From Gordonibacter massiliensis (ex Traore et al. 2017) (GTDB lineage Bacteria; Actinomycetota; Coriobacteriia; Coriobacteriales; Eggerthellaceae), in the NCBI GenBank assembly GCA_900170005.1, contig LT827128.1, positions 558,001 to 622,000 on the forward strand: a DNA stretch of 64,000 nt, given 5' to 3'. The notes below the pieces were generated by a model. The model searched no databases. It saw nothing but the letters and a program-made list of their open reading frames with translations, and was not told the origin of the DNA. Each line of letters begins with the position of its first letter. Positions within the stretch are counted from its first letter, which is position 1. The position numbers and the translations under genes are program-made. Below, one piece after another: positions 1 through 64,000 of the stretch.

Positions 1-1371
1 GCGTCGAAGGGCCTCGAGTTCCCCATCGTCGCCCTGGCCGATTTCGCGGGGCCCGCCGCGCCGCAGGGCAGGCTCGTGGTGGAGACGTGCGGAGCGGCCG
101 CGCGCGCGTCGTTGCTCGCCGGGGGCTCGCTGGACGGGTTCCCGAACGTCGCGAAGCGCGCCGTAGGCGGTTTCGCGGACGAGGAGGACGCCGACCTCGC
201 CGCCGCGCGTCGCGTGCTGGAGGGGGGCGCCCCCGTCTGCGACGGGCGGGGCGTCCCGGCGTGCACCCAGGACGCCTACCGCGCCGCGCTGCGCGACCGG
301 GCGGCGGCCGAGGAGTTGGCCGAGGCGCGCCGCAAGCTCTACGTGGGCCTTACGCGGGCGAGCGAGGCGCTGGTGGTGTGCATGGACGCGAAGGCACCCG
401 CGGCGGGCAAGCCGCCCTCGTACCCCGCGCTCGTGGACGACGTGCGCGGCGCGCTCTGCGGCGCGGCCGACTTCCCGGAGGGCACGGCGGAGTTCGAGTA
501 CGGCGGCAGCGCGCCGGCGCGGTTCGAGCGCATCGTCGTGCAAGCGGCGCCCGCGACCGACGGGGCGCCCGCGCCCTCCACCGCGCCCGCGTCCTTCGTC
601 GTGCCCCGCATGGCCGGCGTCGACCCCGTGCCGCGCCGCCCGTGGAACCCGCTGCGCGAGCACGTGTTCTCCTACACGTCCATCGCGCCCGCGCACGACG
701 CCGCGAAGGCCGCCGGCGCCGCGACGCCTTCCGACGCCGCGGGCCTCGACGACGACGGCGCGCCCTTCGACGACGCCGGGAGGGGCGCCCGTCCTTCCGC
801 TGATGCGGACAAGGCCACCAGCCTGGGCAGCGCGTTCCACCGCGCCGCCCAGTTCGAGGCGGAGACGGACGCCGCGCCGGACGCCGCGCGCCTTGCGGCG
901 ATAGCGGACTCCCTCGCGCTCTCGCCGGCGCAGCGCACGCGCCTCGCGGCCGCCTGCGAGCGCTGGTTCGCCAGCGCAACGTTGGCCGAGACGCTCGCTT
1001 GGGAGCTGCGGCGCGCCGAGGTCCCCTTCGCCGTGGAGGTGGGCGGCGAGCTCATGGAGGGCGAGATCGACCTCTTGTGCACGCACGGCGCCGACCCGCG
1101 CGGGAGGGCGCTCGTCGTGGACTACAAGACCGGCGGCGCGGACGACGAGGATCTCGGGCACGTGCGCGAGAAGCACGCGCTGCAGGCCCGTTGCTACGCC
1201 TACGCGTTGCTGTCGCAGGGCTTCGACGAGGTGGAGCTGCGCTTCGTGCGCGTCGAGCGCGCGCAGGAGGGCGGCAGCGAGCCCCAGGTCGCCGTCTATC
1301 GGTTTTCCGCCGCGGATGCGCCCGTTCTGTGCGAGCTCATCGCTCGGGCGCGTGTCGCCTCTCTGGCTTAA
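1..1371 (+). CDS. addA: AddA/UvrD-like helicase-nuclease, 5'-truncated by the window edge
   Basis: The reading frame is open from base 1, so only the last 456 codons are present. Helicase superfamily 1 motifs are visible: SKGLEFPIV (motif V) at the very start and KLYVGLTRA (motif VI) near residue 112. The C-terminal third carries a RecB-family PD-(D/E)XK nuclease core, with GEIDLL followed by VDYKTGG (Asp374, Lys376 counted from base 1) and a QARCYAYALL helix. This layout matches AddA, the helicase-nuclease subunit that processes double-strand DNA ends for recombination. An AddB partner would be expected upstream, outside the window. A stand-alone UvrD/RecB-like protein is the alternative. 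Confidence 0.85.
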   Translation, partial: ASKGLEFPIVALADFAGPAAPQGRLVVETCGAAARASLLAGGSLDGFPNVAKRAVGGFADEEDADLAAARRVLEGGAPVCDGRGVPACTQDAYRAALRDRAAAEELAEARRKLYVGLTRASEALVVCMDAKAPAAGKPPSYPALVDDVRGALCGAADFPEGTAEFEYGGSAPARFERIVVQAAPATDGAPAPSTAPASFVVPRMAGVDPVPRRPWNPLREHVFSYTSIAPAHDAAKAAGAATPSDAAGLDDDGAPFDDAGRGARPSADADKATSLGSAFHRAAQFEAETDAAPDAARLAAIADSLALSPAQRTRLAAACERWFASATLAETLAWELRRAEVPFAVEVGGELMEGEIDLLCTHGADPRGRALVVDYKTGGADDEDLGHVREKHALQARCYAYALLSQGFDEVELRFVRVERAQEGGSEPQVAVYRFSAADAPVLCELIARARVASLA

Positions 1372-1373
1372 AG

Positions 1374-1533
1374 GGGGCTGCATCAAAAGCGCCGCTTCGC
1401 TCGTCGTGTGGGGCAAGGGCTCTGCCTGCCGACCGACGGGCAACGTTTCCTCGGGTGGACGGCAAGGGCAGAGCCCTTGCCCTACGGAACGGTCATCGCC
1501 AACGAGCATTTCGGGAGCTTTTGATACAGCCCC
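1374..1533. repeat. 160-bp imperfect inverted repeat after addA
   Basis: The outer arms begin GGGGCTG(C/T)ATCAAAAGC and reappear inverted at 1513-1533. A perfect 16-bp inner pair, GGGCAAGGGCTCTGCC (1411-1426) and its complement (1467-1482), is nested inside. It starts 2 bp after the addA stop codon, so its transcript would fold into one long hairpin. No ORF or transposase motif is seen. It may be a terminator, a MITE or a REP-like element. From 1534 to about 1690 nothing recognisable is seen. Confidence 0.75.
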
Positions 1534-1695
1534 GAACGCGCCGACCCTGCGTGCGCGTGGCCCCGATCGCGCGCCGCCTTCCGGACCTCGGGCATGCGCT
1601 TGGAGCGGCCGGCCTTCCGCCGTCCGACGAGGCCTTCGCTGCCGGTCCCCGGTTCACTGCCCTCTATCGACCGCCGAAAGCGCTTCGAACCCCGA

Positions 1696-1717
1696 AACGT
1701 AACGTATGCATTACGTT
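1696..1717. promoter_or_regulatory. Palindrome AACGTAA-N8-TTACGTT, candidate operator
   Basis: Perfect 7-bp arms are separated by 8 bp in the gene-free stretch between addA and the glycosyltransferase. The local sequence is AT-richer than its surroundings. About 100 bp downstream lie a TAATAT hexamer (1818-1823) and a strong ribosome binding site. An operator is an inference; no regulator is identified. Confidence 0.35.
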
Positions 1718-1845
1718 CAAAACCGACATGCAGGCCGATGGACGGGTCGCGTCAAACTTTTCATTATGCGGGGGTTCGCGCGATTATTCATGTCTGCAAA
1801 TTCCGCATCTGAACGGGTAATATGCGATCCGCAAGGAGGGGCGGC

Positions 1846-1926
1846 ATGGTGCGAGGCGGCGCACCGGCCCATAGCGGGCTTCGGCCATCCGCCCCGGCCG
1901 TTTTCCGGTTGCGCGCGGCGCCCTAG
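1846..1926 (+). CDS. Possible 26-aa small ORF
   Basis: A strong Shine-Dalgarno AAGGAGGGG lies 5-6 bp before an ATG, and a TAATAT -10-like hexamer lies 22 bp upstream of that ATG. The frame encodes 26 residues (MVRGGAPAHSGLRP and onwards) and stops exactly over the 3' end of the convergent glycosyltransferase gene. The peptide has no recognisable domain. The ribosome binding site is its main support; it could be chance in GC-rich DNA or a regulatory leader. Confidence 0.25.
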   Translation: MVRGGAPAHSGLRPSAPAVFRLRAAP

Positions 1927-2915
1927 CGCCTCCCGTGCTCCCGGTACGCCTCGGTCACCTGCAGCTCGTACTGCTTGCGGGTGCCCTTCACCACGGTGTC
2001 CAGGATGAGCCCGCACGAGAACGATATCACGCCGACGAACACGAGCGCCACGGCCAAGAGCGCCGAGGGGAGGCGCGGCACGAGGCCCGTCGACGCGAAC
2101 TCGACGATGACGGGGATGCCCGCCACGAGCCCCAGCACGCAGAACAGGAGCGCCAGCCAGGAGAACAGGGCGAGCGGCCGGTAGTCCTTGAACAGCGACA
2201 GTATCATGAGCAGCACCTTCACGCCGTCGGAGAAGGTGTCGAGCTTGCTCTCCGAGCCCTCGGGCCGGTCCCGGTAGTCGATCGGCACCTCGGCGATGCG
2301 CCAGCGCTTGTCCACCGCGTGGATGGACAGCTCCGTCTCTATCTCGAAGCCCGGCGAGAGCACGGGCATGGTCTTGGCGAACACGGCGTTGTAGGCGCGG
2401 TAGCCGGTCATGACGTCGGAGAACTCGAAGCCGTAGATCCACTTGATGAGCGCGCGCACCAGGTCGTTGCCGAAGCCGTGGAAGGCGCGGTCGTTCTCCT
2501 GGCCGTAGGTGCCGTTGGACAGCCGGTCGCCCACCACCATGTCGGCCTCGTCGGCGACGAGCGGGGCCAGCAGCTCCGGCGCGGCCTCGGCGGGGTAGGT
2601 GTCGTCGCCGTCCACCATGAGGTAGTAGTCCGCGTCGATGTCGCGCATCATCTGCCGCACGACGTTGCCCTTGCCCTGGCGGCGCTCGGTGCGCACGACG
2701 GCCCCGTGCTCGCGGGCGATGTCGCCCGTGCCGTCCGAGGAGTTGTTGTCGTAGACGTACACCGTGGCCCCCGGCAGCGCGCGGCGGAAGTCGTCGACGA
2801 CCTTGCCGATGGTCACGGCCTCGTTGTAGCAGGGGATGAGCACGGCCACGCTGCCGGCCTGCGCGGCGCTCTCCGTGCGCGGCCCTTCGGCCTGCGCGTC
2901 CTTCTTCTCTTGCAC
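1923..2915 (-). CDS. Family 2 glycosyltransferase (DPM1/GtrB-like), membrane-anchored
   Basis: The 330-aa protein opens with a GT-A fold: VAVLIPCYNEA near residue 20, YDNNSSDGTG, and the metal-binding MVDGDDTYP. Two C-terminal membrane segments follow (about 245-305) with a basic cytoplasmic tail. Such enzymes move a sugar from a nucleotide donor to polyprenyl phosphate on the inner membrane face, supplying lipid-linked sugar for export. I chose the GTG at 2915 because GAGGAG sits 5 bp upstream; the ATG at 2945 has no spaced ribosome binding site. A GtrA-like partner lies at 5401-5820 on the other strand, separated by a sensor kinase. The substrate cannot be told from sequence. Confidence 0.85.
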   Translation of the reverse strand: MQEKKDAQAEGPRTESAAQAGSVAVLIPCYNEAVTIGKVVDDFRRALPGATVYVYDNNSSDGTGDIAREHGAVVRTERRQGKGNVVRQMMRDIDADYYLMVDGDDTYPAEAAPELLAPLVADEADMVVGDRLSNGTYGQENDRAFHGFGNDLVRALIKWIYGFEFSDVMTGYRAYNAVFAKTMPVLSPGFEIETELSIHAVDKRWRIAEVPIDYRDRPEGSESKLDTFSDGVKVLLMILSLFKDYRPLALFSWLALLFCVLGLVAGIPVIVEFASTGLVPRLPSALLAVALVFVGVISFSCGLILDTVVKGTRKQYELQVTEAYREHGRR

Positions 2916-3104
2916 GATTGCTCCTCGATTCTCGAATGCAACCATCCTAACCGATTGGACGGGCGCACGCCAGCCGTCGCGCCCGCGTTTCTCGCCATTC
3001 CCCGCGCCGCCTCCCGCGCGCCGTCGCTTCGCTTGGAAACTTCCCGTAGACGACCCGTTGCCAAGCGGTAGGCCGACGGAGAGCGGGCGGCCGAACGGCG
3101 GTGA

Positions 3105-3110
3105 TAGAAT
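3105..3110 (+). promoter_or_regulatory. -10 element TGATAGAAT ahead of the sensor kinase
   Basis: TAGAAT with an extended TG lies 25 bp before the kinase start. The same hexamer precedes mreB, the cyclophilin gene and the mntP leader, so it looks like this genome's common -10 form. No convincing -35 is seen. Confidence 0.5.
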
Positions 3111-3135
3111 GCCGTGATTCCAACGAAGACGACGG

Positions 3136-5358
3136 GTGGTGGCTTTCGGCATGAACGTGCATTTCGGCGCGCGCGAACGCAGGCGCGCGATCGCGGCGGT
3201 TGCGGCTGTGGCCGTGGCGGTGGCGATCCTGCTGACGTACACCGTGGTGTCCACGCGCAAGGCCACCGACGACGTCGTGGCGAACGTGAGCAGCGTGTAT
3301 CTGGGCGAGCTGAGCAAGCAGGTGGCGTTTCGGTTCGACGCCAGCGTGGAGGGCAAGTTCGGCCAGATGGAGGCCGTGGCGACGGGCTTGGCCGCCGTCG
3401 CGCCGCAGAGCCGCGGCGAGGCGGCGGCTTACCTGACCGCGCAGGCGCGCAAGGACAACTACGCCTTCCTCGCCCTCAAGACGGACGACGGCGGCTACGT
3501 CGTGGCGGACGGGGCGACGGGCTTCTGCGGCGAAGGCGACCACGTTGCGTCTACGTACGCGGAAGGGCGCACGGTCGCGCTGTGCGACGGCCTCATCGTG
3601 CTCGAGGAGCGCATGGAGCCGGTGAGCCTGGGAGACGGGCGGGCCGTCGCGGTCGTCTGCGGGCTCAGCGCCAAGGGCGTGGGCGATTGCCTCGACCTCA
3701 CGCTGTTCGACGGCTTCTCGCGCACGGTCGTGATCGATCGGAACGGCGTGTGCGTGGTGAGCGACCGGGACAGCGAGCTCGAGCCAGGGGACAACCTGTT
3801 CGACTGCCTTTCCGAGCGGGTGGTCTACTCGGATGGCGGCGAGGCGCACGTCCGCGAGGTGCTCGCGCGCGGCGACACCGCCCTCATGCCGATCGCCGTG
3901 AACGGCCTCGACGAGTACCTGTACTTCCGCCCGCTCGACCGGACGGACTGGTACCTGTGCTCGGTCATGCCCTGCAGCGCCGTCGAGGGCGACATCGGGG
4001 ATCTGAGCGGCACCATAACCGTGAACGCCGCCATCGTGGGCGGGGCCGTGCTGCTGTTCGTGCTCGCGGCCTTCCTCGTGTACTACCGTCTGGCCAAGAA
4101 GAGCACGCGCCTTCTGGCCGAGGAGAAGGACCGCGCCGAGCGCGCCTTCGCCGAGGCGCAGCAGGCGAGCCTGGCCAAGACCGATTTCCTGTCGCGCATG
4201 TCGCACGAGATACGCACGCCCATGAACGGCATCATGGGCATGACGGCCATCGCGCTGGAGAGCATCGGCGACGACGCCAAGGTGCGGGAGTGCTTGGAGA
4301 AGGTGACGCTGTCCTCGGAGCACCTGCTGTCGCTCATCAACGACATACTGGACATGAGCAAGATCGAAAGCGGCAAGATCGAGATCAAGTACGAGGCGTT
4401 CGACCTGGCCACGTTCATCGGCTCGCTCGCGGCGGTGTTCCGCACCCAGGCCGCGGAGCGGGGCGTCGCCTTCGACACGGTGGTGGAGGGCAGCGTGCCC
4501 GAGAGCGTGGTGGGCGATCCTTTGCGGTTGAACCAGGTGGTGTACAACCTCATGGGTAACGCGTTCAAGTTCACGCCGGAGGGCGGCCGCGTGACGCTGC
4601 TCATCGAGCGGTTGGACGACGGCGAGGACGGACGGCTGTGGCTGCGGTTCGCGGTCGAGGACACGGGGTGCGGCATCGAGCCGGAGTATTTGGACAAGAT
4701 ATTCGGCTCGTTCGAGCAGGGCGACGCGTCGATCGCCCGCCGCCACGGCGGCACGGGGCTGGGGCTGGCCATCACGAAGCGCTTCGTCGAGCTCATGGGC
4801 GGGCGCATCCGCGTGGCAAGCGTGGCGGGCTGCGGCTCGTCGTTCGCCGTCGACGTGCCGTTCGAGGAAGCGGGGGACGATCGGCTGGTCGCCTGCGATC
4901 CGGTCGAGCCGAAGGCCGCCGCGCCCGTGGCCTGCCAGGCCGGCTCCTACGACTTCTCCGGCGCGCACGTCCTCGTGGTCGAGGACAACCCCCTGAACCA
5001 GGAGATCGCCGTCGAGCTCATGCGCATGGCGGGCGCGGACGTGGAGACGGCCTCCACGGGGCGCGAGGCGGCAGACGCGTTCGCCGCCTCGGAAGAAGGC
5101 TGGTTCGACCTCGTGCTCATGGACGTGCAGATGCCCGACATGGACGGCTACGAGGCGGCCCGCGCCATCCGGGCCATGGACCGGGCGGACGCGCGCACCG
5201 TGGTTGTCCTGGCCATGACGGCGAACGCCTTCACCGAGGACGAGGAACGCAGCCTGGCAAGTGGAATGGACGGGCATCTGAGCAAACCCCTTGATATTCG
5301 CAGCGTTTATGCCACAATAGACGGGTTTTTGGAAAAGCGGCGCCGCGAAGGGCGCTGA
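3136..5358 (+). CDS. Hybrid sensor histidine kinase with receiver domain
   Basis: A 740-aa membrane kinase. A membrane segment (about 17-37), a roughly 250-residue extracytoplasmic sensor resembling a dCache domain, and a second segment (about 292-315) precede HisKA with phospho-acceptor His357 (MSHEIRTPMNG). The HATPase domain shows the N box (NLMGNAFKFTP) and G boxes (DTGCGIEP, GGTGLGL). A C-terminal receiver domain carries Asp663 (LVLMDVQMPDMDG) and the conserved Lys (LSKPLD). The signal is unknown, and no output regulator or Hpt protein is adjacent, so phosphate is probably relayed elsewhere. It lies between the GtrB-like and GtrA-like genes, which may link it to surface glycosylation. 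The GTG at 3136 (weak GAAG) or the ATG at 3151 could be the start. Confidence 0.9.
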   Translation: MVAFGMNVHFGARERRRAIAAVAAVAVAVAILLTYTVVSTRKATDDVVANVSSVYLGELSKQVAFRFDASVEGKFGQMEAVATGLAAVAPQSRGEAAAYLTAQARKDNYAFLALKTDDGGYVVADGATGFCGEGDHVASTYAEGRTVALCDGLIVLEERMEPVSLGDGRAVAVVCGLSAKGVGDCLDLTLFDGFSRTVVIDRNGVCVVSDRDSELEPGDNLFDCLSERVVYSDGGEAHVREVLARGDTALMPIAVNGLDEYLYFRPLDRTDWYLCSVMPCSAVEGDIGDLSGTITVNAAIVGGAVLLFVLAAFLVYYRLAKKSTRLLAEEKDRAERAFAEAQQASLAKTDFLSRMSHEIRTPMNGIMGMTAIALESIGDDAKVRECLEKVTLSSEHLLSLINDILDMSKIESGKIEIKYEAFDLATFIGSLAAVFRTQAAERGVAFDTVVEGSVPESVVGDPLRLNQVVYNLMGNAFKFTPEGGRVTLLIERLDDGEDGRLWLRFAVEDTGCGIEPEYLDKIFGSFEQGDASIARRHGGTGLGLAITKRFVELMGGRIRVASVAGCGSSFAVDVPFEEAGDDRLVACDPVEPKAAAPVACQAGSYDFSGAHVLVVEDNPLNQEIAVELMRMAGADVETASTGREAADAFAASEEGWFDLVLMDVQMPDMDGYEAARAIRAMDRADARTVVVLAMTANAFTEDEERSLASGMDGHLSKPLDIRSVYATIDGFLEKRRREGR

Positions 5359-5400
5359 GGCCCGGCCGCGGCATGCGGCGAAGGCGGGGAAGGCGCGAAC

Positions 5401-5820
5401 GTGAAGAAGCTCATCGCTCAGATCATGAAGTTCGGCGTGGTGGGCGTCATCGCGTTCGCCATCGACTACGGGCTGCTCGCGCTGCTCACCGAGGCGTTCG
5501 GCGTGAACTACCTGGTGAGCGCCACCATCTCGTTCACCGTGTCCGTGGTGTTCAACTACGTGGCGTCCATGCGCTACGTGTTCAAGCACAAGGAGGGCAT
5601 GAGCCGTCGGCGCGAGTTCGTCATCTTCGTGGTGCTGTCGATCATCGGCCTCGTCATCAACAACGCCTGCATGTGGGCCGGCGTGGAGCTTCTGGGCGTG
5701 CACTACCTCATCGTGAAGATCGGCGCCACGTTCATCGTCATGGTGTGGAACTTCGTCACCCGCAAGATATTCCTCGACGCCGGCGACGAGCCCGGCGAGA
5801 TCCTCTCCGACATCGAGTAG
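5401..5820 (+). CDS. GtrA-like four-helix membrane protein
   Basis: The 139-aa protein has four predicted membrane segments (about 8-30, 38-58, 80-102, 105-127) and the GtrA hallmarks: FGVVGVIAFAIDYGLL at the N-terminus and the FNYVASMRYVF motif after helix 2. GtrA-type proteins are proposed to flip polyprenyl-phosphate-linked sugars or otherwise support cell-surface glycosylation. The GTG start has GGGAAGG about 8 bp upstream and lies 42 bp after the kinase stop, so the two genes are probably co-transcribed. The GtrB-like glycosyltransferase at 1923-2915 is the natural partner. Confidence 0.85.
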   Translation: MKKLIAQIMKFGVVGVIAFAIDYGLLALLTEAFGVNYLVSATISFTVSVVFNYVASMRYVFKHKEGMSRRREFVIFVVLSIIGLVINNACMWAGVELLGVHYLIVKIGATFIVMVWNFVTRKIFLDAGDEPGEILSDIE

Positions 5821-5860
5821 GCGTGCGGACACCGAGGTTCAAATGGTGTCCAGGCCACAG

Positions 5861-5885
5861 AAAAGGCCGGGCGTGCGCCCGGCCT
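5861..5885 (-). terminator. Rho-independent terminator after tRNA-Arg
   Basis: Read on the minus strand, GGCCGGGCG and CGCCCGGCC form a GC hairpin followed by TTTTC. It lies just downstream of the tRNA 3' end. Confidence 0.8.
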
Positions 5886-5897
5886 CGGTGTTCTCGC

Positions 5898-5973
5898 TGG
5901 TGCCCTTGACAGGATTCGAACCTGCGGCTTTCTGCTCCGGAGGCAGACGCTCTATCCCCTGAGCTACAAGGGC
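5898..5973 (-). tRNA. tRNA-Arg (anticodon CCG)
   Basis: A 76-nt cloverleaf includes an encoded CCA. The acceptor stem GCCCTTG pairs with CAAGGGC, the D arm holds TAGCTC, the T loop is GGTTCGAATCC, and the anticodon loop is CTCCGGA, giving CCG (reads CGG codons). Confidence 0.95.
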
Positions 5974-6038
5974 ACGGGGGAAGATTATACGCTATGATGG
6001 TTGAAATCGGAAAAACAATGCAAGGAAATCTCACGAAC

Positions 6039-7382
6039 ATGGAACAAGCCATCACCATCGAGCGCATGGGCTACGGCTCCGAGGCGGTCGGTCGCCTCGA
6101 CAACGGGAAAACGGTCTTCGTGGAGGGCGGCGCGCCGGGCGACGTCGCCGTCGTCGAGATCGTGGAGGAGAAGCAGGCGTTCGCCCGCGCGCGCCTCGCG
6201 AGGCTCGACGAGCCGTCGGCCCTGCGCGTCCAGCCGGCCTGCCCGCACGCGGAAGCGTGCGGGGGATGCCCGTGGGCCCACCTGGCCTACGAAGCGCAGC
6301 TGGACGCGAAGCGCGCCAACGTCGCGGCGGCGCTCGTGCGCACGGCGCACTTCGAGCAAGAACGCGCCGACGACCTCGTGCGCCCGTGCGCGCCGAGCAA
6401 GCGGCAGTGGGGCTACCGCAACAAGCTCGAGCTGGGCGCGCGTTTCGACGAGCGCGGAGCGTTCATGCTGGGGTTCCACCGCGAGGGCACGCACGACATC
6501 GCCACGCCCGACACCTGCTCCGTGGCCGTCAAGCCCATCGAGCGCGCCCCCAAGGCCTTGCGCGGCGCGCTCCGGTTCGCCCAGGGGTCTCAGGACCTGG
6601 GCATCTTCCGCGTGGGGGTGCGCGGCAGCGTGCGCACGCGCGACGTGGAGGTGGCGCTGTGGACGAAGCCGGGCTCCTTCCCGCGCGGGCACGTGGCCAA
6701 CACGCTCAAGAGCGCGCTCAAGGCCACGAGCATCGTGCGCGTGCTGGCCGATCCCGGCAAGGCGCGCAAGATCAAGGGCGTCGAAACGCTCGACGGCAAG
6801 GGCTGCTGGGGCGAGGAGCTGTCCGGCGCGCGCTTCCTCACGAGCGCGCCGTCGTTTTTCCAGGTGAACACCGCGCAGGCCGAGAAGCTGGTGGCCGAGG
6901 TCGTGGCGGGTCTGGGCGGACGCATGGGGGAGGACGGTCCCGAAGGGCTCGACGAGCTGTTCGTGGCCGACCTGTACGCCGGCGGCGGCACGTTCTCCGT
7001 GCCGCTCGCGCAGGCGGGCGCCGACGTCGTCGCCATCGAGTCGGCGGGCTCCTCGGTGCGCGATCTGCGCCGCAACGCCGACATGAACGGCGTGGACGTG
7101 GAGGTCGTGGGCGGCGACGCGGCCCGCGAGCTGCCGGAGCTGGGCGAGCTGGACGCCCTCGTGGTCGACCCCCCGCGCGCCGGCTTGGCCGAAGGCGTGG
7201 TGGAGAGCATCGCCCAAGCCGGCCCCGAGCGCGTGGCCTACGTGAGCTGCAACCCCGCCACCTGGGCGCGCGACGTCGAGCGCTTCGAGCGATCCGGCTA
7301 CCGCCTGTCCCGCGTCCAACCGGTCGACCTGTTCCCCCAGACGTACCACGTGGAGGTCGTCAGCGTGTTCGAACGGGAATAG
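6039..7382 (+). CDS. rlmD: Class I SAM-dependent RNA (uracil-5-)-methyltransferase, RlmD/RumA type
   Basis: A 447-aa protein with an N-terminal TRAM domain (about 1-57), a Fe-S cysteine set (CPHAEACGGC near residue 70, with a later Cys in TPDTCSV), the SAM-binding DLYAGGGTFSVP, VDPPRAGL, the catalytic Cys in VSCNPATW, and a terminal HVE base. This family makes 5-methyluridine in 23S rRNA or tRNA. I chose the ATG at 6039 because AAGGAAA lies about 10 bp upstream; earlier in-frame starts extend towards the tRNA promoter. Which uridine is modified cannot be told, so the symbol is provisional. From 7383 to 7540 nothing clear is seen. Confidence 0.85.
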   Translation: MEQAITIERMGYGSEAVGRLDNGKTVFVEGGAPGDVAVVEIVEEKQAFARARLARLDEPSALRVQPACPHAEACGGCPWAHLAYEAQLDAKRANVAAALVRTAHFEQERADDLVRPCAPSKRQWGYRNKLELGARFDERGAFMLGFHREGTHDIATPDTCSVAVKPIERAPKALRGALRFAQGSQDLGIFRVGVRGSVRTRDVEVALWTKPGSFPRGHVANTLKSALKATSIVRVLADPGKARKIKGVETLDGKGCWGEELSGARFLTSAPSFFQVNTAQAEKLVAEVVAGLGGRMGEDGPEGLDELFVADLYAGGGTFSVPLAQAGADVVAIESAGSSVRDLRRNADMNGVDVEVVGGDAARELPELGELDALVVDPPRAGLAEGVVESIAQAGPERVAYVSCNPATWARDVERFERSGYRLSRVQPVDLFPQTYHVEVVSVFERE

Positions 7383-7544
7383 GGGGGCGTCGCCCACGCT
7401 CGGCAAGTCTCGATTCATACGCCCGCAGCGCTTGGGGAAGGGGTCGCGACCGCCCTCATCCGGTCGCGGGCGCGCCCCTTTCCCGGCGCTTCAACGAGCC
7501 CGTGAATGTTATACGATTTTTCCCCTTCGCCAGAGGTTACCTGC

Positions 7545-7550
7545 TAGAAT
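7545..7550 (+). promoter_or_regulatory. Extended -10 TGCTAGAAT upstream of the cyclophilin gene
   Basis: TAGAAT with TGC immediately before it lies 92 bp before the cyclophilin start, in a short AT-rich patch. There is no good -35, so it is probably an extended -10 promoter with a long 5' leader. Confidence 0.45.
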
Positions 7551-7642
7551 TCTCAATCGTATGTGGTAATTCGCCAACGCGGCGCGACCGGGCAGACCGG
7601 GCGCGCGCGGTGACATAAACGCAGTGAGGAAAAGGAGCCATC

Positions 7643-8176
7643 ATGGCGCAGTACACGCCCGAATACCAGCCGACCGGCGACGAGATCGCCGTCATCACCA
7701 CGTCGAAGGGCACGATCCGCGTGCAGCTTCACGGCGCGGACGCCCCCATCCACGTGGGCAACTTCGTCGAGCTGGCGCAGAAGGGCTTTTACGACAACCT
7801 GAAGTTCCATCGCTACGTGCCGGGCTTCGTCATCCAGGGCGGCTGCCCGAACACGCGCGACCTGTCCACGCAGGACGTCATCGCCAAGGCCAAGAGCCCC
7901 TTCGCGGGCCTCGGCACCGGCGGCCCGGGCTACTCCATCAAAGAGGAGTACACCACGAACCCGCACAACGAGCACAACGACGGCACGCTGGCCATGGCCC
8001 GCTCGCAGGATCCGAACTCCGCCGGCTCGCAGTTCTACTTCTGCCTGGGCGACCAGCCCATGCTCGACTCGGGCTACACGGTGTTCGGCGACACGGTCGA
8101 GGGCCTCGACGTCATCGGCGAATTGCGCGTGGGCGATGTGATCGAGCACATCGAGATCGAGAACGCCGCCGAATAG
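7643..8176 (+). CDS. Cyclophilin-type peptidyl-prolyl cis-trans isomerase
   Basis: The 177-aa single-domain cytoplasmic cyclophilin has the signature FHRYVPGFVIQGG (Arg in the active site), SAGSQFYFCLG, and VFGDTVEGLDV near the C-terminus. No signal peptide or membrane segment is seen. It catalyses proline isomerisation during protein folding. The start is set by GAGGAAAAGGAG 6 bp upstream. It is followed 51 bp later by the TPR gene, possibly in one transcript. Confidence 0.93.
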   Translation: MAQYTPEYQPTGDEIAVITTSKGTIRVQLHGADAPIHVGNFVELAQKGFYDNLKFHRYVPGFVIQGGCPNTRDLSTQDVIAKAKSPFAGLGTGGPGYSIKEEYTTNPHNEHNDGTLAMARSQDPNSAGSQFYFCLGDQPMLDSGYTVFGDTVEGLDVIGELRVGDVIEHIEIENAAE

Positions 8177-8227
8177 CGCACGGGGCGCCTGCCCGCCGGG
8201 CGCCCTCAACCAAACGTAAGGAAGCAG

Positions 8228-9586
8228 ATGAACAACGACCTATTCCAGCAAGCCCGCGCGGCCTACGCCGCCAAGGACTACGCGAACGCCCTCCAGGCGT
8301 TCACGCAGTGCTTGCAGGATGGAAGCCATCCGCTCGCTCCGGGCGAGATGGGGCTGCTCTATCACCAGATAGGCAACTGCCTTGTCAAGCTCAAAGACTG
8401 CAACGAGGCCATCCACGCCTACACGCAGGCCACGGCCGACGCGTCCTACGACGCGTGCGGCGCGGTGAACTACAACCTCGGCATGGCCTACGCGGCGCTG
8501 CACGACTACGAGGACGCGGTCAAGCACTTCGAGATCGCCGTGTCCGACGCGAAGTACGACACGCCCTACAAGGCCTACAGCGGCATGGGCAACGCGCTGC
8601 TGAAGCTGGGCAAGTCCGCCGAGGCCGGCGTGGCGTTTCGCGAGGCGGCGCTGGACGAGGGCAACCCCGACCCCACGAAGGCGCTGCTGAACCTGGGCGT
8701 GTGCTTCATGGCGCTCGACCGCCCGGCCGACGCCGTGGCGTCCTACGAGAGCACCCTGCAGTTCGGCATGCAGCCCGACACGAAGAACAAGCTCTACGCG
8801 AACCTCGGGCAGGCCTACGTGGCGTGCGGCCAGATGCAGAAGGCCGTGAACGCCTTCGAGCAGTCCATCGCCGACAAGACGTACTACCTGTCCGACTCCG
8901 CGAGCGTCGACTACCAGCGCGCCATCGCGGCCGTGGCCCAGGGCACGTCCGAGATCACGCAGGTCATACCGGCCGTGGCCGCCGCCGACATGTCTGGTTT
9001 GGACGTGGCGGCCGACGGCGCGCCCATGTACACCGACGAGGGTGCCTACGCCTACGGGCAGCAGGACCCCTACTATTACGCCGACGCGTACGGCGAGCAG
9101 GCGTACTCCGGCACCGAGGCGGGCGACCACTTCTTCAACGCGAGCGACGAAGAGCTGGAGAAATGGTCCAAAGGCCTGGCCAAGCAGGACCGCAAGCGCC
9201 GCAACGTGGGGCTGAAGGTGCTCGTGGCCATCGTGCTCGTCGTGCTGGTGGCGTTCGGCGCGGCCGTGTTCCTGTACACGCAGGGCTGGGGCTATCCGAC
9301 GCAGGACACCGTGGTCAAGGAGCTGTTCGCCGATCCCGACGCCGCCGCTTCCACCGTGTTCGCCAAGGAGGTCGGCACCGACAAGGCCAAGACCATGGTG
9401 GAGCCGATCGTGGCCGACGCCAACCCCTCCATCAACGGCGTGGACAAGTCCATGAGCGATTCCACCGTGTACGTGACGGCCAAGACCGCCGAAGGCGGCG
9501 ACGTGCAGTACAAGGTGTCGCTCGTGCGCGACATGATAGGCTGGAAGGTCTCGAACGTCGAGCTCTACTTCCCGAGCCAGAACTGA
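8228..9586 (+). CDS. Tetratricopeptide-repeat protein with one membrane segment
   Basis: The 452-aa protein has about six TPR units (1-235; FQQARAAYAAKDYANAL is the first). A linker rich in Tyr and Asp follows (about 275-300), then a basic KQDRKRR stop signal, one membrane segment (about 331-352) and a roughly 95-residue C-terminal domain that should lie outside. No enzyme motif is seen. It is probably a membrane scaffold or assembly factor with cytoplasmic TPRs. Its terminator overlaps the stop codon. The function is not known. Confidence 0.75.
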   Translation: MNNDLFQQARAAYAAKDYANALQAFTQCLQDGSHPLAPGEMGLLYHQIGNCLVKLKDCNEAIHAYTQATADASYDACGAVNYNLGMAYAALHDYEDAVKHFEIAVSDAKYDTPYKAYSGMGNALLKLGKSAEAGVAFREAALDEGNPDPTKALLNLGVCFMALDRPADAVASYESTLQFGMQPDTKNKLYANLGQAYVACGQMQKAVNAFEQSIADKTYYLSDSASVDYQRAIAAVAQGTSEITQVIPAVAAADMSGLDVAADGAPMYTDEGAYAYGQQDPYYYADAYGEQAYSGTEAGDHFFNASDEELEKWSKGLAKQDRKRRNVGLKVLVAIVLVVLVAFGAAVFLYTQGWGYPTQDTVVKELFADPDAAASTVFAKEVGTDKAKTMVEPIVADANPSINGVDKSMSDSTVYVTAKTAEGGDVQYKVSLVRDMIGWKVSNVELYFPSQN

Positions 9587-9625
9587 CAAAAAACAGCGAC
9601 GCGAACGCGCCGCTGTTTTTTGTCA
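9584..9625 (+). terminator. Bidirectional-looking terminator with A and T tracts
   Basis: TGACAAAAAACAGCG and its exact complement CGCTGTTTTTTGTCA flank a 12-bp loop, giving a hairpin with a T6 tract. The left arm includes the stop codon of the TPR gene. Confidence 0.9.
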
Positions 9626-9751
9626 TCCTGAGCGCAGGGAGCGAAGCGACCGGAGTCGAAGGATCCCGTGCGGGCCGATAGGCCGTTTGCGCTCGTGCGC
9701 CGCACGGGATCCTTCGACTCCGCCGCAGGGGCGGCTTCGCTCAGGATGACA
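9621..9751. repeat. 131-bp inverted-repeat element with CATCCTGAGCG ends
   Basis: The ends TGTCATCCTGAGCG and CGCTCAGGATGACA are exact complements. Inside, GAGTCGAAGGATCCCGTGCG is mirrored by GCACGGGATCCTTCGACTC. The whole unit would fold into one long stem. No ORF is supported. The layout resembles a dispersed intergenic palindromic repeat (MITE-like). It sits between the TPR terminator and ndk. Confidence 0.8.
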
Positions 9752-9778
9752 ACATACCAAAGAGAGAAAGGGAACCAC

Positions 9779-10183
9779 ATGGCAGTGCAGAAGACCTACA
9801 CCATGATCAAGCCCGACGGCGTGCGCAACGGCCACATCGGCGAGATCGTCAACCGCTTCGAGCGCGCGGGCCTCACCGTCGAGCGCATGGAGCTGGGCAT
9901 GGTCACCGACGAGCAGGCGAAGGCCAACTACGCCGAGCACGAGGGCAAGCCGTTCTACGAGGGCCTCATCTCCTACATCACCAGCGGCCCCGTGGTGAAG
10001 ATGGTCGTGTCCGGCGAGGGCGCGGTGGCGAAGTGCCGCTCGCTCATGGGCGCCACGAACCCGGCGGAAGCGGCCCCCGGCACGATCCGCGGCGATTTCG
10101 GCCTCATCATGGACGAGAACGTCATCCACGGCTCCGACAGCCCCGAGTCCGCTGAGCGAGAAATCGGCATCTTCTTCGAATAG
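9779..10183 (+). CDS. ndk: Nucleoside diphosphate kinase
   Basis: The 134-aa protein is the usual family length. TYTMIKPDGV is near the N-terminus, GPVVKMVVSGEGAV is central, and the active-site histidine is in NVIHGSD. It transfers the gamma-phosphate of NTPs to NDPs to balance nucleotide pools in the cytoplasm. The start is set by AGAAAGGG 7 bp upstream of the ATG; earlier in-frame codons lie inside the inverted-repeat element. Confidence 0.97.
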   Translation: MAVQKTYTMIKPDGVRNGHIGEIVNRFERAGLTVERMELGMVTDEQAKANYAEHEGKPFYEGLISYITSGPVVKMVVSGEGAVAKCRSLMGATNPAEAAPGTIRGDFGLIMDENVIHGSDSPESAEREIGIFFE

Positions 10184-10257
10184 TTCTCGCGGGCAGCCCG
10201 CCGGGCGGGTACGCTGTTGCACATTAGCAGGCCACCAGACGAGAAAAGGACGAGAGC

Positions 10258-11295
10258 ATGCTGTATCGCGTCATCGATGCCTCCGAACTTCCCTCGCTCG
10301 TGTCGGCGTTCATGGAAACCTACGAAGTGGTAGCTCCGGTCAAGCGCGACCGGAGCTACGTGTTCGAGGCCGTGGAATCGTTCGACGACATCGAGCTGGG
10401 CTACGACACGACCGTCTCATCGCCCAAGAAGTACTTTCTTCCGCCCACCGAGACGCTGTTCCCCTTCGACGCGCGCGACAACGAGGTGGCGGCCTTCGCG
10501 GCCGAGATCACCCCGCGCGTCATCTTCGGCGCCCACGCCTGCGACATCAACGCGCTGAACCGGCTCGACCTGGTGTTCCGCGACGGGCGCTACCCCGACC
10601 CGTACTACGTGGCGCGGCGCAAGGCCACGCTCATCGTGGGCGTGAGCTGCACGCCCGACGACACGTGCTTCTGCAACCTGTGGGGTGCCGACGAGGCGCG
10701 CTTCGGCTACGATCTGTTCCTGCAGGATCTGGGCGGCAAGTACCTGGTGAGCATATCCAGCGTGGAGGCGGCGAACATCCTGGAGGCGGCGTGCAACCCG
10801 CGCGTGGCCACCGACGAGGACCGCATCGAGTTCCGCCACGCCACGCGGCGGCGCCAGGACGCCTTCAACGGCGAGATCCCGGACATCCAGGACGTCGCCA
10901 TGCTCATGGACGCGTTCCACAAGGACCCGTACTGGGAGGAGCTGGGCGGGCGCTGCCTGGCCTGCACGGCCTGCTCGGCCGTGTGCCCCACCTGCTTCTG
11001 CTTCGACATCCAGGACACGCTCGACCCCGACGGGAAGACGGGGCGGCGCGAGCGCACGTGGGACTCGTGCACGTCGCCGCAGTTCGCCCAGGTGGCCGGC
11101 GGGCACAACTTCCGCGCCGACGGGCGCAACCGCGTGCGGCACCGCATGTACCACAAGCTCAACGGCTTCCTCGCCAACCACGACCGCATGCTCTGCGTGG
11201 GCTGCGGGCGCTGCGTGACGGCGTGCAAAGCGAACATCAATCCCATCGAGGTGCTGAGGTTCTTCGAGAGGAAGGGGGCCGACGATGCCGAGTAG
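10258..11295 (+). CDS. hydB: NAD(P)-linked [NiFe] hydrogenase, iron-sulfur beta subunit
   Basis: A 345-aa electron-transfer protein of the sulfhydrogenase-beta/AsrA type. A roughly 200-residue N-terminal domain with the Cys pair of DDTCFCN is followed by two 4Fe-4S motifs: CLACTACSAVCPTC near residue 240 and CVGCGRCVTACKANINP near residue 315. In group 3b [NiFe] hydrogenases this subunit links the flavin subunit to the hydrogenase dimer. It is first of four tightly packed genes, overlapping hydG by 11 bp. AAAAGGACGAG lies upstream of the ATG. Confidence 0.88.
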   Translation: MLYRVIDASELPSLVSAFMETYEVVAPVKRDRSYVFEAVESFDDIELGYDTTVSSPKKYFLPPTETLFPFDARDNEVAAFAAEITPRVIFGAHACDINALNRLDLVFRDGRYPDPYYVARRKATLIVGVSCTPDDTCFCNLWGADEARFGYDLFLQDLGGKYLVSISSVEAANILEAACNPRVATDEDRIEFRHATRRRQDAFNGEIPDIQDVAMLMDAFHKDPYWEELGGRCLACTACSAVCPTCFCFDIQDTLDPDGKTGRRERTWDSCTSPQFAQVAGGHNFRADGRNRVRHRMYHKLNGFLANHDRMLCVGCGRCVTACKANINPIEVLRFFERKGADDAE

Positions 11296-12196
11296 CTGCG
11301 CGGTTTCCACCGTCCAGGTGCGGCCGTTCCACGACGAGCCCGCCCCGATGGCGGGCGACGAGATGATGGCCGCCAACCCGTATAGGCCCTGGCCGGCCCG
11401 CATCACGTCCATCGTGGACTTGACGGCCACGGAGAAGCTGTTCGAGTTCCGGCTTATCGACGACCGCATCCGCGACGCGTTCCACCACGAGCCCGGCCAG
11501 TTCGTCGAGGTGAGCATCTTCGGCGTGGGCGAGGCGCCCATCTCCATATCCAGCTCGCCCACCAAGCGCGGGTTCATCGAGCTGTGCGTGCGCCGCACGG
11601 GCGCGTTCACCAATGTGCTGCACGAGATGCAGTGCGGCGACATCGTGGGGTTGCGCGGGCCGTTCGGACGCGGGTTCCCCATCGAGGACATGAAGGGCCA
11701 CGACATCCTGCTCGTGGCGGGCGGCCTCGGCATCGCGCCGCTGCGCTCGCTCATCAACAACATCCACGACGAGCGCTCCGAGTTCGGCAAGGTCACCATC
11801 ATCTACGGGTCGAAGAACCCCTCCGAGGTGATGTTCCGCCAGCAGTTCGAGATGTGGCGCCACCGCAAGGACTTCGACCTCTACCTGACCGTCGACCACC
11901 CGGACGACACGTGGGACGGCGAGGTCGGTCTGGTCACGAAACCGTTCGAGCACTTGGAGATCGACGCGTCGAACACGTACGGGGCGCTGTGCGGGCCTCC
12001 GGTCATGTACCGCTTCGCCATCGACGAGATGCGGAAGAAGGGCATCAGCTACGACCATATCTACGTGAGCTTCGAGCGGCACATGAAGTGCGGCATGGGC
12101 AAGTGCGGACACTGCCAGATCGGGCACCAGTACGTGTGCATCGACGGGCCCGTGTTCAACTACTGGGAAGCCAAGAACATTCAGGGGTCGATGTGA
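11285..12196 (+). CDS. hydG: NAD(P)-linked [NiFe] hydrogenase, FAD/NAD(P)-binding gamma subunit
   Basis: A 303-aa ferredoxin-NADP reductase-like protein. The FAD-binding barrel has ISISSSPTKRG, the nucleotide-binding half has LLVAGGLGIAPLRS, and the C-terminal 2Fe-2S motif is CGMGKCGHCQIG plus a later Cys (YVCIDGP). It passes electrons between NAD(P) and the Fe-S subunits. Its ATG overlaps the hydB stop, with AGGAAGGGGG upstream, and hydD begins 1 bp after its stop, so translation is coupled. Dihydroorotate dehydrogenase electron-transfer subunits look similar, but the neighbours decide for hydrogenase. Confidence 0.9.
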   Translation: MPSSCAVSTVQVRPFHDEPAPMAGDEMMAANPYRPWPARITSIVDLTATEKLFEFRLIDDRIRDAFHHEPGQFVEVSIFGVGEAPISISSSPTKRGFIELCVRRTGAFTNVLHEMQCGDIVGLRGPFGRGFPIEDMKGHDILLVAGGLGIAPLRSLINNIHDERSEFGKVTIIYGSKNPSEVMFRQQFEMWRHRKDFDLYLTVDHPDDTWDGEVGLVTKPFEHLEIDASNTYGALCGPPVMYRFAIDEMRKKGISYDHIYVSFERHMKCGMGKCGHCQIGHQYVCIDGPVFNYWEAKNIQGSM

Positions 12197-12197
12197 T

Positions 12198-12983
12198 ATG
12201 AGCGGATACTGCATAGCCTGTCAAGAGAAACCGGCGACGCCGCGCGTCGTGGTGGTGGGGCTGGCCAGCTGCTTCGGCTGTCAGCTGCAGATCACGAACG
12301 CCGAGGCGCATCTGCTGGACGTGCTCGGCCAGATCGACGTGCGCTACTGGCAGCTCACCTCGAGCGATCCCATGCCCGAGGAGTTCGACGTGGCCGTCAT
12401 CGAGGGCGCCGTGACCACCGAGGAGGCCGAGGCGACCGTGCGGCAGCTGCGCGAGCGCGCCGGCGTCGTCATAACCATCGGCGCGTGCGCCACCACGGCG
12501 GGCATACCCGGCATGGCGGCGGCGGGTTTCCTCGAGCGCCCCGCGCAGGTGTACGCACACGTGCCCGAGGCTTGCGGCGAGATGATCGCGCCGCGCCCCG
12601 TGCAGGCCGTCATCGACGTGGACTTCGAGGTGCGCACGTGCCCGGTGGACTCGCTCGACTTCGTCGACGTGCTCCAGCGCGCGCTGTACGGCTCGAACAA
12701 AGCGGTGCCCACGCGCACGATGTGCGGCGACTGCAAGCGCAACGAGACGAGCTGCTTCTTCGGCAAGCAGCAGCTGTGCCTGGGTTTGGTGACGCGCGCC
12801 GGGTGCGGCGCCCGCTGCGTGAACCTGGGGCGGCCCTGCAACGGGTGCCGCGGCCTGTCGCCCGACGCGAACCTGCCCTCGGCGCGCGAGGCGTGCGAGC
12901 GCTACGGCGTGCCGGTGGCCGACTTCGACAAGGCGCTCGAGATGTTCAACCAGGTGAACCCCGCCCTGCAGACGAGCGAGTGA
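12198..12983 (+). CDS. hydD: NAD(P)-linked [NiFe] hydrogenase, small (delta) subunit
   Basis: The 261-aa protein has the small-subunit proximal cluster motif CFGCQLQITN near residue 30, GACATTAGIPG, and a Cys-rich C-terminal half (CGDCKRNETSC, CGARCVNLGRPCNGC) that should bind further 4Fe-4S clusters. There is no Tat signal, so the enzyme is cytoplasmic, as expected for group 3. It forms the hydrogenase dimer with HydA. It is followed by hydA after 10 bp. Confidence 0.9.
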   Translation: MSGYCIACQEKPATPRVVVVGLASCFGCQLQITNAEAHLLDVLGQIDVRYWQLTSSDPMPEEFDVAVIEGAVTTEEAEATVRQLRERAGVVITIGACATTAGIPGMAAAGFLERPAQVYAHVPEACGEMIAPRPVQAVIDVDFEVRTCPVDSLDFVDVLQRALYGSNKAVPTRTMCGDCKRNETSCFFGKQQLCLGLVTRAGCGARCVNLGRPCNGCRGLSPDANLPSAREACERYGVPVADFDKALEMFNQVNPALQTSE

Positions 12984-12993
12984 GGAAACGAGC

Positions 12994-14286
12994 ATGACGA
13001 AAACCGCTATACACGTAGACCACGTCGCCCGCATCGAAGGCCACGGCAACGTGCACGTGGTCATCGAGGACGGCATCGTGAAGACCGTGGAGATGAACGT
13101 GGTGGAACCGGCGCGCCTGTTCGAGAGCATGGTGCGCGGGCGCAGCTGGCGCGAGGTGTCCTACATCTCCTCGCGCATCTGCGGCATCTGCTCGGCCAGC
13201 CACGTGGTCACCGACCTCAAGGCCATCGAGCGCGCCTTCGGGGTGCAGGTCACGCCCCGCACGAGGGCCCTGCGCGAGCTTCTGGTGTACGGCTCGTACC
13301 TGCAGAACCACGCCACGCACCTGTTCGTGCTGGCCGCGCCCGACTTCGTGGGCCAGAAGAGCGTGTTCCCGCTGGCCGAGACCGATCCGGAGCTCTTCGA
13401 CAAGGCCCTGGGCCTGAAGGCGCTCGGCAACGAGCTGTGCACGAAGGTGGGCGGGCGCAGCATCCACCCCATCACGGCCGTGGTGGGCGGCTTCACCCAC
13501 GAGCTGGAGGCGGGGGAGTACCGCGCGCTGGCCGAGAAGATGGACGAGGCGGCCGCGTTCGCGGCGGCGGCCGTGGACCTGTTCGCCAGCTTCCCCGTGC
13601 CGAGCATAACCACGGCGGGCGACATGCTGGCCATGGTGGAGCCCGACTACTACCCGGTGGAGTGCTCCGACACGGCGCGCTTCCTGGACGCCGGCATCGA
13701 GTTCGACGCGAACGACGTGGCCGCGCACCTGGAGGAGTACGAGATGCCGCACTCCGCGGCGCTGCTGGCCCGCGTGCGCGAGACGGGGTCGCCCTTCTTC
13801 ACAGGCGCGCTCGCGCGCATCAACGCCTCGTGGCAGCACCTGGGCCAGAACGCCAAGGTGGCCGCCGCCAAGGCGGGCCTGCGCCCGCCCGAGCGCAACC
13901 CCTTCATGAACAACGTGGCCCAGGCCGTCGAGCTGGTGGACGCGCTCGACCGCTGCGCGGGCATCTGCCGCGCGCTGGCCGAGCCGGGCGGCGTGGAGGG
14001 TTCGAGCGAGCCCGTGGACTTCGAGGTCAAGGCCGGGCGCGGCGTGGGCTTCACCGAGGCCCCGCGTGGCGCGCTGTTCCACGCACTGGAGTTCGACGAC
14101 GAGGGCCGCGTCGTGCACGCGTCCATCATGACGCCCACGGCCCAGAACGTGGCGAACCTCGAAGCCGACATGCGCCTGCTGGCCGAGCAGCTCGTGGCGG
14201 AAGGCGCGGGAGAGGACGACGTGCGCGGGGAGATAGAGAAGCTCGTGCGCGCCTACGACCCCTGCCTCAGCTGCAGCGTTCACTAG
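12994..14286 (+). CDS. hydA: NAD(P)-linked [NiFe] hydrogenase, large (alpha) subunit
   Basis: The 430-aa catalytic subunit has both nickel-binding motifs: RICGICSASH near residue 63 and DPCLSCSVH at the extreme C-terminus. The protein ends exactly at the His of the second motif, so no C-terminal peptide is left for an endopeptidase to remove, unlike the second hydrogenase here. Together with HydBGD it should couple H2 to NAD(P) in either direction. It is last in the operon and is followed 9 bp later by a hairpin. Confidence 0.92.
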   Translation: MTKTAIHVDHVARIEGHGNVHVVIEDGIVKTVEMNVVEPARLFESMVRGRSWREVSYISSRICGICSASHVVTDLKAIERAFGVQVTPRTRALRELLVYGSYLQNHATHLFVLAAPDFVGQKSVFPLAETDPELFDKALGLKALGNELCTKVGGRSIHPITAVVGGFTHELEAGEYRALAEKMDEAAAFAAAAVDLFASFPVPSITTAGDMLAMVEPDYYPVECSDTARFLDAGIEFDANDVAAHLEEYEMPHSAALLARVRETGSPFFTGALARINASWQHLGQNAKVAAAKAGLRPPERNPFMNNVAQAVELVDALDRCAGICRALAEPGGVEGSSEPVDFEVKAGRGVGFTEAPRGALFHALEFDDEGRVVHASIMTPTAQNVANLEADMRLLAEQLVAEGAGEDDVRGEIEKLVRAYDPCLSCSVH

Positions 14287-14295
14287 GCGGTTCGG

Positions 14296-14322
14296 GTTCC
14301 GGCGGTCTACGACCGCCGGAAC
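14296..14322 (+). terminator. Hairpin after hydBGDA
   Basis: GTTCCGGCGGTC and GACCGCCGGAAC are perfect 12-bp arms around TAC, 10 bp after the hydA stop. No T tract follows, so it may slow or protect the transcript end rather than terminate it intrinsically. Confidence 0.6.
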
Positions 14323-14335
14323 GACTCGACGCTGC

Positions 14336-14436
14336 GGCCCGCCCTCGCACCCGATCTCGCGGCGATCCCGCGGACTCGCGTACCGAAGTACGCTTCGCCC
14401 GCGCGATCCCCACGATCTCGGGCACGAGGGCGGGCC
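14336..14436. repeat. Inverted repeat, first of a cluster
   Basis: GGCCCGCCCTCG is mirrored by CGAGGGCGGGCC, with further paired stretches inside (CCGATCTCG with CGATCTCGGG) and a central GCGTAC-CGAA-GTACGC hairpin. Confidence 0.65.
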
Positions 14437-14489
14437 TCGCTGACTTACTAACGCCAACCCGGGCGGCAGTTTTCGCGCTTGCGCGCGAA

Positions 14490-14513
14490 GCGCAGGACGC
14501 TTCGCTCCTGCGC
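14490..14513. repeat. Small hairpin GCGCAGGA...TCCTGCGC
   Basis: Perfect 8-bp arms flank an 8-bp loop. It is part of the roughly 500-bp gene-free block of palindromes between hydA and the flavoprotein gene. Confidence 0.5.
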
Positions 14514-14569
14514 GGTGCAACCTGCGCGAACAACGGCGCCCGCAGATATAGCCGCATACTTCATAGCCC

Positions 14570-14677
14570 CCGTAGGGGCGCTCTCCTGAGCGCCCGTTCG
14601 CGCTTCGCGCGAAAACGCGGGCCTCGGCTGTTTTTCCGGCTGCGCCGGAACGGGCGCTCTGGAGAGCGCCCCTACGG
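14570..14677. repeat. 108-bp inverted repeat with CCGTAGGGGCGCTCTCC ends
   Basis: The left arm 14570-14599 and right arm 14648-14677 are near-perfect complements, and each arm also folds on itself (GGGCGCTCTcctGAGCGCCC). No ORF is seen. It looks like a composite palindromic intergenic element. From 14678 to the flavoprotein stop only a GC-rich spacer remains. Confidence 0.7.
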
Positions 14678-14791
14678 TCTACCTGTCGAGAAAGCGACAG
14701 GGGCGGTCGCGCATCGCGCGGCCGCCCCTGCGTGGGAAGTCCTCCCGCCGGGAAGGAAGGGGAGGTTCGGCGGGAGGGGGGGTCGTTTCGG

Positions 14792-16669
14792 TTAGATCTC
14801 GCCCTTCACCGTCTCGGCCATGAGGTAGCCGTAGTTCATGGCGGCGTCGAAGCCCATGGCGTAGGGGCGCCCGTCCTTCTCCTCGATGGAGCCGCACACG
14901 TCGCCGGCGGCGTACAGCCCGGGCACCGCCGTGCCGTCCTCCTTCTGCACGTGGCCGGCCGTGTCGATGGCGAGGCCGCCCGTGGTCAGATAGAACGTGG
15001 GTATGCAGGACACGACCCAGATGCCGTCGTGCGTGTCGAGGTAGGGCAGGTTCTTGCGCTTGAACTCGTCGGGCTCGCCGGCCAGCGCGTGGGCGTTGTG
15101 CGTCTCGATGGTGGCCGCCAGATCGGGCAGCCCCAGCTTCTCGGCCGCCTCCTCGACGGATGCATAGTGCACCATGTCGCCGCGATGCTCCAGGCACTTG
15201 TACGTGTCCATGGCGTAGGCCTCGTTCTTGTTCGTGGTGATGCGGCCCGACTCGTCGGTGATGTAGAAGAACGCGCCTCCGTTGGCCTCGTCCACGAGGC
15301 CGCGTCCCAGCATGCCGTGGTTGTCGGACATGAGGTTGCCGAACTGCTTGCCCGAGGCGTTCACGATGATGCCGGGCGTGGTCTGGTACAGGAAGGCTAT
15401 CTCGAAGTTCGAGCCGGCCTGGTTCGTGGTGGACAAAAACGCCCCCAGCTCGCGACCCATGCACTCCACGGCGCCGCCCGCCGCGAGCCCCAGCTCGATG
15501 CCGTCGCCCGTGGAGCCGGGCGCGCAGTTGAACTGGTAGTCGGCGTACTGGGGGTAGTACTGCTTGATCATGTCCTGGTTCGCCGCGAAGCCGCCCGACG
15601 TGAGGCACACGGCCTTCGCCGAGACGGTCCAGGTCGAGCCGTCCTTGCCCTCGGCCACCAGGCCGCTCACGCGCCCGTCGGCCTCCTGCACGAGCTTCGT
15701 CACCTTCGTGCCGTAGACTATCTGGCCGCCCAGCGCGCCGATGCGGTCGACCAGGAACTCCTTGGCATAGCCGCAGCCGCCCATGTAGCAGCCGGGAGCC
15801 AGATACGGCGTCACGCCGTAGGCCTTGTTCACGCCCAGGCTGTAGAAGCCGACGCCCATGTCGTGCATCCAGTCCACGAGCTGCCCCGAGTTCGAGTACA
15901 TGGCCGTCTGGTAGGGCATGGTGCCGCCGAAGCGGTCGTTTTCCGGCACCAGGTACTTCTGCATGACGCCGAGCATGCCCTGCTTGTTGTACATGGGGTT
16001 GTCGTCCATGCGCCCGAGCGCGTAGTTCGCCTGCAGCTGCGACTCGGCGGCGGCCACGCCCGAATAGGTCATGGGCATGGAGCCGCCCGCGATGTCCTGC
16101 TTCTCGAACAGGATGACCTTCTTGCCGGCTTCGAGCAGCCGCGTGGCGGCCACGAGGCCGGCGGTTCCGGCGCCCATGAACGCCACGTCCACGTCGGCGG
16201 TCTGCGGGGCGCCTCCAGCGGGAGCGACCGCGCCCTTCGAGAAGTCCTTCGCGTTGCCGCCGGCGCTCTCGATAGCGTCCTTCACGGCGTTCTGCACGGC
16301 CATCGACGTGGTCGTGGCGCCCGAGACGGCGTCCACGTCCAGGTTCTTGGACTCGAGTATCTTCGCCGCCATGAGGGGCGCGGCCACCGAGCCGATGCCT
16401 ATGGTGTCGTCGCAGCGCAGCACGCGCACCCCGGCGAGGTCGCCCTGCGCCACGGTCACCTCCACGAACAGCTCGTCGTCGTGGCCCATGGACGAGCCTG
16501 TCCACTTGCCGTCGGTGAAGCTGTCCGGCACGCTCTTCTTCGCCTCGCCGCCCTGGTCCTTCTTGGCGCTGTCGGCCTGCTTGGGCGCGGCGCATCCGGC
16601 CAGCCCGAGCGCGGCCGCGCCGCCGAACGCGAGCGACCCCTTCAAAAAGCTCCTGCGATCAAGTTCCAT
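14792..16669 (-). CDS. Tat-exported fumarate-reductase-like flavoprotein (FMN + FAD)
   Basis: The 625-aa protein opens with a Tat signal (DRRSFLKG) and a lipobox-like LGLAGC, so it is probably anchored outside the membrane. An FMN-binding domain (about 55-130) carries SGATTTS, the covalent flavin attachment motif. A FAD_binding_2 domain follows (about 140-620) with MGAGTAGLVAATRLLEAGKK. Relatives reduce fumarate, urocanate, or in Eggerthella plant compounds such as cardiac glycosides, taking electrons from quinols through cytochromes. No cytochrome gene is adjacent. It is divergent from a membrane LuxR gene that is probably its regulator. GGAGGGAG supports the ATG at 16669. The substrate is unknown. 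Confidence 0.9.
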   Translation of the reverse strand: MELDRRSFLKGSLAFGGAAALGLAGCAAPKQADSAKKDQGGEAKKSVPDSFTDGKWTGSSMGHDDELFVEVTVAQGDLAGVRVLRCDDTIGIGSVAAPLMAAKILESKNLDVDAVSGATTTSMAVQNAVKDAIESAGGNAKDFSKGAVAPAGGAPQTADVDVAFMGAGTAGLVAATRLLEAGKKVILFEKQDIAGGSMPMTYSGVAAAESQLQANYALGRMDDNPMYNKQGMLGVMQKYLVPENDRFGGTMPYQTAMYSNSGQLVDWMHDMGVGFYSLGVNKAYGVTPYLAPGCYMGGCGYAKEFLVDRIGALGGQIVYGTKVTKLVQEADGRVSGLVAEGKDGSTWTVSAKAVCLTSGGFAANQDMIKQYYPQYADYQFNCAPGSTGDGIELGLAAGGAVECMGRELGAFLSTTNQAGSNFEIAFLYQTTPGIIVNASGKQFGNLMSDNHGMLGRGLVDEANGGAFFYITDESGRITTNKNEAYAMDTYKCLEHRGDMVHYASVEEAAEKLGLPDLAATIETHNAHALAGEPDEFKRKNLPYLDTHDGIWVVSCIPTFYLTTGGLAIDTAGHVQKEDGTAVPGLYAAGDVCGSIEEKDGRPYAMGFDAAMNYGYLMAETVKGEI

Positions 16670-16779
16670 GTCGATCTCCCTCCGTGATCCGATCCGTCGT
16701 GCTCCGGGCCCTGCGCGAGGAGTCGCGTCCTGCCCGGACCCTGCGGCCAGTATGGGCGCCCGGGGCGCCCTTGTCGTGA

Positions 16780-16834
16780 CCGATAATCGGCGAACTTCGC
16801 GCCAGCGCGCGCCCAACAGATCACCGATTATCGG
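16780..16834. promoter_or_regulatory. Twin palindromes CCGATAATCGG and CCGATTATCGG
   Basis: Two 11-bp palindromes, at 16780-16790 and 16824-16834, differ only in the central base. They are centred 44 bp apart (about four helical turns) in the divergent region between the flavoprotein and LuxR genes. The second extends to the 13-bp ACCGATTATCGGT. Position and symmetry suggest binding sites for the adjacent LuxR dimer. Confidence 0.7.
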
Positions 16835-16952
16835 TTATCTTCTGGAAAACACCTGATGAAAGGCTTGCGAGTGCAATCGTCAAAAGGTTTCGGATCGCGG
16901 TTGACGCCGCGCGGGCCCTCGCGAACGTTTACAATGGGTACCGGGAGGTTGG

Positions 16953-18416
16953 ATGCTTATGCGCACGAAGGATGCGGCCCTGCTCTCCGTCGCGCTGGCG
17001 GCGGGCTTCGGCCTGTGCAAGACGGCGACGTCGCTCGCCTACATCACGGCCATGGGGTCGGTTTCCACCTCGGTCGGGTTCGTCTCGCAGCTCGGGTTCA
17101 TGTTCGCCATGACCGCGGCCACCATCGTCACCGCCGTCGCGATCATCGCGCTCGTGCGGGCAGGGAGGATCGCCCCGTGGAGCCTGCGCCAGACGCCCGC
17201 CCTCGTCGCGCTGTGCGCGGGCTTCCTGCTGGGGTCGACCGGGGCCCTGTCGGGCCTTCCCGCCTGGGCGGCCACGCTGCTGCTCGGGGGGCTCTGCGGC
17301 TATGCGCTCACCGTGCTCATGGCGGCGTGGCTCGAGGCGTTCGCCGCCGAGGGCGACACGTCGGCGGCCATCGTGCAGATCGTGTGCGCGCTCATCGTGC
17401 AGGCGGTGCTCGCGTCGCTTCTGCTGCTGGTTCCGGCGCTGCCGGTGGCGGCGGTGTCCGTGGTGTTTCTGCTCGTGTCGGCCGCGGTGCTCGCCTGGGC
17501 GAAGGGCCGCCTGGGGCCGCCGCCCGAGAGCCGCGTGCTCGTGGCCGACCGCAAGGACCGCTTCACGCTGTTCCACGCGTATCTGTGCCTGGCCGTGGTG
17601 GTGGGCGTGGTGGGCATCCTGCACACCTCCGTGCTGGGATCGTCGTTCGAGCACATCGTGGGCGACGTGAACATGGGCGTGCCGCTGGCGGCGTCCACGG
17701 CCATCACGGCGCTCGTCGCCATGCTCATGGTGCAGCGGCTCGACCCCGTGTCGGTGTACAAGGTGTGCTTCCCCTGCATGCTGGTCATCCTGTCGCTGCT
17801 GCCGTTTCTGGGCGGCTTCCTGGGGCCGGTGGCCGGCACGGTCATGATCACGTGCTACGACGTGTGCGGCATGGTGTTCCTGCTGTTCATCGTCGAGCAA
17901 TCGCGGCGCCTGGGCGTGTCGAGCTACCTCCTCACCAGCCTGTACATGGTGGCTTCGAGCCTGTTTCTGCTCGTGGGGCTGGCCATAGGCATGGGGCTCG
18001 GCGCGGTGTCGGCCGACTACGGGCTGTCGCTGCTCACGCTGCTGGCGTTCGCCGCCATCTACCCGCTGGCCGTCGTGCTCATGGTGGTGCTGCGGCGGGG
18101 CCGGGGCGACGCGGAGCCTGCGCGCGAGGGGGCCGCGGCCGCCGGGCCGACGTCCCCTGAACCGGCGCCCCGCGAGGCCGAGGCCGCGTTCGAGCGCTGC
18201 CTCGGGCGCTACGCCGAGACGTACGGGCTGACGAAGTGCGAGACCGAGATACTGGGCTACCTGGCGCGCGGGCGCTCGGCCCGTTTCATCGCCGAGGAGC
18301 TCGTCATCTCCGAGAACACCGTGTGGGCGCACGTCAAGCGCGTGTACGCGAAGCTGGACGTCCATGACAAGCAGGAGCTCATGAGCCGTTTCGAGGCCGA
18401 CGCGAAGCGCGCCTGA
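16953..18416 (+). CDS. LuxR-family regulator with an N-terminal multi-span membrane domain
   Basis: The 487-aa protein has about 12 hydrophobic segments (residues 1-385), an Ala/Pro-rich linker (about 388-415) and a C-terminal LuxR/GerE HTH (LTKCETEILGYLARG, then ISENTVWAHVKRVYAKL). This architecture is strongly expanded in Eggerthellaceae and usually sits beside a fumarate-reductase-like flavoprotein. It presumably senses a small molecule in the membrane and switches on the divergent enzyme. ATGs at 16953 and 16959 are both possible; GGGAGG is 4 and 10 bp away respectively. Confidence 0.9.
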   Translation: MLMRTKDAALLSVALAAGFGLCKTATSLAYITAMGSVSTSVGFVSQLGFMFAMTAATIVTAVAIIALVRAGRIAPWSLRQTPALVALCAGFLLGSTGALSGLPAWAATLLLGGLCGYALTVLMAAWLEAFAAEGDTSAAIVQIVCALIVQAVLASLLLLVPALPVAAVSVVFLLVSAAVLAWAKGRLGPPPESRVLVADRKDRFTLFHAYLCLAVVVGVVGILHTSVLGSSFEHIVGDVNMGVPLAASTAITALVAMLMVQRLDPVSVYKVCFPCMLVILSLLPFLGGFLGPVAGTVMITCYDVCGMVFLLFIVEQSRRLGVSSYLLTSLYMVASSLFLLVGLAIGMGLGAVSADYGLSLLTLLAFAAIYPLAVVLMVVLRRGRGDAEPAREGAAAAGPTSPEPAPREAEAAFERCLGRYAETYGLTKCETEILGYLARGRSARFIAEELVISENTVWAHVKRVYAKLDVHDKQELMSRFEADAKRA

Positions 18417-18488
18417 GAGGCCGCCCGCACCGGCCACCGGGCCGGGTGTGCCCCTCGTGGATTTTCCACGGCGAAGCAACGCCTGTGC

Positions 18489-18494
18489 TAGAAT
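18489..18494 (+). promoter_or_regulatory. -10 TGTGCTAGAAT for the mre operon
   Basis: TAGAAT with an extended TGTGC is 41 bp before the mreB ATG. The upstream region is a spacer of about 120 bp after the LuxR gene. Confidence 0.5.
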
Positions 18495-18534
18495 GCGTGT
18501 TTACTTGGAATCGAGACTCAAGGGGTTTGCCTCT

Positions 18535-19590
18535 ATGTCCTTTTTAGACGCGTTCTCCGGGCTGACCGGCCAAATGTCCACGGATATGGCCATCGACCTC
18601 GGGACTGCCAATACACTGGTCGCCATCACGGGCGAGGGCATCGTCATCAACGAGCCCTCCGTCGTGGCCATCGAGAAGAGCACGCACCGCGTGCTCGCGG
18701 TGGGCCATGAGGCGAAGAACATGATCAACCACACGCCCGAGGCGTTCTCGGCCGAGCACCCGCTCAAAGACGGCGTCATCGCCGACTACGACGTGACCGA
18801 GGCCATGCTGTCGGCGTTCATCAACAAGGCCGCCGTGCGCAAGTACCCCTGGCAGGCCAAGCCCCGCATCGTCATCTGCATCCCGTGCGGCGCCACCTCG
18901 GTGGAGAAGCGCGCGGTGTTCGAGGCCGCCATCCAGGCGGGCGCGCGCCAGGCCTACCTCATCGAGGAGCCCATGGCGGCGGCCATGGGCGCCGACCTGC
19001 CCGTCACCGAGCCCACGGGCTCCATGGTGGTGGACATCGGCGGCGGCACCACGGAAGTGGCCGTCATCTCGCTCGGCGGCATCGTGACGTCCTCGTCGCT
19101 GCGCCTGGCCGGCAACCGCATGGACGAGGCCATCGCCATGCATCTGCGCGATTTGCTGGGCATCAAGATCGGCGAGCGCACGGCCGAGATCATCAAGATC
19201 AAGATCGGCTCCATCCTGCCGTTCGAGGACGGGCGCGAGCGCGACATGATCATCTCCGGCCAGGACGTCATCACCGAGCAGCCGAAGGAGGTGACCATCC
19301 AGTCCGAGGACGTGCGCGCCGCGCTCATCGGCCCGTGCGAGGAGATGGTCATCCACATCAAGGAGACGTTCAAGAAGACGAACCCGGACCTCGCGTCCGA
19401 CATCATCCAGAACGGCATCCTGCTCACCGGCGGCGGCGGCCTGCTCTCGGGCTTGGACCGCTACCTCACCGACAAGCTGGAGATTCCGGTGTGGGTGAGC
19501 GAGACGGCCCTCACGAACGTCGTGACCGGGTGCCTGAAGGTGCTCGAGACGCCCACGGCGCTCAAGCAGACGCTCATGCGGTCGAAGTAA
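18535..19590 (+). CDS. mreB: Rod-shape actin homologue MreB
   Basis: The 351-aa protein has actin-fold signatures: MAIDLGTANTLV (phosphate 1), EEPMAAAMGADLPV, VVDIGGGTTEVAV (phosphate 2) and ILLTGGGGLL (adenosine). An N-terminal amphipathic stretch (MSFLDAFSGL) should bind the membrane. MreB filaments guide lateral wall synthesis. I chose the ATG at 18535 with AAGGGG 9 bp upstream; the longer frame runs back through the promoter. It leads a cluster with mreC, mreD, PBP2 and rodA. Confidence 0.96.
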   Translation: MSFLDAFSGLTGQMSTDMAIDLGTANTLVAITGEGIVINEPSVVAIEKSTHRVLAVGHEAKNMINHTPEAFSAEHPLKDGVIADYDVTEAMLSAFINKAAVRKYPWQAKPRIVICIPCGATSVEKRAVFEAAIQAGARQAYLIEEPMAAAMGADLPVTEPTGSMVVDIGGGTTEVAVISLGGIVTSSSLRLAGNRMDEAIAMHLRDLLGIKIGERTAEIIKIKIGSILPFEDGRERDMIISGQDVITEQPKEVTIQSEDVRAALIGPCEEMVIHIKETFKKTNPDLASDIIQNGILLTGGGGLLSGLDRYLTDKLEIPVWVSETALTNVVTGCLKVLETPTALKQTLMRSK

Positions 19591-19608
19591 GGCAGCGCGC
19601 CTCACCGC

Positions 19609-20541
19609 ATGGCCCTCAACTTCCAACAGAGCGGATCGGCATCGGCGAAGCGGGTGCTGCTCGTCGTGTTGCTCGTGGCCTCCTTGGCCCTTGCCACGCT
19701 GTACGCGCGCGAGGGCGAGAACGGGCCGCTGCACACGGTGCAGGGCGCCGTGGGCGCCGTTGCCGCGCCCTTCAAGTTCGCGGGCGCCGCGGTCGACGCG
19801 GGCATGACGTCGGCCGGCGAGGGCATCGAGAACCTCACCGCCGACGAGTCGACGCTCTCCGGCCTGCGCGAGAGCAACGAGGCGCTGCGCAAGCGCCTGG
19901 CCGAGGCCGACGAGTACAAGCTGGAGGCCGAGCGCCTGCAGGAGCTGCTCAACATGAAGCAGACCTACGACATCGACGGCGTGGCCGCGCGCGTCGTGGG
20001 CAAGAACATCGAGGCGTACAACCAGACCGTGACCATCGACGTGGGCACGGACGACGGCGTGGAGAGCGGCATGACCGTCATGGGGTCGACCGGCGTCGTC
20101 GGCCAGGTGAAGAAGGCCGACGCCCGCACCTCGGAGGTGCGCCTGCTCACCGACTCGCAGTCGGGCGCGGCGGCCATCATCCAGAGAAACCGCGGCGAGG
20201 GCATCGTGCGCGGCTCGCTCGAGGGCCTGCTGTACCTGGAGGACGTGGACGAGGCCAACATGCCCCAGGTGGGCGACGTGATCGTGACTTCGGGCCTGGG
20301 CGGCAGCTACGTGCGCGGCCTCATCATCGGCACGGTGGTGCGGGTGGACGCCGACAAGGGCAACGCCACGGGCCGCATCGTGGTCACGCCGAACGACAAG
20401 GCCGCCTCGCTTTCGGAGGTGATCGTGGTGCGCGGCCTGAACTCCGAGGGCGCGCTGGGCTCGACGCCGCAGGCGAGCGGGCAGACGGCGGGTTCCGAAA
20501 CGGCCGACGGCGGAGACGGGGAAGGAGGCGACGAGGCATGA
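19609..20541 (+). CDS. mreC: Rod-shape-determining protein MreC
   Basis: The 310-aa protein has one N-terminal membrane segment (about 14-32), a coiled coil (about 82-112: LRESNEALRKRLAEADEYKLEAERLQELL) compressed here only as a motif span, and the MreC beta domain with VTIDVGTDDGVESGM and GDVIVTSGLGG. The Gly/Ala-rich acidic tail is disordered. It connects MreB to PBP2 in the periplasm-like space. It begins 18 bp after mreB and overlaps mreD by 4 bp (ATGA). Confidence 0.95.
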   Translation: MALNFQQSGSASAKRVLLVVLLVASLALATLYAREGENGPLHTVQGAVGAVAAPFKFAGAAVDAGMTSAGEGIENLTADESTLSGLRESNEALRKRLAEADEYKLEAERLQELLNMKQTYDIDGVAARVVGKNIEAYNQTVTIDVGTDDGVESGMTVMGSTGVVGQVKKADARTSEVRLLTDSQSGAAAIIQRNRGEGIVRGSLEGLLYLEDVDEANMPQVGDVIVTSGLGGSYVRGLIIGTVVRVDADKGNATGRIVVTPNDKAASLSEVIVVRGLNSEGALGSTPQASGQTAGSETADGGDGEGGDEA

Positions 20542-21062
20542 ACGTGACGCGCGACAGCGTGGCGGTTGCAGTGGGCGCCGTGGTGGCGGTGATCCTGCAG
20601 CTCGTCGTGGCTCCCAACATCGCCCTGTTCTCGGCCATGCCGAACTTCATCGTGGCCTACACGCTGCTCGTGGCCATCGTGCGCCCGACGGCGGCCGGCC
20701 CCGTGCTCCCGTTCGTGCTGGGCCTCGTGTTCGACCTGGTGTCCGGCGGCCCCGTAGGGGCCATGGCGTTCCTGCTCGTGCTCATCTCGTTTCTGGCCTC
20801 GCGGGCCTTCGTCGTGCTCGACAACGATACGCTGTTCATGCCGCTCGTCATCTTCGTGGCGGCCACCGTGCTCGTGGAGGCGCTCTACGGCGCGTTCCTG
20901 CTCGCGCTGGGGTTCGACGCCACCGCCCTCGACGCGTTCGTGTACCGTGCGCTGCCGTGCGCGCTGTACGACTGCGTGATCGGGCTCGTGCTCTATCCGC
21001 TCGCCGCGCGCGTCCTCGCGGGCGCCGCTCCGGCCCAACCCGGCACGCCGCGCTTGCGCTAG
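20538..21062 (+). CDS. mreD: Rod-shape-determining protein MreD
   Basis: The 174-aa protein is almost entirely hydrophobic, with five or six membrane segments and the family-typical LGLVFDLVSGGPVGAMAF. The ATG overlaps the mreC stop (ATGA), and GAGG precedes it, indicating translational coupling. It is the membrane partner of MreC in the elongasome. Confidence 0.93.
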   Translation: MNVTRDSVAVAVGAVVAVILQLVVAPNIALFSAMPNFIVAYTLLVAIVRPTAAGPVLPFVLGLVFDLVSGGPVGAMAFLLVLISFLASRAFVVLDNDTLFMPLVIFVAATVLVEALYGAFLLALGFDATALDAFVYRALPCALYDCVIGLVLYPLAARVLAGAAPAQPGTPRLR

Positions 21063-21072
21063 GGGCCGCCTC

Positions 21073-23250
21073 GTGATCGCCGCCATCATCGCAACCGCCG
21101 TCACGCTCGTGGCGGCCATCGCCCTTATCATCGTGGTGTTCGTCGTGCGCAGCCGCACGAAGACGCCTTACGCCGGCCAGAAGAAGGACGTGCGTTCCGT
21201 GGGCAACGTGGGCGTGTCCTCGTCGCTGGGCAAGGGCGGCCGCCGCGCGGGCGGCGGCGCCCCGGCTCCGCGCGTGAACTCGTCGCAGCCCGCGTCGAAG
21301 GCGGCCTCCGAGGGGCTCAAGTCCCGCTTCCTGGCCATGGGCGTGCTCGCGGCCGCCATCTTCGGGTCGCTGGGCGCGAAGCTGTGGAGCATGCAGGTGC
21401 TGTCGTCGGAGTCGTACGCGAGCGCCGCCCAGAAGAACAAGTTCACCGTGGTGCCCACGCCCGCGCCGCGCGGCTACATCTACGACGCCGACGGCGTGGC
21501 CATCGTGAAGAACCGCTCGTCGCTCACCGTGCTGGCCGACGCCGACGTGGCCGACGACCGCGACGTGGTGCAGCGCCTGTCCACCGTGCTGGGCATCCCG
21601 TACAACGTGGTGCGCCAGCGCATCCAGGACGCCACGTCGGGCGCGCAGAGCCAGCGCGTGGTGGCGAGCGACGTGCGCCTGCGCGACGTGGCCTTCATCT
21701 CCGAGCACGCCGACGCGTTCCCCGGCGTGGCCGTGCAGACGCGCACCGTGCGCGACTACCCCTACGGCGCGCTCGCGGCGCACGCCGTTGGCTACACGGG
21801 CGCCGTGACGGCCGACGACCTGGCCGCCGTCCCCGACGGTCGCGAGATCGAGCTCGGCGACACGGTGGGCAGGGCGGGCGTCGAGAGCGTCTACGACGAC
21901 CTGCTCGCGGGCGACCACGGCCAGCGCACGGTCGTGGCCGACGCCGAAGGCAACGTGAAAGAGGTGGCCAGCGAGACGCAGCCCTCGCGCGGCTCCGACG
22001 TGTACCTCGCCATCAAGGCGCCCGTGCAGTACGTGTGCGACCGCGCGCTGGCCGCGCTCATCGCGCCCGAGAACGGCGTCATCGGCACGGGCAAGGGCTG
22101 CGCCGGGGCCGCGGTGGTCATGGACGTGCGCGACGGCGGCGTCGTGGCGCTGTCGAGCTACCCCACGTTCTCGCCCGAGACGTTCACGGGGTCGATCTCG
22201 CTGGACACCTGGGAGCTGTTCAACACCGACGAGTCGTACCATCCCATGCTCAACCGCGCGGTTTCGGGCACGTACCCGGCCGCGTCCACGTACAAGGCCT
22301 TCACGGGGTTGGCGGCGCTGGCCTACGGGTTCGCCGACACGAAGAAAACGTGGGACTGCGGGGGCTCGTGGGACGGCTTCGGCACCGGTCAGCCACAGCT
22401 GTGCTGGAACCACAACGGCCATGGGATCCTCGACTTCCGCGGCGGCGTGGTCAACTCGTGCGACGTCGTGTTCTACGACATCGGCAAGCAGTTCTTCGAC
22501 GCCAGCAAGTCCCAAGGCGGCTCCATCAGCGACACCGCCATGCAGGACGAGATCGCGAAGTACGGCTTCGGCAAGACGACGGGCATCGATCTGGGCAACA
22601 TCGAGGAGGCGGGCCGCATTCCCACGCCGGAATGGCGCGCCGAGTATTATCGGAACGTTCCCGCCGAAGCGGTGTGGAAGGGCGGCTTCAACACGAACAT
22701 GGCCATCGGCCAGGGCGACGTGCTCGTGACGCCCATTCAGATCGCCGTGGCCTACGGGGCCATCGCAACCGGCAACCTCATGAAGCCGCACCTGCTCAAA
22801 GAGGTGCGGAACTCGGCGGGCGAGGTGGTTAGGGCGTTCGATCCCGTGGTCACCGGCACGCCCGACGTGAAGCCCGAGAACCTGGCCATCATGCGCGACG
22901 CCCTCAAAGGCGTGTCCACCGAGAACGCCGAGCTCGTCGCGCTGTTCGACAAGTTCGGCCTCGACCCCGCCACCGTGGCCTGCAAGACGGGCACGGGCGA
23001 GGTGGCCGGCAAGGAAGACTACGCGTGGTTCGCCTGCTACGCGCCCTACGACGACCCGAAGTACGTCGTGGCGTGCGTCGTGGAGCAGGGCGGCGGCGGC
23101 TCGGCCGTGGGCGCGCCCTTGGGCATCGAGGTGCTGGCCGCCGCGCTCGCGGCCGACGCGGGCGAGCTCACCGACGTGGCCGCCGTCGCCGGCTCCACCG
23201 GCAAGTCGCAGGAACTCAAGACGTCCGGCTCCACCGGGCGAACGGACTAG
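21073..23250 (+). CDS. mrdA: Penicillin-binding protein 2 (class B transpeptidase)
   Basis: A 725-aa PBP with two hydrophobic N-terminal stretches (residues 1-25 and about 96-112), a PBP dimerisation domain (about 130-300) and a transpeptidase domain. Catalytic Ser405 is in STYK, the second motif appears as SCD (VVNSCDVVF), and KTG is at 638-640. It crosslinks peptidoglycan with RodA during elongation. The long Gly/Ala/Ser-rich insertion after the first hydrophobic stretch is unusual for PBP2. The GTG start has AGGGG about 9 bp upstream and lies 10 bp after mreD. Confidence 0.93.
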   Translation: MIAAIIATAVTLVAAIALIIVVFVVRSRTKTPYAGQKKDVRSVGNVGVSSSLGKGGRRAGGGAPAPRVNSSQPASKAASEGLKSRFLAMGVLAAAIFGSLGAKLWSMQVLSSESYASAAQKNKFTVVPTPAPRGYIYDADGVAIVKNRSSLTVLADADVADDRDVVQRLSTVLGIPYNVVRQRIQDATSGAQSQRVVASDVRLRDVAFISEHADAFPGVAVQTRTVRDYPYGALAAHAVGYTGAVTADDLAAVPDGREIELGDTVGRAGVESVYDDLLAGDHGQRTVVADAEGNVKEVASETQPSRGSDVYLAIKAPVQYVCDRALAALIAPENGVIGTGKGCAGAAVVMDVRDGGVVALSSYPTFSPETFTGSISLDTWELFNTDESYHPMLNRAVSGTYPAASTYKAFTGLAALAYGFADTKKTWDCGGSWDGFGTGQPQLCWNHNGHGILDFRGGVVNSCDVVFYDIGKQFFDASKSQGGSISDTAMQDEIAKYGFGKTTGIDLGNIEEAGRIPTPEWRAEYYRNVPAEAVWKGGFNTNMAIGQGDVLVTPIQIAVAYGAIATGNLMKPHLLKEVRNSAGEVVRAFDPVVTGTPDVKPENLAIMRDALKGVSTENAELVALFDKFGLDPATVACKTGTGEVAGKEDYAWFACYAPYDDPKYVVACVVEQGGGGSAVGAPLGIEVLAAALAADAGELTDVAAVAGSTGKSQELKTSGSTGRTD

Positions 23251-23262
23251 GGAGGAGGCACC

Positions 23263-24486
23263 ATGGCGCAACCGCCGCAGATACATTCGGTGAAGATGCC
23301 CGACAAGGCCGTCGCCGACGCCACGCGCTCGCGCAGGTTCCCCTCGCTGAACCTGCCGCTCATCGTGGTGGTGGCGCTGCTCGCGGGCTACGGCCTGGTG
23401 GTGGTGTACTCGGCCGTTCAAGGCGACCCCGCTTACAGCTTCTCGCGCCAAGCCGCCTTGGTGGCGGTGGGTGCCGTGCTCATGATCGCGCTCTGGCGTT
23501 TCGACTACCGGCGCCTGTCGGAGTTCACCACGCTGTTCCTCATCGTGAACGTCGTGCTCATCCTCTTGCCGCACATCCCGGGCCTCGGCACCGATGCGGG
23601 CATGGGCTCCCAGTCGTGGATCAAGCTGGGTCCGCTCCCGCAGGTCCAGCCCGGCGAGTTCGCGAAGATCACCGTCATCCTGCTCGATGCGAGCGTCATG
23701 GCGCGCTACGGCGGCCGGCTCGACGACGTGCGCGAGTACTGCAAGGCGCTCGGCATCATGCTCATCCCGTTTCTGTGCATCATGACGCAGCCCGACTTGG
23801 GCACGGGGCTCGTGTACCTGTTCATCGGCGCCGTGGCGCTCGTGGTGGGCGGTGCGCGGCCGAAGTTCCTGCTCGTCACGCTGGCGGCGGGCATCGTGGC
23901 CGTGGTCTGCGCATTCGCGCTCGACGAGGTCATCAAGAACTCGACAGGCGAGTACAAGCTGCTCAAAGACTACCAGCGCAGCCGCCTGCTCGTGTTCCTG
24001 GATCCCGAGCTCGACCCCACGGGGGACGGTTACAACCTCCAGCAGGCCCAGATCGCCATCGGCTCGGGCGGCCTGTTCGGCCAGGGGTACCTGCAGGGCT
24101 CGCAGCATGCGCTGGGCATCTTGCCCGAGGCGCCCACCGACTTCATCTTCTGCGTGCTGGCCGAGGAACTCGGGTTTTTCGGTGTAGCGGTGCTGCTGGC
24201 GCTGTACGTGGCGCTCGTTTTGGTAAGCTTCCGCATAGCCGGTTCCGCCGGCGATCTGTTCGGCCTGCTCATCGTTATGTGCGTCGTTGGCATGTGGCTG
24301 TTCCAGATACTTGAGAACATAGGTATGACCTGCGGGCTCATGCCAATCACGGGCATACCCCTGCCGTTCATGAGCTACGGTTCAACGGGCACGATAATGA
24401 ACTTCATCATGCTGGGCCTCGTCGGCTCGGTGTGGGCCCATAACACTGCGATCGGGAAGAAGGACGGTTATGCAACTACCCGTTGA
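23263..24486 (+). CDS. rodA: RodA peptidoglycan glycosyltransferase (SEDS family)
   Basis: A 407-aa SEDS membrane protein with about ten helices. Signatures include GLVVVYSAVQG, QPDLGTGLVYLF (with the catalytic-region Asp), LPEAPTDFIFCVLAEELGF and the C-terminal GIPLPFMSYGSTGT. It polymerises lipid II glycan strands for elongation, paired with PBP2 encoded 12 bp upstream. GGGAGGAGG precedes the ATG. Its 3' end overlaps the next gene by 17 bp. Confidence 0.96.
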   Translation: MAQPPQIHSVKMPDKAVADATRSRRFPSLNLPLIVVVALLAGYGLVVVYSAVQGDPAYSFSRQAALVAVGAVLMIALWRFDYRRLSEFTTLFLIVNVVLILLPHIPGLGTDAGMGSQSWIKLGPLPQVQPGEFAKITVILLDASVMARYGGRLDDVREYCKALGIMLIPFLCIMTQPDLGTGLVYLFIGAVALVVGGARPKFLLVTLAAGIVAVVCAFALDEVIKNSTGEYKLLKDYQRSRLLVFLDPELDPTGDGYNLQQAQIAIGSGGLFGQGYLQGSQHALGILPEAPTDFIFCVLAEELGFFGVAVLLALYVALVLVSFRIAGSAGDLFGLLIVMCVVGMWLFQILENIGMTCGLMPITGIPLPFMSYGSTGTIMNFIMLGLVGSVWAHNTAIGKKDGYATTR

Positions 24487-25738
24487 CGTCAAGGCGGTCA
24501 TCGACGAGGCGACGAACATCGACGAGGCGCGCACCACGCCGCTGTCGGTGAGCGTGTACATCGACGAGAGCGCTCCGGGCGACGTGGTCGCGCGCGTGCG
24601 CGGCGCGTTCGCCAGCGCGAGCCCGCATGCGCGGGTGTCCATGACGTACCTCGACGGCCGTCCGTTCGCACCGTACTCCGGCGACGACATGGCCGTCATC
24701 GTGGCGGGGCTGCTGCCCGAGGTGGGCGCCCACGCCGCCGAGCTGCGCGCCGCCGGCGTGCCCGTCATGGTGGCCACCACCATGCCCTCGCTCGTGCGCG
24801 AGATCGCCCAGTCCGAAGGCCATCCCATCCCGTACGCCGACGTGGTGGCGCCCCCTGCGCCGCCGCGCTCCTCCCGCGCCCTGCCCGCCGCGGCGGGGGC
24901 CGATGCAAAGGGCGCGCCTGCCGACGACGCCGTCGAGCCCTACGTGCTCGACGAGCGCGCCGCGGCCGCCCTCGACCGCCGCATGGGCGAGTGGATCATC
25001 GCCGCGTGCCACGACAAGCGCCTGGCGTTCGCGCTCGCGTTTCCGTTCGTGCGCCGCCCTCTGTCCGTGGACGCCGTGAACGCCACGGCCGTGCAGAACG
25101 CCGGCATCGGCCTCGTGGTGTTCATCCCCGGTGCCGACATGCCCATCATGACGCTCAACCAAGCGAAGATGCTGCTGCAGATAGCCGCCGCCTACGGTGA
25201 GCCCATGGGCATGGAGCGCGTGAAGGAGCTCGCCGCCGTGGTGGGCGGCGCGTTCGCGCTGCGCTCGGCGGCGCGCCAGGTGGTGGCGCTCGTGCCGGCG
25301 CTCGGCTGGGCCGTGAAGGCCGCCATCGGCTACACCGGCACCCAGGCCATGGGCCGTGCCGCCATCGAGTACTTCGAGGAGGGCGGCAGCATATCCGGCT
25401 TGGCGGGCGTGGTGGCCCGTGCGCGCGACAAGGCCGTGGAGCTGGCGGAAGACGCCCGCGAGGTCGTGTGCGCCGACGAGCCGGCCTCGACGCCGGCCCA
25501 CGCCGTCGCGCCGACGCGGGGCGGCCGCGTGGCCGGCGTTGCCCGCTCGGCCGCGACGAAGGTCAAAGGCGCCGCAGGGCGCGCCGCCACCTCCGCCGTG
25601 CCGTTCGCCTCGTCGGTCGTGCAGGCGGGTGCCCAGGCGGCCGGCGTCAGCGCGCCGGAGGCAGCCAAGAGCGCCGCGCGCTCCGTGGCCGACGCCGCCC
25701 GTTCGCGCCTCAAGGGCGCGCGTCCCGCCGCGCGCTAG
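24470..25738 (+). CDS. DUF697-like protein with Ala-rich tail
   Basis: The 422-aa protein overlaps rodA by 17 bp, so it is probably co-translated. Residues 1-130 look like an alpha/beta domain without a P-loop. Residues about 165-310 resemble DUF697 (NQAKMLLQIAAAYGEPM, then VGGAFALRSAARQVVALVPALGW and GYTGTQAMGRAAIEYF), with two hydrophobic helices. The tail is low-complexity Ala/Arg. DUF697 proteins are membrane-associated and often accompany GTPases, none of which is seen here. The function is unknown; context suggests a link to cell elongation. Confidence 0.7.
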   Translation: MQLPVDVKAVIDEATNIDEARTTPLSVSVYIDESAPGDVVARVRGAFASASPHARVSMTYLDGRPFAPYSGDDMAVIVAGLLPEVGAHAAELRAAGVPVMVATTMPSLVREIAQSEGHPIPYADVVAPPAPPRSSRALPAAAGADAKGAPADDAVEPYVLDERAAAALDRRMGEWIIAACHDKRLAFALAFPFVRRPLSVDAVNATAVQNAGIGLVVFIPGADMPIMTLNQAKMLLQIAAAYGEPMGMERVKELAAVVGGAFALRSAARQVVALVPALGWAVKAAIGYTGTQAMGRAAIEYFEEGGSISGLAGVVARARDKAVELAEDAREVVCADEPASTPAHAVAPTRGGRVAGVARSAATKVKGAAGRAATSAVPFASSVVQAGAQAAGVSAPEAAKSAARSVADAARSRLKGARPAAR

Positions 25739-25771
25739 CGCGCGGATCCCAACGAAAGAAGGTCGAATCCG

Positions 25772-27676
25772 ATGACGGATCTCTGGCCGCGCCTCGAGGC
25801 GCTGCTCGGCGATGCGGAGCGTCCCGCGCGCTACATCAACCGCGAATGGGGCTGCGTGTACAAGCCCGACGCGGACTTCCGCTTCTGCATGGTGTATCCC
25901 GACACCTACGAACTGGGTCAGGCGAACCAGGCCGTGCGCATCCTGGTGAACGCGGTGAACGCCGCAGACGGCATGGCCGCCGAGCGCGCGTTCCTGCCCG
26001 CGCCCGCCCTCTGCGATCGCATGCGCGCCGAGGGCCTGCCGCTGTTCTCCATCGAAAGCTGCGCCCCCGTGGCCGAGTTCGACGCGGTGGGCATCACGCT
26101 GCCGCACGAGCTGGCGGCCACGAACGTGCTGGAGACGCTCGATCTGGCCGGCATCCCGCTGCGCGCCGACGCGCGCGCCGAGGGCGACCCGCTCGTGCTG
26201 GGCGGCGGCCCGTGCGCCTACAACCCCGAGCCCTACGCGCCGTTCTTCGATGCCGTGAGCATCGGCGAGGGCGAGGAGGCCGTGCCCGAGGCGCTCGCCC
26301 TCATCCGCCGCCTCCGCGCCGAGGGCGCGCCGCGCGCCGCCATCCTGCGGGCGCTCGCGGACGAGCCGGGCTGGTACGTGCCGTCGCTCTACCGTTGGCG
26401 CGACGAGGCGGAGGCCCAGGAGGCGGGCACGTGGGTCGAGCCGGTTGAGCCGGGCCTGCCCGCGCGCATCGACAAGCGCCTGTTCGAGGGCTTCGCCGAG
26501 AGCTCCGGATGGGAGCCGTGCATCGTGCCCTTCACGGAAGTGGTGCACGATCGGCTGAACGTGGAGATCCTGCGCGGCTGCGCCCGCGGCTGCCGCTTCT
26601 GCCAGGCGGGCATGATGTACCGCCCCGTGCGCGAGCGCTCGGCCGACAACGTGGTCACGTCCGTGCTGGCGGGGCTTGCCGACACGGGCTACGACGAGGT
26701 GAGCCTGACGTCGCTCTCGTCCACAGACCACTCCCAGATCGCCGACATCCTCACGCGCCTCAACCACGCCTGCGAGGGCAAGGGCGTGCGCATCTCGGTG
26801 CCCTCGCAGCGCCTCGACGCGTTCGGCGTGGACATGGCCGGGCTCGTGGCGGGCCAGAAGAAGGGCGGCCTCACGTTCGCGCCCGAGGCCGGCACGCAGC
26901 GTTTGCGCGACGTTATCAACAAGAACGTGACCGAGGACAACCTGTTTGGCGCCTTGGACGCGGCCTTCGCGGCCGGGTGGAGGCGCGTCAAGCTGTACTT
27001 CATGATAGGCCTGCCCACCGAGACCGACGATGACATCAAGGGCATCGCGAGCCTGGCGAGCCGCGCCTACGACCGCGCGAAGGCCGCCGTGCCGCCCGAG
27101 CAGCGCGGCAACGTGCGCGTGAGCGTGTCGGTGGCCCTGTTCGTGCCGAAGGCCCAGACGCCGTTCCAGTGGGACGGCCAGATAGCGCCCGAGGAGGCGC
27201 TGCGCCGCGTGGGCATCCTGCGCCGCAGCGTGAAGTACAAGGCGGTGGACGTGCACTGGCACGACCCGTCCACGAGCTTCGTGGAGGCCGTCATGAGCCG
27301 GGGCGGGCGCGAGGCCGCCGCGTGGGTCGAGGCCGCCTGGCGGCGCGGCGCGCGCTTCGACGCGTGGACGGAGTGCTTCGACGGCGAGGCGTGGCGCGCG
27401 GCTGCCGACGAGGTGGGCATCGACCCGGAGGCCGTCGCGCAGACGAGCTACCCGCCGGATCGCGTCATGCCGTGGGCGCACATATCCACGGGCGTGTCCA
27501 CGCGCTTCCTGGCGCGCGAGCGCCGTTTGGCCGAGGAGGGCCGCACCACGCCCGACTGCACGTTCGGCACGTGCTCGGCGTGCGGCGCCTGCCCCTCCCT
27601 CGGTGCCGACAACGAACTGGCCGCCCCCCGCGTCGCGCCGGCGGCCGTCGAGGAACAGGAGGCCCCCCGTGCCTGA
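25772..27676 (+). CDS. B12-binding-like radical SAM protein (TIGR03960 type)
   Basis: The 634-aa protein has an N-terminal cobalamin-binding-like domain (about 30-200; LPHELAATNVLETLDLAGIPL, VLGGGPCAYNPEP), a radical SAM core with the CxxxCxxC motif in RGCARGCRFCQAG (about residue 270), and a C-terminal Cys cluster (CTFGTCSACGAC). Members of this family are usually beside or fused to a DUF2344 protein, as here. The reaction is not established; RNA or tRNA modification is one suggestion. AACGAAAGAAGG lies upstream of the ATG. Confidence 0.88.
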   Translation: MTDLWPRLEALLGDAERPARYINREWGCVYKPDADFRFCMVYPDTYELGQANQAVRILVNAVNAADGMAAERAFLPAPALCDRMRAEGLPLFSIESCAPVAEFDAVGITLPHELAATNVLETLDLAGIPLRADARAEGDPLVLGGGPCAYNPEPYAPFFDAVSIGEGEEAVPEALALIRRLRAEGAPRAAILRALADEPGWYVPSLYRWRDEAEAQEAGTWVEPVEPGLPARIDKRLFEGFAESSGWEPCIVPFTEVVHDRLNVEILRGCARGCRFCQAGMMYRPVRERSADNVVTSVLAGLADTGYDEVSLTSLSSTDHSQIADILTRLNHACEGKGVRISVPSQRLDAFGVDMAGLVAGQKKGGLTFAPEAGTQRLRDVINKNVTEDNLFGALDAAFAAGWRRVKLYFMIGLPTETDDDIKGIASLASRAYDRAKAAVPPEQRGNVRVSVSVALFVPKAQTPFQWDGQIAPEEALRRVGILRRSVKYKAVDVHWHDPSTSFVEAVMSRGGREAAAWVEAAWRRGARFDAWTECFDGEAWRAAADEVGIDPEAVAQTSYPPDRVMPWAHISTGVSTRFLARERRLAEEGRTTPDCTFGTCSACGACPSLGADNELAAPRVAPAAVEEQEAPRA

Positions 27677-28418
27677 TCCCCGCAACTTCCGCCTGCGGGC
27701 GACGTTCTGCAAGCAGGGGCGCCTGGCGCTGCTGTCGCATTTGGAGGTGGCCCGCGCGCTCGAGCGCACCGTGCGCCGCGCCGGGCTTCCGTTCGCCATC
27801 AGCCAGGGGTTCTCGCCGCATATGAAGATCGCCTTCGGAGCGGCGCTGCCCGTGGGGGTGGGCGGCCTGCGCGAGGTGTTCGACCTGCAGCTCACCCGCT
27901 ACGTGCCGCCCGAGGGGGCCCTGGAGGCCCTGCAGGCGGCGAGCCCGCCCGACCTCATGGTGAAGAGCTGCCGCTACATCGAGGCCGGCGAGCCGGCCGC
28001 CTCCGTGGCGTACCCGCTGAGCACCTACCGCGCGCTGCTGTCCTGCGCGCCCGCCGCGCTGCCCGTGCCCGACGAGGTGACCGTCGTGCGCAAGAAGAAG
28101 GAGAAGGTGCTGCGCGTGTCCGACTTCCTGGTAGGGGAGATGCAGGTGGCCGGCGCCGTGGCCACGTTCACGCTCGAGGCGAAGCCCACGGGCTCCCTGC
28201 GTCCCGACGTGCTGCTGCGCGCCTGCGTGGACGCGTACAACAACGCAGGGGGAGGGGACGCGCCGGAGGGAGCCGTGCGTGCTCGCCGCGTCGGGAACGC
28301 CCTCAAGGTGTGGGAATACGAGTTGGACGCCGACGGGGCTGCGCACGGCTACGCCCCCTGCGCCCCCGGCGAGCTTCTGCGCATCGTGTCCGTCACGCGC
28401 ATCGACCAGCGCGCCTGA
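27669..28418 (+). CDS. DUF2344 protein (TIGR03936 type)
   Basis: The 249-aa protein begins FRLRATFCKQGRLALLSHLEVARALERT, then FAISQGFSPHMKIAFGAALPVGVG: the conserved start of DUF2344. The GTG start overlaps the radical SAM gene by 8 bp, with AGGAGG upstream, so the pair is co-translated. In many bacteria the same pair precedes ribonuclease E/G; here a hairpin ends the unit. Function is probably shared with the radical SAM partner. Confidence 0.88.
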   Translation: MPDPRNFRLRATFCKQGRLALLSHLEVARALERTVRRAGLPFAISQGFSPHMKIAFGAALPVGVGGLREVFDLQLTRYVPPEGALEALQAASPPDLMVKSCRYIEAGEPAASVAYPLSTYRALLSCAPAALPVPDEVTVVRKKKEKVLRVSDFLVGEMQVAGAVATFTLEAKPTGSLRPDVLLRACVDAYNNAGGGDAPEGAVRARRVGNALKVWEYELDADGAAHGYAPCAPGELLRIVSVTRIDQRA

Positions 28419-28443
28419 CAATCCCGCCCTGTCTGCACGCGAA

Positions 28444-28481
28444 AGCGCCCGCAACCTGCTTAAAAGCGGGGTGCGGGCGCT
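28444..28481 (+). terminator. Hairpin after the radical SAM operon
   Basis: AGCGCCCGCA and TGCGGGCGCT are perfect 10-bp arms with an 18-bp loop, 25 bp after the stop. There is no T tract, so intrinsic termination is uncertain. Confidence 0.6.
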
Positions 28482-28528
28482 GGGGTGCGGTGCTGTTTCG
28501 TCGGCATCGACCGATGCCGCAGAGGTTA

Positions 28529-28708
28529 TCAAGCTCGGCAGTTCGAGCGGTCGGGAGCCTGCAGTTCCTTGAGCCAGGCCGCGTAGGCCTCCTTGTCGCT
28601 GCGGGCGGGGAAATTCTTGCGCGGCGGCGCGGCGGCCTTCCGATCCGCCTGCTCGGCGGCGCCTTCGGGCGCGGTGCCGTGCGTCGTCGAAGTCGATGTC
28701 TCTGTCAT
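28529..28708 (-). CDS. Small hydrophilic protein, 59 aa
   Basis: A 59-residue frame (start MTETSTSTTHGTAPEG) has AGGTGA 4 bp before its ATG. It is disordered for the first 30 residues and ends in a possible helix (SDKEAYAAWLKELQAPD). No domain is recognised. It is convergent with the DUF2344 gene and lies 218 bp from the HxlR gene; nothing is seen in that gap. A real small protein is plausible, but support is limited to the ribosome binding site and composition. Confidence 0.45.
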   Translation of the reverse strand: MTETSTSTTHGTAPEGAAEQADRKAAAPPRKNFPARSDKEAYAAWLKELQAPDRSNCRA

Positions 28709-28926
28709 GCGATCACCTGCCTTGCGAATGCGCTGGACGGGTCTTCGGGGCCGATGACGGGCGCGCCGTCCGCCGACTCCCAGAACGGGCACGCGCCGCC
28801 CTCGCGCGCCTTCCTTTCCTCGAAGTATAGGAAATCCCGCTAACGTTGGAAAGACGTATGCGAAAACTTGAGTCGCTCTACTTTTCCATAGCGGCTTCCA
28901 CCAGCATCGATGCGCTGGTCGGCACC

Positions 28927-29304
28927 TTAGGGGCGGTAGTCGCAGCGCTGGCAGCGGGCCAGCTCGAGCGAGCTCTCCTCTTTGAAGAACGATCCCGACC
29001 ATTGGCAGATATGCCGCAGTACGGGCAGCAGCGATTGGCCTTTCTCGGTCAGCCGGTACTCCACGCGCGGGGGTATCTCCTCGTACTGGATGCGCTGCAC
29101 GAGGCCCTGCTCGGCCAGCTCCTTGAGCGCGCCCGCCAGGGCGGCGTCGGTCACGTTGGCCATCTCGCTGCGCACGGCGCTGTAGCGCAGCGGCCCGTCG
29201 GAGAGCACGCACACGATGCGCGACTTCCACTTGCCGCCGAACACGTCCAGCCCGTACTCCAGCGGGCAGCGGATATCCTTCTCGAGCTTGCGCTTGCGTG
29301 CCAT
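28927..29304 (-). CDS. HxlR-family winged-helix regulator
   Basis: The 125-aa protein has the HxlR order: a conserved Cys near the start (DIRCPLEYGLDVFGGKWK), the recognition helix region (MANVTDAALAGALKELAEQGLV) and the wing IPPRVEYRLTEKGQSLLP. The C-terminal CQRCDYRP adds two cysteines. Such regulators often sense thiol-reactive or quinone compounds through cysteine. It is divergent from three redox-type genes, its probable targets. The ATG at 29304 has AAGGA 7-8 bp upstream. Confidence 0.88.
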   Translation of the reverse strand: MARKRKLEKDIRCPLEYGLDVFGGKWKSRIVCVLSDGPLRYSAVRSEMANVTDAALAGALKELAEQGLVQRIQYEEIPPRVEYRLTEKGQSLLPVLRHICQWSGSFFKEESSLELARCQRCDYRP

Positions 29305-29354
29305 GGGGCGTCCTTTCTTCCTTCGTAAAGCATAGCGCATGCATCGTTGAATTG

Positions 29355-29382
29355 AAGTGACTATGAAAATCTTAAGTCGCTT
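29355..29382. promoter_or_regulatory. Imperfect dyad AAGTGAC-N14-GTCGCTT in the divergent region
   Basis: Seven-bp arms with one mismatch lie in an AT-rich patch between the HxlR gene and its divergent neighbours, where an HxlR operator would be expected. The dyad is weak. Confidence 0.35.
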
Positions 29383-29486
29383 AACATTTTGCTAACCACT
29401 TCCGGTTTTTGAGCCTGCGTCGTATCGTAAGGGAAACTTGGCGCGCGAGTTCAACCGTATCGATGTGCAACGCGAAAGGACCGCTC

Positions 29487-29777
29487 ATGGAAGCCAAAGC
29501 CTACCTAGAGATCACCATGAAGATATCCGAAGAAAACCGTCCCGCAGCCGCCCAGGTGTACGCCGCGTACCGCCAGCCGTTTCTGGACACCGTTCCCGGC
29601 GCGCTGACCAAGGCGCTGCTCGTCCGCCCCGAGGACGTGCAGGTGCTGCACGGTTTCGACAGCATGGAGAACGCCCGGGCCTACCTGGAAAGCCCGCTGT
29701 TCGCCGGCGACGTGGTCGCCGGCTTGAAGCCCACGTGGGACGCCGATCCCAGCGTGGTCGTGTACGAGGTCGCGTAG
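29487..29777 (+). CDS. Small monooxygenase-like/dabb-like protein
   Basis: The 96-aa protein has an alternating beta/alpha pattern (KAYLEITMKISEENRPAAAQVYAAY, then ALTKALLVRPEDVQVLHGFDSMENARAYLESPLF) resembling the ferredoxin-like fold of ABM or dabb proteins, which dimerise and act on quinones or heme. No catalytic residue can be named. AAAGGA 7 bp upstream sets the ATG. It is first of three genes divergent from the HxlR regulator. Confidence 0.6.
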   Translation: MEAKAYLEITMKISEENRPAAAQVYAAYRQPFLDTVPGALTKALLVRPEDVQVLHGFDSMENARAYLESPLFAGDVVAGLKPTWDADPSVVVYEVA

Positions 29778-29795
29778 ACAGAAGAAGGAGGAGCC

Positions 29796-30248
29796 ATGAA
29801 AAGCACCAGCAGCATCGAGGTTTCGAGCACGGGCGAGGGCCTGCAGGTCAAGGCCCGTTGCCGAGGGTTCGAGATCACGTTCGACGAGCCCGAGGACATG
29901 GGCGGCACGAACGCGGGCATGAACCCCGTGGAAGGCCTGCTCTGCTCGCTCGGAGCCTGCCAGTCCATCGCGTCCATGATATTCGCCCATGCGCAGCAGA
30001 TCCCCCTGGAGGGCGTCAGCATGGAGGTCGAGGGCGATATCGACCCCGAGGGCTTCATGGGCAACCCGGACATCCGCAACGGGCTACAGGAGGTGCGCTG
30101 CAAGGTGCGCCTCGTGTGCGGTGACGAGGACGCGGCGCGCAAGCTGGCGGCGCTGGCCGCCGAGCGCTGCCCCGTGGGGGACTGCCTGAAGAACCCCGTG
30201 CCGCTTGTGTGCACGGAAGTGGTTGTCGAGGCACCTGCCGAGGAGTAA
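29796..30248 (+). CDS. OsmC/Ohr-family protein
   Basis: The 150-aa protein has the two conserved family cysteines in LCSLGACQ (about residue 52) and ERCPVGDCL (about residue 128), at positions used for peroxide reduction. OsmC proteins detoxify organic hydroperoxides in the cytoplasm. It lies 18 bp after the ABM-like gene, with AAGGAGGAG upstream, in an apparent HxlR-controlled unit. Confidence 0.88.
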   Translation: MKSTSSIEVSSTGEGLQVKARCRGFEITFDEPEDMGGTNAGMNPVEGLLCSLGACQSIASMIFAHAQQIPLEGVSMEVEGDIDPEGFMGNPDIRNGLQEVRCKVRLVCGDEDAARKLAALAAERCPVGDCLKNPVPLVCTEVVVEAPAEE

Positions 30249-30348
30249 GCTGAAGCCAAGGATGCGCGGGGCGGTTCCGACGCGGCCCGAGAGACGGCCG
30301 CCGGGGCTCCGGTGTCGCCTCGCGCGGGATACGGAAGGGGTGCTTGCC

Positions 30349-30756
30349 ATGGCGAAGATGCCGCAAGCCTGCCAAGACATGATCAACAACGCGTACGCGG
30401 CGGCGTTCTCCACCTGCTCTGACGGCGTGCCCAACGTGGTGCCGGTGAGCATGAAGCAGGTGATCGACGACGAGACGGTCATGGTGTCCGACCAGTACAT
30501 GGGCAAAAGTTTGGCCAACCTGCGCCAGAACCCGCACGTCGCCCTGTCCGTTTGGGACGACGAAGGCGGCTTCCAGGTGAAGGGGAGCGCGACCTACGAA
30601 AACGAGGGCCCGCGCTACGAGGCCGTGGCCGCGCAGGTGAAGGAGATACTGAGCTCCATGGGCTACGACTTCACCAGCAAGGGCGTGTGCTACCTCCACG
30701 TGGAGGAAGTCTATTCGGTCACTCCCGGCGAGCACGCGGGCGAGCAGCTGGCGTAG
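30349..30756 (+). CDS. Pyridoxamine 5'-phosphate oxidase-like flavin protein
   Basis: The 135-aa split-barrel protein has NAYAAAFSTCSDGVPNVVPVSM and GKSLANLRQNPHVALSVWD, typical of FMN-binding PNPOx-like proteins. Small members reduce or sequester flavins, F420 or heme; the substrate here is unknown. AAGGGG about 8 bp upstream sets the ATG at 30349. Its 3' end is the last GC-rich gene before the AT-rich island. Confidence 0.85.
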   Translation: MAKMPQACQDMINNAYAAAFSTCSDGVPNVVPVSMKQVIDDETVMVSDQYMGKSLANLRQNPHVALSVWDDEGGFQVKGSATYENEGPRYEAVAAQVKEILSSMGYDFTSKGVCYLHVEEVYSVTPGEHAGEQLA

Positions 30757-30830
30757 GGCGGAGCGCGCGCCGTGCAACGAGGCGGCCCGATGCTCGAGCC
30801 CGGCGAGCGGCGCCGCGCAAGCTCGGGATA

Positions 30831-30839
30831 GGGGGGGGG
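30831..30839. repeat. Run of nine G at the island edge
   Basis: A homopolymer of nine G marks the exact change from GC-rich to AT-rich DNA. It is non-coding. Confidence 0.6.
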
Positions 30840-30994
30840 TAGCGATGTATCTTAAATAGAAACAGAATATGCGTTCTGAACCGGTGCTTCTTGTCGTGCT
30901 TTCTTTGAACGTGCAATATGATTTCAATCCAAACTTAAATCGGCTTGGCGAAACTAGGTATTCATCAGTTCTCGTCTAAACAGGAATAAGCATG

Positions 30995-31033
30995 GTTAAG
31001 CACTGTTAAGCACTGTTAAGCACTGTTAAGCAC
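30995..31033. repeat. Tandem 10-bp repeat GTTAAGCACT, 3.9 copies
   Basis: Four exact consecutive units lie in the gene-free stretch 30757-31082, just beyond the stop of the membrane protein gene. They may be iteron-like binding sites, a slippage product or part of an integration scar. The rest of that stretch holds AT-rich sequence with no gene. Confidence 0.8.
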
Positions 31034-31082
31034 GGCTGCACCAGACCCAAAAGGCTAGATACTGTCTTGGCGAAAAGCAGTA

Positions 31083-32528
31083 TTATCGATAACTATCGTC
31101 AGTATGAAAATCTTTAAACCAGTGCGGAAGTCTAGCTTCATCATTGCCATCAACGAAATAACTCAATATTGAGCATTGATCCATCGAAGGAGGCGCTGTG
31201 CCTTCATATTTCATAGGAGGAAAGTCTCCATTGGATGCACCCATACCAAAAGTGAATCCCGTCCTATTACTCATCCAGCAGGCATAGGATTCTCGATCAT
31301 CTGAAACATAAGACCCACTTGTACATTCATGTGGCGTGAAGGCTTCAACAAAATCCTTTTGCATATTTACTGAATAGGAATGTCTCTCTTGCCAATTACG
31401 ATTTTGAATGCTTGCAATAGACCAAAGGTTGGTTTTTATCTTCTCAAGATTTTCCCAATCCCGCCAAATGCCATCTTCGTCAAAACCTGCCTTACCTAGG
31501 CCGGATTCCATACGTGTAAGCTTTGCATTTTCTTTTGCAGCAGATTCTTTGATGCGCTTTTTGTAGTCTTTTATGAAATCTGCCTGCTCTTTCCACGAAA
31601 GACATTCTGCATAGTTCGTGGCCTCGAGGTAACCAAAATGCTTTATGTTTACTAATAATGGAAACAAGAGAAGATAGAGATGAGCCTTGCTAACGATGTT
31701 TATCCTTCTTGAACTCATTTTTATACGAATGCCGAGCATTTCATAGGCTGCATAGTATCCGAGCGCAACAGCGAACGGCATCATCAAGATTGGATAATAA
31801 ACACTCATAGCTATGCCTTCAAGTTCGGTTAGCCAATCTATACCGCCCCATTCGCTTATCAATTCTATAGACGCTGTTACAAAAATCACTAATCCGATAA
31901 TAGCGAGGATGCAGCCAGATAGTTTCGCAACGCTCTCTCCGTCAGATTGATGTTTTCCCATTATTTGAAAACAAGTAAAAACTAGAATGGAGAGCTGCAA
32001 GATAATCTCAACAGGAAGAGAAAAGCTTTCAATCCCAATATAGAAAGCAACTGCTGCACCAATACTTACTTCAGGTAACACAAATTGCCTGAAAATCGAG
32101 GTTATTGAATGCGCCTTAACAGCAATAAACAGCGATGAAAAACCAACAAATACAACCTCAAGTAAAGTATCTAACAAAATGTCGGAGGACCAAATTCCGA
32201 CACGAGACGCAATCAAGAATATTATGAATGAACAAGCTACCAGCAAAAGTGCCGTCACGATTATTTTTGGTGTCGAGGCGGCGACAATTACATCGTGTAT
32301 GCCTGCAAGCATCTTTCTTGGGTTCCCTTTAGAAAAGGCGAACGCCACAATCGCTAATAAAAGCAAGAGCGTTGCAATCTCTCGATTGTTTATTTGGTAA
32401 CTAATCGTCTGGAAAAACCACGATAAGCTATTGTGCATTTCAGACAATAAAGTTTGAAAGTATATAATAGCTTCCTCGGAAGTTGGCAGAAAATCGAGTA
32501 GTTCGTTCAATAGTGTGATTATCTCCAA
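31083..32528 (-). CDS. Unrecognised multi-span membrane protein of the AT-rich island
   Basis: The 481-aa protein has about eight hydrophobic segments between residues 48 and 300 (for example REIATLLLLLAIVAFAF and IIVTALLLVACSFIIFLIA). A hydrophilic C-terminal domain of roughly 180 residues follows, beginning with Lys/Glu-rich helices (KDYKKRIKESAAKENAKL) and ending with a Cys/Trp-containing region (HECTSGSYVS, ACWMSNRTGFTFGMG). I recognise no family. The start is uncertain: the frame opens with TTG and a poor ribosome binding site. Codons are AT-rich, unlike the neighbours, indicating transfer. It is third in a minus-strand series; the 254 bp upstream hold AT-rich DNA without a gene. Confidence 0.75.
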   Translation of the reverse strand: MEIITLLNELLDFLPTSEEAIIYFQTLLSEMHNSLSWFFQTISYQINNREIATLLLLLAIVAFAFSKGNPRKMLAGIHDVIVAASTPKIIVTALLLVACSFIIFLIASRVGIWSSDILLDTLLEVVFVGFSSLFIAVKAHSITSIFRQFVLPEVSIGAAVAFYIGIESFSLPVEIILQLSILVFTCFQIMGKHQSDGESVAKLSGCILAIIGLVIFVTASIELISEWGGIDWLTELEGIAMSVYYPILMMPFAVALGYYAAYEMLGIRIKMSSRRINIVSKAHLYLLLFPLLVNIKHFGYLEATNYAECLSWKEQADFIKDYKKRIKESAAKENAKLTRMESGLGKAGFDEDGIWRDWENLEKIKTNLWSIASIQNRNWQERHSYSVNMQKDFVEAFTPHECTSGSYVSDDRESYACWMSNRTGFTFGMGASNGDFPPMKYEGTAPPSMDQCSILSYFVDGNDEARLPHWFKDFHTDDSYR

Positions 32529-32782
32529 TACTAGCTTGCATGCTACATACGCTAATTCGGCCCTACTTTGCTATGGTCGATCCGATGCGGATACAGCGGA
32601 TACAAAATACAAAATCAAACCTATTACAATAACGGTTCCAATCCAAGCATTGCTCTAACTTCATTAGGGGTATAACAATTATTTTCCTGCTTTCCCTTGA
32701 AGTGGATAACTGACCCCGTGTTACCTACTTCCTTTCATAAGTTAATCATTTGGCTAAAGCAATATCTTTCAGTATCTTTGGT

Positions 32783-33343
32783 TTATTTCTTCAGTCTAAA
32801 GAAACCATGCCCTTTGCGATTTTCGGCCTTTTCTTCGTTGTACTGCTCGATCCTGTCAAACACAGACTGAAGATTACACTCCTTCATGGCATTGATCTCC
32901 CGTCCATGTTTTTCCATCATTATTAGTCGCAAAGCTTCAAGTTCTTGCTGGTCGATGATGTTATCTTCCAGCATCTTTCCGTATTGCTTATAGAATTTGA
33001 TTTCGTCGGGTGTCATTTGCTTTCCCGTATTCACTACATCAAGCAGCAATATCAAATAATCGTATGAAGCATATTGGCAAATCAGTTCATCTTGAATCTC
33101 ACCCTTGAGCTCCCGCTTTTGTTTAAAGTTAAGTATGCCTAGAGCTCTATAGTTTAAAAGTAGTTGTTTGATTTCGTCATTCTGCTCCCTAGCAACCTGT
33201 TTTAGCTCCGCAACATCTGCTTGTAGACATAGAACTTGCTTTTGCAGTTTGTTGATCTCCGGCTGCCTTACAAGTGCTCCAGCAACAAATCCTCCTGCGC
33301 CGCACAATGTTCCAACAAGTCCGACAAAAACCTTATCGTACAT
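32783..33343 (-). CDS. Unrecognised membrane-anchored coiled-coil protein of the island
   Basis: The 186-aa protein has one N-terminal hydrophobic segment (VFVGLVGTLCGAGGFVAGALV, about 5-25, given here as the span) and then a coiled coil (about 28-62: INKLQKQVLCLQADVAELKQ). A charged helical domain with a basic tail (HGFFRLKK) follows. No catalytic motif is seen. GGGAGGA about 7 bp upstream gives a clear start. It begins 26 bp after the stop of the upstream gene, so those two are probably one transcript. It might tether or oligomerise its partners at the membrane. Confidence 0.7.
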   Translation of the reverse strand: MYDKVFVGLVGTLCGAGGFVAGALVRQPEINKLQKQVLCLQADVAELKQVAREQNDEIKQLLLNYRALGILNFKQKRELKGEIQDELICQYASYDYLILLLDVVNTGKQMTPDEIKFYKQYGKMLEDNIIDQQELEALRLIMMEKHGREINAMKECNLQSVFDRIEQYNEEKAENRKGHGFFRLKK

Positions 33344-33369
33344 CCCTATTCCTCCCTATTGAACAATAG

Positions 33370-34467
33370 CTACAGTAAATCCTGCAGCACGTTGTGCTCA
33401 TCAATCACATCAATGACTTCTTCGTGTAGATGTCGGGCTCTGTTATCTAGAAGCTGAGTTCTTCTATTGCTTTCAAATATAAGGCTGGCGAGTTCTTTTG
33501 CCATTGCTCCCCCAAGAGGATAGTTGATATAAGGAATGCCATTTTGCCTTGTTGCGCCAACAATGGCCTGTGCAAAAAAGCTCATTGAGTATGAGATTAA
33601 TCTTATCTGGGTCTTACGTATCGCGTCTTCTATGTCCCTTGCATGAAGATAAGCAGAAGTTAAAGCAAGCGCAGCCCCTCCGCCTATAAAATCTTGCGCT
33701 CTTAATGTGAATAAATGGCTGTATATCGACTCTGCTTGCTGCTTATTCCCAGTCGTCTCAATAGAAAGCTCTTGGACAATATCGATAATTTTATTCCATG
33801 ATCTGCCATCATCAGCCGTTGAATCAACGTAAGAAGAAAACGGTGCGGGTAATCCTTGGCTCGAAAAAGTGTCTGCAATCAAATGTCTCGTAGCTTGCAA
33901 AGTACCGCCCAAGACGCTTTCCCTTTGCTTTATCATCATTGTAAAGGGATTATGGGGAGTTAGAGATTCACCTATCGCAAAAATATCGTGTCCGCCAAGA
34001 AGTCTATGAAATTGTGCATACGCATTTGCTACGTCTCTTGTATTCCATTGTCCTTCGTATTGATCCAACCAGTCATCTTTGTGGTGCAGTGTCTTTCCCA
34101 AAATCTTTTGCATAGCATCAAAGCTTCCGGACTTGTCACTTGCAGCATCGTGGATGCCCTCTAACCACTTCGCAAAATGCTTGCTTGTAGTAATAAAAGT
34201 GCTTACTACCGTTGTCGTAAGGCACCACGCCATATCAAGCCTATCGATATTCGACGGCAACGCTTCCAACATATTGATAGACTGAGGCGCTAAAGCTGTT
34301 TCGTGGAGATCGCAAAGGTAAATATCCTCTATTTCAGATAAAGTTTGGAAATCTAACAGCTCTGAATCATAAGTGGCTTCATTGATTTCACGTATGTTGC
34401 AGTCCGTCAAATCAGTCTTGTGATTTGACGCTTGATTATTAGGGTCAGAACACATGAGACCATCCAT
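33370..34467 (-). CDS. Unrecognised 365-aa helical protein of the island
   Basis: A soluble, mostly helical protein without signal peptide. Notable stretches are HRLLGGHDIFAIGESLTPHNP (about 150-170), GGTLQATRHLIADTF, and a possible hydrophobic helix in FIGGGAALALTSAYLHARD (about 270-288). A Cys-containing acidic N-terminus precedes these. I can assign no fold or family. It is first of three minus-strand genes and lies 261 bp below the tRNA-Asp 3' end, where the only structure is the tRNA terminator and two TGCCATTA copies. ATGs at 34467 and 34455 are both possible starts. Confidence 0.7.
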   Translation of the reverse strand: MDGLMCSDPNNQASNHKTDLTDCNIREINEATYDSELLDFQTLSEIEDIYLCDLHETALAPQSINMLEALPSNIDRLDMAWCLTTTVVSTFITTSKHFAKWLEGIHDAASDKSGSFDAMQKILGKTLHHKDDWLDQYEGQWNTRDVANAYAQFHRLLGGHDIFAIGESLTPHNPFTMMIKQRESVLGGTLQATRHLIADTFSSQGLPAPFSSYVDSTADDGRSWNKIIDIVQELSIETTGNKQQAESIYSHLFTLRAQDFIGGGAALALTSAYLHARDIEDAIRKTQIRLISYSMSFFAQAIVGATRQNGIPYINYPLGGAMAKELASLIFESNRRTQLLDNRARHLHEEVIDVIDEHNVLQDLL

Positions 34468-34682
34468 TTTCTTAAGATCAAGTAAATAAAACCATTATAA
34501 GAAAATTCATACAGACAATCTCTGTTAAGTTTGCCGGAGATATATCAGAATCAAACTGCCATTAGGTGCCATTAAGGGGAAATAGATGTACTTTAGGGCA
34601 TTTCTACAAAGCGTATTTTGATCAAAGCAGACCCGCCTTCTTGCCTATAACCCCCAAAATGTGATTCTGGAATCCAAGAAAT

Positions 34683-34717
34683 CAAAAAAGGCCAGGAGTA
34701 GAAACGACTCCTGACCT
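34683..34717 (-). terminator. Rho-independent terminator after tRNA-Asp
   Basis: On the minus strand GGTCAGGAGT and ACTCCTGGCC form a stem followed by TTTTTTG, directly downstream of the tRNA. Confidence 0.88.
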
Positions 34718-34728
34718 CGGCATTCGAA

Positions 34729-34805
<77 letters not shown>

Positions 34806-35008
34806 GTGCTTGAAGCAGCGACGGTTATTCTACCGGGAAGTTCAAGCGGACGCAATACCCTATTTTCAAAAAAATTCGCCTTTCGATCAACAAAGGTGAA
34901 ATCACGCGCAAGACGCGCGCCTTCGCACGGCGATCCTGCAGCCGCACGGCGATCCTACGATCGCGTGGTTGTTCTGTGTAAGGCATGCGCAGGCTCTTAA
35001 AATTTCCA

Positions 35009-35048
35009 TTGCGCAAAAATTACGAAGTGATATAGTTTAGCAGCTAAA
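35009..35048 (+). promoter_or_regulatory. MarR-gene promoter with dyad TTTAG-CAG-CTAAA
   Basis: A -35 TTGCGC (35009-35014) and a -10 TATAGT (35031-35036) are 16 bp apart. A dyad TTTAGCAGCTAAA (35036-35048) overlaps the -10 end and start site, where an autoregulating MarR dimer would block transcription. The 281-bp gap upstream holds no gene, only a doubled GCACGGCGATCCT near 34924-34956. Confidence 0.6.
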
Positions 35049-35086
35049 TTATAGGACGGGAAAGCGAAGGGCAGGGAAGGAGAGCC

Positions 35087-35677
35087 ATGGACGATTCGTT
35101 CGCGGATATGAAACGCGAGCTGTACGAGCTCACGCAGCGCATGCGTCACGACCGCATCATGCCGCCCACGCCGGAAGGCGTGACGCCGTCGGAGGCGCGC
35201 ATCATGATGGCGGTGGGCAAGCTGGAGGCGTGCGGCGAGCCCATACGCCCGGGCCGCGTGGCCGAGATCTCGCACACCACCCCCAGCGCGTTGTCCCAAA
35301 CGCTCAAGGCGCTCGAGGAGAAGGGCCTCATCGAGCGGCATCGCACGAGCGACGACTACCGGGCCGTCACGGTGAGCCTCACCGAAGAGGGCCGGCAGTT
35401 CGCCGCCGAGGGGCGTCGTTTGCGCGACGAGCACATGGAGCAGGTCATGGCGTACGTGGGCGAAGAGGACATGGCCCACCTCGTGCGCATCCTCAAGCGC
35501 GTCGTGGAGTTCCACGACCGCACGCACGCGGACGCGTTTCCTGCGCCGTGCGGCGTCGAGGGCGACGGCGCATGCGCCCCCTCGGGCCCCGACGGGCGCT
35601 GCGCGACGCACGGGTGCGCCGACGCCGCAACCACCGCCCCGCACGATTCCGAAGGAGGGAATGCCCCGTGCGCATAG
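35087..35677 (+). CDS. MarR-family regulator with Cys-rich tail
   Basis: The 196-aa protein has a winged helix (about 28-110; RVAEISHTTPSALSQTLKALEEKG, HRTSDDYRAVTVSLTEEG). Beyond the usual family length there is a roughly 45-residue tail with five Cys and several His (PCGVEGDGAC, GRCATHGC, NAPCA). It overlaps the ABC transporter gene by 10 bp and is probably its repressor, responding to a drug or toxic ligand. The tail might bind metal or thiols, or be a by-product of the overlapping gene start. AAGGAG lies 6 bp before the ATG. Confidence 0.88.
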   Translation: MDDSFADMKRELYELTQRMRHDRIMPPTPEGVTPSEARIMMAVGKLEACGEPIRPGRVAEISHTTPSALSQTLKALEEKGLIERHRTSDDYRAVTVSLTEEGRQFAAEGRRLRDEHMEQVMAYVGEEDMAHLVRILKRVVEFHDRTHADAFPAPCGVEGDGACAPSGPDGRCATHGCADAATTAPHDSEGGNAPCA

Positions 35678-37830
35678 TCCGCTACCTCAAGAACTCCAAG
35701 ATCGCGGTGGTGCTCATCGTGTGCCTGCTCATCGTGCAGGCGTTCACCGACCTGTCGTTGCCGAACTACACGTCGAAGATCGTCGACGTGGGCATCCAGC
35801 AGTCGGGCGTGGAGCACGCGGCCACCGACGAGATGACCGCGAAGACCCACGACCTCGTGGCCATGATGCTGCCCGCGGCCGACGAGCAGACGTTCCGCGA
35901 CGCCTACACCGAGACCGCCGACGGCACGTACAAGCTCGACGACGAGGGCAAGAAGGAGATCGACGAGCTCGACCGCATGGTGGCCATGCCGCTCGTGGCC
36001 ATCCACTACTCCCAGCAGATCCCCGACCTCGATCTCGACCAGGTCATGCAGGCGTACCAAGCCGGCGTGGTGACGAAGGACCAGATCCTCGACATGCTCG
36101 ACCAGGCCAAGGAGAAGATGGGCGACATGGGCGACTCCATCGTCGACCAGCAGGCCATCGCCGCCGCCAAGCAGGAGTACGAATCGCTCGGCTACAACCT
36201 GTCCGACCTGCAGATGAACTACCTCGTGCGCATCGGGCTCATCATGCTCGGCTTGGCCGCGCTCGGCATGGTCGTGGCCATCGCCGTGGGCTTCATCGCC
36301 TCGCGCACGGCCGCCAAGGTGGGCGCCACGCTGCGCGGCAAGCTGTTCCGCCGCGTGGTGTCGTTCTCCGATGCCGAGGTGCAGAGCTTCTCGGCCGCCT
36401 CGCTCATCACGCGCGGCACGAACGACATCCAGCTCGTGCAGATGGTCACCGTCATGCTGCTGCGCATGGTGCTGTACTCGCCGATCCTCGCCATCGGCGG
36501 CATCATCATGGTGTCGCGCACGAACCTTGCCATGAGCTGGATCATCGTGCTGGCCGTGGTCATCATCTTCGTGCTCATCATGGTGCTCATGAAGGTGGCC
36601 ATGCCCAAGTTCAAGATCGTGCAGAAGCTCATCGACCGCGTGAACCTGGTGTCGCGCGAGATACTCACGGGCCTGCCCGTCATCCGCGCGTTCGACCGCC
36701 AGCCCTACGAGGAGGAGCGCTTCGACGCCGCCAACGAGCACCTCATGAAGACCCAGCTGTTCACGAACCGCGTCATGACGTTCATGATGCCGCTCATGAT
36801 GCTGGTCATGAACGGCGTGAGCGTGCTCATCGTGTGGGTGGGCGGCTCCTACATCGACACCGGCACCATCCAGACGGGCGACCTCATCGCGTTCATCACG
36901 TACGCCATGGTCATCATCATGAGCTTCCTCATGATCGGCATGATATCCATCATGCTGCCGCGCGCCGACGTGGCGGCCCAGCGTGTGAACGAGGTGCTGG
37001 AAACCGAGCCCACCATCTGCGACCCCGAGCCCTCGAAGGCCCGCGACGCGGCGCTCGCCGACCGCGCGGGCGGCGCGACCATCGCCTTCAACGACGTGAG
37101 CTTCAAGTACGGCGACTCCAAGGAATGCGTGCTCGAGGATCTGAGCTTCACGGCCGAGCCCGGCAAGACCACCGCGCTCATCGGCTCCACCGGCTCGGGC
37201 AAGTCCACGGTCATCAAGCTCATCGAGCGCTTCTACGACGTCACGGAGGGCTCCATCACCCTCGACGGCGTGGACATCCGCGACGTGAGCCAGCGCGCGC
37301 TGCGCTCCCAGCTGGGCTACGTGCCGCAGAAGGCGTTTTTATTCTCCGGCACCATCGAGTCGAACGTCGCCTACTCCGACGAGGACATGCCGGTCGAGCG
37401 CGTGGACCAGGCGATCGACATCGCCCAGGCGGCCGACTTCGTCGCCTCGAAGGAGGAGGGCTTGGAGGCGGACGTGTCGCAGGGCGGCACGAACGTCTCG
37501 GGCGGCCAGCGCCAGCGTCTGGCCATCGCCCGCGCGCTCGCCACGGAGGCGCGCGCGTACCTGTTCGACGACAGCTTCTCGGCGCTCGACTACAAGACCG
37601 ACGCCGCGCTGCGCCAGGAGCTGCACGCGCGCCTGTCCGACAAGACGGTGGTCATCGTGGCCCAGCGCATCTCCACCATCCTGCACGCCGACAAGATCGT
37701 CGTGCTCGACGAGGGCCGCATCGTGGGCCAGGGCACGCACGAGGAGCTCATGCAAACCTGCGAGGAGTACCGGGAGATCGCGATGTCCCAGTTGTCGGAA
37801 GAAGAGCTGACGGGAGGTGATGCGGCATGA
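35668..37830 (+). CDS. Heterodimeric ABC exporter, subunit 1
   Basis: A 720-aa fused permease-ATPase. Six membrane segments include an unusually long first extracytoplasmic loop (about 45-180, acidic and Gln/Asp-rich). The ATPase domain has Walker A GSTGSGKST, signature VSGGQRQRL and Walker B AYLFDDSFSALD. The residue after the Walker B Asp is Asp instead of the catalytic Glu, which marks the degenerate half of BmrCD/LmrCD-like exporters. The GTG start at 35668 has GGAGGG about 9 bp upstream and overlaps marR. It should pump drugs or lipids outward. Confidence 0.92.
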   Translation: MRIVRYLKNSKIAVVLIVCLLIVQAFTDLSLPNYTSKIVDVGIQQSGVEHAATDEMTAKTHDLVAMMLPAADEQTFRDAYTETADGTYKLDDEGKKEIDELDRMVAMPLVAIHYSQQIPDLDLDQVMQAYQAGVVTKDQILDMLDQAKEKMGDMGDSIVDQQAIAAAKQEYESLGYNLSDLQMNYLVRIGLIMLGLAALGMVVAIAVGFIASRTAAKVGATLRGKLFRRVVSFSDAEVQSFSAASLITRGTNDIQLVQMVTVMLLRMVLYSPILAIGGIIMVSRTNLAMSWIIVLAVVIIFVLIMVLMKVAMPKFKIVQKLIDRVNLVSREILTGLPVIRAFDRQPYEEERFDAANEHLMKTQLFTNRVMTFMMPLMMLVMNGVSVLIVWVGGSYIDTGTIQTGDLIAFITYAMVIIMSFLMIGMISIMLPRADVAAQRVNEVLETEPTICDPEPSKARDAALADRAGGATIAFNDVSFKYGDSKECVLEDLSFTAEPGKTTALIGSTGSGKSTVIKLIERFYDVTEGSITLDGVDIRDVSQRALRSQLGYVPQKAFLFSGTIESNVAYSDEDMPVERVDQAIDIAQAADFVASKEEGLEADVSQGGTNVSGGQRQRLAIARALATEARAYLFDDSFSALDYKTDAALRQELHARLSDKTVVIVAQRISTILHADKIVVLDEGRIVGQGTHEELMQTCEEYREIAMSQLSEEELTGGDAA

Positions 37831-39713
37831 GCGGGCAGACGAATCCGCAAACGGTCGCACAGCCCCGCCGTCCGCGTCGCGGCCCCATGGGCGGCCACGG
37901 CCCCGGACACGGCATGATGCCCGGCGAGAAGCCCAAGGACTTCAAAGGCACCCTCAAGAAGATGATCGCCTTCATGGGCCGCTTCAAGGTGGCGCTCGTC
38001 GTGGTGCTCGTGTTCGCCATCGGGTCCACCATCTTCAACATCGTCGGCCCCAAGGTGCTCTCCACGGCCACGACCGAGCTGTTCAACGGCATCGTGGCGA
38101 AGATCGACGGCTCGGGCGGCATCGACTTCGACGCCATCGCGCGCATCCTGCTGTTCACGCTGGGGCTGTACCTGCTCTCCGCCGCGTGCTCGTTCGTGCA
38201 GGGCTGGATCATGAGCTCCATCTCGCAGCGCACGTGCTACCAGCTGCGCCGCGACATCGCGTCGAAGATCGACCGCATGCCCATGGGCTACTTCGAGCGC
38301 ACCTCCACCGGCGACGTGCTCTCGCGCATCACCAACGACGTGGACACGCTCGGCCAGAGCCTGAACCAAGGCGTGACGCAGCTCATCACGTCCGTCACCA
38401 CCATCATCGGCGTGCTGGTCATGATGCTGTCCATCAACCCGCTCATGACGCTCGTCACCGTGGTCATCCTGCCCATCTCCATCGTGCTCATCATGGTGGT
38501 GGTGAAGCGCTCGCAGAAGTTCTTCATGGCGCAGCAGAACACGCTGGGCGAGATCAACGGCATCGTAGAGGAGACGTTCTCGGGCCACGCCATCGTCAAG
38601 GCGTTCAACCGCGAGGACGGCACGGTCGACAACTTCAACGAGACGAACGGGCGGCTGTACAACTCCGCTTGGAAGTCTCAGTTCATCAGCGGCCTCATGC
38701 AGCCCATCATGAACTTCGTGGGCAACCTGGGGTACGTGGCCGTGGCCATCACGGGCAGCTTCCTGGCCGTGCAGGGCGCCATCACGGTGGGCGACATCCA
38801 GGCGTTCATCCAGTACGTGAAGAACTTCACGCAGCCCATCACGCAGCTCACGCAGGTATCCAACGTGCTGCAGCAGATGGCCGCCGCCGCCGAGCGCATC
38901 TTCGAGTTCCTCGGCGAGCCCGAGGAGGAGCCCGACCAGGCGAAGGTCACGTCGGGCGAGGTGGAGTGCAACGTCGAGTTCGACCACGTGCACTTCGGCT
39001 ACGATCCCGCGAAGCCCATCATCAAGGACTTCTCGGCCAAGGTGACGGAAGGCCAGACCGTGGCCCTCGTGGGCCCCACGGGCGCCGGCAAGACCACCAT
39101 GGTGAAGCTGCTCATGCGCTTCTACGACGTGCAATCGGGCTCCATCCGCATCGGCGGCCACGACGTGCGCGACTTCGCGCGCGACGATCTGCGCAGCATG
39201 TTCGGCATGGTGCTGCAGGACACGTGGCTGTTCCACGGCACCATCCGCGACAACATCCGCTACGGCAAGCTCGACGCCACCGACGAGGAGGTGGAGGCGG
39301 CGGCCAAGGCGGCCTACGTCTACCACTTCATCTGCACGCTGCCGCAGGGCTTCGACACCGAGATCAACGAGGACGCCAGCAACATCAGCCAGGGCCAGCG
39401 CCAGCTGCTCACCATCGCGCGCGCCATCCTGGCCGACCGCCGCATGCTCATCCTCGATGAGGCCACGAGCTCGGTGGACACGCGCACCGAGGAGCGCATC
39501 CAGAAGGCCATGGACAACCTCATGGCCGGACGCACCTCGTTCGTCATCGCGCACCGCCTGTCCACCATCAAGAGCGCCGACCTCATCCTGGTCATCCGCG
39601 ACGGCGACATCGTGGAGCAGGGAACGCACGAGGAACTGCTCGAACTTGGCGGTTTCTATGCGGAGCTGTATAATTCACAGTTCGCTGAGACAATCGACGA
39701 GATCGAGGACTAG
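37827..39713 (+). CDS. Heterodimeric ABC exporter, subunit 2
   Basis: A 628-aa partner with six membrane segments (from about residue 50) and an ATPase domain with Walker A GPTGAGKTT, signature ISQGQRQLL (Gly-to-Gln variant), and Walker B RMLILDEATSSVD including the catalytic Glu. The canonical Glu here complements the Asp of subunit 1. The ATG overlaps the previous stop by 4 bp. The His/Pro/Gly-rich N-terminus (about 10-35) is cytoplasmic. Confidence 0.93.
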   Translation: MSGQTNPQTVAQPRRPRRGPMGGHGPGHGMMPGEKPKDFKGTLKKMIAFMGRFKVALVVVLVFAIGSTIFNIVGPKVLSTATTELFNGIVAKIDGSGGIDFDAIARILLFTLGLYLLSAACSFVQGWIMSSISQRTCYQLRRDIASKIDRMPMGYFERTSTGDVLSRITNDVDTLGQSLNQGVTQLITSVTTIIGVLVMMLSINPLMTLVTVVILPISIVLIMVVVKRSQKFFMAQQNTLGEINGIVEETFSGHAIVKAFNREDGTVDNFNETNGRLYNSAWKSQFISGLMQPIMNFVGNLGYVAVAITGSFLAVQGAITVGDIQAFIQYVKNFTQPITQLTQVSNVLQQMAAAAERIFEFLGEPEEEPDQAKVTSGEVECNVEFDHVHFGYDPAKPIIKDFSAKVTEGQTVALVGPTGAGKTTMVKLLMRFYDVQSGSIRIGGHDVRDFARDDLRSMFGMVLQDTWLFHGTIRDNIRYGKLDATDEEVEAAAKAAYVYHFICTLPQGFDTEINEDASNISQGQRQLLTIARAILADRRMLILDEATSSVDTRTEERIQKAMDNLMAGRTSFVIAHRLSTIKSADLILVIRDGDIVEQGTHEELLELGGFYAELYNSQFAETIDEIED

Positions 39714-39720
39714 CGCGACT

Positions 39721-39756
39721 GCGGGAAGGGCCCGTCGCCGCACGGGTCCTTCCCGC
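39721..39756 (+). terminator. Hairpin after the ABC exporter operon
   Basis: GCGGGAAGG and CCTTCCCGC, extended by CCCGT/ACGGG, form a strong stem 7 bp after the stop. There is no T run. Confidence 0.65.
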
Positions 39757-39803
39757 CCCTCCCTTCGCGTCGGGGCGCCTCGTCGCGACGACGAGGATGG
39801 CCT

Positions 39804-40556
39804 ATGTCCCGACCGGGGGAGACGAACGCGGAAGAACAACAGGCCGGCGCCGTGCCGTTCGCCGGCCCCGCCATGGAGCGCAAGGACGGCGGGCCCGTGC
39901 GGCTCGCGGTGTTCGACTTCGACGGCACGAGCATAAACGGCAACTCGCCCGTGCTGCTCGTGCAGCACCTCATGGAGCGCGGCATGCTGCGCAAGCGGGT
40001 GATCTTCCGCATCCTTCTGTGGGCGGCTGCCTACAAGCTGCGCCTGCCGCAGAACGAGAGCAAGGTGCGCGGCTTGGTGTTCACGGCGTTCGAGGGCCGC
40101 TCGGCCGAGGAGGTCGACCGCTTCCTGGCCGACTTCTACGACGAGCGCATCGCGCTGCTGTTCCGCCCCGCCGCCGACGCCGCCATGCGCGCGCACGTCG
40201 CCGCGGGCGAGGTCGTCGTGGTCATCTCGGCCACGTTCGAGCCCATCATCCTGCGCGCCATGGAGCACCACCCCTTCGAGTTCCAGATCTCCACGCGTAT
40301 GCGCAAGGCGCCCGACGGCACGTACACGCGCGAGGTGGAGGGCCTGCCCGTCGAGGGCGAGGAGAAGCTCGCAGCCGTGCGGCGCTTCGGCGACGAGCGC
40401 TTCGGCGCGGGCAACTGGGTGCTGGACAGCGCCTACGGCGATCACCATTCCGACCGCGCGGTGCTGGGCGCCGCCGAGCACGCCTTCGCCGTCGACCCCG
40501 ACCGGCCGCTCGCCCGCACGGCGCGGGAGCGGCACTGGAAGGTGCTCGACTGGTAG
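39804..40556 (+). CDS. HAD-IB phosphatase (phosphoserine-phosphatase-like)
   Basis: The 250-aa protein has HAD motif I VFDFDGTSING (nucleophile Asp near residue 37), a helical cap (about 55-110), motif II in VVVISATFEP, and motif IV region SAYGDHHSDRAVLG. The HAD-IB subfamily includes phosphoserine phosphatase and lipid phosphatases such as acyltransferase-linked SerB-like enzymes; the substrate is not evident. It lies 90 bp after the ABC exporter, beyond a hairpin, so it is probably transcribed separately. Confidence 0.85.
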   Translation: MSRPGETNAEEQQAGAVPFAGPAMERKDGGPVRLAVFDFDGTSINGNSPVLLVQHLMERGMLRKRVIFRILLWAAAYKLRLPQNESKVRGLVFTAFEGRSAEEVDRFLADFYDERIALLFRPAADAAMRAHVAAGEVVVVISATFEPIILRAMEHHPFEFQISTRMRKAPDGTYTREVEGLPVEGEEKLAAVRRFGDERFGAGNWVLDSAYGDHHSDRAVLGAAEHAFAVDPDRPLARTARERHWKVLDW

Positions 40557-40582
40557 GGCCCGGTCGCTTCAACCTGCGGGAC

Positions 40583-40770
40583 GGGTGCGGCGCGGCGGAG
40601 GGGTTCAGTCGCTCGGGCAGTCCTGAGCTCGCACGAAGCGTCCACAGCCGTAGATCGGCAAAGCCGCTCTACGGCGCGCCCGCTCGGGCGCGGAAGAAGG
40701 TGTGTTAACAGTCCACTGGACTGTTAACCATGCGGAACTCGCTTGGTGAACCCTTCCGCCGCGCCGCACC
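40583..40770. repeat. 188-bp inverted-repeat element with 25-bp arms
   Basis: The left arm (40583-40607, starting GGGTGCGGCGCGGCGGA) and right arm (40746-40770) are complementary with one mismatch. Between them lie further hairpins: CCGTAGA...TCTACGG, GCGCCCG-CT-CGGGCGC, and the palindrome at 40704. It occupies the gene-free stretch 40557-41037. From 40771 onward there is only a TAAAAT -10 candidate (40964-40969) and the ribosome binding site of the next gene. Confidence 0.75.
40704..40728. promoter_or_regulatory. 25-bp near-perfect palindrome GTTAACAGTCCA-C-TGGACTGTTAAC
   Basis: Twelve-bp perfect arms surround a single central base inside the larger inverted repeat. Such short-centre symmetry suits a dimeric DNA-binding protein or a cruciform better than an RNA hairpin, but no target is evident. 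Confidence 0.5.
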
Positions 40771-41037
40771 CTGGACGAAGCTGGGGGAGAGGACCCTCGC
40801 GTCTCGCGGTGAGAAGGGGAGATGGTCGCGCTGGCGCGCTTGCTAGGTGGCTGGGGGTTTCCGGCGGGCGTTGACCGTTCGTTACCTTCTACTCGTTTTG
40901 TTACCGGTCCGTGACGATTTGAGGTTTTTGCGCTTCGCCCTATGCGCGTGCGGCGCAGTCCGGTAAAATGTGACTTGACCATATACATTTGCGCAATTCA
41001 CCTGCGATGTTTACATATCTGTGAAGGAGGGGGGCCC

Positions 41038-42681
41038 ATGTTCGAGAACGTTGACGCGAACAATTCGCCAAGCCAGAACGACGAATACGACAATAGCTCC
41101 GCCGCCGACTACCTGCGCCGTGCCGCGCTCGCCTGCTCTGCGGGCGACGCCGTGCTGGGCATGCACCTGTACCTTGCCGCTTTCGAGAAGGGCGCTCGCA
41201 GCGCCTACGCCCCGGACGACGAGGCCGTGGACGGGCTGCGCCAGGCGTGGGCGCTCGCCTGCAAGTTGAAGGAGCGCTCGCTCGCGGAGTACATCTTCGA
41301 GAAGCTCGAGCCCTTCCTGGCCTCCGACGAGGTGGCCGCCTGCGCCGAGCAGCTGCAGCGCCTGGCGCTGGACAAGCTGGAGGAGTTCGGGCTGACGCGC
41401 GAGGATCTGGAGGACATGACCGACATGATCTCCCAGGACTTCCTCGGCATCGACGCGCCGCGCCTCATGAAGGTGGAGCATGTCACGCTTCCGCGCTCGA
41501 AGGGCGTCATGACGCCTGCGCCAAAGGCGGAGGAGCCCGCCCGGGCCGACGCCGAGGGCGCGCCCGCCGACGGCAAGAGCGACGAACCGGCCGATGCCGC
41601 GAAAGACGCCGCTTCGTGGCGGCGCGAGGCCGGCGGCTCGAAGGGCGACCAGAAGGGCGACGAGCCGGCCGAGCGCACGTCCGCGCTCGCGCGGGTCGCG
41701 CGGTCGGACGAGGAGGCCATGGGCGAGGACGCCGACGCGCACGCCATCGTCTCGGCGCTCGAGCGCATCTCCTACTCCGACATCGTCGGCTACAACGAAA
41801 CCGTGGCGCTCATGCGCGACTTCGGCCTGGGTATGCAGGACGACCCCCAGTTCAAGAGCCTTGTCGAGCTGCTCAACGCCCGGCACGGCCTCGACCGCAT
41901 GCCGGCCGCCGACGCCATCCTGTTCCGCTCTCCCGCCCGCGAGGACGCCAACCGCTTCATGGTGGCCACGCTCGGCGAGCTGGACATGCCGGCCATCCGC
42001 ATGCGCATGGAGGAGAACCTTCAGGGCATGCCGGTGCTGTGCGTCATGGCGCAGGCCGACAACCAGCCCCGGCTCAATGCGGCGCGCAACGCCTTCGAGG
42101 GCCCGGGCGTGCTCATGCTGGAGGATCTGGACCTGTGGGCGTCGCCTATGTCCGACGCCGGCGACGAGTTCGGCGGCTTCATGTTCTCCAGCCTGTCGCG
42201 CGGCGCGCGCGAGGCTATCGGGCTCGTACGCTCGGCGGTGGAGAACCCCGACGTGTTCGTGCTGGCCTCGGCGGCGGAGGCGGGGGAGATCGACCCGTTC
42301 TTCTACGACCTGCTGGAACCGCTGTCCATCGTGGACATCGACTACCCCACGCCGGAAGAGCGCGTGGACATTTGGATGGAAATCGCGCGCGAGCATCCGT
42401 CGCTGCGCGGCGTGAACCGGGTGGACCTCGTGCGCTACTCGGCCGGCATGCCCCGCTACGACATATACATGGCGGCGCGCGAGGCCATAGAGGAAGCGTA
42501 CAAGGCAAGCCTGGTGGCGCGGCGCTACCTGCCCGTCACCGCAGACAACCTGTTCGACAAGCTGGCGGCTTACCAGCCGCTGGACTCGGAGGAGTACCGC
42601 GCTCTCGAGGACGCCGTCGTGAAGGACTTCAGGCGCGAGCTTGATCATCTTGACGATTTGCTGAAGGGAACCGAGGAGTAG
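41038..42681 (+). CDS. AAA-ATPase-like protein without a visible Walker A
   Basis: The 547-aa protein has a helical TPR-like N-terminus (about 20-135), a charged disordered linker (about 150-230), and a C-terminal half laid out like an AAA+ module. GVLMLEDLDLWASP resembles Walker B, NPDVFVLASAAEAG resembles sensor 1, and a helical lid follows (TPEERVDIWMEIAREHPSL). The expected P-loop position reads ILFRSPAREDANRFM, with no GxxxxGK[ST]. It may be an ATPase-derived scaffold. AGGAGGGGGG precedes the ATG strongly. Rrf2 follows 5 bp later, so they are co-transcribed. Confidence 0.65.
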   Translation: MFENVDANNSPSQNDEYDNSSAADYLRRAALACSAGDAVLGMHLYLAAFEKGARSAYAPDDEAVDGLRQAWALACKLKERSLAEYIFEKLEPFLASDEVAACAEQLQRLALDKLEEFGLTREDLEDMTDMISQDFLGIDAPRLMKVEHVTLPRSKGVMTPAPKAEEPARADAEGAPADGKSDEPADAAKDAASWRREAGGSKGDQKGDEPAERTSALARVARSDEEAMGEDADAHAIVSALERISYSDIVGYNETVALMRDFGLGMQDDPQFKSLVELLNARHGLDRMPAADAILFRSPAREDANRFMVATLGELDMPAIRMRMEENLQGMPVLCVMAQADNQPRLNAARNAFEGPGVLMLEDLDLWASPMSDAGDEFGGFMFSSLSRGAREAIGLVRSAVENPDVFVLASAAEAGEIDPFFYDLLEPLSIVDIDYPTPEERVDIWMEIAREHPSLRGVNRVDLVRYSAGMPRYDIYMAAREAIEEAYKASLVARRYLPVTADNLFDKLAAYQPLDSEEYRALEDAVVKDFRRELDHLDDLLKGTEE

Positions 42682-42686
42682 AATAC

Positions 42687-43238
42687 ATGGATATCACGCG
42701 ACGCTGCGATTACGCCTGCCGCATCCTGAGGGCCGCTTACAAGAGCGGCGACGCCTACGTATCCGTATCGGACATTGCCGAAGAAGAGGACATACCCTAC
42801 GCGTTCGCGCGCAGCATCCAGCACGACCTGGTGAAGGGCGGGCTCATCAAGACCGTGCGCGGCGCGCACGGCGGGCTCGTGCTCAACTGCGACCCGGCCG
42901 AGGTCACGCTTTTGGAAGTGCTGGAGGCCATCCAAGGGCCGGTGAGCATCTCGCTGTGCGTCATGGACCCCGACTACTGCGAGAAGCAGCCCGAGTGCGC
43001 CTACAACAAGGTGTGGCAGGGCGCCGACCGCCTGCTCAACGGCTACTTCGCTTCCATCACGCTCAAGGACCTGTTCGAGCAGGGCGGCACGCATCCCGCC
43101 ATCGAGAAGGCCATGGACGCGGGCGAGGCCCCGTCTCCGAGGGACGGAAGCCCGGTTCGCGATGGGTCGTCGGAGGCGCGCGCGAGCGCCTGCGCCTGCG
43201 CGGCGCGCTCGGCCTGCGCGCAGGGCCCATGCCGCTGA
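42687..43238 (+). CDS. Rrf2-family regulator with Cys-rich tail
   Basis: The 183-aa protein has an N-terminal winged helix (MDITRRCDYACRILRAAY; VRGAHGGLVL is the wing) and three Cys in the region where IscR/NsrR bind Fe-S (ISLCVMDPDYCEKQPEC, about 92-107). The roughly 40-residue tail ends with five Cys in 17 residues (SACACAARSACAQGPCR). An Fe-S or redox sensor is likely. It overlaps the glycosylase gene by 10 bp. GAGGAG precedes the ATG. Confidence 0.88.
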   Translation: MDITRRCDYACRILRAAYKSGDAYVSVSDIAEEEDIPYAFARSIQHDLVKGGLIKTVRGAHGGLVLNCDPAEVTLLEVLEAIQGPVSISLCVMDPDYCEKQPECAYNKVWQGADRLLNGYFASITLKDLFEQGGTHPAIEKAMDAGEAPSPRDGSPVRDGSSEARASACACAARSACAQGPCR

Positions 43239-44104
43239 CGCAGGAGCCGCGGCCCGCGTGGCCGTGCGCCGAGCCCGACCGCGACGCGTTCGTCGCGCTC
43301 GTGCGCGAGCAGGGCGCCGCGCTCTACCGCGACCTTCCCTGGCGCAACCTCGACGACCCCTACGCCGTGCTCGTGTCCGAGATCATGCTCCAGCAGACCC
43401 AGGTGGCGCGCGTGGGGCGGTTCTGGGAGCGCTTCATGGCGCTGTTCCCCACGGTAGACGCGCTCGCGTCGGCCGACACGGCCGACGTGCTGGCGCAATG
43501 GCAGGGCCTCGGCTACAACCGCCGCGCGATCGCCCTCAAGAGGACGGCCGACGCGTGCGCGGCCGAGCGCAGCGGCACGCTGCCCGACACGGCCGAGGAG
43601 CTGCAGCGCCTGCCCGGCATCGGCCCGGCCACGGCGGCCGGCGTCATGGCCTTCGCCTACAACCGCCCGTCCGTGTACATCGAGACGAACGTGCGCACGG
43701 TGTTCCTCCACGAGCTGTTCCCCGATCGCGAGAAGGTGGGCGACAAGGAGCTGGCGCCGCTCGTGGCCGACACGTGCCCCGAAGACGACGCCCGGGCGTG
43801 GTACTACGCGCTGCTCGACTACGGAGCGCACCTGAAAACGCAGGTGGCGAACCCCTCGCGGCGCAGCGCGCACTACGCGCGGCAGTCGGCGTTCGAAGGC
43901 TCGCGGCGCCAGAAGCGCGCCGAGCTCGTGCGCATCGTGCTGGCCGCTCCCGGCATCGGCGCGGCCGAGCTGGCCGAGCGGCTCGACTCCTTCGAGCTGG
44001 CCGGCGGCCGCTCCCAGGTGGACGCGGACGTGTTCGAGGGGATCGTGGCGGATCTCGTGGCGGAAGGTTTTTTCCGACGGGAGGGCGACGTTTTCCTTCC
44101 CTGA
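43229..44104 (+). CDS. mutY: MutY-like adenine glycosylase lacking the Fe-S cluster motif
   Basis: The 291-aa HhH-GPD protein has the MutY start DLPWRNLDDPYAVLVSEIMLQQTQV, including the conserved catalytic-region Glu, and the hairpin LPGIGPATAAGVMAFAYN. Two departures stand out: the LDGNV motif holding the catalytic Asp reads IETNV (Glu for Asp), and the four-Cys Fe-S motif after the HhH domain is absent. The C-terminal domain is short, about 75 residues, and winged-helix-like. MutY removes A paired with 8-oxoG. Activity on that substrate is inferred. Confidence 0.8.
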   Translation: MPLTQEPRPAWPCAEPDRDAFVALVREQGAALYRDLPWRNLDDPYAVLVSEIMLQQTQVARVGRFWERFMALFPTVDALASADTADVLAQWQGLGYNRRAIALKRTADACAAERSGTLPDTAEELQRLPGIGPATAAGVMAFAYNRPSVYIETNVRTVFLHELFPDREKVGDKELAPLVADTCPEDDARAWYYALLDYGAHLKTQVANPSRRSAHYARQSAFEGSRRQKRAELVRIVLAAPGIGAAELAERLDSFELAGGRSQVDADVFEGIVADLVAEGFFRREGDVFLP

Positions 44105-44391
44105 GCGATTCGCTGTGTGAAAATGTCAAGAGGAAACGCAACAGGTGCGATTCTGCTAAGAAATGCCTTGTCAGAGCGTTGTCTGATGGGTGTCATTAGC
44201 GTGGTTGAGTCAGAAAAATCGCAAAAATATTTTGCCAGGCATCGAAAGAGCGCGTCGAAAACCAAGCCTCCGCATCAATTGTACGCAGAGGCTCGGCTGG
44301 TAGGTGTTCGGCGGGGCGATGCCCCTATTGCGAAGGCGCTCGAGACGCGAAGTTGCCGCGGCGCCGGCTCAGCGCCGACGCCGCGGATCCG

Positions 44392-45249
44392 TCACGCCGC
44401 GAGCGCGGATCTGCATCTGCTCACTTCGCGCTCGAACGCCTCGCGGGCGCTCCGGCCTTCGAGCACGGCTCTCGGATAGTCGTTGATCCACGCGACCCGG
44501 AACGCCAGCTCTTCGGGCTGCACCTGATCGAAGACCGTGCCCTTCGGATACGAGCGCCTGAGCATCCTGTTCGTGTTTTCATTGCTGCCCCGCTCGCCGC
44601 TGCAGTACGGGTGGGCGTAGTAGATCTTCTCGATGCGCTTTATCCCCGCGTTCCGCAAGTGGTCGTACACGGATCTCGACATCGAATCGGCATCGCGGAA
44701 CTCTATGCCGTTGTCGTAGGTGACCGAGCGGACGAGGTGCCGGAAGTCCGGCCCGTAGGCGAGCTCGATCTCGTCGAAGGCCCGGGCCACCGAGGCTTGC
44801 TTTCTGTCGTCGATGAGGCTGGCGACGAGGAAGCGGGCCTTTCGCTCGACCAGGGTGAGCACGGCCTTCTTCCCGTTCTTGCTGCTCGCGACGAGATCCG
44901 CTTCCCAGTGGCCGAACTGGGAGCGCTTCAAGACGGACTTCGGCCTCGCCTCGATCGACTCACCGCCCGGCTGCTTGGCCTTCGATTTCGGGCGTTCGTC
45001 GAATTCCGGCTTCTCCGGCTTTCTGCGGCGGAAGCCGTACAGGAGGTGCGATTCCTCGATCCCGAGCGCTCCCTTGCGGATGTAGCTGTAGAGGGTGTTG
45101 GTGCATATCGAGGTCTTGAGCTCGCCGTTCGCGCGGGCTTTCTGGAGCGCCGCGTAGGGCGAGCACCCGTCCTCGACGATGTAGCGCTCGAGGGATACGC
45201 GCGGGCGATCGGCGAGAAGGTGTTCGAGACGAAGATCCACACGTCGCAC
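44392..45249 (-). pseudogene. IS30-family transposase, N-terminally truncated
   Basis: The 285-aa frame carries the IS30 catalytic triad: HWEADLV (Asp118), VTYDNGIEF (Asp179) and GERGSNENTNRML (Glu224), then RSYPKG. IS30 transposases have a helix-turn-helix N-terminus and are typically 320-400 aa; here the frame begins in the TSICTNTLYSYIRKG region with only about 50 residues before it. No terminal inverted repeats could be found. The insertion is probably inactive. The 44105-44391 spacer to mutY contains no gene. Confidence 0.8.
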
Positions 45250-45339
45250 GCCAAGGACCAGCGTAGGAACCTCAAGCTGATAGATTACGCCCGCTTCGCC
45301 GTCGAGCTTCTCGGCGCCCCGGCCGAAGGCGCGGCCTAG
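45200..45339 (+). pseudogene. C-terminal relic of a larger gene, possibly ParA-type ATPase
   Basis: The plus frame up to the TAG at 45337-45339 reads IGEKVFETKIHTSHAKD... and ends ELLGAPAEGAA, with no start codon before the truncated transposase. It resembles the end of a ParA-like partition ATPase, where a K[VI]F.T.I strand precedes the C-terminal helix, and is followed by a small gene with a good ribosome binding site, as in par loci. The left boundary is approximate and the identity is weakly supported. Confidence 0.35.
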
Positions 45340-45365
45340 CGGGCCGCGGACGAAAGGAGAACCGC

Positions 45366-45755
45366 ATGGCGAGGAAGATAAACGGGTCGTACGGCGTCGC
45401 CGACGCCATCGACGAGATGCTGCAGGGGACGCGCGAGCGCGAGCCTGGCGTCCAGGGCGCGAAGCCCGCGACGCCTGGGCGCGCGATGCCGGCGAAGGCC
45501 GCCGAGGCGGAAGCGCCGGCCGCGAAGGCTCCGCGCAAGAAGGCCCGGGAGAGCCCTGCGCGCAGGGAGCCGGAGGCGGGGGTCTACAAGATGTACGTCG
45601 AGCTCCCGGAGGAGTACGGCCTCGCGCTCTCTATGAGGAAGAAGACCTCCAAGGCTCCGGAGGACAAGTACATCGCCGACATCGTGGCCGCCGCGCTCGA
45701 CCGCTACATGGCGAAGGAGGTCGATGCGGCGCGGTCTATACTTGGAATGGAGTAG
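45366..45755 (+). CDS. Small DNA-binding-like protein, possible partition partner
   Basis: The 129-aa protein has an N-terminal KINGSYGVADAIDEML, an Ala/Lys/Pro-rich linker (about 25-70), and a C-terminal stretch resembling ribbon-helix-helix proteins (VYKMYVELPEEYGLALSM, then a helix IADIVAAALDRYM). CGAAAGGAG lies 5-6 bp before the ATG. It sits 26 bp after the disrupted relic frame, which may encode the end of a ParA ATPase. The plasmid-partition role is inference. From 45756 to 45939 nothing is seen. Confidence 0.6.
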   Translation: MARKINGSYGVADAIDEMLQGTREREPGVQGAKPATPGRAMPAKAAEAEAPAAKAPRKKARESPARREPEAGVYKMYVELPEEYGLALSMRKKTSKAPEDKYIADIVAAALDRYMAKEVDAARSILGME

Positions 45756-45939
45756 TCGTTCGGGAATCGTCATTCCGCTTTGTTGGAAGAGACCTTGGGG
45801 GAGGCGGTTTTGCGAAAGGCTTTGCACTGGCGGGGATCGAATAAGGTGCTGGCTGCAATCTCATATTGCCGTTGAGTTCGGTTTCTCCGTCCTCGTTCGA
45901 CTTTGCAGATCCTTCGCATTGGCTAGGATTGCCCTTCCG

Positions 45940-47442
45940 CTAGTCTTCTTCGCGTTTGGAGAATTTTGACAAGAAGATGCGGTACAGAGCTTGGTCGGGC
46001 TCGATCTCGGCGGCTCTCCTCGCCTTATCGAGGGCCTCCTCGTCATCCCCGAGTTTCAACAGGATTTCACTGAGCTTGAAGTGGTAAAAAGCGTTGCCGG
46101 GCTCGATCTCGGCGGCCATCCTCGCCTCATTGAGGGCCTCCTCGTCATGCCCTAGTTTCAACAGGATGTTGCTGAGCTCCATGTGGTAAAAAGCGTTGCC
46201 GGGCTCGGCCTCGGTGGCCATCCTCGCCGCATTGAGGGCCTCCTCGTCATCCCCTAGTTTCAACAGGATGTCGCTGAGCTCCATGTGGTGAACAGCGTTG
46301 CCGGGCTCGATCTCGGCGGCCATCCTCGCCTCATCGAGGGCCTCCTTGTGCCTGCCGAGAGCCGACAGAGCTTCGCTGAGCTCCATATGGAAAAATGCGT
46401 TGCCGGGCTCGATCTCGGCGGCCATCCTCGCCTCATCGAGGGCCTCCTCGTTTTCCCCGAGTTTCAACAGCATGTCGCTAAGCCTTATGTGGTAATAAGG
46501 GCTGCCGGGCTCGATCTCGGCAGCCATCCTCGCCTCATCGAGGGCCTCCTTGTGCCTGCCGAGAGCCGACAGGGCGTCGCTGAGCTCGCTGCGGTAGAGT
46601 GCGTTGCTTTCATGTTCGCGAACCAGCTTGTCGAGTATCGCTAATGCCTCCCGGTTGCGGCCTATCGAGGCAAGGATGCGCGCCTTCCTCGATAAGAGTT
46701 CGTCGCTTTCCCCGTCCTTCTCGATGGCCTTGTCGAGTTCTTTCAGGGCGACATCGTAGTTTCTTCTTCCGTACGCGTTTGCCGCCAAAACGGAATGCAG
46801 AAGCGCGGGCTTTTCGGTTTCGGAGTCGGATGTCGGTCTGTTTCCCCTGTCGTGTATTTCAGTAGCAGCCTGTATTAGAGCTTCAAGATTGGCAGCATGC
46901 TCGTCTACTTCTTTGGAAAGAAGGACGTACTTCTCCTGAAGCTCATTGATGCCTTTGATCTTCTCGTCTGCCAACCGGCCGATGGCCGCGGCGCTTTCCG
47001 TCTTGAACTCGGCAATGCTTTCTTGCGATCTCCTCTTGAATTCGATGATATGCTCCTTCTGCAGAAGCCCGTAATTCATCAGGGGGATGATGATGACGAA
47101 GGCCGCTATCAGCACGCCGAATATCGAAAGCAGGGACTGCCAGTCGGACTTGAAGCTCTCGTATCGATCCTCCATCATCGAGTACGCTTCGTAGAAGTTC
47201 TCAGGGCTCTCGCCGAACTTGTTGCCGCCGATGGTCATGCTTGCGGCCGATCCTTCCGCGGTCGCATCGGATAGCGTTTCGATGCGCTCTTGGAGCGATG
47301 CGGAAACCTCCCTCATTTCGCCCTTCGCGGATTCGAGGGAAAGCCAGCAGTACGCAGCGATTCCGATCGACGCGATCGCTATCGCGATGCAGATCGTGCA
47401 AAGCGAGATGCTCGCGCTTCTGTAAGCCTTGGCTTTGGCCAT
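45940..47442 (-). CDS. Membrane TPR protein with near-identical repeats
   Basis: The 500-aa protein starts at the ATG at 47442 (AAGGAGA 7 bp upstream). It has two membrane segments (about 12-34 and 105-127) flanking a roughly 70-residue outside loop, a coiled coil (about 130-200), and then about nine TPR units to the C-terminus. Six units share almost the same text (EALDEARMAAEIEPGN), which is unusual for diverged TPRs. No enzymatic motif is seen. It is probably a membrane scaffold of variable length. It lies between mobile-element scars. Confidence 0.75.
   Translation of the reverse strand: MAKAKAYRSASISLCTICIAIAIASIGIAAYCWLSLESAKGEMREVSASLQERIETLSDATAEGSAASMTIGGNKFGESPENFYEAYSMMEDRYESFKSDWQSLLSIFGVLIAAFVIIIPLMNYGLLQKEHIIEFKRRSQESIAEFKTESAAAIGRLADEKIKGINELQEKYVLLSKEVDEHAANLEALIQAATEIHDRGNRPTSDSETEKPALLHSVLAANAYGRRNYDVALKELDKAIEKDGESDELLSRKARILASIGRNREALAILDKLVREHESNALYRSELSDALSALGRHKEALDEARMAAEIEPGSPYYHIRLSDMLLKLGENEEALDEARMAAEIEPGNAFFHMELSEALSALGRHKEALDEARMAAEIEPGNAVHHMELSDILLKLGDDEEALNAARMATEAEPGNAFYHMELSNILLKLGHDEEALNEARMAAEIEPGNAFYHFKLSEILLKLGDDEEALDKARRAAEIEPDQALYRIFLSKFSKREED
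46000..46600. repeat. About six tandem 102-bp DNA repeats in the TPR gene
   Basis: Units of 34 codons repeat with few differences (the plus strand reads TCTCGGCGGCCATCCTCGCC each time). The high DNA identity points to recent duplication, so repeat number may vary between strains by slippage. Confidence 0.85.
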
Positions 47443-47671
47443 CCGAGTCTCCTTGAGGTTCAGCGCATCTTCCAAGCTTGACGGCAAAATAGACCGTAGA
47501 GATCATATTACACCTACGGTTCGTTTCCTGGAGCCTGGGATCGAGCATGAGGCTGGGCGCGCGAGCGATCTCACCGTCCGACGGCGTTGCCGTAGTCGCA
47601 GAGGCCGTCTTGCGCGACCTCCGGCACTATCGCCTCGACGAACCATCGCGGGTTCTCGTACCACAAGTAAG

Positions 47672-47701
47672 TTGTGTGCGAGCGATTCGCTGTGATAGAA
47701 T
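47672..47701 (+). promoter_or_regulatory. mntP: Promoter of the mntP leader
   Basis: The -35 TTGTGT (47672-47677) and -10 TAGAAT (47696-47701, extended TGTGA) are 18 bp apart. Transcription would begin near 47708, just at the riboswitch. Confidence 0.75.
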
Positions 47702-47753
47702 ACCCCAATCCCGTGAGGGAGTAGTCGACGCCTTCGGGCGCGGTTCGGTCAAC
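47685..47753 (-). pseudogene. Relic of an HxlR-family regulator
   Basis: The minus frame contains HVDRTAPEGVDYSLTGLG, which matches the wing of HxlR proteins (compare IPPRVEYRLTEKG in the intact one here). No helix-turn-helix or start precedes it, and the text afterwards does not match the family. It overlaps the mntP promoter and leader, so it may be coincidental. Confidence 0.3.
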
Positions 47754-47835
47754 ATGCTGCTTCGCACTAGGAAGCTGGCCGGCCTTAAACGACAAGACTC
47801 GCGGTGTGGCGTAGGCGTCGCACCGTGCTTTTACT
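47708..47835 (+). promoter_or_regulatory. Manganese-sensing riboswitch (yybP-ykoY type)
   Basis: The leader of mntP shows the conserved yybP-ykoY pieces in order: GAGGGAGTAGTCG, a stem (GCCTTCGGGC), GGTCAACATGCTGCTTCGCA, then CCGGCCTTAAACGACAAGAC. The motif classes known from the family bind Mn2+ and switch on Mn exporters such as MntP. It is preceded by a good promoter and followed by a terminator hairpin, so control is probably by preventing termination when Mn2+ is bound. Boundaries are approximate. Confidence 0.85.
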
Positions 47836-47838
47836 CAG

Positions 47839-47865
47839 CCGACGCGCCCGCGTCGGTATTTTTTT
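47839..47865 (+). terminator. Riboswitch expression-platform terminator
   Basis: CCGACGCG and CGCGTCGG form a stem around CC, followed by TATTTTTTT. It is 59 bp before the mntP start, so full expression needs read-through. Confidence 0.9.
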
Positions 47866-47923
47866 GCCCGCGGCCGGAAGAGAGGTCGGGCGCGCAATAG
47901 GACGAGAACGAGGGGGAAGCATC

Positions 47924-48502
47924 GTGGGATTCGTCGAGCTGTTCCTGGTGGCGGTGGGGCTGTCTATGGACGCCTTCGCCGTGTCGGTGTGCAAAGGTCT
48001 GTGCATGAAGCGCCTGGACGTGCGACAAGCGCTGGTCATCGCGTTGTTCTTCGGGGGCTTCCAAGCGCTCATGCCGCTGGTGGGCTGGGCGCTGGGAACG
48101 CAGTTCGAGCAGTACATCACCCCGGTGGACCACTGGATAGCGTTCGTCTTGCTGGCGTTCATCGGCGGCAAGATGCTGTGGGACGCCTTTCGCGGCGGCG
48201 AGGAGGAGCTGTCCTGCCCGGCGGACGGCAAGCTCGACCTTCGCGAGCTGGTGATGCTGTCGGTGGCCACGAGCATCGACGCGCTGGCCGTGGGCATCAC
48301 GTTCGCGTTTTTGCGCGTGGACATCGTGTCGTCCGTGGCCCTGATCGGCGCGACGACGTTCGTTTTGGCGCTGGCAGGCGTGGCTGTGGGCCATCGCTTC
48401 GGCGCGCGCTACGAGAAGCCCGCCACCATCGTCGGCGGCATCGTGCTCGTCCTCATCGGCACGAAGATCCTTCTAGAGCACCTGGGCCTCATCGCGTTCT
48501 AA
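47924..48502 (+). CDS. mntP: Manganese efflux pump MntP
   Basis: The 192-aa protein has six membrane helices and the paired family motifs LFLVAVGLSMDAFAVSVCKG and LVMLSVATSIDALAVGITF, whose Asp residues lie in the transport path. It exports Mn2+. The GTG start has AGGGGGAAG 5 bp upstream. The upstream Mn riboswitch confirms the assignment. Confidence 0.95.
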   Translation: MGFVELFLVAVGLSMDAFAVSVCKGLCMKRLDVRQALVIALFFGGFQALMPLVGWALGTQFEQYITPVDHWIAFVLLAFIGGKMLWDAFRGGEEELSCPADGKLDLRELVMLSVATSIDALAVGITFAFLRVDIVSSVALIGATTFVLALAGVAVGHRFGARYEKPATIVGGIVLVLIGTKILLEHLGLIAF

Positions 48503-48574
48503 AAGCGCGCCGCGCTATGCGCCCCCCGCGGTTGCCCCCGTGGCGCATGGGGGAGCGCGCAGCGCGACGCCTAT

Positions 48575-49426
48575 TTACGCCACCGGGTAGCTGCCCAGCA
48601 CCTTCACTTCGCGCAGCTTGAGGCGCAGGCAGTTGAGGGCGGTTTGCACGGGCAGGGAGTTGGCGTCTTCTTTGAACTCGATGAAGAACATGTAATCGCC
48701 CAGCGCCTGCTTCGTGGGGCGCGACTGGATCATGGACAGGTTGATGCCGGCGTAGGCGAACTCCGAAAGGATCATGTTCAGCGTGCCCGCCCGGTCGACC
48801 TGCAAGAACAGCGCGAGCGACGTCTTGTAGCGCTCGCCGCGGAACACCTGGGGGTGCCCCTGGCGGCCGATGAGGGCGAACGACGTCTGGTTGCCGAAGT
48901 GGTCCTCGATGTCGCGCTCGACGACCCGCGCGCCGTACAGCTCGGCGGCGAACGCGTTCGCGATGCCCGCCACGTGCGGGTTCTCCAGCGCCAGCCGCGC
49001 GCTCTCCGCCGTGGAGGACGTGGTGACGGACGCGCGCCCCGGCAGGCGCTCGGCCAGAAAGCGGCGGCACTGCGCGAGGCCCTGGGCGTGCGAGGCCACG
49101 GTGTTCACGTCCTCCAGCTTGGCGTCGGGGTGCATGACCAGGCAGTGGTGGATGTCGATGACCTCCTCGCCCAAAATGGTGGCCGTGCTCTTGAACGCGA
49201 AGTTGTCGAGCGTGGCCGTGACCGACCCTTCGAGCGAGTTCTCCTTGGCCACGACGCCGAACTCGCACTTGCCGCGGTCCACGCTGTCGAACACCTCGTC
49301 GAACGAGGCGCACTCCAGAAGCTGCGGCTCGTCGATGCCGAGCCGGGCGGCGAAAGCGCGCGCGGCTTCGTCGGTGTAGGTGCCGGCGGGGCCGAGGTAG
49401 GCGAATACGGGTTCGGTGGCGTGCAT
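48575..49426 (-). CDS. pheA: Prephenate dehydratase
   Basis: The 283-aa monofunctional enzyme has a PDT domain (1-185; AYLGPAGTYTDEAA, NSLEGSV, GNQTSFALIGRQ) and a C-terminal ACT domain (about 195-280; LNMILSEFAYAGINLSMIQSRP), which binds Phe for feedback inhibition. It converts prephenate to phenylpyruvate in phenylalanine synthesis. AAGGA 7 bp upstream sets the start. A TATCAT -10 candidate on the minus strand is at 49539-49544. Confidence 0.93.
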   Translation of the reverse strand: MHATEPVFAYLGPAGTYTDEAARAFAARLGIDEPQLLECASFDEVFDSVDRGKCEFGVVAKENSLEGSVTATLDNFAFKSTATILGEEVIDIHHCLVMHPDAKLEDVNTVASHAQGLAQCRRFLAERLPGRASVTTSSTAESARLALENPHVAGIANAFAAELYGARVVERDIEDHFGNQTSFALIGRQGHPQVFRGERYKTSLALFLQVDRAGTLNMILSEFAYAGINLSMIQSRPTKQALGDYMFFIEFKEDANSLPVQTALNCLRLKLREVKVLGSYPVA

Positions 49427-49705
49427 GGAGGCGTCCTTCGGTCGCGATGTTCAGTGGCTGGCGGCGCCGCGCACGGCGGCGCGCGGTGCTCCGCGGTCGA
49501 CGCGGCCGAGGAATCCGGGTCGCGTCGAGCGTCGTCTTATGATATCCTTCCGTGCGGTGTCGCCCGAGGGGTGGGCCGCTTCTTATGCAGGAATCCTACA
49601 ATTCTCCTGTTTTTCGATGAGCGGCCTTGTATCGCGCATGATTCGAGGGGGTGTGCTCCAATATGCGCGATTTTGCATAAAAGCATGATTAACCTGCATA
49701 AATTA

Positions 49706-49731
49706 TGTTACGACAAATGGCTTCCGTAACA
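49706..49731. promoter_or_regulatory. Dyad TGTTACG-N12-CGTAACA upstream of the membrane hydrogenase
   Basis: Perfect 7-bp arms lie about 120 bp before hyaA in an AT-rich leader (49427-49852) that also holds repeated TGCATAA boxes (around 49671-49701). The position suits control of hydrogenase expression. The arms resemble those of the palindrome at 1696-1717. No regulator is assigned. Confidence 0.5.
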
Positions 49732-49852
49732 TTTTTGAACCATTTGCGGGCCAATCGTTGCGCTCGCGCCGTCGTTGCGTAATTTAAAACATTTCTCGGG
49801 GAGAATACTAAATAGTGCAATGTCAGACGAGAGCACCTGAGGAGGTGTGCAC

Positions 49853-51136
49853 ATGGAAACAGAGGCCACGGTTTCAGAGTTTCAGAACATGCTTTCCGCC
49901 CGCGGTGTGACGCGGCGCAGCTTCATGAAACTTTGCGGCGCCGTTGCCGCGGCTGCCGGGCTGTCCCAGCTCGCCGCGCCGCAGATAGCGCAGGCCCTCG
50001 AGAAATCCGTGATCGGCGCTACGAAGGGGAAGCTGTACCCGGTAATCTGGATCGAAGGCGCGTCGTGCACGGGTTGTACCGAGTCGTTCGCCCAGGTTGA
50101 GACGCCGGATCCCGCGAGCGTCGTGCTCGAGCTTATCTCGCTCAACTATTCCGAGACGCTGTCCGCAGCCGCCGGTTGGTCGATGGAGGAAGCCAAGGAG
50201 CAGACCATCGAGGCCGGGAACTACATCCTGGTGTACGAAGGCGCCGTGCTGGAAGGCTGGGGCGGCCAAGCGCTGCGCGTGGCCGACAAGCCCGGCACGG
50301 AGCATCTGATCGAGGCTGCCGAGAAGGCCAACGCGGTCGTCGCGCTGGGCTCTTGCGCCGTCAACGGCGGCTGGATGGGCGCCCATCCGAACTCTTCGGA
50401 CGCCCTGGGCGTTCAGGCGTTCCTGAAGAAGGCCGGCATCGATACGCCGGTCATCAACATCCCGGGCTGCCCCGCGAACCCCGAGTGGCTCGTGTCCGTG
50501 CTCGTCGACGTCGTGCTGCTCGAGAAGCTGCCGGCGCTCAACAGCGAGAACAAGCCCTCCGGCATCTTCGACCAGACGATCCACGACAACTGCGAGCGTC
50601 GCGGCCACTTCGAGAACGGCGAGTTCGTCTACCAGTTTGGTTCCGAGGAAGAGGCCAAGGGCTACTGCCTGTATCCCATGGGCTGCCGCGGACCGCAGAC
50701 GAAGTCCAACTGCGGCGTGACGCTGTGGAACGACCGTCGCAGCTGGTGCGTGCAGGCGGGTTCCCCCTGCATCGGCTGCTGCGAGGCCAACCCGAACGAT
50801 CCCGGCCACAACTGGGTCGAGGTCAACACCCCGTTCTACAAGCGCCATCGCGACCTGCGCATCGGCGACTGGATGGTCCAGCCCGGCACGATCGCCCTCG
50901 GCATCACCGGCATCCTGGCCGCCGCGCTCGTCGTGCACGGCTTCGGCATGAAGGTGTCCGGCCGCATGGACGGCGGCGCCGACTTCGAGAAGGTCCGCGC
51001 CTGGGACAAGAACCATCCCGACAAGTCCATCGGCAAGTACAACCTCTCGCGCGACGAGGCCAAGGCCGCGTGCGAGAAGAGCAGCAAGAACAGCCAGGCA
51101 AAGCCTGTCGAAACCGATGAAGAAGAAGGGAGGTAA
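49853..51136 (+). CDS. hyaA: Membrane-bound [NiFe] hydrogenase, small subunit
   Basis: The 427-aa protein has a Tat signal (RRSFMKLCGAVAAAAG, about 21-45) and the group 1 cluster ligands GASCTGCTES, LGSCAVNGGW, NIPGCPANPEW, then CLYPMGCRGPQTKSNC and CIGCCEANPNDPG. A C-terminal membrane anchor follows (about 345-370). It carries electrons from the active site towards the cytochrome b. The start is the ATG at 49853 with GAGGAGG 7 bp upstream. It is first of hyaABC. Group 1 membership is clear; the exact subgroup needs a tree. Confidence 0.94.
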   Translation: METEATVSEFQNMLSARGVTRRSFMKLCGAVAAAAGLSQLAAPQIAQALEKSVIGATKGKLYPVIWIEGASCTGCTESFAQVETPDPASVVLELISLNYSETLSAAAGWSMEEAKEQTIEAGNYILVYEGAVLEGWGGQALRVADKPGTEHLIEAAEKANAVVALGSCAVNGGWMGAHPNSSDALGVQAFLKKAGIDTPVINIPGCPANPEWLVSVLVDVVLLEKLPALNSENKPSGIFDQTIHDNCERRGHFENGEFVYQFGSEEEAKGYCLYPMGCRGPQTKSNCGVTLWNDRRSWCVQAGSPCIGCCEANPNDPGHNWVEVNTPFYKRHRDLRIGDWMVQPGTIALGITGILAAALVVHGFGMKVSGRMDGGADFEKVRAWDKNHPDKSIGKYNLSRDEAKAACEKSSKNSQAKPVETDEEEGR

Positions 51137-51142
51137 GCCTAC

Positions 51143-52789
51143 ATGACCCGTTCAGTTATCGACCCGATCACCCGTATCGAGGGCCACCTCCGCGTCGAGA
51201 TGGAAGTGACCAACGGCAAGGTGTCCGACGCCTGGGTGTCGGGCGGCTGCTTCCGCGGCATGGAGATGGTCGTGGAGAACCGCACGCCCGAAGACGCGGC
51301 GCAGATCGTGCAGCGCATCTGCGGCGTGTGCCCGGTGTCCCACGCGCACTCGTCCACCATCGCGGCCGAGCATGCCTACGGCATCAAGATCTCGAACAAC
51401 GCGCGCATCATCCGCAACATCTTGGAAGGCGCCCAGTTCCTCCACAGCCATATCCTGTGGTTCTACAACCTGGCGGCCCTGGACTACGTGAACCCGCTCA
51501 ACGCCCTCAAGGCCAACGCGGCGGACGCCTACGACCTGGCCCAGGCTGCCGGCACCTCTATGAACAGCGACTTCGTGGCCCTGCAGGAGCGCCTGTCGAA
51601 CTTCGCCGACAACGGCCAGCTGTCCATCTTCTCGGGCAACTGGTTCGACGCGGAGGACGGCACGGGCTACAAGCTCCCGCCCGAGCTCGACCTCATCTGC
51701 ACGGCCCACTACCTGGAGGCGCTGCAGATGCAGGCCAAGGCCTCCCAGATCTCGGCCATCATCGGCGGCAAGATGCCGCACGTCATGACGCTCATCCCGG
51801 GCGGCACGGCGTTCGTGCCCACCGACCAGAAGCTCGACGATCTCAAGTACCTCGTCGACGAGGTGTACAACTGGGTCGAGGCCACGATGATCCCCGACAC
51901 CCTGGCCATCGCGCCGTACTACATCGACGCGCTCAACTGGGGCAAGGGCTGCGGCCGCTACGTGGCCTGGGGCGTGTTCGAGAACGAGAGCATGGAGCTG
52001 GCCGACCGTTACCTGCCCATGGGCGTCATCGACGACAAGCTCAACCTCTCGGACGTCAAGGAAGAGCTCATCACCGAGTACATGGGCCACTCCTGGTACA
52101 AGGGCGAGGAGACCTACACCTCCCCGTACTTCGTCACGGAGCCCGAGTACACCGAGTACGACGTGAACGACCGCTACACGTGGGTCAAGTGCCCAGCCTA
52201 CGACGGCAAGCCCTACGAGGCCGGCGGCCTGTCCCGCATCCTCGCGGCGTACAAGCGCAACGTGCCGTTCATCGTGGAGCAGGTCGACGGCCTGCTTGAG
52301 GCCCTGGGCGCTCCCGGGCAGATCGGCGTGGCGCAGTCCACGCTCGGCCGCACCGCCGTTCGCCAGATCGAGACGCTCTACATCGCCGGCCTCATGAAGG
52401 ACTGGGTCGCGGAGCTGTGCGAGGCCGTGAAGAGCGGCGACAGCGACTACTTCCGCGAGCCCTCCACCATCACCGGTTCCGGCACGGGCTTCTGGGAGGC
52501 CCCCCGCGGCGCCCTGTACCACTCGGAAGAGGTCAAGGACGGCAAGATCACGGGCTACCAGATCATCATCCCGACCACGTGGAACCTTGCGCCGAAGAAC
52601 GCCAACGGCGAGAGCGGCCCGATGGAGCAGGCGCTCATCGGCAACCCGGTGGGCGACATCGAGAAGCCCATCAACGCCCTGCGCACCGTGCATAGCTTCG
52701 ACCCCTGCACGGCCTGCGCGGTCCACATCACCGAGCCGGCGACGGGCAAGAGCTTCGAGACCGTCACGAGTCCTTGGGGGGTGAAGTAA
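51143..52789 (+). CDS. hyaB: Membrane-bound [NiFe] hydrogenase, large subunit
   Basis: The 548-aa catalytic subunit has RICGVCPVSHAHSS near residue 55 and DPCTACAVH near the C-terminus. Twenty residues (from ITEPATGKSF) follow that His and are expected to be removed by the maturation protease encoded at 56792-57463. It oxidises H2 outside the membrane after co-export with HyaA. It begins 6 bp after hyaA; the 3' end abuts hyaC. Confidence 0.95.
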   Translation: MTRSVIDPITRIEGHLRVEMEVTNGKVSDAWVSGGCFRGMEMVVENRTPEDAAQIVQRICGVCPVSHAHSSTIAAEHAYGIKISNNARIIRNILEGAQFLHSHILWFYNLAALDYVNPLNALKANAADAYDLAQAAGTSMNSDFVALQERLSNFADNGQLSIFSGNWFDAEDGTGYKLPPELDLICTAHYLEALQMQAKASQISAIIGGKMPHVMTLIPGGTAFVPTDQKLDDLKYLVDEVYNWVEATMIPDTLAIAPYYIDALNWGKGCGRYVAWGVFENESMELADRYLPMGVIDDKLNLSDVKEELITEYMGHSWYKGEETYTSPYFVTEPEYTEYDVNDRYTWVKCPAYDGKPYEAGGLSRILAAYKRNVPFIVEQVDGLLEALGAPGQIGVAQSTLGRTAVRQIETLYIAGLMKDWVAELCEAVKSGDSDYFREPSTITGSGTGFWEAPRGALYHSEEVKDGKITGYQIIIPTTWNLAPKNANGESGPMEQALIGNPVGDIEKPINALRTVHSFDPCTACAVHITEPATGKSFETVTSPWGVK

Positions 52790-52790
52790 C

Positions 52791-53486
52791 ATGGCGCACT
52801 TGGCACACTATCGCGAAGCGCATCCGATGCCCTTCGTCATCACGCACTGGATCAACCTGGTTTGCATGATCCTGCTGATCGTCACGGGCTTCAGCATCCA
52901 CTTCCCGTTCTGGGGCGGGTTCATGGGCATCGCCCGCGGCGTGCACGTGTTCTGCGGCTTCATTATCTTCCTGAACTGCATCGTCCGTCTGATCATGGCC
53001 TTCTTCGTGAAGTCCTCGCCGGACGGCGGCACGCGCTACCAGGTCACGGACTACAAGACGTGGCTGCCGCAGGCTGACAACCGCCACCAGCTGGGCGCGT
53101 GGATCAAGTACTACCTGTTCCTGAAGAAGGACCATCCGCTGGGCGCCAAGCTGGGCGTTCCGCAGAAGATCAGCTACCTGGCCATCCCCATCCTCATCAT
53201 CGTGATGTTCTACACGGGCCTGTGCCTGTGGGCTCCCACGATGAACTGGGGCTTCATGGCTGCCGGTACCGATCTGGTGGGCGGTCTCATGTCGATGCGC
53301 ATCATCCACTACTTCATGATGTACGTCTTCATCTGCTTCATGTTCATCCACATCTACCTGGCGAACATCGAGGGCATCTCCCCGACGCTGCTCATGTTCT
53401 TCTGGAAAGAGCACGGCGGACTGGTCTACGATCCCGAGAACCATGTGATCGTGGGCGAGGACGACCTGCACCACAAGAAGGCTTAA
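52791..53486 (+). CDS. hyaC: Hydrogenase cytochrome b subunit
   Basis: The 231-aa protein has four or five membrane helices and conserved histidines for two b hemes (HPMPFVITHWINL, HVFCGFIIF, HYFMMYVFICFMFIHIYL). It accepts electrons from HyaA and reduces quinone. It starts 1 bp after hyaB, and a terminator follows. Confidence 0.92.
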   Translation: MAHLAHYREAHPMPFVITHWINLVCMILLIVTGFSIHFPFWGGFMGIARGVHVFCGFIIFLNCIVRLIMAFFVKSSPDGGTRYQVTDYKTWLPQADNRHQLGAWIKYYLFLKKDHPLGAKLGVPQKISYLAIPILIIVMFYTGLCLWAPTMNWGFMAAGTDLVGGLMSMRIIHYFMMYVFICFMFIHIYLANIEGISPTLLMFFWKEHGGLVYDPENHVIVGEDDLHHKKA

Positions 53487-53530
53487 GGCGCGCGACCGTC
53501 GCACGGTTTGCAGCTTTCGAAGCTTCGAAG

Positions 53531-53560
53531 GGGGCCCGGGAAACCGGGCTCCCTTTTCTG
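53531..53560 (+). terminator. Rho-independent terminator after hyaABC
   Basis: GGGGGCCCGG-GAAA-CCGGGCTCCC forms a stem followed by TTTTCT. Confidence 0.9.
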
Positions 53561-53796
53561 TGTTGGCGCACCGTGCGTCGAAGGCTCGCGCACGGCGCGC
53601 GGCTTCGCCTGCGCGGCGGGAGCGCTCGCGTTTCGCGTGTCGGCGGAACCGCGCGTTTGCCGCTCGCCGCCGGCGCGACCCGCGTGTCGGCCGTCGGGGC
53701 GTCCCGCGCCCTTCCGCCCGCCGATGCGCAATATCGTACAAGCGCGGCGGCGAGCGCATCGACTATACTTGGCCGATGCGAAAAGAGAGGGAGCAT

Positions 53797-54681
53797 ATGC
53801 GAGGCGAAGGCGGGCGGACCGAGCGTCCGCGGGCGGAGGAGGAGCCGAGAGGCATGGACGCGCGGGAGGTGCGGGCGTTCGCGCGCCCGGACGGTTCCCT
53901 GGTGGAGGTGTGCTCGCTCGCCGGGAACATCCGGGCGTTCCCCAACCATCTGCACGATCATTACGTGGTGGGCGCCTTGAACGCGAGCCGTCGCGCTCTC
54001 ACCATGGGCGGGCGGGAGCTGCACGTGCTGGAGCCGGGCGACGTGTTCTTGGTGAACCCCGGCGAGTCCCATGCGTGCGACCCGCTCGACGACGAGCCGT
54101 TCGCGTACCGCTGCGCGAACGTGCCCGTGAGCGCGGTCGCCGCGCTGGCCGGCGTGCCGGAGGCCGAGGCGCCGCGGTTCGCCGTGCCCGTGCTGCGCGA
54201 CGCCGCGCTGTTCGACCGGGCGGACGCCCTGTTCGCGCGGGCTGCGTCGGACGGGGGAGCCGCCGTCCTCGACGCGCTCGACGCGCTCGTGGCGGACTTG
54301 CTCGAAGCCGCGGCCGCTGCGGCGGCCGACGGGTCGGGCGGGCCGTCGGCTCCGGGCGCGCTCGTGGCCTCGGCGCGGGCCTTCATCGACGAGCGCTACG
54401 CCGAGCGCATCGCGCTCGAGGACGTGGCCGCCGTGACGGGGGCGAGCCGCTACGCGCTCGTGCGCGCCTTCAAAAGGGAGCTGGGCATCACGCCGGGCCG
54501 CTACCTCGCGGCCGTGCGCGTCATGCACGCGAAGAGCCTGTTGGAGCAGGGACGCTCGCCCGTGGAGGCGGCCGGCCTTGCGGGCTTCGCCGATCAGGCG
54601 CACCTGGGACGCGTGTTCCGCAACGTCACGGGGCTCACGCCGGCGCGTTACCGCGCCGCGTGCGGAAGGAGCGCCTCGTGA
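53797..54681 (+). CDS. AraC-family regulator
   Basis: The 294-aa protein has an AraC-type cupin sensor (about 30-130; HLHDHYVVGAL, GDVFLVNPGESH) and a C-terminal double HTH (DVAAVTGASRYALVRAFKRELGITPGRYL; AGFADQAHLGRVFRNVTGLTPARYR). GAGAGG 6 bp upstream favours the ATG at 53797 over that at 53776. A TATACT -10 lies at 53764-53769. It overlaps the EamA gene by 4 bp and probably controls it in response to a small ligand. Confidence 0.9.
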   Translation: MRGEGGRTERPRAEEEPRGMDAREVRAFARPDGSLVEVCSLAGNIRAFPNHLHDHYVVGALNASRRALTMGGRELHVLEPGDVFLVNPGESHACDPLDDEPFAYRCANVPVSAVAALAGVPEAEAPRFAVPVLRDAALFDRADALFARAASDGGAAVLDALDALVADLLEAAAAAAADGSGGPSAPGALVASARAFIDERYAERIALEDVAAVTGASRYALVRAFKRELGITPGRYLAAVRVMHAKSLLEQGRSPVEAAGLAGFADQAHLGRVFRNVTGLTPARYRAACGRSAS

Positions 54682-55643
54682 GCGCCCGCGAGGCGGTAGC
54701 GGCCGCGCGCGCGGCCAAAGGCGGCGGCTCGGCGGCGCGCGGGCACCTGTTCGCGCTGTTCACCGTGGCGGTGTGGGGCACGACGTTCGTGGCCACGAAG
54801 GTGCTGCTCGTGGACTTCGCGCCCATCGAGATACTGTTCTACCGCTTCCTCATAGGGTTCTTGGTGCTGTGGGCGTGCCGTCCGCGGCACGTGAAGCTGG
54901 GCGGCTGGCGCGAAGAGGCGCTTGTGGCGGCGGCGGGCCTCACGGGCGTGGTGCTGTACTTCCTGTTCGAGAACATCGCGCTCACCTACACCACGGCCAG
55001 CAACGTGGGCGTGATCGTGGCGGTGAACCCGTTCTTCACGGCGCTGCTGTCGTCGATCCTGCTGCGCGACGAGAAGCTGCACCCCGTGTTCTTCGCCGGC
55101 TTCGCGCTGGCCATGGCGGGCATCGTGCTCATCAGCTGGGACGGGTTGGGCACGGGCGGCGTCGTGGGAGACGTGCTGGCCGTGGCGGCTGCGGCCGTGT
55201 GGGCCTTCTACGCCGTGCTCACGCGCAAGCTGGCGGCGCTGTGCGACGACACCATCCAAATGACGAAGCGCACGTTCGCCTGGGGCCTCGTGCTCATGGT
55301 GCCCGCGCTGTTCCTGCTGGACTTCCACTTCGGGGTCGAGCGGTTCGTCGATCCGGTCATGACGGCGAACATGCTGTTTCTGGGCGTGGGCGCGTCGGCG
55401 GCGTGCTTCGCCACGTGGGGCATCGCCGTGAAGCTTCTGGGCGCCGTGAAGACGAGCGCCTACATCTACCTCGTGCCCGTCATCACGGTGGCGGCGTCGG
55501 TGGTGGTGCTGGGCGAGCCTCTCACGCCGCAGATCTGCATCGGCGTGGTGCTGACGTGCGCCGGGCTGGTGCTGTCGGAGCGCGGCAAGGGGGCGCCGCC
55601 CGCCGGGTCGGACGAAGCCCCGCCTAGCTCTGCCGATCGATGA
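54678..55643 (+). CDS. EamA/DMT-family transporter
   Basis: The 321-aa protein has ten membrane helices in two EamA repeats (FALFTVAVWGTTFVATKVLL; VLAVAAAAVWAFYAVLTRKL). Such carriers export amino acids or other metabolites. The GTG start overlaps the AraC stop, with GGAAGGAG 7 bp upstream. Its last 20 bp overlap the convergent flavin reductase gene. Confidence 0.9.
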   Translation: MSAREAVAAARAAKGGGSAARGHLFALFTVAVWGTTFVATKVLLVDFAPIEILFYRFLIGFLVLWACRPRHVKLGGWREEALVAAAGLTGVVLYFLFENIALTYTTASNVGVIVAVNPFFTALLSSILLRDEKLHPVFFAGFALAMAGIVLISWDGLGTGGVVGDVLAVAAAAVWAFYAVLTRKLAALCDDTIQMTKRTFAWGLVLMVPALFLLDFHFGVERFVDPVMTANMLFLGVGASAACFATWGIAVKLLGAVKTSAYIYLVPVITVAASVVVLGEPLTPQICIGVVLTCAGLVLSERGKGAPPAGSDEAPPSSADR

Positions 55644-56181
55644 AGCGCACGAAGGCTTCGGCCTGCTTCTCCAGGTAGGGAGCCGAGGCGTCCAGCTTGA
55701 GCACGCCGTCTTCGGCCTGCGTGGCGATGTGGGGGATGGCCAGGCGCGGCTGGTTCATGATGCGCGCGTCCAGGAAGCTGAGCACGCCCACGAGCTGGTC
55801 CTGCGCATGCGCCGCGCCGCTCATGCCGATGCTCGCGCCCGCCAGCGCCACGGGCTTGCCGGCCAGCACCTGGCCCTCGGTGTCGCTCACCGGGCGCGAG
55901 AGCCAGTCGAGGAGGTTCTTCAAGGGGCCGGGGATGGCGTGGTTGTACTCGGGGCTGAACAGCCACAGGCCGTCGGCCCGCTTGACCTCGTCGCGCACGC
56001 GGGTCACGGCGGCGGGGGCGGGATGCTCGGCGTCTTGGTTCATGAAGGGGACGTCGTCCCAGGCGAGGATGCGGTAGTCGATCTCGGGGTGCAGCTTGGC
56101 GAGCACTGCTCCCGCCGCCTCGGCGAGCTGGCGGTTGTAGCTTGCCGCGCGGAGCGATCCGGCGATGGCGAGAATGTTCAT
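55624..56181 (-). CDS. NAD(P)H-dependent FMN reductase-like flavoprotein
   Basis: The 185-aa flavodoxin-fold protein has LAIAGSLRAASYNRQLAEAA (FMN phosphate loop), LWLFSPEYNHAIPGPLKNLLDWLSR and GASIGMSGAAHAQDQL. It reduces flavin, quinone or azo substrates using NAD(P)H. GAGG precedes the ATG at 56181. It is convergent with EamA. Confidence 0.92.
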   Translation of the reverse strand: MNILAIAGSLRAASYNRQLAEAAGAVLAKLHPEIDYRILAWDDVPFMNQDAEHPAPAAVTRVRDEVKRADGLWLFSPEYNHAIPGPLKNLLDWLSRPVSDTEGQVLAGKPVALAGASIGMSGAAHAQDQLVGVLSFLDARIMNQPRLAIPHIATQAEDGVLKLDASAPYLEKQAEAFVRFIDRQS

Positions 56182-56319
56182 GAGGGGTTCCTCGATTCGC
56201 TAATGTTATCTTGATGGTGCCATATGATAGCACGTTCGTCACGTGGGCTGACGGTTTGGCGCTGAACCGTCACAGAAAACCGCTCGGCCCTGCGCCGGCG
56301 CGGTCGATGCCGGCTTCGC

Positions 56320-56325
56320 TATAAT
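56320..56325 (+). promoter_or_regulatory. -10 TATAAT upstream of the membrane protein/protease pair
   Basis: A consensus TATAAT lies 32 bp before the TTG start; no clear -35. Confidence 0.5.
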
Positions 56326-56357
56326 AGGCGACGATCACGAGAGCGAAGGAGACTGCG

Positions 56358-56786
56358 TTGGCGGAGTTGACGGACGAGCAGATCGCGCAAGAAGAGAAGT
56401 TCCTCGAAGGCGTGCCCCGCGTGAACCTGGGCGCGCTGTTCCTGCCGCCCATCTGGGGGCCGGCCCACGGCATGTGGGCGGCCATCCTGTTCTACCCTAT
56501 ATGGCTGTTCGCGGACAACACGTTCTACGCGGCGTGGACCGAGCGCACCCCGCTCGCGCTTATCGTCGCGGCCGTCGTGTTCGTCACGCTCACGGCGGGC
56601 ACGGTGGCCTTCTCCCTCATCGGGCAGCCCATCGCAGCGCACCGCGCCGCGCAACGCGGTGCGGACAAGGACGTCTACCTGCGCAGGCAGCGCGTCTGGG
56701 CCGTCGTGAGCATCGTGGCAGGGTGCGCCATGATCGCGGCGGCCACGTACTACAACCTGGTCATCCGTCCCACGCTGGGGGAGTGA
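56358..56786 (+). CDS. Unrecognised three-span membrane protein
   Basis: The 142-aa protein has three predicted membrane segments (about 30-55, 62-90, 115-135) and begins with an acidic helix (ELTDEQIAQEEKF), then VPRVNLGALFLPPIWGPAHG. The rare TTG start is supported by AAGGAGA 6 bp upstream and the TATAAT promoter. It is separated from the hydrogenase maturation protease by 5 bp, so the two are co-transcribed. The function is unknown; a hydrogenase-related role is an inference. Confidence 0.75.
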   Translation: MAELTDEQIAQEEKFLEGVPRVNLGALFLPPIWGPAHGMWAAILFYPIWLFADNTFYAAWTERTPLALIVAAVVFVTLTAGTVAFSLIGQPIAAHRAAQRGADKDVYLRRQRVWAVVSIVAGCAMIAAATYYNLVIRPTLGE

Positions 56787-56791
56787 GCGGC

Positions 56792-57463
56792 ATGGAGCAG
56801 ACGAGCGTCGCGAACCCCGGAACCGAGGCCGCCGGAAGCGCCGCAGACGCCGATCGGGCCGAAGCCCGAGCCGAAGCCGCGGGAAGCGCCGCAGGCGCCG
56901 GCCGGGCCGAGGCCGACGAGCGGGCCAGAACTGCCGACGCCGCACGCGTGCCGGCCGCGCCGCGCCGCATCGGGGTGTTCTGCGTGGGCAACAAGCTCAT
57001 GCTCGACGACGGGCTGGGCACCGCCGTGTACGAGGAGCTGACGGAGCGCTACGAGGCGCCCGACAACGTGGAGCTGTTCGACGTGGGGTGCTTGAGCATG
57101 GACATGCTGCCCTACGTGCGCGACTTCGACGTGCTCGTCACGGTGGACGCCGTGGACGGCACGGACGCCGAGCCGGGAACCGTGTTCCGCTTCGAGCCCG
57201 ACGCCATGGCGCGCCATTCGGGGGCCACGGCCTCGCTGCACGACCTGAAGCTCGTGGATTTGTTCGACGCGGCCTTGCTTTTGGGCTACGAGGCGGAGGG
57301 GCTGTGCCTGGGCATGCAGGTGGAGAACCCCTCGCCGGCCGTGGTCACGGTGGGCCTCACGCCGAAGGTGGCCGCCGCGCTGCCGCTTTTGGTGGAGACG
57401 GTGGCGGGCGAGCTCGCCCGCCTGGGATCGCCGCTCGTTCCGCGCACGGGCGCGAGCGCCTAG
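56792..57463 (+). CDS. hyaD: [NiFe] hydrogenase maturation endopeptidase (HyaD/HycI type)
   Basis: The 223-aa protein has the protease fold motifs GNKLMLDDGLGTAVYEEL, a second metal ligand in ELFDVGCLSMDM, and HDLKLVDLFDAALLLG with the conserved His. The first 55 residues are an Ala/Glu/Arg-rich repeat-like extension absent from typical roughly 160-aa members. It should clip the C-terminal peptide of HyaB (52730-52789). The AraC/EamA pair and the flavin reductase lie between it and hyaABC. GGGGGAG precedes the ATG. Confidence 0.88.
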   Translation: MEQTSVANPGTEAAGSAADADRAEARAEAAGSAAGAGRAEADERARTADAARVPAAPRRIGVFCVGNKLMLDDGLGTAVYEELTERYEAPDNVELFDVGCLSMDMLPYVRDFDVLVTVDAVDGTDAEPGTVFRFEPDAMARHSGATASLHDLKLVDLFDAALLLGYEAEGLCLGMQVENPSPAVVTVGLTPKVAAALPLLVETVAGELARLGSPLVPRTGASA

Positions 57464-57503
57464 GCGCGCGGCGCCGGCAGCCCGATTCGGCACCAAGCGC
57501 CGG

Positions 57504-59189
57504 CTAGGACTCCGAGCCGTCCGGGCCTAGGAAGCGCTCTTCGAACGCGTCGGCCGAAAGCGGGCGCGACACGAGGAAGCCCTGGACGTTGTCGGCGCCG
57601 ATGGCGCGTACCGCGTCGAGCTCCGTGCTCTCCTCCACGCCCTCCACGGTCACCTCGATGTCCACGCTGTGGCACAGGTCGATGACGGCGTCGATGAACG
57701 CGCGGTTGAACGACTCGGCGTGGATGTTCTTGATGAACAGCCGGTCGATCTTCACGATGTCGGCAGGCGATTGCGACAGCAGGCCGAGCGAGGAGTACCC
57801 CGTGCCGAAATCGTCCATGGCCAGGCGGATGCCCAGGGCGCGCAGCCGGTCGAACGTCGTGCGCAGGGCGTCGAGGTCCGTCACGAAGTAGCTTTCGGTC
57901 ATCTCCAGCACGATGCGCTGCGCGTCGACGTCCGCTTCGGCCAACGTGCGCTCGACGAAGGGGACGAAGTCGGCTTCGAGCATCTGCAGATACGAGATGT
58001 TCACGTTCATGATGAAGTCGGGTCGCACGCGGTTCCACGCTGCGCACTGCCTGACGGCCTGCTCGAACACCCAGCGCCCCACGGCTCCGATGAGCCCGTA
58101 GGATTCCAAAACCGGGATGAACTCCACGGGGCTCACGCTGCCGAACTCCTCCGTGCTCCAGCGCAAAAGCGCCTCGGCCCCTGCTATGCGCAGCGTGTCG
58201 GCTTCGACGAGGGGCTGGTAGTGCACGGAGAAGCCCTTCATGCCGTCCATGACGGACGCCTGCAGGCGGTCGCTGAGCTCCAAGCGCCGCAGCTTCTCCT
58301 TCGACATGGCGGGCGAGAAGAACGACACCGTGTTCTTGCCGCGGTGCTTGCTTTCCTCCAAGGCGCTTTCGGCGTGCTTGACCAAGTCGAGCCCCGTGGC
58401 GCCGTCCTCGCCGATCATGGCTATGCCGCCGGACACCGTGCAGAAGTACGGCACGCCGTCGATGTCCTGCTGGCGGTTGGCGAAGGCGTGCACGGTGCGG
58501 TACAGGTCTTCCATCGCGTTGCGGTCGCCGTCGTCGAGCACGATGGCGAACTCGTCGCCGTCGAAGCGGAAGGCGGTGGCGTCGTCGGGCAGCAGGCGCA
58601 GCGTGGACTGCGCGAACCGGCGCAGCACGCCGTTTCCGAACGCATGGTCGTTGAGGGAGTTGATGCGCGAGAAGTCGTCGAGGCCCAGCAGCAGGATGCC
58701 GCCCTCCATGCGGTTGCGCGCGAGCAGGCGGTCGAGCACCTGCAGGCATTTCTCGTGCATGAACAGGCCGGTGATGGCGTCGACCTTGCCTTTGCGCTCC
58801 AGGTTCGTGATGGCCCCCGAGAACAGCACGGGCTCGCCCTGGTCGTCGCGCATCAGCAAGCCGCGGCACACGATCCAGACGTGCTCGCCCTTGCGGTTGA
58901 CCACCTGGTACTCGAGGTCGTGCTCGTCGGTCTTGCCGGACAGCAGATCGTCGATGGACTCGTCGAAGCTCGGACGGTCGCGCTCCAGGACGAGGTCGCG
59001 CCAGCGGGGGATGAGCCCCTCGAACAGGCGGTCGGGCAAATCGAAGTCGCGCAGCATGTTCTCGGATACGAGCGCCATGTCGGTTCTCATGTCGATGATG
59101 TACAGGTAGTCGTCGGTGCTGTAGGCGACGGCGTCGTAGAACAAGCGCGGATCGAGATTAAACGAGCTCAGCGCTTCTTGCGTGTTCAT
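57504..59189 (-). CDS. PAS-GGDEF-EAL protein, probable c-di-GMP phosphodiesterase
   Basis: The 561-aa cytoplasmic protein has a PAS-like sensor (about 15-130), a GGDEF domain whose signature is DGDEF (210-214) instead of GGDEF, and an EAL domain (about 315-555). The EAL domain has catalytic and metal residues: GAEALLRW, VNISYLQM, LEMTES, MDDFGTGYSS, VKIDRLFI and VTVEGVEE. The degenerate GGDEF probably senses GTP, while the EAL domain degrades c-di-GMP. It is a lone gene with its own upstream region. Confidence 0.9.
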   Translation of the reverse strand: MNTQEALSSFNLDPRLFYDAVAYSTDDYLYIIDMRTDMALVSENMLRDFDLPDRLFEGLIPRWRDLVLERDRPSFDESIDDLLSGKTDEHDLEYQVVNRKGEHVWIVCRGLLMRDDQGEPVLFSGAITNLERKGKVDAITGLFMHEKCLQVLDRLLARNRMEGGILLLGLDDFSRINSLNDHAFGNGVLRRFAQSTLRLLPDDATAFRFDGDEFAIVLDDGDRNAMEDLYRTVHAFANRQQDIDGVPYFCTVSGGIAMIGEDGATGLDLVKHAESALEESKHRGKNTVSFFSPAMSKEKLRRLELSDRLQASVMDGMKGFSVHYQPLVEADTLRIAGAEALLRWSTEEFGSVSPVEFIPVLESYGLIGAVGRWVFEQAVRQCAAWNRVRPDFIMNVNISYLQMLEADFVPFVERTLAEADVDAQRIVLEMTESYFVTDLDALRTTFDRLRALGIRLAMDDFGTGYSSLGLLSQSPADIVKIDRLFIKNIHAESFNRAFIDAVIDLCHSVDIEVTVEGVEESTELDAVRAIGADNVQGFLVSRPLSADAFEERFLGPDGSES

Positions 59190-59472
59190 ACGGCCCTACC
59201 TCGAGTCTCGTGTATCGAGCGTTTCAAATTACCGTTGAGTATTGTAATGGAAACGCGCCTTGAAGTGGGCGAAAAACAGAAGCCGGCGATACCGGGCGCT
59301 TCTCGCGGCGGCGAGCGTCGCCTCGAAGCGGTGGGCGGCCGTGGTGATTGCATGACGAAACGCCAGCGGTTTTCTCACAAGGGGGCCGTGCGGCATTCGC
59401 AGCGGGGAGCCTGCGGGTAAGCTTTGGATAAAATGCAGCGGCCGCAAGGCTGTCGAAAAGGAGCTTCCCATC

Positions 59473-59895
59473 ATGAGGATTACCACCATCAGCGCTTACG
59501 AGACGTCCGCCGAGCAGTTCTTCGACGCTTTGGCGTCTTGGGACGTCGACCTTCTGCTGGACACCCGTCTGAAGAACACGAACCAGCTGGCCGGCTTCAC
59601 GAAGAAGAACGACCTGGCGTACTTCGTGCCGAAGCTGCTGCATGCCGACTACGCGCACGACAAGCTGTTCGCTCCGGCGCCCACCATGCTCGAGCGCTAC
59701 CTGCACGGCAACATAGCCTGGGACGCCTACGCCGACGCCTACCGCGAGGACATGCGCGAGCGCGAGGCCGTGCCGCAGTTCTACGACCGCTACGGCGCGT
59801 ACCAGAGCGTCTGCTTGCTGGGCACCGCCACCCGCAAGCGCCGCAGCCACGTGGAGGTGCTGAAGGAGATGCTCGAGGCTGCGCACGCGGAATGA
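59473..59895 (+). CDS. DUF488-family protein
   Basis: The 140-aa protein begins RITTISAYETSAEQFFDALASW and has the DUF488 core LLLDTRLKNTNQLAGFTKKNDL and VCLLGTATRKRRSHVEVL. The usual CxE metal or nucleic-acid residues near the end are not obvious. AAGGAG 8 bp upstream and a TAAAAT -10 at 59429-59434 support the start. The biochemical role of DUF488 is unknown. Confidence 0.85.
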   Translation: MRITTISAYETSAEQFFDALASWDVDLLLDTRLKNTNQLAGFTKKNDLAYFVPKLLHADYAHDKLFAPAPTMLERYLHGNIAWDAYADAYREDMREREAVPQFYDRYGAYQSVCLLGTATRKRRSHVEVLKEMLEAAHAE

Positions 59896-59998
59896 CAACC
59901 CGGCCCGCGTGTCGATGGTGGTTTTCCATAGAGAGACGCGTCGAATCCGCTTGCGGCACAACTTTCCCAAAGGTTTCAGCGCTCCCTAGCCTTTTCCC

Positions 59999-60044
59999 TT
60001 GCATAACTAGCGATTGCTAGTTATTATACTAGCAATCGCTAGTT
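59999..60044 (+). promoter_or_regulatory. TetR promoter/operator with a 40-bp palindrome
   Basis: The -35 TTGCAT (59999-60004) and -10 TATTAT (60022-60027) are 17 bp apart. AACTAGCGATTGCTAGTT (60005-60022) fills the spacer and is itself a dyad. The exact complement of its first 17 bases recurs at 60028-60044, so the whole 60005-60044 is a perfect palindrome around TATTAT. Two TetR dimers could block RNA polymerase. Confidence 0.85.
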
Positions 60045-60059
60045 ATGAGAGGAACGGGC

Positions 60060-60731
60060 ATGGAGCAGAAAGAGAAGGGCGCACGCGCGAACGCGCAGGG
60101 CGCCTCGACGCGCGAGCGTATCGTCGAGGCGGCGTTCGCGCTGTACGCGGAGCGGGGGTGCCATGCGGTGTCGGTGCGCGATATCGCGGCGGCGGTCGGC
60201 ATCAAGGACGCGTCGCTGTACAACCACTTCCCCAGCAAGCAGGCCATCTTCGACGCCATCGTGAGCGGGGCGTTGGATCGGATGCGCCGATTCTTCGGCG
60301 AGCGCCGCATCATGTTCGACGTGGGCGACGACGCGGGCCCCTACGAGGACTTGGGCGCAGAGGGGCTGCGCGCGATGGTGCTGCCGTCGTTCCGCTATTT
60401 CTTCGAGGACCCGTACCTGGTGCGCCTGCGTCGTTTGCTGGTGGTCAGCCAGTTCGAGAGCGAGGAGGCGGGACGCGTCTACCGCCTCGTGTTCGTCGAG
60501 CAGCCGATGGCGCTGCAGCGCACCATCTTCGAGCATCTCATGGTCACCGGCGAGTTCGCCGCCGACGACGCGGCGCAGATGGCGGTGGAGTTCCAGGGCG
60601 TTCCGTTTCTGCTCATGCACGCCGGGCTCTCATGGGAGCAGGCCGAGCCGCGGCTCTCCGCCCACCTGGAGCGGTTCGCCCGCGCGCACACGGTGGCGGG
60701 GCGCGGCATCCGAAAGGGGGAGCGGGCATGA
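60060..60731 (+). CDS. TetR-family regulator
   Basis: The 223-aa protein has an N-terminal HTH (about 18-65; RIVEAAFALYAERGCHAVSVRDIAAAVGIKDASLYNHFPSK as a span) and a helical ligand-binding domain. AGAGGAA 6 bp before the ATG at 60060 favours it over the ATG at 60045. It overlaps the flavodoxin gene by 4 bp. The palindrome directly upstream is its probable autoregulatory site. Confidence 0.92.
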   Translation: MEQKEKGARANAQGASTRERIVEAAFALYAERGCHAVSVRDIAAAVGIKDASLYNHFPSKQAIFDAIVSGALDRMRRFFGERRIMFDVGDDAGPYEDLGAEGLRAMVLPSFRYFFEDPYLVRLRRLLVVSQFESEEAGRVYRLVFVEQPMALQRTIFEHLMVTGEFAADDAAQMAVEFQGVPFLLMHAGLSWEQAEPRLSAHLERFARAHTVAGRGIRKGERA

Positions 60732-61279
60732 ACGCGGTGGTCGCGTACTCGTCGCAGACGGGGTTCACGAAGCGCTACGCGGAATGGATCGCGGAGGACC
60801 TAGGATGCGAGGCGGTGTCGATCGACGATGAGAAGCGCTTCGACACAGGCGCCTTCGACGTGGTGGTGTTCGGCGGGTGGTTCCATGCGGCCTCGCTGGT
60901 GGGCGGGAAATGGCTCAGGCGCGCCCGCGAGGAGCATCCGCACGCGAAGTTCGTCGCGTTCGCCGTGGGCGCGACGCCGGCGGAGTGGGCCGACATGGTG
61001 GACGAGGCGATGGGGCGTGAGTTCCCCTCGCCGGAGTTCGACGGGATGCCGCGGTTCTACCTGCGCGGCGGGTTCGCCTACGAGCGTCTGAGCATGCCGA
61101 ACAAGCTGGCCATGAAGCTGTTCTTCAAGATGCAGGAGAAGCAGGCCGCCACCGACCCGCGCGCCGCCGAGATGCTCGAGGGCATGCGCGGCGGTTTCGA
61201 CGCCACCGACCGCGCGGCCGTCGCGCCGGTGGTGGCCTGCGCACGCGAGCTCGCGGGCGGCAAGGGGACGCGGGTATGA
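60728..61279 (+). CDS. Flavodoxin-domain protein (HemG-like)
   Basis: The 183-aa protein has the flavodoxin FMN phosphate loop VVAYSSQTGFTKRYAEWIAE at its start, FDVVVFGGWFHAASLVGGKWL, and a C-terminal KLFFKMQEKQAATDPRAAEM. HemG-type proteins resemble this, but so do TetR-linked quinone or flavin reductases in Firmicutes. The ATG overlaps the TetR stop. It is the probable redox output of the operon. Confidence 0.85.
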   Translation: MNAVVAYSSQTGFTKRYAEWIAEDLGCEAVSIDDEKRFDTGAFDVVVFGGWFHAASLVGGKWLRRAREEHPHAKFVAFAVGATPAEWADMVDEAMGREFPSPEFDGMPRFYLRGGFAYERLSMPNKLAMKLFFKMQEKQAATDPRAAEMLEGMRGGFDATDRAAVAPVVACARELAGGKGTRV

Positions 61280-61728
61280 GCGCGGCCCGCCGCGTGGTGC
61301 GGGTTATCTGCGCGTTCAACGGCGTGTGCGCGGTAGCGTGCGGCGGCTTCATGATGGCCGGGGCCGCAGGCGCGTTGCCGGCGTTGTTCGAAGGTCCCTT
61401 TTCCCTCTTCAACGCTATGGTGTCGGCTATCCAGGCCCTGCCCCTGCCCGCATTCATGACGCGGGATCTCTTCTGGCCGGGGCTGGCGCTTTTGCTGGTG
61501 AACGGGGTGGCGAACCTGGTGGCCACCGTGCTGTTCGCGCGACGCGACCGGCGAGCGCGCGCATGGGCGCTCGCAGCCGGCGTGCTGCTCGTATGCTGGT
61601 GCGCGCTCGAGCTGGCTTACCTGCCGAACGCGGTGTCGGCGGCGTACTTTGCGATGGGGGTCGTGCAAACCGCTTGCTCCGCAGCGATGCGCCCGCGCGC
61701 TAGCGACCTGGAACCGGGTGCTTTGTGA
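61276..61728 (+). CDS. Unrecognised four-span membrane protein
   Basis: The 150-aa protein has four predicted membrane segments (about 8-35, 68-90, 95-113, 117-137). Its ATG overlaps the flavodoxin stop (ATGA), making a three-gene operon with TetR. No family is recognised. Its 3' end overlaps the convergent XRE gene by 29 bp. Confidence 0.75.
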   Translation: MSAARRVVRVICAFNGVCAVACGGFMMAGAAGALPALFEGPFSLFNAMVSAIQALPLPAFMTRDLFWPGLALLLVNGVANLVATVLFARRDRRARAWALAAGVLLVCWCALELAYLPNAVSAAYFAMGVVQTACSAAMRPRASDLEPGAL

Positions 61729-62293
61729 GGCCGTGCTCGGTGCAGTAGGCGTACAGCGCGCCGCCGGCGAGGCGCGGGAGGCGCGCCTCGCCGCCCTGCT
61801 CGGGGTAGAGCTTCTCGACGGCCAGGCGGTCGTAGCCGACGACGGCGACGAAGCCCAGGTGGTGGCCCTTCTCCATGGGGTGGTCGAACGTGACGTACCA
61901 GTCTCCCTCCACGCTTTCCACGCGCAGGGCATGCGCCTCGTCGGCGGGGCGCGCCTCAAGGGGGTCGAGCTTCCTGCCGCAGCAGGACACCTCGGCGTCG
62001 CCCGTGGTGGTGATAACGTTTCCGCAGGCGGGGCATACGCGGAAGGCCGTGCGTTTCATGGTGCCTCCTTGGCGTTCGTCGGGAGCGAGGGCGCCGGCGA
62101 GCAGCGTTTCGACCGTGGTGCCCAGCTCGTCGGCGAGCGCGGGCAGAAGCGACACGTCGGGGCATCCGCCGCCCCGCTCCCACTTCGAAACCGCCTTGTC
62201 GCCCACGCCCACGCGCGCGGCCAGCTGGAGCTGCGTGAGCCCGCGCTCTTCGCGCAAGGATCGGATGAGCGCTCCGGTGCGCTTGGTGTCCAT
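61700..62293 (-). CDS. XRE regulator fused to a superoxide-reductase-like domain
   Basis: The 197-aa protein has an N-terminal XRE HTH (about 5-65; LTQLQLAARVGVGDKAVSKWERG), a linker, then CPACGN and SCCGRKL cysteines (a zinc or Fe(Cys)4-like site), and a beta-rich domain containing WYVTFDHPMEKGHHLGFVAVV, reminiscent of the histidine-rich iron site of desulfoferrodoxin/neelaredoxin. The YAYCTEHG at the C-terminus adds Cys and His. It could sense superoxide or iron. The SOR relation rests on motif resemblance. Confidence 0.75.
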   Translation of the reverse strand: MDTKRTGALIRSLREERGLTQLQLAARVGVGDKAVSKWERGGGCPDVSLLPALADELGTTVETLLAGALAPDERQGGTMKRTAFRVCPACGNVITTTGDAEVSCCGRKLDPLEARPADEAHALRVESVEGDWYVTFDHPMEKGHHLGFVAVVGYDRLAVEKLYPEQGGEARLPRLAGGALYAYCTEHGLTKHPVPGR

Positions 62294-62392
62294 CGGTCTT
62301 CCTCTCGTTCGGTTGGCGTGCCGTCCACGATACGCGACCCGAACGCCGCGTGCAATGAACGCTCCGTAGAGTCGGGGAGGGGGGCGGGTTCC

Positions 62393-63223
62393 CTAAGGGA
62401 GCGGCTGGCAGGCGGGGCAGTAGTACACGCTGCCGCCCAGGTAGGGCTTCTTCTCGATCTCGCCGTGGCAGATGGGGCAGCCGTTCCTCCAGGTTTGCGC
62501 CGACAGGATGCAGCGGTAGCCGCCCGGCTGGCCGTACAGGTCGCGCTCCACGTCGCGCCCGCCTTGCTCCGCCATGGCGGCCAGCGTGTTCTTCATGGCG
62601 CGGAACAGGCGCGCGAGGTCGGCGTCGGAAAGCGCGTTCACCTTGGTTTTGGGGTTCAGGCGCGCGTTGAACAGGATGTCTTGCAGCACGCCGTTGCCGA
62701 TGCCCGGGATGTGCTGCTCGGTGGCGAGCAGGGCCTTCACGCTCGCGCTTGGCGGCGCGGACGCGGCGAGGGCGCGGAACGCCGCCTCGTCGTAGGCGTC
62801 CGAGAGCACGGGCGTGGCATTGCGGGCGGCCACGTAGTACTCGTCGTCGTCGGCGCCCGTGTCGGCTATGAGGAACAGGCCGTACATGGAGGCCGTGCAC
62901 GCCAGGTGCGATCCGTCGTCGAACGCGAGCAGCAGCTGGTGCTTGGCGGGGACGGCCTCGCCCGGCGCGAGGTAGCGTGCCCTCACGCCTTCGCGCAGAA
63001 GCAGCGTCATGCCGTCGTCCAGGGGAAGCTCCACGTAGGGGCCGGTCGCCTTGGCGGCCTCGATGCGCCGGCCGTCCAAGCGCGCGCCGTAAGTGGCGGG
63101 GTCGCCCGTGAAGAACGCGAACTTGTGCGGGGAGGCGTTCGCCACGGCGTCCACGACGGTGCGGCCGACCAGGACGTCCGACATCTGGCGGGCAAGGGTC
63201 AGGGCTTCGGGCAGCTCGATCAT
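62393..63223 (-). CDS. Fpg/Nei-family DNA glycosylase
   Basis: The 276-aa protein has an Fpg-like N-terminus MIELPEALTLARQM, the H2TH segment (LATEQHIPGIGNGVLQDILF), and a C-terminal zinc finger CPICHGEIEKKPYLGG...CPAC. The canonical Pro after Met, the catalytic nucleophile, is Ile here. AAGGAG 7 bp upstream sets the ATG at 63223, and a TATACT -10 lies on the minus strand at 63274-63279. Substrate and chemistry may differ from Fpg. Confidence 0.85.
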   Translation of the reverse strand: MIELPEALTLARQMSDVLVGRTVVDAVANASPHKFAFFTGDPATYGARLDGRRIEAAKATGPYVELPLDDGMTLLLREGVRARYLAPGEAVPAKHQLLLAFDDGSHLACTASMYGLFLIADTGADDDEYYVAARNATPVLSDAYDEAAFRALAASAPPSASVKALLATEQHIPGIGNGVLQDILFNARLNPKTKVNALSDADLARLFRAMKNTLAAMAEQGGRDVERDLYGQPGGYRCILSAQTWRNGCPICHGEIEKKPYLGGSVYYCPACQPLP

Positions 63224-63299
63224 GGGACGCTCCTTCGCTCGGATGCCGCGGCGCTCGCGGCCGCGCTGCCGCAAGTATAGCAAAGGGGACGGGCTTTTC

Positions 63300-63839
63300 T
63301 CAGCAGCGGCGCGCCTCAGCCTTTTTCACGCGTTCCACGAGGAAGTCGCGCACGTTGTCGCGGTCGATGTCGAGCGACACGGAAAGCTCGTCGCACAGCA
63401 GGTTCTCGGCCAGGTCGAAGTACTTCTTGTCCGTGGCGGTGATCTGGCGCCCCGCGCCGGTGCGGCGCGCGGTGCGCTCGTGGACGGACTTCATGATGGG
63501 GACGAGGTCCTGGGGTGCGAACGTCTTGAGGCATTTATCGTACTCCTCTTTGATGCGGCGTTCGAGCAGCGTGGGCGTGTTCGCGCCCGGTTTGAGCGCT
63601 TCCTCGTCGATGGGCTCGGCGTCGGCGATGGAGTCGATGAGCGCGAGCGCTTCCTTGCGCGACATAGCGGGGCGCAGTGTGGGCGGTTCGGCCTCGTCTG
63701 CGGCTACGAACAGCTTGAGGGAGTTCTCGAACAGCGCGTGCAGCTCGAAGTAGTCCTTGCCTTCGAAGTACGCCTCGCGGACGGCGGCGACCTCGCAGAC
63801 GTGATGGCGGTAGACGACGATATCTCCAGGTGAAACCAT
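63300..63839 (-). CDS. CarD-family transcription factor
   Basis: The 179-aa protein has an N-terminal RNA polymerase-interacting Tudor-like domain (MVSPGDIVVYRHHVCEVAAV) and a helical C-terminal domain with basic residues (RRIKEEYDKCLKTFAPQDLV). CarD-like proteins bind the RNA polymerase beta subunit and stabilise open complexes. GGAGG is 5 bp before the ATG at 63839, and a TACAAT -10 on the minus strand lies at 63919-63924. Nothing is seen from 63930 to the end. Confidence 0.88.
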   Translation of the reverse strand: MVSPGDIVVYRHHVCEVAAVREAYFEGKDYFELHALFENSLKLFVAADEAEPPTLRPAMSRKEALALIDSIADAEPIDEEALKPGANTPTLLERRIKEEYDKCLKTFAPQDLVPIMKSVHERTARRTGAGRQITATDKKYFDLAENLLCDELSVSLDIDRDNVRDFLVERVKKAEARRC

Positions 63840-64000
63840 GGCGGCCTCCGATGCGCTCAGGTGGGGAAACGGTTGTGCGATTCCATAGCGTCGGAAGTGC
63901 GGCGCAGATCGGCACCTCGATTGTACCACCCGGAGCGGACGCGCCGCGCAAGTCGGTTCGGCGAACGGCGTAGCGGCGCGCGGGCGGCCGCGCCGAGGCG

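Follow-up and report, generated by a model that had tools for sequence, protein, structure and literature searches.

Gut members of the Eggerthellaceae encode membrane LuxR regulators by the dozen; Eggerthella lenta DSM 2243 has 83 transmembrane LuxR regulators, three of which have been shown to control catechol metabolism (PMC9734109). Each of these three, DadR, HcdR and CadR, activates its enzyme when a specific substrate is supplied, and for DadR the membrane domain and the HTH are both required (PMC9734109). They belong to the 10–12-TM LuxR regulators of Coriobacteriia, in which a membrane domain is joined to a GerE HTH and the gene lies near that of a flavin or molybdenum enzyme. An operator for DadR, HcdR or CadR was not found in the main text of PMC9734109, where the search terms palindrom, inverted repeat and EMSA gave no hits and the two hits for "binding site" do not concern these regulators. 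Similarly, no operator for the membrane LuxR family was found in the portions of the open-licence literature searched, including those of PMC9734109, PMC11887054 and PMC11585353. A comparison on the DNA side is offered by NarL, which likewise has a GerE-type HTH: its dimer recognises inverted sites of 16 bp (7-2-7 site TACCCCTAAAGGGGTA), with sites at −40 to −49 of napF and −38 to −47 of yeaR (PMC4549865). Candidate operators, together with a rule for their layout, make the DNA side of the membrane LuxR family testable, and such a rule would aid in matching regulators to enzymes and in making substrate sensors.

The locus described here lies in a window of 64,000 nucleotides, the whole stretch of Gordonibacter massiliensis DNA that was analysed, and consists of a flavoprotein gene and a membrane LuxR gene that are divergently oriented (Table 1). 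The LuxR regulator contains a C-terminal GerE HTH (PF00196, E 1.3e-13, residues 426–477), and in the predicted model (mean pLDDT 76) the part ahead of residue 390 has 12 long helices. The top PDB matches of this model are MFS transporters, including VMAT, OxlT and NarK, with a TM-score of about 0.5 by query length, and the membrane domain is consequently predicted to be MFS-like. The terms MFS, major facilitator and transporter do not occur in the main text of the paper describing the family (PMC9734109). With a GerE HTH, a predicted number of N-terminal helices within the range of 10–12 and an adjoining flavin enzyme gene, the protein shares these features with DadR, HcdR and CadR. The flavoprotein carries a Tat signal, and its FAD domain matches 1d4c (E 2.6e-40) and urocanate reductase 6t85 (E 3.8e-29). 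Based on these matches the flavoprotein is related to the fumarate and urocanate reductases; it resembles flavocytochrome c fumarate reductase and urocanate reductase in its FAD domain and differs from them in having an FMN_bind domain ahead of that domain. On the far side of the flavoprotein gene, between it and a hydrogenase gene, lies a large inverted repeat (window 14570–14677) with 46-nt arms that are 83% complementary.

Table 1. Positions of the genes, palindromes and putative promoter elements in the window
Feature	Positions	Strand	Remarks
Flavoprotein reductase, Tat-exported, FMN_bind + FAD_binding_2	14792–16669	−	putative target gene; starts with ATG, complement of 16669
−10 box CATACT, flavoprotein promoter	16749–16754	−	first base 31 bp from site 1 centre; putative function
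Poor −35 hexamer ACGACA	16772–16777	−	17-bp spacer; adjoins site 1; read by eye, putative
Site 1, flavoprotein-side palindrome CCGATAATCGG	16780–16790		centre 16785; predicted −43 of flavoprotein promoter
Site 2, palindrome CCGATTATCGG	16824–16834		centre 16829; predicted about −87
Third conserved element CCTGATGA, CCTGNTSA-like	16852–16859		23 bp from site 2 centre
Candidate −10 TACAAT of LuxR gene	16930–16935	+	putative
Membrane LuxR regulator	16953–18416	+	starts with ATG 16953; N-terminal multi-helix domain, MFS-like predicted fold; C-terminal GerE HTH

The twin palindromes and their conservation

The preliminary description reported two 11-bp palindromes lying 44 bp apart, centre to centre, between the flavoprotein gene and the membrane LuxR gene, and both the distance and the location were confirmed, as the two palindromes fall inside the 283-bp gap that separates these genes. 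CCGATAATCGG and CCGATTATCGG are the same 11-mer read from opposite strands, site 2 extends to a perfect 13-bp palindrome (ACCGATTATCGGT, 16823–16835), and the two sites together form an 18-nt inverted repeat with arms 21 nt apart. Matches to such an 11-mer are expected by chance at 0.08 per 64-kb window, and two matches were obtained in 0 of 100 shuffles of the window. The 3.95-Mb genome as a whole contains six exact copies, approximately the chance number (0.08 × 62 = about 5), indicating that it is the pairing and place of the palindromes that are unusual and not the 11-mer itself. The exact 11-mer is present in 67 of the 138 family genomes searched, at one to seven copies per genome. One of the other four copies in this genome occurs where both strands carry long open frames. 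The remaining three (L004, L005 and L006, at about 1501; G000:C1:2374088, 2912591 and 3237307) each form part of a large hairpin-like element that is repeated at these places, gcgaagccccctcg...cgagggggcttcgc.

Of the 138 family genomes, 21 (the present one included) contain a match to the LuxR regulator at E <= 1e-50, and they represent 8 of the 48 genera. In each of the 20 others the LuxR ortholog is divergent to the same flavoprotein (61–98% identity); the organisms include Gordonibacter sp. 28C, Eggerthella sinensis, Rubneribacter, Paraeggerthella, Adlercreutzia and Slackia. The dyad was scored with a 15-mer matrix. Built without the genus under test, this leave-one-genus-out matrix located the site in 21/21 intergenic regions from 8 genera, with p = 0.002 (the floor of 500 shuffles) in 20 regions and p = 0.004 in one; the loci are related by descent and therefore are not independent observations. 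The conserved unit is a two-fold symmetric site of about 15–16 bp, as for an operator of the GerE/NarL type. That six genome copies approximate the chance number would fit palindromes that arose by chance, a reading that is contradicted by conservation and fixed spacing in 8 genera and is hardly credible.

The upstream regions of the orthologs contain a CCCCGATAATCGGTG-like sequence at site 1 and a CNCCGATTWTCGGTTA-like sequence at site 2, with several variations. Slackia, which contributes 9 of the 21 loci, has one dyad only (CACCGANTATCGGTG), while the second dyad of Paraeggerthella is decayed and lies 37 bp away. In the three Rubneribacter loci site 1 is weak by matrix (7.4 to 12.3 bits) and was located with a position-guided pattern, and in the distant MAG locus L154 both sites are present, 42 bp apart. 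For a flavoprotein homolog (63%) in genome G007 there is neither a LuxR match at E <= 1e-50 nor a good site, the best scoring 5.4 bits. This gene adjoins a diverged membrane protein of the LuxR kind, an arrangement also seen in Adlercreutzia mucosicola L175, where the LuxR is at 32% identity. Two loci of the Adlercreutzia lineage, L175 and L137, have a diverged LuxR relative beside the same flavoprotein gene and carry a different inverted repeat, ACGATAGGCGGT-N10-ACCGTCTATCGT, suggesting a concerted change of regulator and operator. Of the 62 LuxR regulators that could be scored by pattern (of 65 in the genome), 1 has a tryptophan in the recognition helix, a residue that is invariant in the 15 aligned sequences. 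This residue was rejected as the sole explanation of the site, since the diverged L175 regulator shares it although the sequence upstream differs.

Geometry of the flavoprotein promoter

The distance from the centre of site 1 (or the single site in Slackia) to the first base of the flavoprotein −10 box is 31–32 bp in 22/22 loci, a count in which ties are settled in favour of 31. Without this tie-break the distance is 31 in 17 of 21 loci and 32 in the other four, and the remaining 32 offsets tested gave 7 hits altogether. The distance of site 1 from the −10 box has a standard deviation of 0.42 bp, compared with 43 bp for its distance from the flavoprotein ATG and 60 bp for that from the LuxR match; the ranges are 103–227 bp for the ATG and 163–375 bp for the LuxR match, measured to where the match begins and not to the start codon. 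A constant distance to the flavoprotein −10 box and a variable distance to both genes indicate that the sites belong to the flavoprotein promoter. Of the 12 two-site loci, 11 have a spacing of 43–46 bp between the sites and one has 37 bp. If transcription starts about 7 bp downstream of the −10 box, as is presumed here, site 1 would be centred at about −43 and site 2 near −87, so that the proximal site would have the −42 to −44 placement of a GerE/NarL-type activator operator. Like the NarL sites, the dyad of 15–16 bp is two-fold symmetric and predicted to lie near −43 (PMC4549865); it differs from them in sequence and in the conserved tandem pair, and the regulator is membrane-bound and has no receiver domain. 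No sigma-70 consensus promoter was scored at the flavoprotein promoter in a promoter scan. Together with the poor −35 hexamer, this is as expected if the promoter is activator-dependent. A perfect 17-bp palindrome (GGGCGCCCGGGGCGCCC, window 16754–16770) overlaps the spacer of this promoter and is not kept in the close relative L008.

Taken from conservation and geometry, the twin palindromes are probably a tandem operator through which the adjacent membrane LuxR activates the flavoprotein gene. It is proposed that binding of a substrate by the transporter-like membrane domain would cause HTH dimers to hold both sites. The two dimers would lie on one face of the DNA, with site 2 about four helical turns upstream of site 1. 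The proximal dimer would contact RNA polymerase in the manner of a class II activator, leading to expression of the flavoprotein. The sites could instead serve autoregulation or repression of the LuxR gene. They do lie between both genes, and among the relatives FLAG-DadR rises with dopamine, which its authors discuss as potential autoregulation (PMC9734109). The wide scatter in the distance to the LuxR gene, set against the constant distance to the flavoprotein −10 box, makes this quite improbable. A role as an RNA hairpin, either attenuator or terminator, is suggested by the 18-nt inverted repeat and by one terminator-like match at 16823–16835 (0.3 expected). Both sites lie upstream of the putative start points of both genes, indicating that neither transcript would include them, and Slackia has a single dyad; a hairpin is therefore very improbable.

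Sequence and layout in other membrane LuxR groups

The palindromes had also been put forward as a likely operator from which a consensus for membrane LuxR regulators might be read. The first part, as a prediction for this membrane LuxR, has strong support in conservation and fixed promoter geometry; the second fails, as the upstream regions of other LuxR genes are at background level. The matrix of the conserved sites, from which L104 was left out, scores 24.1 bits at this locus versus 9.5 bits for the best match upstream of the other 64 LuxR (GerE) genes of the genome, and about one match of 9.5 bits is expected from the background rate. Accordingly, the motif search beside these genes gave 0/64 upstream regions above background. 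Word enrichment upstream of the 65 LuxR genes returned mainly A/T-rich, promoter-like 6-mers and no common operator, and among the matches listed no 8-mer occurred in more than 7 of the 65 regions. The pattern CACC-N7-GGTG was found once upstream of LuxR genes versus 0.4 expected. On these matrix scores and word counts upstream of the LuxR genes of this genome, a family-wide sequence consensus was rejected. The sequence predicted to be recognised, ACCGAT-N-ATCGGT, is private to this ortholog group, and the family members examined may have in common a promoter layout, not a sequence.

Three other groups of membrane LuxR regulators, in which the divergent enzyme is conserved in 19/19 loci (group A), 15/15 loci (group B) and 8/8 close loci (group C), were compared using patterns chosen after viewing alignments or a genome scan. 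Group A (L060, flavoprotein; 20 of 30 fetched loci aligned, L227 then dropped) has (C/T)ACC-N8-GGT(A/G) and CACC(T/C)GATNCNGGTG-like dyads. The proximal centre lies 31.5 bp (14 loci) or 32.5 bp (1 locus) from the −10 box in all 15 scorable loci of the 19, and the spacing is 43.5–44.5 bp in 9 and 35.5 bp in 2 of the 11 loci measured. Four group A loci (L218, L219, L232 and L246), this genome's own locus among them, have no match to the proximal pattern and thus no recognisable proximal dyad, and 4 of the 15 scored have no distal match. Group B (L089, flavoprotein; 17 of 29 loci aligned, with the distant L266 and L272 dropped) has TCCCGTCGGACGGGGGA-like and TCCCCCTACCTGGGGGA-like dyads, with a distance of 31 bp from the proximal centre to the −10 box in 12/15 loci and a spacing of 37–40 bp in 15/15.

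Group C (L091; 13 of 17 loci aligned) is adjacent to a TtrA-like molybdoenzyme and has CACCTGATCGAGGCG-like and CACCTGATCCAGGTG-like dyads. This pair was first noticed in the present genome and the other 7 loci were fetched afterwards; it is present in 8/8 close homologs (at least 58% identity, 6 genomes), or 7/7 beyond the originating locus. The strict pattern fits five of the eight close homologs, and the other three were read by register. The −10 distance is 31 bp in six loci and 32 bp in two, and the spacing is 45–46 bp. The pair was not seen in five homologs at 35–43% identity. Examination by eye of three of these more distant homologs of the group C regulator (L308, L315 and L317) revealed TAGTCA-N5-TGACTA at the place of the distal dyad, upstream of LuxR, as would be predicted by a model in which each regulator has a private code. 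The group C molybdoenzyme gene (L091 1673–1675, minus strand) contains an in-frame TGA between the parts that match TtrA residues 67–254 and 278–805, which may encode selenocysteine.

The palindromes might also bind another, unlinked regulator, for example of the TetR type or a redox regulator, with the LuxR gene a mere neighbour. Short perfect palindromes fit many repressors, and a third conserved element, described below, suggests that a second factor may act here. Such a regulator is unlikely: the sites accompany this LuxR/flavoprotein pair in 21/21 regions, the 11-mer elsewhere in the genome is at chance level, and three other membrane LuxR groups combine different dyads with the same layout, as would follow from each LuxR having a site of its own.

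Scans of the 65 LuxR genes of this single genome provided weak results. A layout-free scan for dyad pairs was led by L091 with p = 0.024, the floor of 40 shuffles, and gave p = 0.098 for this locus, 0.805 for L089 and 0.902 for L060; as it did not single out this locus, the scan was set aside as uninformative. A layout-guided scan gave 7 genes at p <= 0.05 versus 3.25 expected, with L060 at 0.098. The L089 match in the latter scan was rejected as recovery of the footprint, since it uses the wrong −10 box, AAAAAT on the wrong strand. One LuxR HTH in this genome (L049, G000:C1:309331–309489) has an in-frame TAG stop inside the domain and is possibly a decayed gene.

The layout was also compared in the DadR loci, of which 12 of 15 were aligned. 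In genome G057, which we take to be E. lenta DSM 2243 partly on the basis of its dehydroxylase, the dadR/dadh gap contains a conserved 18-bp dyad, ATCATAAATTCTTATGAT, that is identical in 9 of the 12 aligned orthologs. Residue 506 of the G057 dehydroxylase is Ser, the residue stated for strains with little or no dopamine metabolism (PMC9734109). By hand count, this strongest DadR dyad is about 64 bp from the dadh −10 box and not 31, indicating that the 31–32 bp rule fails there as stated. The dyad in the window thus differs from that of DadR both in sequence and in its shorter distance to the enzyme −10 box. A second conserved stretch, ending in CGATGC, is found near the expected place in 8 of the 9 DadR loci shown, of 10 tried, and may be a weaker DadR site.

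In summary of these layouts, a dyad 31–32 bp upstream of the enzyme −10 box with a second about 35–47 bp further is found in most loci of four ortholog groups, although DadR differs and the single-genome scan is weak. The proposal that a single promoter chassis serves the membrane LuxR regulators of Eggerthellaceae is about as likely as not to be right. The chassis would be made up of the enzyme −10 box, a dyad 31–32 bp upstream and a second three to four helical turns further, and to it each regulator would bring a private half-site (CACCGA, CACC[TC]G, TCCCCC or CACCTGAT). If this proposal is true, regulator–target pairs, and later substrate sensors, would be readable and swappable from sequence alone.

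A third conserved element

With a loose pattern, a CCTGNTSA-like word was located in 20 of 21 loci, at 22–25 bp past the site 2 centre (in Slackia, past that of the single site); it was not seen in L154. In group C, CCTGNTCA lies 21–22 bp beyond site 2 in 5 of 8 loci, with a looser match in the other three. Across this genome the regions upstream of LuxR genes show no enrichment of the third element, which may be bound by another factor. The element, as CCTGNTSA or TGANCAGG, recurs in either orientation near the operators of several membrane LuxR groups, including groups A and C and the DadR loci.
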